From NCBI GenBank assembly GCA_012517775.1, contig JAAYUJ010000512.1, forward strand, positions 1-42,713: a stretch of 42,713 nucleotides of DNA, given 5' to 3'. This document shows, in pieces, positions 1-42,713 of the stretch. Position 1 is the stretch's first letter. Each line of letters opens with the position of its first letter. The notes below the pieces were generated by a model that worked only from the letters and a program-made list of their open reading frames with translations, made no database searches and was not told the DNA's origin. A program made the position numbers and the translations under genes. Origin of the DNA: Deltaproteobacteria bacterium. Its GTDB lineage: Bacteria > Desulfobacterota > Syntrophobacteria > Syntrophobacterales > Syntrophobacteraceae.

Positions 1-1111
1 CATCGAATGGGTGCGAGCGAACAGCCACGACCAACCCGACCTGTTGAAACTGAAGCATGAATTTTCCTACCGTGACAACGAACTTCAGGCTCAGTTTTCT
101 TCCCAGGAGCAACCGGGCCGTCTCTCTCCTGGAAAGTCTCAGGTAGAAGCAAGCACCATTGGCTGAGATGTCGGCAAGCTCCCCCTTGAATGCCGAACCG
201 ACGGGTGCACCTTCTTTATTGAGGACTTGGATGATGCTTTTGCCGGGCAGGCCGTAACGTTTCTCGGACCTTCTGTCGAAGCCTTTTCGTTTCAGAAGAT
301 CGCTGACCTTCTCGAATCCGCTGCAATAGTCTCTCAACTTCCCTTCAAGCAAGGGATACCGGTCCTTCCACTTTCCCAGGACATCCTGTTCCAGATAATT
401 GAACCGGGCGCGTGTGAAAGTCCTGAGGGTTGCCGTGCAAAGGGAATCGCAGAAGAAATTCTCCTCCCCTATGATCTCACCCGGTAGAAACATCTTTATT
501 GCAATCTCTTTACCTCCGTGTTTGCAGACCAGGATCAACTGACCCTCGTTCAGAAAATAGAGATTGGAGTTCCTTTCACCCTGGCTGAAAATGGTTTCCG
601 TTCCAAGGCTGGTGCCTTCTTTCATGGAGAAATAGAGAGCATTTGCCTCCTCTTTCGAAAGACGGCTGTAAAGACGTTCCCAGGTCTTCAGATGCTCCTT
701 GGGCCTGGCCTGATTCTTTTCCTCTTCGATGATTTCGGCTGATGTGATGATCTCGCTGAGGGCCATGGAATCAACTTCCATGAGCTTTTCCCTCAGTTCC
801 TCAGCTCTGGCGAAATCCTTCTTCTTCGCGTAGCCCACGATGAGTTGGTAAAGGCTGCGAACCGCCGCCTCCCTGTTTTGCTCCTTCAGGTGCTGCTCCG
901 TCTCGAGTTCGAGTTGGGAAAGATTGTCCACCGCTTCCACCTTCCATGTTGTTTTTCCTGGCCTTTCCGAGTATCGGCAGCCAAGTCTGCTGTGTTCATC
1001 GGCTTGCTGGTCGATGACATCCGGGACACGTTTCGCTTCGCTCTGTAATTCGGCATGAGTCGGCACAAACTCAAGTCGTTTCCTCTTTTCTGCTGCCCTA
1101 CAGCTCGACAT
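1..1111 (-). CDS. Cyclic nucleotide-binding domain + PilZ domain protein, C-terminus truncated by the window edge
   Basis: Manual reverse-strand translation from ATG at 1111 (GGAGGAGG just upstream): MSCRAAEKRKRLEFVPTHAELQSEAKRV... stays open to base 1. It contains a cNMP-fold segment (..NLYFLNEGQLILVCKHGGKEIAIKMFLPGEIIGEENFF..) and a PilZ signature (RSEKR = RxxxR; DISANG = DxSxxG). Absent from the ORF track because it has no stop in the window. Confidence 0.85.
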   Translation of the reverse strand, partial: MSSCRAAEKRKRLEFVPTHAELQSEAKRVPDVIDQQADEHSRLGCRYSERPGKTTWKVEAVDNLSQLELETEQHLKEQNREAAVRSLYQLIVGYAKKKDFARAEELREKLMEVDSMALSEIITSAEIIEEEKNQARPKEHLKTWERLYSRLSKEEANALYFSMKEGTSLGTETIFSQGERNSNLYFLNEGQLILVCKHGGKEIAIKMFLPGEIIGEENFFCDSLCTATLRTFTRARFNYLEQDVLGKWKDRYPLLEGKLRDYCSGFEKVSDLLKRKGFDRRSEKRYGLPGKSIIQVLNKEGAPVGSAFKGELADISANGACFYLRLSRRETARLLLGRKLSLKFVVTVGKFMLQFQQVGLVVAVRSHPFD

Positions 1112-1334
1112 TGCCTCCTCCTGCCGACTGCTCGATGACACCGTGTTCCTTTCCCCTCGGCCGCAACCTCTTGAAAGCCTCTCCGGATACCAGCAACAAC
1201 GCCTCATCAGAGCACCGGCACAGCAGTGCAACGGCCGTCGGAGGCTTGCCTGTCCTCTGCGTTTTTGAATGGAAAAATTACAGGACAGGATTATGATTGC
1301 ACCCTGATCCACACTCGAACATTTGTTCTGCAGG

Positions 1335-2741
1335 ATGGTCACAGTGAGCATCGAGAGATTCACAGGACTGCTGCGAAGGAGGAAGCTGGCACCGCAGGCT
1401 CAGATGCCCCAGGTCCTGCTCATACTAGGTTTTGCCGGGATTATCCTTATCGGTGCACTCCTTCTTCTGCTCCCCTGGTGCCAAACTGAAGGCAAGGTGG
1501 GCTTCGTGGATGCCCTTTTCACTTCGACTTCCGCCGTGTGCGTGACAGGTCTCATCGTGGTGGATACGCCAACCGCATATACAGTTCCCGGACAAATCGT
1601 CATTCTGGGCCTCATCCAAATAGGCGGCCTCGGGATCATGGCTTTCGCCGCTCTTGCCTTCATCATCCTGGGCAGACGTCTCTCTCTCGCTTCCCAGGCG
1701 GCACTGCACGATTCCTTCTTTCAGAGGGACCTGGGTATTGAATTCAAGAAACGGTTCTTTCAGATCATCGTCACCACGGCAGTCATCGAGGGCTTGGGAA
1801 TTCTGGTTCTATTCGAGGCACTCTTGAAGAGGGCTTCCCACCCATGGGAGGCGCTTTACTCGAGCATCTTTCACGCCATCTCGGCTTTCTGCAACGCCGG
1901 TTTTTCCATTTATACGGACAACCTGGTAGGTTTGCGAGACAGCCCCATGACCATGGTGGTCATCATGGTTCTCATCGTGCTGGGTGGCATGGGCCACTCG
2001 GTCATCCGCGAAATCTGGGATCGTCTGACGGACCGCCTGGTCGGCAGGAATTATTCAGGAAGAATGCGACCCCTTTCCGTTCATTCCCGTGTTGTCCTGC
2101 GCCTGACAGGGATTCTCATCGTTGCTGGCTTCGTCGGTATTCTGTTCATGGGACAGACGCCTTCCGAAGACACCTGGGGAATGAAGCTCTCATGCGCTCT
2201 TTTCCAATCTGTGACTTCCCGTACCGCGGGATTCAACACCGTGGACATCGGCGCCCTGCCTTTGAGTTCCCTCATGCTGATCACCATTCTCATGTTCATC
2301 GGCGGGTCACCCGGATCTTGCGCAGGAGGCGTGAAAACCACGGCGGCAGCCATTTCCCTCGCGGAGGTGCGAGCCGGAATCCTGGGCGAAGAAGACGTCA
2401 GACTGTTTGATCGCCGCATCCCCAAAGAAACACTCTGGCGCACAACCAGTCTCATAAAACTGGCGATACTCTGGAACCTGATCGGCGTCTTTTTCCTTTC
2501 TCTCACCGAAACGGGGCACCGTGGAATCGGCCTCCATGATATCGTCTTCGAACAGATTTCAGCGTTCGGAACCGTCGGTCTCTCCACCGGCCTCACTTTC
2601 AAGCTGTCCACGGCAGGCAAGCTATGGATCATTGCCACCATGTTCATCGGCCGCCTGGGACCCCTTACCCTAGCCATATGGATGTTTCCAGTAAAGCACG
2701 TGCATATCCGCTATCCCGAGACGAGGATCATGATAGGATGA
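1335..2741 (+). CDS. ktrB: K+ uptake channel subunit, TrkH/KtrB family
   Basis: ORF 1323..2741 with ATG at 1335. Multiple hydrophobic segments and family signatures (TSTSAVCVTGLIVVDT, GGLGIMAFAAL, SAFCNAGFS, TSRTAGFNTVD, GGSPGSCAGGVKTT). Confidence 0.93.
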   Translation: MVTVSIERFTGLLRRRKLAPQAQMPQVLLILGFAGIILIGALLLLLPWCQTEGKVGFVDALFTSTSAVCVTGLIVVDTPTAYTVPGQIVILGLIQIGGLGIMAFAALAFIILGRRLSLASQAALHDSFFQRDLGIEFKKRFFQIIVTTAVIEGLGILVLFEALLKRASHPWEALYSSIFHAISAFCNAGFSIYTDNLVGLRDSPMTMVVIMVLIVLGGMGHSVIREIWDRLTDRLVGRNYSGRMRPLSVHSRVVLRLTGILIVAGFVGILFMGQTPSEDTWGMKLSCALFQSVTSRTAGFNTVDIGALPLSSLMLITILMFIGGSPGSCAGGVKTTAAAISLAEVRAGILGEEDVRLFDRRIPKETLWRTTSLIKLAILWNLIGVFFLSLTETGHRGIGLHDIVFEQISAFGTVGLSTGLTFKLSTAGKLWIIATMFIGRLGPLTLAIWMFPVKHVHIRYPETRIMIG

Positions 2742-3397
2742 TGAGAAAGAAGCATATCTGTGTAATCGGTCTGGGGGAGTTCGGGAGAGAATTATCCCGG
2801 CAACTGGCCAAGAAATGTGAAGTGTTGGCCATTGACCGCGATGAGTCGGCAGTGGCGGCCATTCTGGATGACGTTCAGCGGGCTGTGATGCTGGATGTCC
2901 GCGATTTCACAAGCTTCAGTGCCATAGTCACATCCGATTTCGACGAAGCGGTCGTCTGCATGGGTGAAACGCTCGAGTCGGGCATTCTGGCCACATTGCA
3001 CTTGAAAAAAATCGGTGTGAAGCACATATGGGCCAAGGCCAACCACGACGACCACGCATCCATTCTCAAGGCGGTGGGAGCTTCGGAAGTCGTGTTTCCG
3101 GAGCGGGAGACAGCGCAGCGCCTGGCCGCTCAGATCGTCAACCCCAATCTCCTGGATTTCGTCCCACTGGAAGGAGATTACCGGGTCATGGATGTGGCGC
3201 CGCCGGATGCATTCTACGGTAAGACCATCCTGGATCTCGATCTCCGCAGGAAGTACGGTGTGTTTGTTCTTGCAGTGAAGGAACTGGTCCCGGAACGTTT
3301 CGTTTTCCTGCCCAGTCCGAATTTTGTCATAAAGCCCAGTGACATCCTCGTGATGATCGGCCGGGAGCAGGACCTCATGCTCATGCTCGAGCTGTGA
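2738..3397 (+). CDS. ktrA: K+ uptake regulatory subunit, RCK domain (KtrA/TrkA family)
   Basis: MMRKKHICVIGLGEFGRELSRQLAKKCEVLAID... NAD-binding RCK_N plus RCK_C. ATG overlaps the ktrB stop (ATGATG/TGA), suggesting translational coupling. Confidence 0.93.
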   Translation: MMRKKHICVIGLGEFGRELSRQLAKKCEVLAIDRDESAVAAILDDVQRAVMLDVRDFTSFSAIVTSDFDEAVVCMGETLESGILATLHLKKIGVKHIWAKANHDDHASILKAVGASEVVFPERETAQRLAAQIVNPNLLDFVPLEGDYRVMDVAPPDAFYGKTILDLDLRRKYGVFVLAVKELVPERFVFLPSPNFVIKPSDILVMIGREQDLMLMLEL

Positions 3398-3488
3398 GCC
3401 TGTGAAGATTTCAGCTCAAAGAATCCGTCCATATTGAAAAGTATCACGTTCTTCCCTTGCTTTTGAGTATCTGAACAAGCGAGGCCCC

Positions 3489-3601
3489 GACTTCTCAATG
3501 AATCCTGGTCACAACCGCTTCGTGGGTCGGGTCTCCAACCCGACATCTGAATGCAAACGCTGTCGGAATTGGAATCCCGACCCATTTACTGAAAGAGTAC
3601 G
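3489..3601 (+). repeat. Copy 1 of the ~112-bp dispersed double-hairpin element
   Basis: cttctcaatgaatcctggtcacaaccgcttcgtgggtcgggtctccaacccgac...gctgtcggaattggaatcccgacccatttactgaaagagtacg; aligns to copies at 24868, 39742, 40589 and 42530. Confidence 0.85.
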
Positions 3602-4013
3602 CAAGACTGCTGCTCCCAAAAGCCCCGGAATGGAAATCCCGCACAAGAACCAATTCCCGCTGATCCAGGCGGCAAGAGCCATGCCGGGGAGCATGCCCGC
3701 CCCAAGCCAGGACATCACTAGAACCATCGAGGGTTCATGCCGCTATGAGAATACATGACGGCGGTTCTTATTCAGAATCGAACCCATTGGGGTCTGGCCG
3801 GGAATGTATGAAGCCGTTGACATCACGATGAAGTATGGGCGATTCTTCAAGCAGGAGATGATTGACCGGTTCATGAGAACCACTGAGCTCTCTTCGCAAC
3901 GCTGCCGCAGATTGTGCGGGAGTGGGAAGGGAAACGCAAGAGATGCACGGGGCTCGGCATTCTTTGATCACCAGGGAGCCAAGGTTGCCATACTCTATAT
4001 GGAGTATCACATC

Positions 4014-4535
4014 ATGGAACAAACGAAATCGTTGTACAAAGGGATTGAGAAGTCAGGTCACGATCTTTTCAGCTACGCTGTTGATCGTGACGACGTCAAG
4101 GCTCTTGTGGGCTTTCTACCGCATGGGTCCGGCGTTGAACCGGGAAAAGTTGAATATGAGCTCCAGATCCTGAGAGTCATCAGCGTAGGTTGGGCAATTG
4201 CGTATTGTCTCCAGGACTCCCCGCACAAGAATCCACTTGCGGATTACTACTGGCGGGCGGTGAGGGATCTTTCCCAAGGCGTCTCTTCAGCAGCAGGGTT
4301 TATGATCGGACAGGACATCGATTACTTCCGGATTCTCAAGGATCGTTTGGATTCGTACGTATCAGCCTTGAGCCGGCGGCCCGACGCATCTGAACCTGCT
4401 GCGGTCATCGGCCCGGAATTTGCCAGGCTGTGTGGGAATGCGGATGATGTGTACGTTGTTTTGTCAGGCTCGAGAATGTTCGCCACCGTCATTTCCCGGG
4501 TAGGGGAATACCTCGACATGAGCGGATTGAAATAG
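4014..4535 (+). CDS. Conserved-looking hypothetical protein
   Basis: ORF 3804..4535; the internal ATG at 4014 has a GGAG upstream (MEQTKSLYKGIEKSGHDLFSYAVDRDD...). No family recognised. Confidence 0.6.
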   Translation: MEQTKSLYKGIEKSGHDLFSYAVDRDDVKALVGFLPHGSGVEPGKVEYELQILRVISVGWAIAYCLQDSPHKNPLADYYWRAVRDLSQGVSSAAGFMIGQDIDYFRILKDRLDSYVSALSRRPDASEPAAVIGPEFARLCGNADDVYVVLSGSRMFATVISRVGEYLDMSGLK

Positions 4536-4547
4536 AAAGCGTTCCGC

Positions 4548-5282
4548 CTACTCTTTCGCCCTGTTCACAGACAGAAAAGCCAGCACGAACAGGATGAATC
4601 CCAGCAGACCCAGGAGAAGACAGGAAAAGGACTCGAATCGGAGACCGAAAGCGGAGCTTCTAATAGCCTTCGCTGCATGGGTGAGAGGGAGAAGGTTCAG
4701 TATGCTCTGAACCCATGAAGGCATACGTTCCACTGGAAAGAATGTTCCCCCCAGAAAGGCCATGGGGGTGATGAAGAAGTTCGTGAGGAGTGCCTGGTCC
4801 GCGTGGGACTTCACGAGCATGGCAAGGCAGACGGCGAGGGAGGCAAACACGAAGCTGTTGAGAATCACAATGAGCCAAAAACCAGGTGAGTAGCAAAGGG
4901 AGATTCCGGAAAGGAGTCCGATGACAAGAATGATCAACACCGAGAGAAGGGCTCTCGTTACACCCGCCAGGACTTCTCCTGTGACGTAGGCGATGTTTCG
5001 AATGGGAGCCGCCTGGAATTCCTCAAAAATGCGCCAGTAGAATCGGGCGATGTTGATCTCACTGGCAATTGCAAAAGACTGGGTCATACTGCTCATGGCA
5101 ACCAATCCGGGAATGAGAAACTCCAGATAGGACCGGTCGCCGACGTGGACACCTTCGCCCATCCCCAACCCGAAAGCAACGAGATAGAGGAGAGGTCCGA
5201 CGGCCATGGAAGCCATCTGACGGAATATCTTCTTCCTCAGGATGAGAAGCTCCCTGAGATAGACGGCAAACCAGCCTCTCAT
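4548..5282 (-). CDS. ABC-2 type transporter permease
   Basis: Six-TM-like hydrophobic profile; MRGWFAVYLRELLILRKKIFRQMASMAVGPLLYLVAFGLGMG; ...TPMAFLGGTFFPVERMPSWVQ... typical of ABC-2 permeases. Coupled to the upstream ATPase. Confidence 0.93.
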   Translation of the reverse strand: MRGWFAVYLRELLILRKKIFRQMASMAVGPLLYLVAFGLGMGEGVHVGDRSYLEFLIPGLVAMSSMTQSFAIASEINIARFYWRIFEEFQAAPIRNIAYVTGEVLAGVTRALLSVLIILVIGLLSGISLCYSPGFWLIVILNSFVFASLAVCLAMLVKSHADQALLTNFFITPMAFLGGTFFPVERMPSWVQSILNLLPLTHAAKAIRSSAFGLRFESFSCLLLGLLGFILFVLAFLSVNRAKE

Positions 5283-6121
5283 GTCGGCTGGACCCTCTTT
5301 CCAGTGAGCGAGAGGAAAACATCTTCAAGGTTGACCCTCCTCAGGGCGAAGCCCCCCTCCTGTGCTTGGATGTAACGGTTGGCTTCTTCTCGACTCTTGA
5401 AATAGGTTGTCTCCATTTCCCCATTGGCAATTTCATCCAATGCCCATGCACCAAATTGAGACATGAGATGCTGTGGTTGGTCGACAGCAACAACCTGACC
5501 TTCGTCCAGGAAGGCGACCCGTTGGGCGAGAAATTCAGCTTCTTCGATGTAATGGGTTGTCAGAAAGATAGTTGAGCCGTTCTGTTGGATCTTCTTGATG
5601 AGGGACCAGATGCGGCGCCTGATGGTCGGATCGAGGCCGACAGTGGGTTCATCGAGGAAGAGGATTCTGGGCATATGCATCAGGGCGCGGGCAACCATAA
5701 CCCTTCGTTTCATACCCCCTGAGAGTTGCTTGACGGGGCTGTCCCTCCGGTCGTGGATCTCCACGTATTCAAGGAGTTCCCCGATTCTCGCCTTCCTTTC
5801 CCTTGAAGGCATGTGAAAAAGTCTGCCGTGAATATCCAGGTTTTCATAGACAGTGAGTTCGTGATCCAGGTTGATGGTCTGGGATACCAGTCCGCATTGC
5901 CTTTTTGCCTTGAGGGTTTCCTTTTCTATGTGGAAGCCATGGAGATAGGCGTCTCCCGATGTGGATCTTGCTAGTCCGGTCAGGATCTTGATGGTGGTCG
6001 TCTTCCCTGAACCGTTTGGACCCAGATAGGCAAAAAGCTCCCCTTCCCGGACATGGAGGTTGATGCCTCGCAACGCCTGTAGTTTCTTGTAATGTTTGGT
6101 CAGGTTTTCAATCCTGATCAT
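5279..6121 (-). CDS. ABC transporter ATP-binding protein
   Basis: Walker A GPNGSGKTT, signature LSGGMKRR, Walker B RILFLDEP. Likely start MIRIENLTKHY at 6121; stop overlaps the permease start (ATGA). Confidence 0.95.
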   Translation of the reverse strand: MIRIENLTKHYKKLQALRGINLHVREGELFAYLGPNGSGKTTTIKILTGLARSTSGDAYLHGFHIEKETLKAKRQCGLVSQTINLDHELTVYENLDIHGRLFHMPSRERKARIGELLEYVEIHDRRDSPVKQLSGGMKRRVMVARALMHMPRILFLDEPTVGLDPTIRRRIWSLIKKIQQNGSTIFLTTHYIEEAEFLAQRVAFLDEGQVVAVDQPQHLMSQFGAWALDEIANGEMETTYFKSREEANRYIQAQEGGFALRRVNLEDVFLSLTGKRVQPT

Positions 6122-6641
6122 TCCGGCCTCGATAGGAATGTGCATCCCACCGGAAGGAAACAATTCTCGACCGGGCGAACAACCCGTGTCTAAGGTTTGC
6201 ACAGGCTAACCGGCAAGCATGAGTGATTTCAAAAACGATGCACTTTGGCGTGAAGCAGGCTTGTCTGTCAAGGGGCTTTTATCCGGCCCCTCCTTTCAGG
6301 AGAATCATCCTCGTGGAAGACGATGGGACGATTGGCCACGGCAATCAACGATTGAATAATCAGAGCAGAAAATTTATATTAGGCACATTCTGAAAGGCCG
6401 GTGAACTGCATGTTGCTATGGGTTAAGGCTGGAGCCACGAAAATGCACGAAATGCCTCTCTTGTCTACCGCATGTGCGGATGAGGAGGGAAAGTGCTCGC
6501 GTTTCGGCTTCTTCGCCTCAATCTTTAGCCGCCGCGATGTCGTTTTGACCGCCCCCTTCTCCCCTAGTGGGAAAAACAAGTCTTCCCGAGAAGTGATGTC
6601 TGAGTATTTGTATTGGGTCACAGAATTGGGGTATACGAAAT

Positions 6642-6715
6642 CGGCGGTGGGTTCTGCTGCAACCACTTGACATGACCAAGGCATCGAATCCATGTCTGGT
6701 TGCCATCCACCGCCG
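6642..6715 (+). other. Three-tier inverted repeat / candidate structured leader upstream of the CoA-activase gene
   Basis: CGGCGGTGG(6642-6650)/CCACCGCCG(6707-6715), GCAACCA(6659-6665)/TGGTTGC(6697-6703), GACATG(6669-6674)/CATGTC(6691-6696): 22 nested Watson-Crick pairs ending 30 nt before the ATG at 6746. Confidence 0.65.
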
Positions 6716-6745
6716 AGGTGTGTGCGGATATAAAGGAAGAGAAAT

Positions 6746-9700
6746 ATGGAAACAGAATATGATGTGGGCATCGACATAGGTTCGGTGAGCATCAACTGTG
6801 TGATTTTGAATCGCAGTGGACAGGTCGTCTTCGAAACACCATACATCCGGCACTTCGGACTCGTCTACGAAGAGACACACAGACTGCTCAAAGAAATACT
6901 ACAACCAAACACTGCTGTTTCCCGGCCGGAGTGGGACCCCATCGCTATTCGTTCCTTTTCATTTACAGGCGTCCATGGGCAGCTTGTCTCCCAGATACTC
7001 TCCGCTCCTTTCGAGGTGGAAACCATCGCCCAGGTGACGGGAGTGACCCATGTACTCCCAGGCGTGCGTACCATTATCAGCATCGGCGGTCAGGATGCCT
7101 CTCTCTTTCAACTGGGTTACAAGGAAGAACAGTGGCACCTGGAATCGTTCAATATGAACGGACCCTGTGCTTCCGGAACGGGGTCATTCATTGATCAGCA
7201 GGCGGAGCGTCTGGCCCTTTCCATGTACGGTTCGGAATTCCACATGAACCAGGAAAAGCTTCAGGAGGTCCTTGAAGACTTCATCGCACTGGGATTGAAG
7301 AGCACCTATCCCGCCCCGGTCGCCTGCAGGTGCACCGTTTTTACCAAGTCCGACATGATTCACCTCCAGAACAAAGGAGAACCGCTTCCCAATATCATTG
7401 CGGGACTCCATTATGGAAATGCTGCAAACTACCTGAGCACCATCGTTGGAAATCGGAAGCTTTTCGAGCCCATCGTTTTCATCGGCGGCATGGCCTCCAA
7501 CCCCATGCAGGTGCAGGCCTTCCAGAGTTATTTCCCGGCACTGCAAGTGCCTCCTTACCACACTTCCCTCGGCGCACTCGGTGCAGCCCTCCAGGCACAA
7601 AGGCAGGGATTGCGCAACCAACTAGACCTTAAGCGTCTCGCTCAGAGCGGCACGCGAACCGCATACGATTTCCCCAAGGCCGAATGCCTTGAACTGAGGC
7701 TTACCCGCTTCGACCCCGACAATTCGCTTTCACCCTGGGGCAAACGCAGAAAACAGCCCGCTCAGGCATACCTGGGGGTGGACATCGGTTCAACGACCAC
7801 CAAGTATGCACTCATCGACGACAGTGGGCAGATCCTTCACAAATCCTATGTGCCAACCCGAGGGAAGCCCATCGAGGTCACTCAGAAGCTTCTGCAGCAC
7901 CTCAACCAGGATGTGGGAAAACGCGTTCGCCTGTTGGCCGTCGCAACAACAGGATCCGGGCGTAATGTGGTGGGGGATTTCCTGAGCGCCGATCTGATTA
8001 TCGACGAGATCACGGCCCACGCCAGGGGAGCCGTGGCGGTCGACCCTGAGATCGATACTGTCTTTGAAATAGGAGGACAGGATTCCAAATACATTCACAT
8101 CGAGAACACCCATCCCCTCGACTTTGACATGAACAAGGTCTGTGCTGCGGGCACGGGCAGTTTCCTCCACGAACTGGCAAACAAAATGAAGATCAACATC
8201 GTGGACGAATTCCAGGAGATTGCTCTGTCATCCCGGTCTCCCATCCATCTTGCCGAACGCTGTACGGTTTTCATGGAATCGGACCTGGTGAGCTATGCAC
8301 AAAAGGGAGCCTGCCGAGAGGATCTCATTGCAGGACTCTGTTACGCCATTGTCTATAATTACCTGAATCGAGTCGTGGAAAAGCGGTTTGTAGGACAAAG
8401 GATCATGTTTCTCGGTGGACCATCCCTCAACCGGGGTATCGTCGCCGCCTTTGAAAAGGTGCTGAGGCGGCCCATCCTGGTTCCAAGACACCGGGAGGTG
8501 CTGGGGGCCTATGGAGCTGCCCTCGCCGTGAAGGAACTGTACCGTAAGGGACAGATACCGCAGCAGTCCAGGGACCTGGAAGGCCTGGCCCACATGACCG
8601 TGACGTACACTGAGAGTGTGTGCCGGGCAGACAAAAAATGCCACAACGAGTGCAAGCTGAAGATCTACCAGTTTGGGGAGAAGAAGAGCATCTGGGGAGG
8701 AGACTGCGGCCGCTACGAAGTGGGACGCTACGATGGGACCCATGAAACAAACTTCTTCCTGGAGCAGCAGCATTTTTTCCAGGAAGCGCTGGAGGAAAAG
8801 GGCATTTCAACCCTGGAACTCATCCGCAAGGACGATCCTTCCAGACCAACTGTGGGGATTCCTCTTGCCTTGCACACGATGGGACTCGGGGTCTTCTGGA
8901 CTCATCTCTTCTCTGAATTGGGTTTCACTGTTCTATTGAGCCCGAGGACGAACAACAAACTGGCCTTGAGCGGCGTCGAGAGCATGACGGCGGAAACGTG
9001 CTTCCCGGTGAAGGTTTTCCACGGACATGTGCGCTACCTGATGGACCGGGTGGAATTTCTGTTTTTGCCGAATGTCATCAACATGCCTACTCCTGTAGAG
9101 CATGAAACCGGCTTTTTCTGCCCGCTGGTGGAAAGCTCTCAGTATATGGTGAGAGCGGCCTTGAACATCCCGACCCACAGGATGATCCGACCCACCCTCC
9201 ATCTAAAAGACGGTCCGGAGCATCTTGCGGAGCCCCTCTATGACAGTATCCCGAAAAAGCTGAGGCCGGGCCGGCTGGCTCTTGAGAGGGCAATTGAGAG
9301 AGCGTGGGCGAGACAGGAAGCGTACAGCGAAACGTTACTCCGACGAGGAAGGGAAGTCCTCAATGGCACTTCTCTCGCTCAACCCCTTTGGGTTGTGACG
9401 GGAAGGCCTTACAACCTCTATGATGAACGCCTCAATCTTCAACTGGGAAGGCAGTTTGCAAAGCTTGGAATCAAGGCTCTCCCGATGGATTTCCTCGACG
9501 TCGACAGTGAGGATCTGAGCGACTTTCCCGGAATGTATTGGGGCCTGGGGGCCAAGATTCTGAGGACCGCCAAGCGGATAGCGGCGACTCCCAACTGGTA
9601 CGGAGTCCACCTCACCAACTTCAGCTGTGGTGCGGACTCTTTTATTGAGCACTTCTACCGGCATATCCTCAAGGACAAGCCCTCACTCATTCTGGAGCTC

Positions 9701-9817
9701 GACGAGCACAGCGCTGTCGCGGGTGTCCTCACCCGAATCGAAGCTTACAGGAATGTGGTCAACAACCTCCAGGAAAGGCTGTGGTCCAGGGGCGACAGTC
9801 TTGAAGCCATTGGTTAG
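6746..9817 (+). CDS. Tandem BadF/BadG/BcrA/BcrD-type ATPase (2-hydroxyacyl-CoA dehydratase activase-like) with DUF2229-like C-terminal part
   Basis: Two ASKHA ATPase modules (DVGIDIGSVSINCVILN / SIGGQDAS / NGPCASGTGSF and LGVDIGSTTTKYALID / EIGGQDSKY / KVCAAGTGSF), a Cys-rich segment CRADKKCHNECKLKIYQFGEKKSIWGGDC, then a CoA-dehydratase-activase C-terminal type region. Confidence 0.9.
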   Translation: METEYDVGIDIGSVSINCVILNRSGQVVFETPYIRHFGLVYEETHRLLKEILQPNTAVSRPEWDPIAIRSFSFTGVHGQLVSQILSAPFEVETIAQVTGVTHVLPGVRTIISIGGQDASLFQLGYKEEQWHLESFNMNGPCASGTGSFIDQQAERLALSMYGSEFHMNQEKLQEVLEDFIALGLKSTYPAPVACRCTVFTKSDMIHLQNKGEPLPNIIAGLHYGNAANYLSTIVGNRKLFEPIVFIGGMASNPMQVQAFQSYFPALQVPPYHTSLGALGAALQAQRQGLRNQLDLKRLAQSGTRTAYDFPKAECLELRLTRFDPDNSLSPWGKRRKQPAQAYLGVDIGSTTTKYALIDDSGQILHKSYVPTRGKPIEVTQKLLQHLNQDVGKRVRLLAVATTGSGRNVVGDFLSADLIIDEITAHARGAVAVDPEIDTVFEIGGQDSKYIHIENTHPLDFDMNKVCAAGTGSFLHELANKMKINIVDEFQEIALSSRSPIHLAERCTVFMESDLVSYAQKGACREDLIAGLCYAIVYNYLNRVVEKRFVGQRIMFLGGPSLNRGIVAAFEKVLRRPILVPRHREVLGAYGAALAVKELYRKGQIPQQSRDLEGLAHMTVTYTESVCRADKKCHNECKLKIYQFGEKKSIWGGDCGRYEVGRYDGTHETNFFLEQQHFFQEALEEKGISTLELIRKDDPSRPTVGIPLALHTMGLGVFWTHLFSELGFTVLLSPRTNNKLALSGVESMTAETCFPVKVFHGHVRYLMDRVEFLFLPNVINMPTPVEHETGFFCPLVESSQYMVRAALNIPTHRMIRPTLHLKDGPEHLAEPLYDSIPKKLRPGRLALERAIERAWARQEAYSETLLRRGREVLNGTSLAQPLWVVTGRPYNLYDERLNLQLGRQFAKLGIKALPMDFLDVDSEDLSDFPGMYWGLGAKILRTAKRIAATPNWYGVHLTNFSCGADSFIEHFYRHILKDKPSLILELDEHSAVAGVLTRIEAYRNVVNNLQERLWSRGDSLEAIG

Positions 9818-9838
9818 AGGCAAGAGGAAATACTCAGG

Positions 9839-11227
9839 ATGTCAACACCAAAGGACGAATATAGCTTTGAACGCTTCCATACGAGTGTCGGCCGGTTCGA
9901 TGTCTCAGGCAAGACGCTTCTGATACCCGACATGGCTCCTTTCGGAGCAAGGCTTCTTGCCGCCTGCTTTCGTGCCTTCGGGGTGGGTGCTGTTGTCATG
10001 GAGACATACAAGGGACTTGTCCTGGGAAAGGAGTATACTTCCGGGAAGGAATGCTTCCCCTGTCAGGTGACCCTGGGAGACATTCTCTATCACCTTCGAA
10101 AAGAGGAAGAACGACTCGGGCCGGCTTTTTCTCCGGAGAATTATGCTTATTTCCTGCCTGAAGCGGATGGTCCATGCCGATTTGGGATGTACAACAAGAT
10201 GCAGAGACTGATCCTTGACCGGTTTCCTGAATTCCGGGATGTTCCTATCGTCTTTCTCTCAACAGGAGACGCTTACGGAGCCGGGGGGCTGCTGCCTCCC
10301 GAACAGGCATCGATTTTCAGGAAGTTGAGTTATGTAGCAGTGATCATTGCGGACGTACTGGATCGCATCGTCTGGAGAGTGCGTCCCTATGAACGGCAAC
10401 CGGGGATGACCGATGCGTACATGGAGGATGCGCTCCGTTCGGTTTGTTCCGTTATCGAATCCTCCGGAGCGAGTCTCGATTTCAACCGGCTGCACCGGAT
10501 GGTGGAAGAGATAACCATTGAAACGTGCGCCTTCCTCGACTCTGGGAAACCTCGCCGTCCCCGTATCGGTATCGTTGGAGAGATTTATCTGCGCAGTCAT
10601 CCGGATTCGAACCAGAATATCATCCGTTATCTGGAGGATTTCGGGGGAGAAGTAGTGGATGCGTCCCTCGGAGAGTGGGTGAATTTCGTCACCTATGAGC
10701 GTGCCATGAAGACGAGGCGCCGCTTCAAAATTGCCTGGAGAGAAGGTGATCATACGCAACTGAGGCAGGCGGTGCGCCAACTGCTGGATCTGGAAATCGA
10801 ACGGTGCTACCAATACTGGAGACAGAGCCAGGTATATCGACGCACTCTTAAACACCTGGATATTCAACCCGACCACTCCATCCGCACCATCGAAAAGCGT
10901 CTCGAGGGAGATCATCTCTTCAGCTTTGATATTGGAACCGAAGCGGCTTTGAGTATCGGGGGGGCACTGGAATACGTCCATGACGGCTTTGACGGGATTG
11001 TCAACGTTTTTCCATTTACATGCATGCCGAGCACCATCTGTACGGCAGTATTGAAGCCTTTGCTTCACAAGAAGGGTATTCCTTACCTGGACGCGCCATG
11101 CGACGGAACCACTCAGCCGAACAGGGAAGTGGCTTTGCGCACATTCATGTATCAAGCGAAACAGCATCTGGAGTCTCGCACTGCGGGAGAGAATGGTAAG
11201 GCAACGAAATGGCAAGCCAGACACTGA
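9839..11227 (+). CDS. 2-hydroxyacyl-CoA dehydratase/activase-associated protein (partner of the preceding activase)
   Basis: 21-bp gap after the activase; MAPFGARLLAACFRAFGVGAVVM... YTSGKECFPCQVTLGDILYHL..., ...PRRPRIGIVGEIYLRSHPDSNQNIIRYLEDFGGEVVDA... resembles the C-terminal part of fused large activases. Confidence 0.8.
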   Translation: MSTPKDEYSFERFHTSVGRFDVSGKTLLIPDMAPFGARLLAACFRAFGVGAVVMETYKGLVLGKEYTSGKECFPCQVTLGDILYHLRKEEERLGPAFSPENYAYFLPEADGPCRFGMYNKMQRLILDRFPEFRDVPIVFLSTGDAYGAGGLLPPEQASIFRKLSYVAVIIADVLDRIVWRVRPYERQPGMTDAYMEDALRSVCSVIESSGASLDFNRLHRMVEEITIETCAFLDSGKPRRPRIGIVGEIYLRSHPDSNQNIIRYLEDFGGEVVDASLGEWVNFVTYERAMKTRRRFKIAWREGDHTQLRQAVRQLLDLEIERCYQYWRQSQVYRRTLKHLDIQPDHSIRTIEKRLEGDHLFSFDIGTEAALSIGGALEYVHDGFDGIVNVFPFTCMPSTICTAVLKPLLHKKGIPYLDAPCDGTTQPNREVALRTFMYQAKQHLESRTAGENGKATKWQARH

Positions 11228-12693
11228 TCATCAATGCCGCCCACCCGGAGGAATTCCGTGTAGCCATGGTGGAGGGGCAAACACTTGAAGGCTTCTTCAT
11301 TGAGACGGCTACACGGGGCAAGGTTGTGGGCAATCTTTACAAAGGCATCATCACACACGTGCAGACCAGCCTTCAGGCTGCATTCGTGAACTATGGAACG
11401 GAGCGCAACGGCTTCCTCCCGTTTCATGAAATCCATCCGGAATACTATCGCAAGGAGGCCCGCGAGCAAGTAAGAATCCAGGATGTCATTGAAGTGGGGC
11501 AGGAAGTCCTGGTCCAGGTGGAAAAGGAAGAGGTCGGCAACAAGGGGGCTCTTCTCACAACATACATTTCCCTTGCGGGCCGTGACCTCGTTCTGATGCC
11601 CGGCCAATCTCAAAGGGGGGTCTCCCGCAAAATCGAAGACGAAGAACAGCGGGGACGGCTGAAGGACTTGGCAAACAGCCTCAAGATTCCCGAGGACTTC
11701 GGCATCATCATACGCACGGCCGCTGAGAACTGCAGCAAGCGGGAAGTGGCCAAGGACCTGAATCACCTGGTGATGATCTGGGAGGACATCAAGAAACAGG
11801 TTCAGGAAACGCCGGCTCCCGCCCTTATCTACAAGGAACAGGATCTGGCCATCCGGGTGATTCGGGACTATTTCAACCCGAACATCAAGACGATTCTGGT
11901 GGATGACAAGGAAGTACACCGGCGGGTCAAGGATTTCATGGGGATCATCAGCCCCGCGCACCAGCGCAATGTCAAGCTTTACAAAGAGGACGGTCCCATC
12001 TATCACAAGTATCACCTGGAGGATCAGATCGAGCAGATCTTTCGAAACAAGGTTCCTCTGAAATCGGGAGGATACCTCCTCATCGACCAGACGGAAGCCC
12101 TTGTGGCCATTGATGTGAACTCCGGCCGGACCAATGGGGATTCCGCTCTTGAGGAGATGGTCTACAAAGTCAACCTGGAAGCCGCCGCCGAAATCCCGCG
12201 TCAACTGAGATTGCGAGACCTGGGAGGTCTGATTGTCATTGATTTCATAGACATGCGCGACAACCGCCACACAAGAGATGTGGAGCGTCGTTTGAAGGAA
12301 GAAATGAAGAAAGACAAGGCAAAAATCACGGTGGGACGGATCTCGCGGTTCGGCCTCATGGAGCTCTCACGCCAGCATCTCGGACTCAACATCATGCGGG
12401 GCTCTTTCCGTGAATGCCCTGTCTGCAAGGGGGTCGGCGTGACACGTTCACCAGAGGCAACCGCCGTGTGTTTCTTTAGAAAGATTTGGCTCATGCTGGC
12501 TCAGAAGAAACCGGCGACTATCCGGGGCACTTTTTCGGTCCCCGTAGCGAACTATCTCCTCAACAGAAAGCGCGGCGACCTCACGAAGCTCGAGGCGCAA
12601 TATGATGCCAGGATCATCATTGAAGCATCTACAAACCTTTATCCCCACGAAGGACACCTGGAATTTACACCTCGGGAAGTTCAAAACCAGTAA
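11209..12693 (+). CDS. rng: Ribonuclease G/E family
   Basis: S1-like N-terminus (GNLYKGIITHVQTSLQAAFVNYGTERNGFLPFHEI), ALVAIDVNSGR, GLIVIDFIDM, REGMELSRQ-like (RFGLMELSRQ), Zn-link CPVCKG. Start overlaps the upstream CDS end. Confidence 0.95.
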   Translation: MASQTLIINAAHPEEFRVAMVEGQTLEGFFIETATRGKVVGNLYKGIITHVQTSLQAAFVNYGTERNGFLPFHEIHPEYYRKEAREQVRIQDVIEVGQEVLVQVEKEEVGNKGALLTTYISLAGRDLVLMPGQSQRGVSRKIEDEEQRGRLKDLANSLKIPEDFGIIIRTAAENCSKREVAKDLNHLVMIWEDIKKQVQETPAPALIYKEQDLAIRVIRDYFNPNIKTILVDDKEVHRRVKDFMGIISPAHQRNVKLYKEDGPIYHKYHLEDQIEQIFRNKVPLKSGGYLLIDQTEALVAIDVNSGRTNGDSALEEMVYKVNLEAAAEIPRQLRLRDLGGLIVIDFIDMRDNRHTRDVERRLKEEMKKDKAKITVGRISRFGLMELSRQHLGLNIMRGSFRECPVCKGVGVTRSPEATAVCFFRKIWLMLAQKKPATIRGTFSVPVANYLLNRKRGDLTKLEAQYDARIIIEASTNLYPHEGHLEFTPREVQNQ

Positions 12694-12734
12694 TCCTCCC
12701 TCAGAATTCCCACCATGCTTTAGACAACAGGGAT

Positions 12735-12755
12735 GGCCGGACCTTCAGTCCGGCC
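12735..12755. other. Perfect 8-bp stem / 5-nt loop hairpin after rng
   Basis: GGCCGGAC-CTTCA-GTCCGGCC; no U-tract follows, so not a classic intrinsic terminator. Confidence 0.5.
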
Positions 12756-12948
12756 AAGAACGAGAAGTCTGCTTTCCTCTATCCCTAGAATTGCTGTAGT
12801 AGAAAACGATACCAACAGAACAGGCAATGTGAAAACTAGATTAATGAGCTTTGCCGGAATTGCCGTTTCTATATCGTAATGAATCGTTCAGGTTGGACGG
12901 GGCTTTTCTGGTTTTGTCATCACATTTCAAATTTCAAGGAGGAGAGTT

Positions 12949-14700
12949 ATGAAAAGGTTTCTCTTGCTGTGTATGGTTCTTTCAGTGGGCTTTGCCTGTT
13001 TCGGCACCAATGCCTTTGCATGGCAGGGCAGAATGGCCGGTATGGCCGATCCGTATGGACTCCTGGAAGATGAATCCGATTTCCTCGTCCATCCCGCCAT
13101 GATCGCCGACGGCGAGGGAGTGGACTTCTACGGACATTTCAAATATCTCTACAAGGATGTCTCTGACTGGAACTATGATTTCTCTCTCAATCCAAACAGT
13201 ATCAGAGTCCTCGGAAATCAGCTGAACATACCCGGCCTGTCCGCCCTGTCGCTCGGAGGAGGCTACAAAGGCTCGGGGGATGAAAACCACTACGACGCCT
13301 CAGCCGGAGCCGCTTTTCCCCTGGGATGCGGCAGGATGGGGGTCTTCTTCAACTACAAAGGGAAAAACGGCGACTACAACGGCACCGGGCTTTTTGCGGG
13401 CTCTGCCACTCTTGCCAACAATCCTTATGGTGCCGGTCTTGTGACCGGCTACAACATGGACAGCTCCATCGACAGCTTCATCGGCAGGATCATCTACGGC
13501 TTGCCTCTTGGAGCAAGTCTCAAGCTGGGCGCAGAGCTCGAAGTCGCATACAACAAGGACAAGAACAGCACCAAGGAAAGAATCACCGACCTTGTCTTCA
13601 ACGGAAATTCATACAAAGACTATTTCGACCTGACCAGTAAGAACAGCTTTGTTGGGACCCTCTTTCCCTTCATGTATCCCGTAGACTCAGAGTATTGGGA
13701 AATCACCCCCAAGGTCGGCCTCACCGGAGTGTCCGGACCCGTCAAATGGGGTCTCACCGTTCGCGGCGGCGCTGTGTTTTCAGGAGACAATTCATGGAGC
13801 TCCAGTCAATTCCTCGACTTGTACGGCATCCCTCTTGGGGTGGGGAATCTGACACCTCCCTGGGATCTGGCGGCAGATCACGGCTTTCGCATGGACGGTG
13901 ACGTGGACGGATGGAAAGTGGGGGGAGATTTTTGGCTCCGTTATGCTCTCTCTCCATGCATGAATCTCCCATTCCTCCTGAGAGTCGATCACAGGGAGAT
14001 CAACAGAAACGGCCGCGGTGCAGGACTCGTTTCCTGGGATCTCTGGGACAGCGCCGCGCCTCAGAACACGTATACCGGCAGTTATCCTTTAGGCTGGGAT
14101 TATGAGCATAAGGAAAGCGTCTTTGAAGTGGAGACCGGCGCAGGTCTGGAATACGTCCCCAGTAAGACGACACGCATCGCCGGAGGGCTCTATTACAAAT
14201 ACATGGATGCCAAGCAATCCCTGGGAATGACTCCCACTGCAACCTTTGCCCTCGGCCCCCCCATCAACACCCTGGCAGTCTCTCTCCCCACAGCCTACGA
14301 TCCCGCTCCGGATAACACCGAGCACCAGATCATTCTCAGGATGGCGGCAGAAAGGGAAATCAACCCCTGTTTCGTCCTTCGTGGAGGTCTCAAGACTTTC
14401 ATCGGCTGGGTGAACGAGGACTTCGCCCTGGGCACGAACCTGTCCCCGACCGGTCTCAACCTCGTTACGTCCCGCTATTCTCTCAGTGGAACTCATTGGG
14501 GGATCATGGGAGCCATCGGCGCCACGGCAAAGTTCACGACTTTCGAAATTGAACCTTTCATCCAGGCGGGCTATGAAGAGTACGATCCCGATGGAGACGG
14601 CTATCTCAGTCTCGTCGGAGGCGTTGCCGACGCGGCCTTCGATGTGACCAAGGAACGCAGTGAAGCCCTGATCGGAGCGGGTATTTCCGTCCGATTCTAA
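12949..14700 (+). CDS. Secreted outer-membrane beta-barrel (porin-like) protein
   Basis: Signal peptide MKRFLLLCMVLSVGFACFGTNAFA; aromatic/Gly-rich amphipathic strands; terminal ...GISVRF with C-terminal Phe; strong SD AAGGAGGAGAGTT. Confidence 0.8.
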   Translation: MKRFLLLCMVLSVGFACFGTNAFAWQGRMAGMADPYGLLEDESDFLVHPAMIADGEGVDFYGHFKYLYKDVSDWNYDFSLNPNSIRVLGNQLNIPGLSALSLGGGYKGSGDENHYDASAGAAFPLGCGRMGVFFNYKGKNGDYNGTGLFAGSATLANNPYGAGLVTGYNMDSSIDSFIGRIIYGLPLGASLKLGAELEVAYNKDKNSTKERITDLVFNGNSYKDYFDLTSKNSFVGTLFPFMYPVDSEYWEITPKVGLTGVSGPVKWGLTVRGGAVFSGDNSWSSSQFLDLYGIPLGVGNLTPPWDLAADHGFRMDGDVDGWKVGGDFWLRYALSPCMNLPFLLRVDHREINRNGRGAGLVSWDLWDSAAPQNTYTGSYPLGWDYEHKESVFEVETGAGLEYVPSKTTRIAGGLYYKYMDAKQSLGMTPTATFALGPPINTLAVSLPTAYDPAPDNTEHQIILRMAAEREINPCFVLRGGLKTFIGWVNEDFALGTNLSPTGLNLVTSRYSLSGTHWGIMGAIGATAKFTTFEIEPFIQAGYEEYDPDGDGYLSLVGGVADAAFDVTKERSEALIGAGISVRF

Positions 14701-14726
14701 GGGAGATCGAATTTTAGCAAAAGGAA

Positions 14727-14749
14727 GGGGCGGGTTGAATCCCGCCCTT
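14727..14749. terminator. Hairpin in convergent intergenic space, probable (bidirectional) terminator
   Basis: GGGCGGG-TTGAAT-CCCGCCC-TTA between the convergent porin gene and histidine kinase; weak T tail. Confidence 0.5.
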
Positions 14750-14818
14750 ATCCATTAAGAACAAAAATCTTTTCGAAACCCCGCAGGATCAACACGGTGA
14801 CTCGAGCAGTTGATAGGC

Positions 14819-16741
14819 TCACCGTTGCAGCACTCGCTCCAGCTCGGACTCGAGCTCACTCATCTGGTATGGCTTTTCAAGAACCCCCCTGAAGCCCCAC
14901 GATTCATGCTGCGTCATGATTGGGTCGGTGGAGTAACCGCTCGATACAATCACTCTGACTCCCGGGTCGATTTGAAGGAGCTTTTCCATAGTCTCCTTTC
15001 CACCCATGCCACCGGGTACTGTGAGGTCCAAGATGACCAGATCAAAAGGCTTGCCGTTGCTGCCAGCCTTTGCATACAGACTCAGGACTTCTGTACCGTC
15101 TCTCACAAGCTCGACGGAGTATCCCAGGTGTTCAATCATGGACCCCGCAACCCTGCGAACCATCTCCTCATCGTCCATCAGGAGAATTCGCATTTCCGCC
15201 CTGCCGGCTCCCTGGACATCCCCACTCGATACCCTGTCAGCCTCTTCAAGGGCAGGGAGATAAAGGTGAAAAACAGTACCGACATTCTGTTTTGTCTCGA
15301 CGGTGACACACCCCCGATGGTTCTCCATGATCGAATAAACCGTTGCCAGACCAAGTCCTTTCGCCGAACTTCTGGTAGTGAAATAGGGATCGAATATCCT
15401 GGAGAGATGCTCGTCCGGAATTCCAGGACCCTGATCTTCCACGGAAATCTGCACATATTTTCCACCTTGAATGCCAAGGCGATTCCCGCCCCGGACAATG
15501 GAATTCGCTGCGCTGATCCTGACCTTTCCCCCTCCCGGCATGGCTTGGAAAGCATTCGTCACCAAGTGCGTGATGGCTTGCTTGATCTGGAATTCATCCG
15601 CATCCACATCACAAAGGTCATCCTGGAAAGAGAGCACTGTCCGCTCTCTGAAATCCATCTGAGCGGTCAGGTGCATCTCCCTGATGATGGACTGGATGGA
15701 AACACGTTTTCTGACAGGCCCTCCCCCTTTGGAAAACGGCAACAACTGGCGGGCCAGCTCCTTTGCTCTCCGTGATGCCTGTTCAATATCCTCCAGTCTC
15801 TCTGCCATCCCGCTCCCAGGTCCCGCATCGAGCTTGGCCAGTGAAATGCTTCCGAAGATGGTCGTGAGAATGTTATTGAAATCATGAGCGATACCGCCTG
15901 CAAGCGTTCCGATGGCTTCCATTTTCTGTGCGCGAAGAAGCCGCGCCTCCATGAGCTTTCTTTCTGTCAGATCCTCCAGAATGACAAGCGCTCCCATATC
16001 CTCACTCCCCAGGGGAAGTACCTTCAGTGAAGCCTGTTTCCCGCCGATCACGAGCTCCAATGCCTCCCCCCCATTTTGGTGGCAATTTCCATTCGCATCC
16101 AGGAGTCTCTCCACTTTCCCGCGATCTGAATCTTGAAAGAGATCCGTCAACCTGGAGGCAATGAGTTCATCTTCCGGCACACCGATCAGTTTCAGTGCGG
16201 TCTGATTGAGGAATACGATCCTGCCGTTTCCTGTGATCTCCACAACACCTTCTTTCATGGTTTCGAGGATGACCTCGAAATGGTGCTTAACGGTCAGGAG
16301 CTCCCTTGTAATCTGACGGGGGTGCATGGTCTCACCCCCTATCGTCATCCCGCTCCCTGTGCGACGCGATCCCGATTCCGCCTCTTTCAGGACTGTCAGA
16401 ACGTGCCGTCTCATCTGGTCGAACGGGGCTTTGGCTATACAGGCATCGGCGCCGAAGGCGAGGAAATCGATCTTTTCGTCCGCTGCAATGGCCGAGAGAA
16501 TGACCACATAGGCATCCCGGAGCTTCGGGTTCTTGCGAATGATGCGGCAGAGTTTTTCTCCACTGACATGCGGCATGATCAGATCGACAAAGAGGACTTC
16601 CGGCGTGAAGTCTTTCAGGATATCCAGGGCAGCAAGGCCGTCCTCTGCCGTGACGACGTGATTTCCCTCTTCGCTGAGGAGCTCCGACATGAACTTCAGC
16701 ATGACGGGGTGATTGTCGACAACCAGTATCCTTCTGCTCAT
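14819..16741 (-). CDS. Hybrid sensor: REC-PAS-HisKA-HATPase-REC
   Basis: N-terminal REC (RILVVDNHPVMLKFM...VLFVDLIMP), PAS, H-box GGIAHDFNNILTTIFG, HATPase (VTNAFQAMPGGGKV...GPGIPDEHLSRIFDPYFTT), C-terminal REC (RILLMDDEEMVRR...LVILDLTVPGGMGG). Confidence 0.95.
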   Translation of the reverse strand: MSRRILVVDNHPVMLKFMSELLSEEGNHVVTAEDGLAALDILKDFTPEVLFVDLIMPHVSGEKLCRIIRKNPKLRDAYVVILSAIAADEKIDFLAFGADACIAKAPFDQMRRHVLTVLKEAESGSRRTGSGMTIGGETMHPRQITRELLTVKHHFEVILETMKEGVVEITGNGRIVFLNQTALKLIGVPEDELIASRLTDLFQDSDRGKVERLLDANGNCHQNGGEALELVIGGKQASLKVLPLGSEDMGALVILEDLTERKLMEARLLRAQKMEAIGTLAGGIAHDFNNILTTIFGSISLAKLDAGPGSGMAERLEDIEQASRRAKELARQLLPFSKGGGPVRKRVSIQSIIREMHLTAQMDFRERTVLSFQDDLCDVDADEFQIKQAITHLVTNAFQAMPGGGKVRISAANSIVRGGNRLGIQGGKYVQISVEDQGPGIPDEHLSRIFDPYFTTRSSAKGLGLATVYSIMENHRGCVTVETKQNVGTVFHLYLPALEEADRVSSGDVQGAGRAEMRILLMDDEEMVRRVAGSMIEHLGYSVELVRDGTEVLSLYAKAGSNGKPFDLVILDLTVPGGMGGKETMEKLLQIDPGVRVIVSSGYSTDPIMTQHESWGFRGVLEKPYQMSELESELERVLQR

Positions 16742-17124
16742 TCCCTTAACCTCACAACGGATTCACAGCTTCCCGAGGAACAGGAGTAAGCCTGGCATTG
16801 TGTGAACCCCGTTTGAATTGCTGACGAGATCTCCAAAAGACTCACGCAAAGCAACCGGATCTCTTCTCGAGCTCCATCAAGAAGCCCCCGATTCGCCCTC
16901 TTTTCGATTCGTTCCGCTATCTCCCTAATCACAGGCAATTCGAAGTTGAGGGCTGCCCCTTTTATAGAATGGGCACCCCGTGCCACTTTATGGTGATCCT
17001 TCTGATCAATGCCGGCCTGCATCAGCCCAATATCAGCTTCGGCAGCTTTCAGAAAGACCTCCAATAATTCCATGAACTCTTCTCGTGAAAATCCCAACCG
17101 CTCTTCCATGTTGCTCCAGTTCAT
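16738..17124 (-). CDS. Hpt domain histidine phosphotransfer protein
   Basis: MNWSNMEERLGFSREEFMELLEVFL...KVARGAHSIKGAALNFELPVI; HxxKG motif. ATGA overlaps with both neighbours. Confidence 0.92.
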   Translation of the reverse strand: MNWSNMEERLGFSREEFMELLEVFLKAAEADIGLMQAGIDQKDHHKVARGAHSIKGAALNFELPVIREIAERIEKRANRGLLDGAREEIRLLCVSLLEISSAIQTGFTQCQAYSCSSGSCESVVRLRE

Positions 17125-20100
17125 GCCGCATTCCCTCCCAGCAGCCACTTTTGTACGACTTCGTATATGTTTTCCCGCCTGATGGGCTTGGCGATGTAAT
17201 CATCCATCCCTGATTCAATGAATCTTTCCCGATCCTCCTTTAAAACATTGGCGGTCATGGCAATCACGGGGACCTTGTCATAACCGCAAGCCCTGATGGC
17301 TTTCGTAGCTTGCAGACCATCCATATCCGGCATTTGCACATCCATGAGAATGAGATCATAGAGGCCGGGATTGGCCGCATACATTACGACTGCCTCTCGC
17401 CCGGTGCGTGCCGCCTCAACCTTGTAGCCCGCCTTTGTGAGCATGATCGTAGCCAGTTTGAGGTTGGCCGGATTGTCCTCAACCAGGAGAATGTTCACCG
17501 CCTGCTTCATGTTCTCATGCAGGGTATGCTGGGTGACAATGCTCCTTTGCCTGCCGGCAGGGTCAAGAGCCCCCTGATGTCCGATGAGCCGGGCAATCAT
17601 CTTCCAGAGCTTCTCTCTGAGGACAGGTTTGATCAGAAATCCGTTGAAACCCGCCTCTTGACTCAGATAGGCACCCCGTTCCGTCGAAGAGGAAAACGCA
17701 AGAAGGGGAATCCCGGCAATCGGGGATTGCAGGCCGCGGATTTCCCTCGCCACATCAAACCCGCTGACTTCTGGCATCTGCAGATCGAGTATCGCCAGCC
17801 TGAATGGATCTCCCTCCGCGAGAGCCCTTTCCAATTCGGCGACGGCAGACTGCCCATCACCGAGGAAGGTCCCTCGCATACCGCCAAGTCCCAGGGTATG
17901 CTTCATAATGTCCAGGTTTGTCTTGTTGTCATCCACAACCAGAATTCTGGCACTCTCCAGAGAGACCTGTAAGGGAGTGTAGCTTCTCTGACTTTCAGTC
18001 TTCTCCAGCCAGGCCGTGAAATGGAAAGTACTCCCTTTGCCCGGCGTGCTTTCAGCCCACACTTCTCCCTGCATCAGGCCCGCTATCATACGACAGATGG
18101 TCAGACCAAGCCCGCTTCCCCCGTGTCTCCGGGTGGTAAAGGCGTCTGCCTGCTGGAAGGCATCGAAAATGACCTTGAGTTTCTCCGGTTGGATACCGGC
18201 CCCCGTATCCCGCACCGCAGTGTGCAGTTGCACCTGCTCGCCTCGCTCCCCGTTGACTCTCAGAGTCAGCTCGATCTCACCCGATTGTGTGAACTTTGCG
18301 GCATTTCCCACAAGATTGACCAGTACCTGTCGAAATCGGCCAGGATCCCCCATCACGCAGCCAGGCAAATCGTCTTCGATGCGACAGAGCATTTCCACGG
18401 GCTTCCCGGCCAGTGTCGGACGAACGAGATCACAGACCTCGTAGGCTATGATTTCCGGATCGAAATCGACGCGATCCAGATCCATCCTGCCCGCCTCGAT
18501 CTTGGAGAAGTCAAGGATGTCGTTGATCAATTGCAACAGGCTTTCCCCGCTGCGCTTGATGATCCGGGTATACTCCGCCTGCTCCTCGCGCATGGGACTG
18601 TCAAGCAACATGTCCGCAAACCCGATGATCCCGTTCATGGGTGTACGAATCTCATGGCTTATTCTTGCCAGAAACTCGCTTTTGGCAATCGAGGCCATTT
18701 GTGCCTTCACAGCCAGATCCTGAGCCTTCTCAATGGCCTTCTCCAATTCAATATTGAGGTCTTCCAGTTCACGATTCGCTTCGGCAAGCTGCTCTTCGAT
18801 CCGTCTGCGCTCGGAGATGTCGACGAAGCACTCGAGAAGGTAGGGGCGACCGTGAATATGGAGGGAAGCAACCGTCTTGAGAATGGGAACTGTTTGTCCG
18901 GAACCATTCACCAGGAGGTGCTCGGCACTGTCCGCAGTCTTCTTATGATCTGTCGCCGGATAGCGCCCCTTTGGATTGGGACGGACAAACTCACTGGAGG
19001 GGCGCCCCAAGACGGATTCCCTCTCCGCCCCCATCATTCGAACGGCTGTGGGATTCATATCCGTTATCACGCGGGAGGCCGCATCGATCAGAAGAACCCC
19101 CATGGGAACACTGTCAAAGAGTGCACGCATCAGCTGCTCCCGCTCTCTTGCACCTTCCTGTCTTTCCCGCTGGGAGACCTCGATGGCTTCAAGCATATTA
19201 TTGAGCGCTTCTGCCAGTGCGGCCAGTTCATCACGGCCGTGGAGCGTGATGCGCCTGCCCGAGTCAGTATCAATACCAATCTCGCGCACCTGTGTGCTCA
19301 GGTTTTCAAGCCTCTCAAGGACGAGTCTTTTCAAAAGCAGTGCCGCCAGTACACCGAGAACAACGCCGATGGAAACGAGGGAGACGGCAAGGTAATACAG
19401 GGTAGTCTTCGCCAGCATGTGGATCCTTCTGGGCGTGTCGACTCTCAGCAGGAATGCCGGTTCTCCCGGGATGTCCTTCAGGATGGTATAGCCGGCTATG
19501 ATGTCCTGGTCTATTTCCTGAACGAGAGTACCGGATTCCGAGGTTTCAAGAAGAGAGACAATTCGATGCACATCCGGCGATTGGTCTTCGGCGTGAAGGG
19601 GATGCATGATGAGAGACAGGTGAGTCAGCCTGCTCAAGAGCTCGATTTCTGCATCATCCAGAGATCGGCCGAAAACCAGGAGACCTCGCGCAGGACCTTC
19701 TCCATCACCTCTGCGGATCGGGTGAGTCGCTGCCAGCATTGCCCCCTCGGGAAAACACAATATCCCCGCATCGCTCTTCACCCCATCCGCAGAAAGAGGA
19801 TGATCGCCGGCCACAAAGGCACTCCGCTGGGAAAAGCGCTCCAGAATGCCCGGTGGAAGCGCTGCACTCTCCTTTTGTCGCGCGTTGAAAAACCGGCCAA
19901 AGACCACCCTGCCGGAAGTGTCCAAAAACACCACCATGTTGAGTCGCAACCGCAAGAATGTCGAATCGGGAAGATTCCTTCGGATGAATTCCTGGTCAAA
20001 TTCTTCCACAAAAGCGTAGGAATCATCCCATTCGGCCCAGTCACCGGCTTCAGACCTGAGGGTGTTCAGTTCCTGTGTTATGGCATCCAGCACCCTCTGG

Positions 20101-20237
20101 AGATTCCGATGGGAGTTTTCGTGCTCGAGTCGTGAGAAGCTGTCCATCAGAATAGTGATAAGAGCTCCGAGGAGCACAACCACAAGAATGGCAAACGTCA
20201 TTCCATTAATGAGGAGAATCTTGTTCCGAAGAGTCAT
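17121..20237 (-). CDS. Membrane hybrid histidine kinase: CHASE4-HAMP-PAS-HisKA-HATPase-REC-REC
   Basis: N-terminal TM, periplasmic sensor with DWAEWDDSYAFVEE (CHASE4-like), second TM, HAMP, PAS, H-box ISHEIRTPMNGIIGFADM, HATPase, two receiver domains (LAILDLQMPEVSGFD, LILMDVQMPDMDGLQ). Confidence 0.95.
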   Translation of the reverse strand: MTLRNKILLINGMTFAILVVVLLGALITILMDSFSRLEHENSHRNLQRVLDAITQELNTLRSEAGDWAEWDDSYAFVEEFDQEFIRRNLPDSTFLRLRLNMVVFLDTSGRVVFGRFFNARQKESAALPPGILERFSQRSAFVAGDHPLSADGVKSDAGILCFPEGAMLAATHPIRRGDGEGPARGLLVFGRSLDDAEIELLSRLTHLSLIMHPLHAEDQSPDVHRIVSLLETSESGTLVQEIDQDIIAGYTILKDIPGEPAFLLRVDTPRRIHMLAKTTLYYLAVSLVSIGVVLGVLAALLLKRLVLERLENLSTQVREIGIDTDSGRRITLHGRDELAALAEALNNMLEAIEVSQRERQEGAREREQLMRALFDSVPMGVLLIDAASRVITDMNPTAVRMMGAERESVLGRPSSEFVRPNPKGRYPATDHKKTADSAEHLLVNGSGQTVPILKTVASLHIHGRPYLLECFVDISERRRIEEQLAEANRELEDLNIELEKAIEKAQDLAVKAQMASIAKSEFLARISHEIRTPMNGIIGFADMLLDSPMREEQAEYTRIIKRSGESLLQLINDILDFSKIEAGRMDLDRVDFDPEIIAYEVCDLVRPTLAGKPVEMLCRIEDDLPGCVMGDPGRFRQVLVNLVGNAAKFTQSGEIELTLRVNGERGEQVQLHTAVRDTGAGIQPEKLKVIFDAFQQADAFTTRRHGGSGLGLTICRMIAGLMQGEVWAESTPGKGSTFHFTAWLEKTESQRSYTPLQVSLESARILVVDDNKTNLDIMKHTLGLGGMRGTFLGDGQSAVAELERALAEGDPFRLAILDLQMPEVSGFDVAREIRGLQSPIAGIPLLAFSSSTERGAYLSQEAGFNGFLIKPVLREKLWKMIARLIGHQGALDPAGRQRSIVTQHTLHENMKQAVNILLVEDNPANLKLATIMLTKAGYKVEAARTGREAVVMYAANPGLYDLILMDVQMPDMDGLQATKAIRACGYDKVPVIAMTANVLKEDRERFIESGMDDYIAKPIRRENIYEVVQKWLLGGNAA

Positions 20238-20621
20238 CTATCCAAATCAACGGTGGCCGAGACTTCCCAGCCTTCCGTCCTCCTCCATTCTTAGGCACGG
20301 GTATGGAGTCCTCCCGGTGCACGGCATCCATCCCAAAACGGATCGTTCCATATTCCCTCAGTACATGAGCCAGCCTTGTTCGCCGAATACCGTGTTTTTC
20401 CGGCACAGCCCCAATGGTACAGCTCATCAATTTGTTGAATCGGAATACAATTCTTGTGAATGAAAGACTTTCTCAATCTCTGGCCCAGGGATTTTTCGAG
20501 ATTCGGTCTCGGCGGAGGAAAGGCCTGCTTTCACAACGATACGCATTCACCGCGGGCCAAGGCATGCAACTGGCGAAACCGGGGGTTTTGTTCGGGGTTG
20601 GAGACTGCTTTCTGGCGGGGG

Positions 20622-21296
20622 TTAAACGATGACGTATTTCTTGATGGTGTAGACGACCTCGTCCGGCTCATCCAGTACCGTAACAAAGTCCAGATCCTCC
20701 GGCGCAATGTATCTGCCGGCCATGAGCGTATTGCGGACCCAGTCCAGAAGTCCGTTCCAGTAGTCCCTGCCTACCAGGATCACAGGGAAGGGCTTAATGC
20801 GCCTGGTCTGAATAAGAGTCAGGGCTTCGAAGATTTCGTCCATCGTACCGAAACCTCCAGGCATTCCGACATATGCCTGAGCGTACTTCACAAACATCAC
20901 CTTCCGCACAAAGAAGTATTGGAAATCCAGCTTCAGATTTGCGTACGGGTTGGGTTCCTGCTCCAGGGGTAGCACGATGTTCAAGCCCACGGACTTGCCT
21001 CCCCCTTCACGCGCACCCCTGTTGCCCGCTTCCATGATCCCGGGTCCACCTCCAGTGATGATATGGAAGCCGTTTTGAGCAAGTTTTCGGGCAATGACTA
21101 CCGCTTTCTCGTAGCTTTCGTCACCCGGCCTGACCCGGGCTGAGCCGAAAATGGAGACTGCGGGATAGATCTCCGAGAGTGTCTCAAAACCATCCACAAA
21201 CTCTGCAAGAATCTTGAAAAGGCGCCAGGAGTCACTAACCGTCATGGCATCGATGACATACTGCTTTTCGTGCTTTTCAGTCGTCCTTTTCTGCAT
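20622..21296 (-). CDS. LOG family (TIGR00730-type) Rossmann-fold nucleotide-binding protein
   Basis: GGGPGIMEAGNRGAREGGGKSVGLNI and PGGFGTMDEIFEALTLIQT signatures. Confidence 0.93.
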   Translation of the reverse strand: MQKRTTEKHEKQYVIDAMTVSDSWRLFKILAEFVDGFETLSEIYPAVSIFGSARVRPGDESYEKAVVIARKLAQNGFHIITGGGPGIMEAGNRGAREGGGKSVGLNIVLPLEQEPNPYANLKLDFQYFFVRKVMFVKYAQAYVGMPGGFGTMDEIFEALTLIQTRRIKPFPVILVGRDYWNGLLDWVRNTLMAGRYIAPEDLDFVTVLDEPDEVVYTIKKYVIV

Positions 21297-21501
21297 GGTC
21301 GATCTCCAGCAAGTCTCAACTATTCGAAGTCAGTGGAGCGAGCACTTGAAACGAGCCCTTTTGAATTCTCATTAAGAAAACTCATATTATGAATTGCATA
21401 AGAGGAAATCAAGCACGGGTTGGGAAGCTGCATCCGGAACACTCGCCCCTGGTCCTGCAATACTGCTGGACGATTTTTCCTTGAAAGTCGGGACAATTGA
21501 A

Positions 21502-21530
21502 TTGAATCACCATAAGAAATAGGCTATGTA
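21502..21530 (+). promoter_or_regulatory. Candidate sigma70-like promoter for the small acidic protein gene
   Basis: TTGAAT (21502-21507), 17-nt spacer, TATGTA (21525-21530). Confidence 0.35.
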
Positions 21531-21547
21531 GCGCTAGCATGAACAGT

Positions 21548-21631
21548 GACCCCGGTTTTTTGTACCGATATCATACCTCGGAGGTGATTGATGTGAACGA
21601 CCGGGGTTGGGTTCACCAGAATCGAGGGAGG
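21548..21631 (+). promoter_or_regulatory. Candidate structured leader with possible leader peptide
   Basis: GACCCCGGT(21548-21556)/ACCGGGGTT(21600-21608) competes with GTGAAC(21593-21598)/GTTCAC(21610-21615). GGAGG then GTG at 21593 opens a 14-codon ORF ((M)NDRGWVHQNRGRP*). Confidence 0.4.
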
Positions 21632-21640
21632 CCATGACCA

Positions 21641-21913
21641 ATGGAAATGAAGGAATTTGTGAGAACTGCATTGAAACGAGTATCCCAGAAAGTAGGCGAC
21701 GGATCTCTTGATAAACACGAGGAAGGCTACGACGACGCAGAGGAGATGCTTCTGGACTGGATCTGGATCGAGCTTAAGGAGGAATCCCCCGACAAAGATG
21801 CAGTTATCGAGATGGAGCTGGATGACCTGTACGAAGTTATCGAGGGTTCGGCAGACCTTTATGAAGACTATCATATCCTCCTGGAATCCGTCAGAAGTGA
21901 CCAAACCCAATGA
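21641..21913 (+). CDS. Small acidic hypothetical protein (90 aa)
   Basis: MEMKEFVRTALKRVSQKVGDGSLDKHEEGYDDAEEMLLDWIWIELKEESPDKDAVIEMELDDLYEVIEG...; good SD AGGGAGG; followed by an intrinsic terminator. Confidence 0.75.
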   Translation: MEMKEFVRTALKRVSQKVGDGSLDKHEEGYDDAEEMLLDWIWIELKEESPDKDAVIEMELDDLYEVIEGSADLYEDYHILLESVRSDQTQ

Positions 21914-21936
21914 GCTTTCAGCAATGGATCCGAACA

Positions 21937-21964
21937 GGCGCCCTTTTTCCCGGGCGCTTTTTTT
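21937..21964 (+). terminator. Rho-independent terminator
   Basis: GCGCCC-TTTTTCCC-GGGCGC followed by TTTTTTT. Confidence 0.85.
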
Positions 21965-21989
21965 GTGTTTAAAAAAGGGATAAGCTGGA

Positions 21990-23159
21990 ATGGAAGCAGT
22001 CTACCTGTATCCGGGGGCAGAAAAGCGCATTCTCAGGGGACACCGGTGGATATTCAGCAATGAAATCTCGGGAAAGGTCTCCGAATACGAGCCCGCCAGC
22101 TGGGTAGAGGTCTTTTCCTCGAAAAGGACTCCTCTGGGCATCGGATATATCAACCCTGGATCATTGATCTCCGTCCGCCTTGTCTGTCCGCCTGGTCAAA
22201 CACCTTCCAGGGAGTTCTTCCGCCGGCGAATCCTTGAGGCGGAAAGATTTCGCACCAGTCTGATCTACCCCGGATCGACATGCCATCGGGTGGTCTATGG
22301 TGAATCAGACGGACTCCCCGGCCTGGTTGTGGACCGATACGGAGAGATCCTTGTCTACCAGATTACGACCCTCGGCATGGCTTCCATGGAAAGCATGATT
22401 CAGGAGCTTCTGACGGAGATCTTCAAACCACGCGCCATTGTTTTCCGCAATGACACTGCGGCGAGGACCATCGAGGGCCTTCCTCTCCATAAGGGAATCG
22501 CATACGGGACCATCCCGCAGGACTGTACCGTGGCTATCGATGGAATCACATTCACGATCGATCCGTTGGCGGGGCAGAAGACCGGATTGTACCTGGATCA
22601 AAGGGACAACCGCCTTGCACTGCGGCGATGGACCCGCGGGAAAAAGGTCCTGGATCTCTTCTGTTACAGCGGGGCGTGGAGCATTACCGCAGCGATGAAC
22701 GGCGCAACGGAAGTCCTGGGGGTGGATGATTCCCTCGAGGCCGTTGATCAGGCGAGACGCAACGCCTCACTCAATGGTGTCGAAGACAGGTGCCGGTTCA
22801 TGGGGAAAGAAGTCTTCACACATCTCAGACAGATCGAGCGAGGTGCATTCGATGTGATCGTGGTGGATCCGCCTGCTTTCGCCAAGACCAAGAGTGCCCT
22901 CCATGAAGCCGTCAAGGGTTACACGGACCTGAACCGCCGGGCCATGCTCGCCCTTGCGCCGGGAGGCATCCTTGTGACCTGTTCCTGTTCATACCATGTG
23001 AGTAGTGAGATTTTCCGAGATGCCCTGCTGCAGGCAGCGAAGGCAAGCGGTCGCCGTCTCAGGCTCCTTGAGTCGCGCGGGCAGGCCATGGACCACCCCG
23101 TGCTTCTTGCCATGCCTGAAACTCAATATCTGAAATGCGCTTTCCTCCAGATTCCGTGA
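21990..23159 (+). CDS. Class I SAM-dependent 23S rRNA methyltransferase, RlmI/RlmK-like (PUA + MTase)
   Basis: PUA-like N-terminus (GAEKRILRGHRWIFSNEI), VLDLFCYSGAWSITAAMNGATEVLGVDDS, VVDPPAFAKTK, TCSCSYHV. Confidence 0.92.
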   Translation: MEAVYLYPGAEKRILRGHRWIFSNEISGKVSEYEPASWVEVFSSKRTPLGIGYINPGSLISVRLVCPPGQTPSREFFRRRILEAERFRTSLIYPGSTCHRVVYGESDGLPGLVVDRYGEILVYQITTLGMASMESMIQELLTEIFKPRAIVFRNDTAARTIEGLPLHKGIAYGTIPQDCTVAIDGITFTIDPLAGQKTGLYLDQRDNRLALRRWTRGKKVLDLFCYSGAWSITAAMNGATEVLGVDDSLEAVDQARRNASLNGVEDRCRFMGKEVFTHLRQIERGAFDVIVVDPPAFAKTKSALHEAVKGYTDLNRRAMLALAPGGILVTCSCSYHVSSEIFRDALLQAAKASGRRLRLLESRGQAMDHPVLLAMPETQYLKCAFLQIP

Positions 23160-23197
23160 AGAACCGTGAAAAGGGTGACAGCTGCCGGCAGGCCTTT

Positions 23198-24760
23198 CTA
23201 AAGCTTTGGCAGCCAACTCTCCTCATCGGTGAATTCATAAATCACCGCTTCTTCCCTGACTCGCTCCAGTTTGTTTAGAGCATCCACCAGGGCCTTGGCA
23301 CTGGCAAGCACAATGTCGGTGTCCGCTCCTCTTCCGTTGACCAAATGGCTTCCTTCTTCGATGCGAATGCTGACCTCCCCCTGAGCATCCGTGCCGGGCG
23401 TGACGGCTCCAACGCTGTAACGGACAAGACGGGGCTGCCGTCTTGTCATCTTCATGATCGTCTTGAATGCAGCATCCACCGGCCCATGGCCAAATCCTGA
23501 ATCCTGCAGGACTTCCCCGTTGACTTCCATCTGCACCGTGGCATTGGGGACAGAGATGGAACCGGCGTTCACTTTCAGATAGAGCAGGTTGAAAGGCGCA
23601 GGCTCCATTACGGCCATGGTGTTGACCAGAAGCTCCAGGTCCGCGTCAAAGATCTGTTCCTTCTTCATGGCGAGCTCCTGGAATGCTGAATAACACTCCT
23701 GAAGTCTCTCGCTGCTTAAATCGTACCCCAATTCCTCGAATCGGTTCCGCAGCTCCGCGAGGGTTGTTCGGGATGAGAGAAGTTCCCCGGTTTTCTGGAT
23801 ACCCAGTTTTTCCGGATGCATGATCTCGTAAGGTGGCTTGTCCGTAGCATCGGCAAACTGGGGAACATCAGATGCATAGAAGAAAGCGTTGCTTCCAACC
23901 ACCGGCTTGTGGGGCTGGAGATTCACGCCGGTGAGGCGCCTCACCAACCGACTCGAAGGATAGATCTGATCCAGATGGATGCGGCTCTCTGCTCCAAAGA
24001 GATCGGAACGGGTGCTCAAGGCCGCAACTAGTTCCTCGAGTGGCGTATTTCCGGCGCGTTCGCCGATCCCGTTGACGGTGCAATGCACCTGCGTTGCACC
24101 CTCCATAACTGCGGCAAGAGAATTGGAAACAGCCATGCCCAGATCATTGTGGCAGTGAATGCTGAAAGTGACATTGCCGAACTGGTCGATCCCTTCTCTC
24201 AGGAGTCTGAACAAAACCGCGACATCAGACGGTGTCGCTCTGCCGACGGTATCGGCCAGGTTGACCACAGTGGCGCCTGCGTCCACCACGGAACGTACCA
24301 TCTCCAACACCTCTTTCGGGTCGGCTCGAAAGGCGTCCACGAGAGAGAACTCCACGTCCGGAGTGTACTTTCTGGCTGTCTTGACGGCGGCAACACTGAT
24401 CTCCACCGCCTGGTGTGCGTCCTTTTTGAGGAAGTGTTCCCGGTACTCCTTAGATATGGGTGCAAAGGTGTGCAGGCGAGGCCGTTCGGACGCCCTGATG
24501 GTCTTCCACGCAATCTCGAAATCTCTCGGGTTTGTCGCACGGGCAAGAGCGGTAATGATCGGTCCCGATATCTCTCGACTGACACGTTCCACCACTGCGT
24601 ACTGCTCCTGCGACGCCGCCGGGAAACCCACTTCGAGCACATCAACGTTGAGGCGTGCCAACTGGCTTGCGATCCTCACCTTTTCCTCAATCGTGAGTAT
24701 GGTTCCAGGGGATTTGAGTCCATCCCGAAGTGTTGTATCAAAAATGAGAACTTGCCTCAT
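23198..24760 (-). CDS. leuA: 2-isopropylmalate synthase-like (LeuA family, with C-terminal LeuA dimer/allosteric domain)
   Basis: [34 protein letters not shown]..., [44 protein letters not shown]..., C-terminal regulatory domain. Confidence 0.85.
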
Positions 24761-24867
24761 CGGTTCCTCCTCTGGATAATGAATATTTTGCTTGCTCCGG
24801 CAGAAACGCAACTCTGGATGACTGCATCCATGACCATACATCAGCATGGCACCTTGTCAACCTGTAA

Positions 24868-24979
24868 CTTCTCAATAAGTCCGGGTTAAGGCTCCTTCGT
24901 AGGTCGGGTTTCCATACCCCGCATATGGGTGCAAACGCCGTCGGGATTGGTATCCCGACCAACTCGTTGAGAAGGTACG
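24868..24979 (+). repeat. Copy 2 of the ~112-bp dispersed double-hairpin element
   Basis: cttctcaataagtccgggttaaggctccttcgtaggtcgggtttccataccccgcatatgggtgcaaacgccgtcgggattggtatcccgaccaactcgttgagaaggtacg. Confidence 0.92.
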
Positions 24980-25432
24980 TCAAGCTGTTTCAACCATCCT
25001 GCAACACTGCTGTTTTTGCTTGCCTCCCGAATCAATTTGTGTATAGTTATGGCTGCTTATCGCCTCCATTTATGGCAAGTCTGGCTGAAGGAGCATTCCT
25101 TCCCCCCCCATGAATGCGAGGTTTTTTCTTTTATGAACCCATGGGCGAAGGTGACGGCATGACTTGAGGCGCTGCAGCATTACTGAGCCATATGCAAAAC
25201 CTCCCATCACGGCGATGCAAGCGGAACACAACGCTGCCCTGCGGTGATTGCAAAGGTTTCCCCGGTAATCTGGAATGCCTGCCGCGCTTGTCGTGTTTTT
25301 CCTGCCGAACATGGACGGATGTGTGAACATCCGCCTCACCTTGCCCCATGTCACAACCACCAAATTGCTGGAATTGCCGACAGTGTTCGAGGGCCTCTTC
25401 TGAATCCCTAGAGAGGGTGTTTCTCTGATGGC

Positions 25433-26443
25433 GTGTCAGGAAGGAAAACGCATCTCTTTCCCTGTGGCCATTTCACCATTTGCGAAAGGGTGTTGACAGT
25501 GAGAAAGAAGGCCGGGCGTACCCCGTTCTGGTTTCGAGAGCCCTTTTCGGAAGGGCTGGAGGTGGCGTACCTTTGCGATCAACTGATCTACAGCGGGCGA
25601 ACACATTACCAGCAGGTCGATATTGTCGATACGCGAGTCCACGGACGGATGCTCTTTCTGGACAGGATCGGGCAGTCCTGTGAGAAGGACGAGTTCATCT
25701 ATCATGAAATGCTCGTCCATCCCGCTCTTTTCAGCCATCCCCGTCCACAATCCGTCCTTGTGATCGGTGGGGCTACAGGAGCTTCCCTCCGGGAGATCCT
25801 TCGTCACCCTTCCGTTGAACGGGTGGTCATGGCGGATATTGACGGAGAACTGACCGACATCTGCAAGCACTATCTGCCAAGATGGCATCGTGGCAGCTTC
25901 CAGGATTCACGTCTTGAACTGGTGATCGAAGATGGAAGGAAGTACGTGGAGAATTGCCTGGAATCCTTCGACTGCATGGTTATTGATCTGAGCGATCCCA
26001 TTGAAGGTGGACCCGCTATGCATCTCTTCACCATCGAATTCTATGAGGCTCTCAGGAACCGACTCAATTCGGGAGGTGTCATTACATTTCAGGGAGAAGC
26101 GATCAGTCCTCAGGATCTCGAGCTGCATGCGCGCATGACCAATACCCTGAAGAGGGTATTTCCCGTGGTTTGTCCCTATCCTTATACCCTTTACAGCTAT
26201 CACCGTCCCGACGCTCACATTCTGGCAACCGAAAATACCGACTGGTCTTTCAGCTTATTTCTCACCCGGGTGGATAAAGCGGCATTGCCGACGCGATATT
26301 TCTGCCCCGAAATTGCCCGAGGCATGTTCTTTCTGCCTCGCTACCTTATTGAGGCCTATGACACCCACACGGACATTTTGACGGACAATCACCTCGCCTT
26401 CGAACAGAAGCCAATGGAGAAAATCGTCCATGCCCATCTATGA
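25433..26443 (+). CDS. Spermidine synthase (SpeE)-like aminopropyltransferase-family protein
   Basis: GRTHYQQVDIVDTRVHGRMLFLDRIGQSCEKDEFIYHEMLVHPAL, VLVIGGATGASLREILRHPSVERVVMADIDGE, MVIDLSDPIEGGPAMHLFTIEFYE. GTG at 25499 is an alternative start. Confidence 0.88.
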   Translation: MSGRKTHLFPCGHFTICERVLTVRKKAGRTPFWFREPFSEGLEVAYLCDQLIYSGRTHYQQVDIVDTRVHGRMLFLDRIGQSCEKDEFIYHEMLVHPALFSHPRPQSVLVIGGATGASLREILRHPSVERVVMADIDGELTDICKHYLPRWHRGSFQDSRLELVIEDGRKYVENCLESFDCMVIDLSDPIEGGPAMHLFTIEFYEALRNRLNSGGVITFQGEAISPQDLELHARMTNTLKRVFPVVCPYPYTLYSYHRPDAHILATENTDWSFSLFLTRVDKAALPTRYFCPEIARGMFFLPRYLIEAYDTHTDILTDNHLAFEQKPMEKIVHAHL

Positions 26444-26798
26444 ATACCGATGCCGAGCGTGCGGCAAGAAGAGCGAATTCATCACGTTTCGCGTATCAGA
26501 GGCCATATCTGGTCATTGTCAGCATTGTGGGAGTGACCAGACATACCGCATCCCATCGAGGGTTCGTGTGCGCCTGTCCGAGGAGACCCGTCTGGAGCGC
26601 CTGGCGGATCCGTCCCGATTTGGCGGGCTCGACGAAAACGACCCCAAGAGCATGGCCCGTTTCATGAAAACCATGACTCAGGAGATGGGCGATGACCTGG
26701 GAGAAGACATGGATGTCGATGCCATGGTAGAGGAAGCCATGGAAGAGGAAGCCAGAGGCAAATCCGAAGAAGGCGGCAGTTCGGCCGAAGATCTTTGA
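26430..26798 (+). CDS. FmdB-type zinc ribbon protein
   Basis: MPIYEYRCRACGKKSEF...CQHCGSDQTYRIPSRVRVRL; two CxxC knuckles; overlaps the end of the SpeE-like gene. Confidence 0.9.
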   Translation: MPIYEYRCRACGKKSEFITFRVSEAISGHCQHCGSDQTYRIPSRVRVRLSEETRLERLADPSRFGGLDENDPKSMARFMKTMTQEMGDDLGEDMDVDAMVEEAMEEEARGKSEEGGSSAEDL

Positions 26799-26799
26799 T

Positions 26800-27735
26800 A
26801 TGAGCAAAGCATCAAGGAGACGACTCTCCTCTTCGCCCTCTTTTCGGCGTCTCCAAGCAGACTCCTCTTCCAATGGGATCTCCCTGGCTGAGTACCTTTC
26901 CAGAGAGCTTTCCCTCACATTGGATGAAGCATCCGATCTCATCGACTTTGGGGCAGTTCAGGTAGGGGGGCGCCAGGAGAGAAACCCGGCAACGCACCTA
27001 ACGGGATTCTCGGAAATCCGGGTCTACCGGCCTTGGGGAGGCCCTTGCCGCCACTACGAGATCGATCCGGCCCGCATCCTTTACAGGGATCGCCATCTCC
27101 TCGCTTACGACAAGGAACATGGCATTCCATCACAGCAAACCCCATCCGACGGCTACAACAATCTCTTTGCGGCGCTGCAGCGTTATCTTGCCGCGGAAGC
27201 CCGGATGGATGCATATGTAGCGCTGCATCACAGGCTGGATCGAGAAACCGGCGGAATCATTCTCTTCTCCCTCGACAGGGAAGCAAACCGACAATTGGGG
27301 AATGCCTTTCAGCATCGACGGGTGCAGAAGGATTACCTTGCATGGGTCTCGGGGAATCCACAGGAAGATCAATGGATCTCATTGGAAGACATTGGGCGAA
27401 AAGAGGGAAGATACTGCACTCTTCCGCCTGGAGAGGGAAAGACCGCCAGAACCATCTTTACGGTCCTGTGGCGTGAGACCCAACGAACTCTCGTATGGGC
27501 CCGCCCCATGACCGGGCGGACGCATCAGATACGGCTGCACCTCGCAGCGCGGGGTATACCGGTCCTGGGAGATCGCACTTATGGGAATGGTCAGGGGGAA
27601 AGACTCTATCTGTACTCCCACAGAATGACCCTTCCACACCCGGTGACCCGATCGGAACTCCGCCTCATTGCCCCCCTTCCATCCGATTGGCGGGTTCCTT
27701 TTCCCATATCGCTGCCTGACGACACAAAACTTTAA
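26800..27735 (+). CDS. RluA-family pseudouridine synthase
   Basis: Catalytic HRLDRETGGIILFSLD; GRTHQIRLHLAARGIPVLGDRTYG. Confidence 0.93.
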   Translation: MSKASRRRLSSSPSFRRLQADSSSNGISLAEYLSRELSLTLDEASDLIDFGAVQVGGRQERNPATHLTGFSEIRVYRPWGGPCRHYEIDPARILYRDRHLLAYDKEHGIPSQQTPSDGYNNLFAALQRYLAAEARMDAYVALHHRLDRETGGIILFSLDREANRQLGNAFQHRRVQKDYLAWVSGNPQEDQWISLEDIGRKEGRYCTLPPGEGKTARTIFTVLWRETQRTLVWARPMTGRTHQIRLHLAARGIPVLGDRTYGNGQGERLYLYSHRMTLPHPVTRSELRLIAPLPSDWRVPFPISLPDDTKL

Positions 27736-27770
27736 AAGAGTTACATCGCGGCTATCAAAAGGAGCAGGAA

Positions 27771-28949
27771 ATGAGCAGAGTCTTGATCATCGGGGCAGGG
27801 GGTGTTGGGGGCGTGGTCACGCACAAGTGCGCTCAAGCTCCCGAAGTTTTTTCAGATATCGTTCTTGCAAGCCGCACCGTCGAGAAATGCAGGAAGATCA
27901 GAGACCAGATTTCACGCCCTGTTGAGATCGCTCGGGTGGATGCGGATAACACACTTGAGCTCGTCGCCCTCATCAGGAAGGTTTCACCTGATATTGTGAT
28001 CAATGTGGCCCTTCCTTACCAGGATCTCACGATCATGGATGCCTGCCTGGAGACGGGAGTGGCCTATTTGGACACCGCCAACTATGAGCCCAGAGATGAA
28101 GCCAAGTTCTGCTATAAATGGCAATGGGACTATCACGAGCGTTTCAAGGAAAGGGGGATCATGGCCATCCTCGGTTGCGGTTTCGACCCCGGCGTGACCA
28201 ATATCTTCTGCGCCCATGCCCTCAAGCATCATTTCGACACCATCCAAGCGATCGACATCATGGACTGCAACGCTGGGGAGCACGGACACCCCTTTGCCAC
28301 CAACTTCAATCCGGAAATCAATATCCGTGAGATCACCCAAAGGGGCAAGTACTATGAAGACGGCCGGTGGGTCGAGACGGAACCGCTTTCCGTTCACAAG
28401 ACCTTCGATTTTCCGGAGATCGGTCCGAGGGAAATGTACCTCTTGTACCATGAGGAACTGGAGTCTCTTGCCAGGAACATTCCCGGGGTCAGGCGGATGC
28501 GATTCTGGATGACTTTTTCCCAGGAGTACCTGACCCATCTGAGGGTTCTCCAGAATGTGGGGATGACACGCATTGATCCTGTTCACTTCCAGGGTTGTGA
28601 AATCATTCCCCTCCAGTTCCTGAAAGCCCTTCTTCCGGAACCTTCTTCCCTGGGTATTCAGTACAGGGGAAAGACGAACATCGGCTGCATGATCGAGGGA
28701 ATCAAGAACGGAAGACCTCAAAAATACTATATTTATAACGTCTGCGACCATGCGGAATGCTACCGGGAAGTGAAGGCGCAGGCCATTTCCTACACCACCG
28801 GAGTCCCCGCCATGATCGGAGCCATGTTGATGGTTACCGGCATCTGGAAGGGCGAAGGGGTATTCAACGTTGAGGAGATGGACCCGGACCCATTTATGGC
28901 GAAGCTGGGGCAATATGGATTGCCGTGGACGGAGACTTTTCCCCAGTGA
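27771..28949 (+). CDS. Saccharopine dehydrogenase family; likely carboxy(nor)spermidine dehydrogenase
   Basis: MSRVLIIGAGGVGGVVTHKCAQ... family fold, DTANYEPRDEAKF, GCGFDPGVTNIFCAHALKH; adjacent to an NspC-like decarboxylase. Confidence 0.88.
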   Translation: MSRVLIIGAGGVGGVVTHKCAQAPEVFSDIVLASRTVEKCRKIRDQISRPVEIARVDADNTLELVALIRKVSPDIVINVALPYQDLTIMDACLETGVAYLDTANYEPRDEAKFCYKWQWDYHERFKERGIMAILGCGFDPGVTNIFCAHALKHHFDTIQAIDIMDCNAGEHGHPFATNFNPEINIREITQRGKYYEDGRWVETEPLSVHKTFDFPEIGPREMYLLYHEELESLARNIPGVRRMRFWMTFSQEYLTHLRVLQNVGMTRIDPVHFQGCEIIPLQFLKALLPEPSSLGIQYRGKTNIGCMIEGIKNGRPQKYYIYNVCDHAECYREVKAQAISYTTGVPAMIGAMLMVTGIWKGEGVFNVEEMDPDPFMAKLGQYGLPWTETFPQ

Positions 28950-28972
28950 ATGCAACACTGAAATGCCGGAGG

Positions 28973-29084
28973 GGTGCTCTCTCACCAAGTGGATCGGGGT
29001 TCCAATTCCGACAGCATTTGCGCCGGGGCGTCGGGTATAGAAAATCGGCCTACAGAGCGTTCGTTGCCTGGACTTGTTCAGAAG
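28973..29084 (-). repeat. Copy 3 (inverted, diverged) of the ~112-bp element, within the CASDH-nspC gap
   Basis: Reverse complement acttctgaacaagtccaggcaacgaacgctctgtaggccgattttctatacccgac...aaatgctgtcggaattggaaccccgatccacttggtgagagagcac aligns along its length with the copy at 42530. Confidence 0.8.
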
Positions 29085-29180
29085 TCGGCGGAGAGAATCT
29101 GTCTCGCGCCTCCGTTCGCTGAAGAATCCGCATGTAATGAGGCCATAAGACGCGAACCCACATTGGAAGCGAAGACGAAC

Positions 29181-30317
29181 ATGGACATTGATGTCGGTGG
29201 CATCCCCACTCCCTGCTACCTGGTCGATGAAGCATCCATCGAGAGAAACCTGAAGGTCCTCGATTCTGTTCAGAAGCGCACCGGGTGCAAGATCATCCTG
29301 GCTCTCAAGGGGTTTGCCATGTTCAGTCTTTTCCCACTGATCCGGCAGTATCTCCACGGGGTCGCTGCAAGCTCCCTCCATGAGACTCGTTTGGGCTTCG
29401 AGGAGTTCGGCAGGGAGGTACATGTGTTCGCACCGGCATACAAAGAGGCCGAATTCGATCAGCTGCTCCAGTACTGCAGTCATATGGTTTTCAACTCGTT
29501 TTCCCAGTGGAACCGATACAAATTCAGGGTGTTCGAGCATGAGAAGCATATTGCATGCGGTATCCGCGTAAACCCCGAACACTCCGAAGTGAAGATTCCA
29601 GTCTACGACCCATGCGGTCCGTTCTCACGGTTGGGCGTCACACGGGAAAACTTCCAGGAATCCGATCTCGACGGGATTTCCGGGCTCCATTTCCACAACC
29701 TCTGCGAATTGAACGCGGACTCTCTGGCACGGACCCTTCCGGTCTTTGAGGAAAAATTCGGAGAATTCATTGAAGGGATGCAGTGGGTCAATTTCGGAGG
29801 CGGCCACCACATCACTCGCGAGGATTATGACTTGGACCTGCTCTGCAGCGTCATCGCGGACTTCAAAAACCGATACTCCCTGGACATCTACCTGGAACCG
29901 GGTGAGGCCATCGCTCTGAATGCCGGTTTCCTCGTCGCCTCTGTTCTGGATATCATTCACAACAAGATGGATATCGCCATCGTCGACACATCCGCCGCCG
30001 CACACATGCCGGATGTCCTGGAGATGCCCTACAGGCCGGAAGTCCAGTGGGCCGGGTTGATCGATGAATACCCTCACAAGTATCGCCTGGGAGGCCTCAC
30101 CTGTCTCGCAGGAGACGTCATCGGGGATTATTCTTTTCAGGAACCCCTCAAGGTGGGTTCAAAACTGATTTTCATGGATATGGCCCACTATACGATGGTG
30201 AAGAACAACACGTTCAATGGAGTCCCCCTGCCGTCCATTGCCATCCGGGAGAGGGACAATCGCATCCGCATCGTGCGCCAATTCAGTTACGAGGACTATC
30301 GGAACCGGTTATCGTAA
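29181..30317 (+). CDS. nspC: Carboxynorspermidine/carboxyspermidine decarboxylase
   Basis: MDIDVGGIPTPCYLVDEASIERNLKVLDSVQKRTGCKIILALKGFAMFSLFPLI..., GLHFHNLCE, WVNFGGGHHI, EPGEAI; fold III PLP decarboxylase. The upstream ORF extension to 28974 reads through the repeat and is unlikely coding. Confidence 0.92.
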   Translation: MDIDVGGIPTPCYLVDEASIERNLKVLDSVQKRTGCKIILALKGFAMFSLFPLIRQYLHGVAASSLHETRLGFEEFGREVHVFAPAYKEAEFDQLLQYCSHMVFNSFSQWNRYKFRVFEHEKHIACGIRVNPEHSEVKIPVYDPCGPFSRLGVTRENFQESDLDGISGLHFHNLCELNADSLARTLPVFEEKFGEFIEGMQWVNFGGGHHITREDYDLDLLCSVIADFKNRYSLDIYLEPGEAIALNAGFLVASVLDIIHNKMDIAIVDTSAAAHMPDVLEMPYRPEVQWAGLIDEYPHKYRLGGLTCLAGDVIGDYSFQEPLKVGSKLIFMDMAHYTMVKNNTFNGVPLPSIAIRERDNRIRIVRQFSYEDYRNRLS

Positions 30318-30456
30318 CACTGCCCTATCCATAGCCGCCACTGTTTCCACCTTCCCTCGCTTTTCCTTCGTGCCTTTGCCGGTAAGAGAATCATCGGATG
30401 CGGCTACGCTTCAGTGTGCCCTTTGGGGGCGGAATGGAGCCCACCTGCAAACAGAT

Positions 30457-32721
30457 TCACCTTTCCAGGTTCACCGCATATCGCAGTCCTTCCAACTCCT
30501 CCACCATCGCCTCCGTTACCCGGCATGCTCTGATGAGGACATCCATCTCCGATTCCTCCCCCTCCCCCTTTCTCTCCCCGTGCCGCAGCAGATGATTGAA
30601 ATCCAGTCGGGTCATTTCGATCCGTGCATGGAATTCATCGAGGAGTTGCCGTATACTGTCTTCAAGGATTTGCCGGACGTAAGTCTCGCTGAATTCCATG
30701 TGATACCTGGCAAAAGCCTGGAGAAGCTCCCCTTTGGTTTCCATTTTCACGAGATCAATCGCATCCTCCACACTACTCTGATTCTCAGATCCGTCGGAAG
30801 GAAGATCTCTGTAGCGGCCCACCCTTGAGCCCATCTGGGCAAGCAGGCGTGCAATCCTGGTGAGACCGAACTTCACTAGAAGCACCCCCCGCCCCGTAGC
30901 TTCCTCCTCCACAAAAGCACTGAAGCTTGGAGGTATCCTCTTTTCCCACGTGCCCCATTGAGGTTCTTCCATGTTTTCAAGGGATTCCGTCTCGATTTGG
31001 AACTCAGCCATTTGCCGGCGGTATTCCGCAACAGCCGTCGTGAAGAGGGACCAAAATGCCTGCGCGGAACTTTCCAGGCGCTCCGAGATCAACTCCTCGA
31101 GTTCCTTCGAAAAAGAGATGACTCTGAGATTGACTTTCTCCACGAGATAGCGGGAAAGGGCCTGTCTGAAGTCCAGATAGAACCGGTAAAGCTGCCGAAG
31201 GGCACCGGCGGAATCCTTGAGTCCCCGGCGATGCTGAGGATCGATGGGAAAATGATCCACCGTCTCGGCAGTCTCCAGGACCACTGGGCCGTCTTGCAAG
31301 TCAAAAAATCCATCTATCCTTCCCTTCATCTCACTCGCCAGCGAATCCCGCAGGCCGTTGATGGCATTCTCAAGAGTTCCAAGGGTGCTTTGCAGGGCCT
31401 TCTGCTTGCTTGCGAACTGGCTCGCACATTCATTGAGGCCGCAAAGCCTCTGCTCCATGAAATCCCTCTGCACGCGCACGCTGTCCCGAATGCTTCCGGA
31501 AACCATGCTGAGACGGCTCAGCCCGCTTCCCAGAAGCACACGAGACCGTTGACCGGATATTCTCTTCTCCACTTGCTCTCTGAATTCGGTGAAACCGGAC
31601 TCGGAAAATTCCGCCAACTCCGGGATATTCTTCCAGAGGAGAAAATGTCCCCGGACGGGTCCCTCCATGTCATGCGAGCATTGACTCAGAAGCTGATAGA
31701 GAGCAGAGAAAGCGAAGATTCTCGGAGCCGTGATCACCCAGCCCAATTCGGAACGTACCCGCTCGATCATCCCGTTGATGTCATCCATATGGGGATGTTC
31801 ATTCAAATCGACATTGAGCACGAACAGTGTCTGGGGAAACATGCGAAGGGTCTTGATGAAATCGAGAAGGCGGAAATCCGCCTCACGCAGACCGATTCGA
31901 CTGCTGATCACATAAAGGATAAAATGACACCCCAGGAGGTACTGCTGAAGAAGAGCGAAGTGGCGGGGGTTCGGAGAATCGCTTCCCTGACAGTCGGCGA
32001 GCTCGATCTGTGCGCCCATCCAGGATATGGGGCAGTGAATTTCCATGTCCCTCAAGTAGACGGATTGTCCCTGATGCCCCACATAGCTCTGGTGCAGGTG
32101 GACGTTGTGCTCGTCGAACATGAGCCGCTTGGGGGCATCCCCGAGGGATTCCTTCAGGCACTCGAACCCTGATAGGTACCCCTGCAGGAGGAAGAAATGC
32201 GGGTCTATGCGACCGTCGGATTGCAGCCATTCCGCCTGCATTCTTTCGAGGAAGATCTTGAGTCTCTTGCGTTCCTTTGCCTTCCGGATGTCAACGACGG
32301 TCCTTTCCCCCAAGACTTCCTGTGCGACAGGCAACATGCGCAAACTGCCATTCAGCTCCTGGAGAATCTGAGGCCAGCCCTTCAGTTCCACCCATCCACC
32401 CGGAGTATCATTGGTCTGGACCCGTGTGATGAATGACGTGATGATTCCTGCTCCCCTTCTGAGGAAATCCTTTCCGGCCAGGGCATTGATAAGAGTACTC
32501 TTTCCGGACTTGACCGAGCCCACAACGGCTACCCGAAGCAGGGAGTCCTCCAGAGAGGCATGGACTCGCCCCAGGTGTTCTCTCCAGCGGGCGCTTCCCC
32601 CCGGGTCCAGGAGTTCACGCGATTCCAGTTCCTGCAGCGTCTCTTCGAGGATTTCCACCCTCTGCTGGATCTTCCTCTTAAACTGATTGTATTCCTTCAT
32701 GGTTGCCTGGAGCTGCTCCAT
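30457..32721 (-). CDS. Dynamin-like large GTPase
   Basis: G1 GSVKSGKST, G3 DCQG, G4-like NVDLNE, long helical stalk-like C-terminal region; ATG at 32721 (MEQLQATMKEYNQF). Confidence 0.82.
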   Translation of the reverse strand: MEQLQATMKEYNQFKRKIQQRVEILEETLQELESRELLDPGGSARWREHLGRVHASLEDSLLRVAVVGSVKSGKSTLINALAGKDFLRRGAGIITSFITRVQTNDTPGGWVELKGWPQILQELNGSLRMLPVAQEVLGERTVVDIRKAKERKRLKIFLERMQAEWLQSDGRIDPHFFLLQGYLSGFECLKESLGDAPKRLMFDEHNVHLHQSYVGHQGQSVYLRDMEIHCPISWMGAQIELADCQGSDSPNPRHFALLQQYLLGCHFILYVISSRIGLREADFRLLDFIKTLRMFPQTLFVLNVDLNEHPHMDDINGMIERVRSELGWVITAPRIFAFSALYQLLSQCSHDMEGPVRGHFLLWKNIPELAEFSESGFTEFREQVEKRISGQRSRVLLGSGLSRLSMVSGSIRDSVRVQRDFMEQRLCGLNECASQFASKQKALQSTLGTLENAINGLRDSLASEMKGRIDGFFDLQDGPVVLETAETVDHFPIDPQHRRGLKDSAGALRQLYRFYLDFRQALSRYLVEKVNLRVISFSKELEELISERLESSAQAFWSLFTTAVAEYRRQMAEFQIETESLENMEEPQWGTWEKRIPPSFSAFVEEEATGRGVLLVKFGLTRIARLLAQMGSRVGRYRDLPSDGSENQSSVEDAIDLVKMETKGELLQAFARYHMEFSETYVRQILEDSIRQLLDEFHARIEMTRLDFNHLLRHGERKGEGEESEMDVLIRACRVTEAMVEELEGLRYAVNLER

Positions 32722-32782
32722 ATCGCCGGAATTCTCCTCATGATGCGGAGTCTCGCTACTAATGCAGAAAGCCGAAAAAAAA

Positions 32783-33727
32783 TCAAGAGATGGAAGATGG
32801 TTTCGCGTATCTTTCCAGTTGGTCATCAATCCATTCGATGATTCTCTCTCGCTCATCCGGATGAAACCAATGGTATTCCGGGTCGTTTCGAAACCATGTC
32901 ATCTGTCTCCTGGCGTAATGTCGGGTATCCTTCTGGATTTCCCGCACAGCTGCTTCGATGGGGTATTCTCCTGCCAGATGCCTCACCACCTGCCTGTAGC
33001 CCAGAGATTGCATCGGTTTGAGATCTGGGCCGAAGCCCATCTCCAGCAAGCCCTCCACTTCGGCCACGAACCCCTGCTCCATCATATGAAAAACTCGCTG
33101 CTCAATGCGACCGTACAGCTCCGTGCGTTCCCTGCCGAGAGCAATTTTTACGGCCGTGTAACGATCCTCCGCAAACCGGTGATGGCGCTGCCATTGAGAC
33201 AGAGGCTTTCCCGTCAGTCGAAAAACTTCCAGACCGCGCAGGATGCGCTGCCGATCATTGGGATGGATCCTTTCTCCTAGTATAGGATCGACTCCCTTCA
33301 GTTCATCATGGAGTGCTTTCAGCCCAAGACACTGCATCTGCTCCAGTAACCCCCTGCGCACAATCTCACTGCTGGGTGCGCCGGAGCAGATCCCCTTGAT
33401 GAGGATCTTCATGTACAGACCCGTCCCTCCCACCACGAGGGGGAGCCTTCCCGATGTGTGGAGGGTATCGATAACAGGTCGGGCCATCTCCATATAACGG
33501 GCTGCGTCGAAAGGCTCGTTTGGTGTAACCACGTCCAGGAGGTGATGGGCGACTTCGATACGCTCCTCCGGGGCAGGCTTCGCCGTGCCGATATCCATGA
33601 ACCGGTACACCTGCATGGAATCGGCGTTAATGATTTCCGCCCCCAGATGCTTCGCCAGTCGGATGGCAAGCGAGGTCTTCCCGACCCCTGTTGGGCCCGC
33701 CAGGAGAACCACCGGGAAGTGTGTCAT
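32783..33727 (-). CDS. miaA: tRNA dimethylallyltransferase
   Basis: LLAGPTGVGKTSLAIRLAKHLGAEIINADSMQVYRFMDIGTAKP...; alternative start at 33775. Confidence 0.96.
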   Translation of the reverse strand: MTHFPVVLLAGPTGVGKTSLAIRLAKHLGAEIINADSMQVYRFMDIGTAKPAPEERIEVAHHLLDVVTPNEPFDAARYMEMARPVIDTLHTSGRLPLVVGGTGLYMKILIKGICSGAPSSEIVRRGLLEQMQCLGLKALHDELKGVDPILGERIHPNDRQRILRGLEVFRLTGKPLSQWQRHHRFAEDRYTAVKIALGRERTELYGRIEQRVFHMMEQGFVAEVEGLLEMGFGPDLKPMQSLGYRQVVRHLAGEYPIEAAVREIQKDTRHYARRQMTWFRNDPEYHWFHPDERERIIEWIDDQLERYAKPSSIS

Positions 33728-33740
33728 CCTGTCAAGTTGG

Positions 33741-35564
33741 TCATGTCCGGTGAAAGAGTCGCGCGATGTCGGCATGGGTCAATTTCAGCCAGAGGGGGCG
33801 TCCATGGGGGCATGTTGCAGGCATTGCCGTCTTGTCAAGATCCTCAAGCAAGAAGCGGATTTCATCGGGTTTGAGCTTTTGCCCGGCCCTCACGGCAGAA
33901 TGGCATGCTGCAGTTTTGACAAGATTCGCCATAAGATTCCAGCGGGGAGTCTTGTCGTCCTCATGAGCATCATCCAGCATTTCACGTATCAGTATGTCGG
34001 GAGGACAACCGGTCAGGACCGCCGGTACCGCTGCAATAACAAAACTGTCTCCCCCAAAGGACTCGATTTCGAAGCCGATCCGTCCGAGCTCGTCCATCCA
34101 GCGGCGGAGCTTTGCAGCCTCCCGGGGCAGGAGCTGCAGCACTACGGATCGAAGGAGCCGTTGACTCGACACACTCTCCGTACCGGAAGAGAGCCGATCA
34201 TACAGAATCCTCTCATGGGCGGCATGCTGGTCGATCAGCACCAGGCCGTCGGGAGCTTCGAGCAGAACATAAGCATTGCCCAACTGCCCTATGAGAGGCA
34301 ATCGAGAAAAACCGGGACCTGGGCAGGAAAAGCCCGGCTGACCAGCCGTGTCGACGACTCCCTCACCTGTGGTCTCTTGAGGCTGGACTAAGGCTGGATG
34401 AGGAAAGGCACTCACCTGAGTCGCAATGTGAGGCGATGGGGCGAACGAGGCATGAACATCTCCAACGGGGCGTGACAATCTTTCATTTTGTCCTGGAAAA
34501 GCACTGGAAGGCGGTCTCTGGTCTTCCCGCATCAACGGTGGCCGAATGAATCCCCGAGCAGGCTCATTGGACGGCCGATAACCCTCCAGGCTGCTGAAAA
34601 TCACTGCTCGAACCCTTTCCAATATTTCCGATGGGTCTCTGAAGCGCACCTCGCGCTTGGTCGGATGGACATTGATGTCCACAAGGGCATGGGGAATCTC
34701 CACAAAGAGCACCACCACTGGATACTTCCCCTTGGGAATGACCGCCTCATACGCGCCAAGAATGGCGCGAGTGAGCATTCGCTCCCATACCGGTCTTGTG
34801 TTCACATAGAGAAAGAGTGACTGGGCATTGGATCTCTGGAGCTCCGGGGGGCCAAGAAACCCCCGCAGCACCAGGGAGCTCCCTTCCACGCCGAAAGGGA
34901 TCATTCTGGCAGAAAGGTCCGATCCGAGAATCTGTCCCACTCGACCTTCGGGGCTCCTGGCCGGTGAAAAGTCGTAAAGGGTGCGATCCTGATGGATGAG
35001 TTGAAAGTGGATCTGAGGGTGGGCCATGGCGAGTCTGAGAAACTGATCTCCAATGTGGGCCATTTCCGTGTCGACCGTACGCAGGAATTTTCTCCGGGCG
35101 GGGATATTGTAGAAAAGGTCACGAACCGTAACCATCGTCCCCCTCGGGCATCCTGTTTCCCGCGCGTCTCTAAGGATGCCGCCTTCCACACGAATGAGGG
35201 TGCCCGATAGACTGTCCTCCTCTCTCGTGACTAGCTCGAACCGGCTCACGGAGGCAATACTGGGGAGGGCTTCTCCGCGAAAACCCAGAGACTGAATTGC
35301 CTGGAGATCCTGGAGATCCTTGATCTTGCTTGTGGCATGCCGCTCGATCGCCAGAAGAGCATCATCGTGGCTCATGCCGGCACCATTGTCCACAACACGA
35401 ATCTCCTTTCGCCCCCCCTGTGCGAGGGCGACATGAATCTTCAGACTCCCCGCATCGATGCTGTTTTCCAAAAGCTCCTTGACAACGGCCGCCGGCCTTT
35501 CCACCACCTCCCCGGCAGCAATCTGATTACTGAGATTGTCCGGTAATATTCTAATTTTTCCCAT
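33741..35564 (-). CDS. mutL: DNA mismatch repair protein MutL
   Basis: MGKIRILPDNLSNQIAAGEVVERPAAVVKELLENSIDAG..., GFRGEALPSIASVS, DQHAAHERILYD and CPHGRP motifs. Confidence 0.97.
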   Translation of the reverse strand: MGKIRILPDNLSNQIAAGEVVERPAAVVKELLENSIDAGSLKIHVALAQGGRKEIRVVDNGAGMSHDDALLAIERHATSKIKDLQDLQAIQSLGFRGEALPSIASVSRFELVTREEDSLSGTLIRVEGGILRDARETGCPRGTMVTVRDLFYNIPARRKFLRTVDTEMAHIGDQFLRLAMAHPQIHFQLIHQDRTLYDFSPARSPEGRVGQILGSDLSARMIPFGVEGSSLVLRGFLGPPELQRSNAQSLFLYVNTRPVWERMLTRAILGAYEAVIPKGKYPVVVLFVEIPHALVDINVHPTKREVRFRDPSEILERVRAVIFSSLEGYRPSNEPARGFIRPPLMREDQRPPSSAFPGQNERLSRPVGDVHASFAPSPHIATQVSAFPHPALVQPQETTGEGVVDTAGQPGFSCPGPGFSRLPLIGQLGNAYVLLEAPDGLVLIDQHAAHERILYDRLSSGTESVSSQRLLRSVVLQLLPREAAKLRRWMDELGRIGFEIESFGGDSFVIAAVPAVLTGCPPDILIREMLDDAHEDDKTPRWNLMANLVKTAACHSAVRAGQKLKPDEIRFLLEDLDKTAMPATCPHGRPLWLKLTHADIARLFHRT

Positions 35565-35713
35565 GGTTTCTCACTTTACTTTTTGTTGCTTCTCATCTAA
35601 TGACAGAGGTGGCCGCTTCGGCGATGAACGCGATCTTGGGTTCTCCGCACAATCCTTCAGGCCCCTTAGCAAGCATGTAAATCTCTGAAACCAAGTGAAA
35701 AAGGCAGCGTCCC

Positions 35714-37150
35714 ATGCACGACGGTAATCCCTACCAATCTCTTGTAAGCCTCCTCAGCAACTTCCTGGAGGCTTACACGACAGCCTTCTTCATCGTCGAC
35801 AGCAAGTCACGTCAGTTGCATCTCGCGGCATCCCAAACCCTGAGCCGTCACCTGCCTCAGGTGGTCTCTCTGCCCTTGGAACAAAGCGGGATACTGGCAC
35901 AAGTTCAAAAAATAGGCCAGACGATTCACCTGGAAAAACTTCCCGAAGTCACTGCAACACTGACGGCAACTGTTCCTTTTTATCGCGAGGGCGAGTCGCA
36001 CATCAAGGGGCTTTTCGCGGTTCCCGTGGGGGACGGAGCAGGCGTGCTCTACGTGGACACCAAATATGGATGGGGCTTCAACGACAAGCAACAGAAGTGG
36101 ATCAAGGAGGTCGCTGGAGTACTTCATGAAATCATGCAGATTGACGAACAACTGACACAACAGGAGAACCTCACCCGCATCTTCGAGTTCTGGCGGCGTC
36201 TGGACGAGGCTGCCTTCGGGGATGTTGCACCCGAAGATTATTGCACTATGGTGGTCAACGAGTGTGCACAACTGCTCGGTACGGAATATGGCTTCCTGGC
36301 TCTTCGGGAAGCGGACAAACCCCACTACCACCTGTTCGCCAGTACACCGAACACCCCCAGAAATCTCATGAACCAATCTTTTCCCATAAAGGAAGGACTG
36401 GCGGGCTGGCTTTTTCGCAACAGGAAGCCGTTGCTCGTTGCCAGGCTCAACCCGGATACCCCCGATCATTTTGTATTTTCTGCCGGTGAAGGCCTGCCCC
36501 ATCAGGGCACCCTCTGGGCGCTCCCATCGCAGATGGCCCTTGGTCATACGCTGGGGCTTCTCCTCCTCTCCCGATATCCCATGGAATGGAGTCCCGACTA
36601 TCAGTCGGCCGTTTCTCACCTTCTCCACTTCTTCAACCTGTATCTCGGTAAATCGACATTCCAGGAGGAATATGAACATCTCAAGGCTTACGATCTGACG
36701 ACAAGCCTCCTCAATCCCCGTACTTTCGAAGGAAGAGTCGATTCAACACTGACGTTATCCATGCAGGACAGCACTCCATTCACTTTGGCCCTTTTGCAGA
36801 TCGAGCCGTGGCGAATCATCAGCACCCGTGTTTCACCCAAGGTAACCCGCAGGTGGCAAAGGGAAGTCGCCAGCGCAATGTGTGAAGAACTCTCGACGGC
36901 TGTCATGGTGAGTCTGGTAGCAGAAAACCGCTTCGGCTTTCTTTTTCCGGAGGTCACATTCCAGGATGCGCGCCATCAGCTTTCCCGTTTGGTCGAACGA
37001 GCCAGAGAGTACTTCACCGCAAAACTCAAGGGGGTACGGGTACACGCCAGCATAGGGGCCGTCAGTTACCCCCAGGATGGAACGAGAACCGAGGAGCTAT
37101 GGCCCTTGGCGTACCGCCGACTTTACTCCTCACTGCCTTCCCGGGAATGA
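35714..37150 (+). CDS. GAF-GAF-degenerate GGDEF domain protein
   Basis: Two GAF-like regions followed by a GGDEF-like fold (YDLTTSLLNPRTFEGRVDSTL ... AENRFGFLFPE ... VRVHASIGAVSYPQDG) in which the GGDEF signature is AENRF. Confidence 0.75.
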   Translation: MHDGNPYQSLVSLLSNFLEAYTTAFFIVDSKSRQLHLAASQTLSRHLPQVVSLPLEQSGILAQVQKIGQTIHLEKLPEVTATLTATVPFYREGESHIKGLFAVPVGDGAGVLYVDTKYGWGFNDKQQKWIKEVAGVLHEIMQIDEQLTQQENLTRIFEFWRRLDEAAFGDVAPEDYCTMVVNECAQLLGTEYGFLALREADKPHYHLFASTPNTPRNLMNQSFPIKEGLAGWLFRNRKPLLVARLNPDTPDHFVFSAGEGLPHQGTLWALPSQMALGHTLGLLLLSRYPMEWSPDYQSAVSHLLHFFNLYLGKSTFQEEYEHLKAYDLTTSLLNPRTFEGRVDSTLTLSMQDSTPFTLALLQIEPWRIISTRVSPKVTRRWQREVASAMCEELSTAVMVSLVAENRFGFLFPEVTFQDARHQLSRLVERAREYFTAKLKGVRVHASIGAVSYPQDGTRTEELWPLAYRRLYSSLPSRE

Positions 37151-37201
37151 TCAGATAGAGACCGGAAAAACCATTGACCGAACTGACCATTCTCTATAGA
37201 C

Positions 37202-37215
37202 TCAACGACCGTTGA
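37202..37215. promoter_or_regulatory. Operator-like palindrome upstream of mreB
   Basis: TCAACG-AC-CGTTGA just downstream of TATAGA (37195-37200). Confidence 0.35.
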
Positions 37216-37251
37216 TTCTCAAGAGACTGAAGAACGAATAAAGGGTCATCC

Positions 37252-38274
37252 ATGCTTGATCGATTGTTGAGCTTCTTTTCCAAGGACCTGGCCATGGACC
37301 TGGGCACCGCCAATACTCTCGTTTACTTGCGGGGAAAAGGCGTTGTACTCAACGAACCCTCCGTAGTGGCCATCAACCAGGATACACACCAGGTCATCGC
37401 AGTCGGACAGGAAGCCAGAAATATCATCGGGCGGCACGGACAACGCATCGTGACAATCCGTCCCCTGAAGGACGGAGTGATTGCCGATTTTGAAGTCACG
37501 AGCGTTATGATCAAGTATTTCCTGAGCAAAGTGCTGCAACGGCGGTATATCATACGTCCCAAGCTGGTGGTGGCGGTCCCCACAGGCATTACCTCGGTGG
37601 AGAAGCGCGCGGTCATCGAAGCCGCAGAGCAGGCCGGTGCAAGACATATTCATCTGGTGGAGGAACCCATGGCTGCCGCAATCGGAGCCGGTCTCCCCAT
37701 CGACCAGCCTTTCGGAAACATGATCGTGGACATTGGCGGAGGAACCACAGAAGTGGCTGTCATTTCCATGTTTGCCGTTGCCTACAGTGAATCGGTGCGC
37801 GTTGCAGGAGATGAGGCGAATGAAGCCATCCTCCGTTACATGCAGCGGGAAAGACAGATGATCATCAGCGAAGTCCTGGCCGAAACGGTGAAGATGAGGA
37901 TCGGATCAGCCGTTCCCCTGGAGAAACCTGAGTCTATCGATATCACTGGAAAAGAGATCTTGACCGGAATTCCCAAGACGTTTGCCGTAACGGACTCCGA
38001 GATTCGGGAAGCTATCAGGGAACCGGTCGCGGTCATCGTTGAGGCGGTAAAGCGCGCTTTGGAAAAAACGCCTCCGGACCTGGCCGCGGATATTCATGAT
38101 AAAGGTTTCTGGCTCGCAGGAGGGGGAGCCCTGATACGCGGACTCGACCAACTGCTGAATCAGCAAACCAGTCTCAAGGTGAATATTGCCGAGGATCCGC
38201 TCACTGCGGTAGCGAGGGGAGCCGGAGCGGTCATCGAGCAGATGGACTTTTTCCGCCAGGTGTTCATCAACTGA
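37252..38274 (+). CDS. mreB: Rod shape-determining protein MreB
   Basis: AMDLGTANTLVYLRGKGVVLNEPSVVAI..., VDIGGGTTEVAVISM, LAGGGALIRGLDQLL. Confidence 0.97.
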   Translation: MLDRLLSFFSKDLAMDLGTANTLVYLRGKGVVLNEPSVVAINQDTHQVIAVGQEARNIIGRHGQRIVTIRPLKDGVIADFEVTSVMIKYFLSKVLQRRYIIRPKLVVAVPTGITSVEKRAVIEAAEQAGARHIHLVEEPMAAAIGAGLPIDQPFGNMIVDIGGGTTEVAVISMFAVAYSESVRVAGDEANEAILRYMQRERQMIISEVLAETVKMRIGSAVPLEKPESIDITGKEILTGIPKTFAVTDSEIREAIREPVAVIVEAVKRALEKTPPDLAADIHDKGFWLAGGGALIRGLDQLLNQQTSLKVNIAEDPLTAVARGAGAVIEQMDFFRQVFIN

Positions 38275-38292
38275 AACACCGAACCATCATTC

Positions 38293-38706
38293 TCATCTTT
38301 CTCTGTTATCCGTTCTCCCTCCGGAAATGACGCGGAATCGCTCCCTCCGTTGCTGATGGAAGAATTCCTTCATGGTTTCCTGCCATGCTTTTCTCTCGGC
38401 ATCCAATGCCTCCATGTATCTCCGGCGTTTCTCCTCCTGAAGAGCATCCTGGGTCTTGATTTCCTCGCGAGCCTTCTTCAGACGGTGGTATCCGAGAAAG
38501 GAGCTCCAGAACCTCTGGTTGAGGGGAGCCCCGTAGAGCCTCTCCAGCTCTCTTTTCAGGTCCGCTGCCTGATGATCGTCCAGAAACCTTTCCAGATCAA
38601 AGAGCTCTTCCTTTTCGAGGTAGTAGGGAGAACACTCCCAATCCCCGATGGCCTGAGTGAGCCTCTTCAGAAGCTCCTGACTACTACTGTCTTTAGAATC
38701 AGGCAC
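38293..38706 (-). CDS. Hypothetical protein, helical/charged
   Basis: 137-aa ORF MPDSKDSSSQELLKRLTQAIGDWECSPYYLEKEELFDLERF...; no family recognised; convergent with mreB. Confidence 0.6.
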   Translation of the reverse strand: MPDSKDSSSQELLKRLTQAIGDWECSPYYLEKEELFDLERFLDDHQAADLKRELERLYGAPLNQRFWSSFLGYHRLKKAREEIKTQDALQEEKRRRYMEALDAERKAWQETMKEFFHQQRRERFRVISGGRTDNRER

Positions 38707-38719
38707 TTGGGCACTCCTC

Positions 38720-38830
38720 TTGCAAATTTTTGATGATCAGGCCGGGATCCCAATCCCGGCAGCCTTTGCGTCATGTTGTCGGGCATGGAAACCCGAACTG
38801 CGAAGCTTTCCACACCTGAACCTATCGATA
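38720..38830 (-). repeat. Decayed copy 4 of the dispersed element (core hairpins retained, outer arms lost)
   Basis: Reverse complement ...gcagttcgggtttccatgcccgacaacatgacgcaaaggctgccgggattgggatcccggcc...; boundaries approximate. Confidence 0.6.
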
Positions 38831-38870
38831 GGAAACCTCCTCTTCAAAGCTTCCGCCGATCAGATTCACA

Positions 38871-38900
38871 TTGACACCCCCCGCGCACTTTTCCTATTCT
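38871..38900 (+). promoter_or_regulatory. Candidate sigma70 promoter for the CBS-ACT gene
   Basis: TTGACA (38871-38876), 18-nt spacer, TATTCT (38895-38900); AAGGAGG precedes ATG 38944. Confidence 0.5.
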
Positions 38901-38943
38901 GCTTCTTGATACCTGCTGCTTCCGTCTTGAAATCAAGGAGGGC

Positions 38944-39618
38944 ATGATGTACGTCGGCTGGAACATGATTACCAACCTCATCACCATATCTCCCGAGACA
39001 TCTGTCTTCAAAGCCCGGGAAATGATGGACCATCACAAGATAACACACCTTCCTGTAACGGATGGAAAGGCACATCTCCTGGGGATAGTGACGGATCGAG
39101 ACTTGCGGCAGGCCTGGGCCTCTCCGGCAACCACTCTCAGTGTCCATGAGCTGACCTACGTCCTGCAGAAACTGACCGTTGACAATATCATGACCAGAAA
39201 GGTCGTTACGGCAACGCCGGACATGACCATTGAGCGAGCCGCGCGCGTCCTCCAAGACCACAAAATCGGATGCCTGCCCGTCTTGAAGAACGACAGGCTC
39301 GTCGGCATGATCACCTCCACCGATCTCCTGGAAGTCTTCCTGAAAGCCCTTGGGCTGAGCGAAGATACCAGGCGCTTTTCCATTCTGGTTCGCGATCGCA
39401 TCGGAATCGTCGCTGAAGTCGGCAAGAGGATGCAGGAGGCGTTGATCAATATCCGCAGTATTATCGTGGTTCCCTTGCGAGGGCATGAGGGAGTGTGGCA
39501 ACTGATGGTTCGGGTGAACCTGGTAGATTTCCCCACAGCGGTCGACAGTCTCAAATCTGCCGGCTTCAAAATTGTAGTGGATTATGTAGAAGACGTCACT
39601 CCGTTTCTACCTGAATGA
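38944..39618 (+). CDS. Tandem CBS + ACT domain protein (AcuB-like)
   Basis: Two CBS motifs (HHKITHLPVTDGKAHLLGIVTDRDL; DHKIGCLPVLKNDRLVGMITSTDLLEVF) and a C-terminal ACT-like domain (FSILVRDRIGIVAEVGKRMQEALINIRSI). Confidence 0.88.
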   Translation: MMYVGWNMITNLITISPETSVFKAREMMDHHKITHLPVTDGKAHLLGIVTDRDLRQAWASPATTLSVHELTYVLQKLTVDNIMTRKVVTATPDMTIERAARVLQDHKIGCLPVLKNDRLVGMITSTDLLEVFLKALGLSEDTRRFSILVRDRIGIVAEVGKRMQEALINIRSIIVVPLRGHEGVWQLMVRVNLVDFPTAVDSLKSAGFKIVVDYVEDVTPFLPE

Positions 39619-39741
39619 CCGCAGACGGAAACGAGACAACACCCATTGGGCTCAATGCGATGCATACCTCAAGCTGACCTTTCGGGGCCGCATCACTGTG
39701 TATAAGAAAACTCACGGAGCACTACCGGGGAAGCATTGCAA

Positions 39742-39853
39742 ATTCTCAGTAAGTCCAGGTAACGATCGCTCAGCAGGTCGGGTTTCCATACCCGACAATA
39801 TGGCATAGAGGCTTCCGGGATTGGAATCCCGACCTACTAATTGAGAAGGTGCG
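39742..39853 (+). repeat. Copy 5 of the ~112-bp dispersed double-hairpin element
   Basis: attctcagtaagtccaggtaacgatcgctcagcaggtcgggtttccatacccgacaatatggcatagaggcttccgggattggaatcccgacctactaattgagaaggtgcg. Confidence 0.92.
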
Positions 39854-39890
39854 AAGCACTGCGATAAGAGCCTGTCCCATCAGGGATTTC

Positions 39891-40550
39891 ATGAGGTTTC
39901 AATTTCTTGCCGGCATGCCTGGCGAAACGGAAGTGATCTTGGGAGAGCTCATCGATTTCACTCAGAAGCAGGCGGAAAAAGAGAACCTCATCGTGGCCCG
40001 TCCTCTGGAGTTCCGTCGCGGCGACTGGCAAAGCGGGTTCGCCATAATGTGCACACGTGCTGAGTCCGAACGCTATGAAGCGCATCGGTTGGAGGCGACT
40101 CGCATTCCCGGCCACAGGCACATCCGGCATGTCCCCAATCATATCCGATTGGACGGAGGTTATCATTTCACAACGCTCGGTCTTTACAGGTACAGGGATG
40201 AGGAAGAGAAGATGCGGCGTGTCTACCGTCTTGCCGGCCTCATGGAATGCGTCACCGGTGTCTGCTCTCCCATCCTCAGGACCGACCTGCTGAGGAAATT
40301 CTACAAGGATATCCTTCGGGAGAGGGAAGAGCTTCACGTTGTGTGGCGGGGCAATGTGAACCATTTCCTCCTTCCCCTCTCTCCCGATCATTACAATGCG
40401 AATCACTTTCATCATGCCGTGGTCAATGCCTCAACCCTCAAAGACCTTTTTGCGACCATCGAGTCGGAGACCAACGTGCAATTCCATGTCATTTCCCATC
40501 ACTACGTCTTCTACCTTCCTGAAGGATTTCCTGGCCAAGCTATACTCTGA
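39891..40550 (+). CDS. Hypothetical protein (about 219 aa) lying between two direct copies of the element
   Basis: Likely start MRFQFLAGMPGETEVILGELIDFTQ at 39891; the upstream extension reads out of the repeat. No family recognised. Confidence 0.65.
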   Translation: MRFQFLAGMPGETEVILGELIDFTQKQAEKENLIVARPLEFRRGDWQSGFAIMCTRAESERYEAHRLEATRIPGHRHIRHVPNHIRLDGGYHFTTLGLYRYRDEEEKMRRVYRLAGLMECVTGVCSPILRTDLLRKFYKDILREREELHVVWRGNVNHFLLPLSPDHYNANHFHHAVVNASTLKDLFATIESETNVQFHVISHHYVFYLPEGFPGQAIL

Positions 40551-40588
40551 CGCGTCTCCGGCCGCACAACAATCAGCAATGCTCGTAG

Positions 40589-40699
40589 CTTCTGAATAAG
40601 TCCTGGTAACGACAGCTTTGTGGGTCGGGTTTCCATACCCCACACATTTGCGCAAAGGCTGTCGGGATTGGAATCCCGACCTACTTATTGAGAAAGTGC
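40589..40699 (+). repeat. Copy 6 of the ~112-bp dispersed double-hairpin element
   Basis: cttctgaataagtcctggtaacgacagctttgtgggtcgggtttccataccccacacatttgcgcaaaggctgtcgggattggaatcccgacctacttattgagaaagtgc. Confidence 0.92.
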
Positions 40700-40752
40700 C
40701 AATGCTCCTGAAACATCCTGAACAATAATAAGCAAAGGACATACCGCAACCA

Positions 40753-41721
40753 TCACAGGTCGGCAAAGGCTGGAAGGCCTCCGAGAGAAGAGGCCTTACG
40801 GGTCCCCCTCAAGACGGCTTCAGCCGTGGCACGGGCAGCCAGAGCGCCAACGACCGTGACTTCCACCGATTCCAGCTCACCACAGCTCAGAGCAAAAATG
40901 GTATCGCCGTCATAGAGGGTGTGGGTCGGGTACACTGTACGGGCGAGTCCGTCATGGGCCATCTGCGCTACCTTCGTGAGCTGGGTCTTGTTCATCCTGA
41001 CATTGGTCGCCACCACGCCCACCACCGTGTTCTGCCCTTCCGGAAAACCGGATAGACGCTTCATTTTTCCAATCTCCTGTTCGGCGTCAAGCAACCTCAG
41101 ACTGTCCGATTTCTCGCGGCACCCAGCCAAAAGGCGATTCTGCGCGGGATCGAGAATGTCTCCGAAAGCGTTCACCACCATGAGCGCACCGACCTTCACC
41201 CCACTGGGAGCATCAACGAGAGCGCTTCCTACACCGCTCTTCATTCCCTGCTCCATCCCGTAAAGCTTCCCGACCGTCGCTCCGAGGCCGGAGCCGACGC
41301 ATCCTTCCGGAACAACAGCTGCTGAAGCATTGCAACAGGCCTGGTATCCGAGTTCCGAGTCGGGGTAACGCCCGGAGGTATTGATTCCCAGGTCGAAAAT
41401 AACGGCACCCGCGACGATGGGAATCAACCCATATCCTGAGTCGAAACCAACGTTCAATTCCTGGAGATATCGTCTCACCCCGTCGGCCACACTCAAGCCA
41501 AAAGCACTCCCCCCCGTAAAGAAAAGACCGTGAATCCTGTCCACGAGATTCACGGGATTGAGGGTATCCGTCCCGAAAGTCCCCGGAGCTCCTCCACGCA
41601 CATCGACGCCTGCCGGCACTCCCCCACCAGTTAGAATCACACTGCATCCACTCGGGGCCCCGGGCACCTCGGCATGCCCCACCCGGACTCCCTCAATTCC
41701 TGTCAGAGTATCATTTTTCAT
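40753..41721 (-). CDS. P1 family (S58/DmpA/NylC-like) peptidase
   Basis: GIEGVRVGHAE, GGAPGTFGTDTLNP, GLFFTGGSAFGLSVADGV, GQNTVVGVVATN, MAHDGLARTVYPTHTLYDGDTIFALS. Confidence 0.92.
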   Translation of the reverse strand: MKNDTLTGIEGVRVGHAEVPGAPSGCSVILTGGGVPAGVDVRGGAPGTFGTDTLNPVNLVDRIHGLFFTGGSAFGLSVADGVRRYLQELNVGFDSGYGLIPIVAGAVIFDLGINTSGRYPDSELGYQACCNASAAVVPEGCVGSGLGATVGKLYGMEQGMKSGVGSALVDAPSGVKVGALMVVNAFGDILDPAQNRLLAGCREKSDSLRLLDAEQEIGKMKRLSGFPEGQNTVVGVVATNVRMNKTQLTKVAQMAHDGLARTVYPTHTLYDGDTIFALSCGELESVEVTVVGALAARATAEAVLRGTRKASSLGGLPAFADL

Positions 41722-42478
41722 TGGATTCCTCTCGGCACCAGTTCAACAAATAGCGATAAATCTCCTTTCCGATTTCAACGCCCGTCATCAGTATTTCCGG
41801 ACCGAATTCACGACCGGTCGGGGTGCGGAATGTTTCGATGATCTGCATAATCCCGGACATTCCCCATGGAAATCTCTCGACAATTTCCCGGGGCGTAAGC
41901 CCCCGATGATTGGCCATGTGCCAGAGGGTGTGGGTGAAGGTGTCCACTCCCCAGCGAAACTTGTCTGAATCATAAAGGCAGTCGCTGATGAGCTGTATCC
42001 AGGGCAAACGGCATGGAAACGGGGTCGTAAAAGCCTCATGGTTTCGGATGGCGGAGTAAACACAGTCCGCCTCCGTACCGCTCACAGGGAAGTCACGAAG
42101 CAGCCTCAACGCCTCTTTCGCTCCCGCTTCGGCATGGTTGTCCTCCTCTCGGCGTATATCATGAAGGAGTCCTGCCAGAAGCCCCAGCACCATGAGTCTC
42201 TCGACCTCGGCATCATAGAACTGAAGCGTTTGCATCTCCACCCAGATCAGAACCGCGCAATCAATGCTGACGTGTGTGCTGTGAAAGATGCCGTGACCCA
42301 GATCTTCCTGGAGAACCGACTGCACGATATCACGCATCATGACGACGGTGGGATCCTTGTAGAACAACCTCCTGGCAAGAGCAATGGGTGCCTTGAATCG
42401 TGTGTAGAACTCCGGAATCGGGTGCCTGGACGCGATTCGTTCGGCTTCTCTCTGAAGTTTCTGAGTGACTTCATTCAT
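41711..42478 (-). CDS. HD domain phosphohydrolase-like protein
   Basis: HSTHVSIDCAVLIWVEM...GLLAGLLHDIRREEDNHAEAGAKEA...IRNHEAF...DCLYDSDKFRWG; overlaps the peptidase start. Confidence 0.85.
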   Translation of the reverse strand: MNEVTQKLQREAERIASRHPIPEFYTRFKAPIALARRLFYKDPTVVMMRDIVQSVLQEDLGHGIFHSTHVSIDCAVLIWVEMQTLQFYDAEVERLMVLGLLAGLLHDIRREEDNHAEAGAKEALRLLRDFPVSGTEADCVYSAIRNHEAFTTPFPCRLPWIQLISDCLYDSDKFRWGVDTFTHTLWHMANHRGLTPREIVERFPWGMSGIMQIIETFRTPTGREFGPEILMTGVEIGKEIYRYLLNWCREESNEK

Positions 42479-42529
42479 GGCAGGTCCGGCATTCTCTCAT
42501 CCTCTGCGCAACATTTGCCATGTTCGCGA

Positions 42530-42641
42530 CTTCTCAATAAGCCCAGGCAACGATACCTTTGCAGGTCGGGTTTCCACACCCGACACCCCGGTGCAAAGGC
42601 TGTCGGGATTGGAATCCCGATCTACTTATTGAGAAGGTACG
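42530..42641 (+). repeat. Copy 7 of the ~112-bp dispersed element (best-preserved outer inverted repeats)
   Basis: cttctcaataagcccaggcaacgatacctttgcaggtcgggtttccacacccgacaccccggtgcaaaggctgtcgggattggaatcccgatctacttattgagaaggtacg; perfect CTTCTCAATAAG/CTTATTGAGAAG. Confidence 0.95.
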
Positions 42642-42713
42642 GGCATTCCACACAATTCCTTGACATTCTATCATTTCCTCGGGCTCTCCGTGCCGTTCAC
42701 AGTACGAAAGTAC

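Follow-up and report, generated by a model that had tools for sequence, protein, structure and literature searches.

The three-tier stem-loop upstream of the acyl-CoA dehydratase activase gene of a Syntrophobacteraceae MAG is best read as a lineage-specific leader stem-loop, either neutral or acting as a generic mRNA-stability element, and we place the probability of this reading at about two in three (0.68). We call "the window" the whole stretch of 42,713 nucleotides that was analysed. The MAG was the only genome of its species in the comparison, which included a single congener, whose activase is 83% identical. Three observations carry the reading: the computed structure of the hairpin, a conserved promoter upstream of it, and its absence from relatives. 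An earlier sequence-only reading had described the structure accurately; the regulatory roles that it proposed fail the conservation test, which drew on a single genome from this species. The features of the locus are collected in Table 1.

Table 1. Positions of the hairpin, the leader and the neighbouring genes in the window
Feature	Position	Strand	Evidence and details
Divergent ABC transporter ATPase	5279-6202	-	PF00005; family-conserved neighbour
Conserved sigma-70-type operon promoter	6351-6380	+	TTGAAT - 17 nt - TATATT; -35 at 6352-6357, -10 at 6375-6380
Predicted 5' leader, ~359 nt	6387-6745	+	Start (TSS ~6387) inferred from promoter
Three-tier stem-loop	6642-6715	+	Direct reading; MFE and centroid concordant
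Stem pairs and loop of the stem-loop	6642-6650/6707-6715, 6659-6665/6697-6703, 6669-6674/6691-6696; loop 6675-6690		
Outer G-U-rich stem, 7 bp	6631-6637/6719-6725 (extended hairpin 6631-6725)	+	MFE of 6630-6745
Shine-Dalgarno (AGGAAGAG)	6734-6741	+	Direct reading; outside hairpin stem
Two-domain acyl-CoA dehydratase activase, operon gene 1	6746-9817	+	BcrAD_BadFG x2 + DUF2229; PF01869, PF09989, TIGR00241
462-aa conserved protein, gene 2	9839-11227	+	tblastn to relatives' loci directly behind activase
RNase E/G, gene 3	11209-12693	+	PF10150, TIGR00757; 19-nt overlap with gene 2

Structure and folding strength of the hairpin

Direct reading of the sequence confirmed the three exact stems of 9, 7 and 6 bp (22 bp in all), the apical loop of 16 nt and the 30 nt that separate position 6715 from the activase start codon, ATG at 6746. 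In the MFE structure, the basal stem gains three pairs (6641-6652/6705-6716), and this 25-bp form has an MFE of -36.9 kcal/mol over 86 nt. When the outer stem is included, the MFE is -44.8 kcal/mol over 116 nt (6630-6745). The pair probabilities of the hairpin stems, computed in the whole leader, are ~0.995 or higher. The structure is a single stem without a junction; it has two asymmetric internal loops, one with 6 nt facing 1 nt and the other with 3 nt facing none.

The fold has a z-score of -3.36, which none of 200 dinucleotide shuffles equalled. Among 1,704 116-nt windows taken from both strands of the 42.7-kb window, ~1.2% reached a z below -3.36, and stronger folds are present at several other sites. 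The hairpin is real, strong locally and above local chance, yet it is not outstanding in the context of the window.

A conserved promoter and a variable leader

The promoter form ATTGAAYAA-N-TTATATTA was found upstream of the activase orthologs at 22 of 32 distinct loci, compared with 0.22 expected from shuffled upstream sequence. The count refers to distinct activase loci with an amino acid identity above 60%, whose upstream regions were strand-oriented. A promoter scan also recovered the site in the window. Two blocks of the intergenic region could be aligned with the congener. One is the promoter block (79.6% over 49 nt). The other, at 6232-6273 (81% over 42 nt), lies in the stretch that separates the operon promoter from the divergent ABC transporter; it carries TTGACA on its reverse strand and could be the transporter promoter.

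Given the conserved promoter, the hairpin probably lies inside a transcribed leader of ~359 nt, and a transcription start downstream of 6715 is unlikely. For the proposal of a cis-regulatory RNA, the support extends to the location alone, in a probable leader with a family-conserved promoter upstream; the stems themselves are unconserved.

Between genera, the leaders range from 51 to 383 nt. Most are 50-75 nt long, which is too short for the hairpin, and a few are 196-383 nt long; in both genomes of the genus, the leader is ~355 nt. The congener leader is similar in length to that of the window and unalignable with it beyond the promoter (best local alignment score 17, under the shuffle mean of 18.7). 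Leaders that vary in length between genera and cannot be aligned within the genus point to weak constraint. Six long leaders were compared for a common structure: three have a best-window z of -3.3, -3.6 and -3.2, the remaining three do not reach -2, and no sequence is shared among them.

Short ORFs exist in the leader, such as that starting with GTG at 6401-6670 (89 aa; no Pfam match). Leader peptides were considered and found unsupported, because the leader does not align to that of the congener. At the congener locus (L003), the leader contains the perfect palindrome ACTGCTCCCCAAGGGGAGCAGT at ~1310-1335, with TTCTGTT immediately after it; this structure is terminator- or attenuator-like and has no counterpart in the window.

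The operon and its neighbours

The order of activase, 462-aa protein and RNase E/G, together with the divergent ABC transporter, is common to the relatives. The 462-aa protein has no Pfam or NCBIfam match. It is ~47-80% identical in relatives and, in nearly all of them, immediately follows the activase; judged by position and inference only, it is possibly dehydratase-component-like. Going by gene spacing, the RNase E/G gene may belong to the same transcript. The true start of the transporter ATPase is probably at ~6121, as most ortholog alignments begin only at residues 18-28 of the ORF as called. Downstream of the operon, a 583-aa ORF (12949-14700) has a signal-peptide-like start (MKRFLLLCMVLSVGFACFGTNAFA) and no Pfam or NCBIfam match; by eye, it looks like an outer-membrane beta-barrel protein.

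Absence of the hairpin from relatives

Neither a DNA search nor a covariance model found the hairpin in any of the other family genomes (25/25, congener included), and blastn and the covariance model likewise failed to find it in the fetched upstream loci of the orthologs. The comparison of upstream regions that the sequence-only reading had called for therefore went against it: the stems are lacking in the congener and in all other family genomes. The covariance model was built from one sequence and detects near relatives only. Applied to 395 genomes across the phylum, it returned, beyond the own genome, a single weak match in genome G233 (E 0.044, 22.6 bits), which we attributed to chance; by eye, the matched stretch resembles coding sequence. 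The congener may conceivably have a homologous structure that has diverged strongly, though nothing in its leader resembles the hairpin. With no homologue in the family, an unalignable congener leader and short leaders in most relatives, there was no alignment from which covariation could be computed.

Rfam 15 at the gathering threshold gave no match in the whole window. A permissive scan gave nothing at the hairpin and only a sub-threshold match to Ysr201 outside it, so the Rfam search did not connect the hairpin with a known family.

Possible action of the hairpin

The predicted accessibility of the Shine-Dalgarno sequence in the full leader was 0.50 with the hairpin and 0.49 without it, and this unchanged value rules out Shine-Dalgarno sequestration. 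No intrinsic-terminator-like site was found on either strand between 6100 and 6800. The sequence 3' of the stem, AGGTGTGTGCGG, lacks a U-run, and the hairpin is therefore no intrinsic terminator. Since the accessibility is unchanged and a terminator is absent, the hairpin would act on mRNA decay or have no effect at all.

In the reading that we favour, the conserved promoter ~260 nt upstream of the hairpin would transcribe a long, fast-evolving leader of the activase operon, within which the hairpin would fold independently. As the Shine-Dalgarno sequence is left free, the hairpin would not switch translation by masking the ribosome site; lacking a U-run, it would not terminate transcription either. 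Any action would likely be generic, in that a stable duplex in front of the ribosome site may alter the access of ribonucleases to the message, either by 5' stabilisation or as an RNase III-type entry site. The hairpin may equally be neutral. We infer its transcription as well as a stability effect or neutrality.

Stem-loops in leaders are known to prolong mRNA half-life, and the 5' UTR of vacA offers a comparison. Its stem-loop is reported to be highly conserved in clinical isolates, and its disruption reduces mRNA half-life and steady-state level (PMC4843948). The likeness is a stable hairpin in a transcribed leader, predicted in our case, upstream of the start codon; the vacA stem-loop is reportedly conserved and was experimentally tested (PMC4843948), whereas the window hairpin is computed only and unconserved. 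A further difference is the large distance between the window hairpin and the predicted 5' end.

A dispersed repeat in the window

A 115-nt element at 42525-42645 is bounded by terminal inverted repeats (CTTCTCAATAAG/CTTATTGAGAAG) and contains several palindromes, GTCGGGATTGGAATCCCGAT among them; no other site in the window folds as strongly (z -6.8). A second terminus-like match is present at 24868-24880. We obtained 518 first-look candidates for this element in the own genome, and the 40 that were scored match at 85-100%. Its 13-mer terminus occurs 106 times in the own genome vs 0 for the control. The element was not found in the congener or in four other family genomes; it resembles a MITE- or REP-like family that has spread recently.

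Alternative explanations

The sequence-only reading had also suggested a decayed inverted-repeat element. The hairpin might be the remnant or copy of a dispersed inverted repeat (MITE, REP or IS end), as its imperfect inverted-repeat shape and the presence of a high-copy palindromic repeat in the genome would allow, or it might have been copied from part of another gene. We consider such an origin unlikely. Unlike REP and MITE dispersed palindromic repeats, the hairpin is single-copy: apart from chance-level matches of 18-24 nt, its own genome holds no second copy at E <= 10. It has no similarity to the high-copy palindromic repeat, and it has no match in phage and plasmid records, while viral contigs were negative by exact 23-mer. 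One arm does show a 24-nt match to a trpB-like gene of another family (E 5e-4; 1 of 98 genomes), which could speak for a copied piece. However, the own trpB-like gene differs at the matched stretch and ~0.05 such matches are expected over 98 genomes; we therefore regard this match as chance.

In E. coli, RNase E reportedly binds a stem-loop of the rne leader directly. The rne 5' UTR is 361 nt long and exerts feedback control of RNase E in cis (PMC10989929). By analogy, the leader might be a sensor of RNase E/G, which would bind or cut the stem-loop and thereby adjust its own polycistronic mRNA. The two systems share a leader of ~360 nt (~359 nt here), a stem-loop, strong in our case, and a transcript, presumed in the window, that encodes RNase E/G. 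Such a sensor is nevertheless quite unlikely, because the family-wide conservation of the operon extends neither to the hairpin nor, for the most part, to the long leader. In addition, unlike in rne, the RNase gene stands third in its operon; the leader lies in front of the activase, and the hairpin ~4.5 kb upstream of the RNase gene. The similarity in leader length is probably a coincidence, and the rne element was compared through Rfam only.

Very unlikely, in our estimation, is a genus- or species-specific leader RNA through whose stem-loop RNase E/G or another regulator sets the level of an operon joining an acyl-CoA dehydratase activase to an RNase E/G gene. Two points weigh against the reading that we favour. 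Leaders of ~355 nt in both genus members, compared with 50-75 nt in most relatives, could reflect a genus-specific leader function. Moreover, a neutral 25-bp stem should decay fast, and the intact stem hints at a recent origin or at selection within the species.

A ligand-sensing riboswitch or another specific cis-regulatory RNA of the activase operon, responding to CoA thioesters or a redox cofactor, is highly improbable. The hairpin resembles riboswitches and Rfam cis-regulatory leaders in its position, within the predicted leader that precedes a metabolic operon, and its three-tier stem is stable. It differs from them in having no Rfam match, no phylogenetic conservation and no visible expression platform, as it provides neither a terminator nor Shine-Dalgarno sequestration; it also consists of one stem only. 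All relatives with the same operon lack the hairpin, the 83%-identical congener among them, and this non-conservation already brings the riboswitch close to refutation.

We give hardly any credence to a separate small RNA, which the sequence-only reading had listed, or to a minus-strand feature in place of a part of the mRNA leader: the reverse complement folds nearly as well (-37.1 kcal/mol) and a 155-aa minus-strand ORF spans the hairpin site, but that ORF has no Pfam match, the leader region is unalignable to the congener, neither strand carries a terminator-like site between 6100 and 6800, and we found no own promoter close to the hairpin and no homologue.

Implications for the family

With these reasons, the hairpin is removed as a riboswitch candidate. 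The useful remainder is a promoter, conserved throughout Syntrophobacteraceae, for an equally conserved operon of activase, dehydratase-like protein and RNase E/G. Should the long leaders prove functional, they would link RNA decay with the acyl-CoA metabolism of syntrophs and of sulfate reducers.
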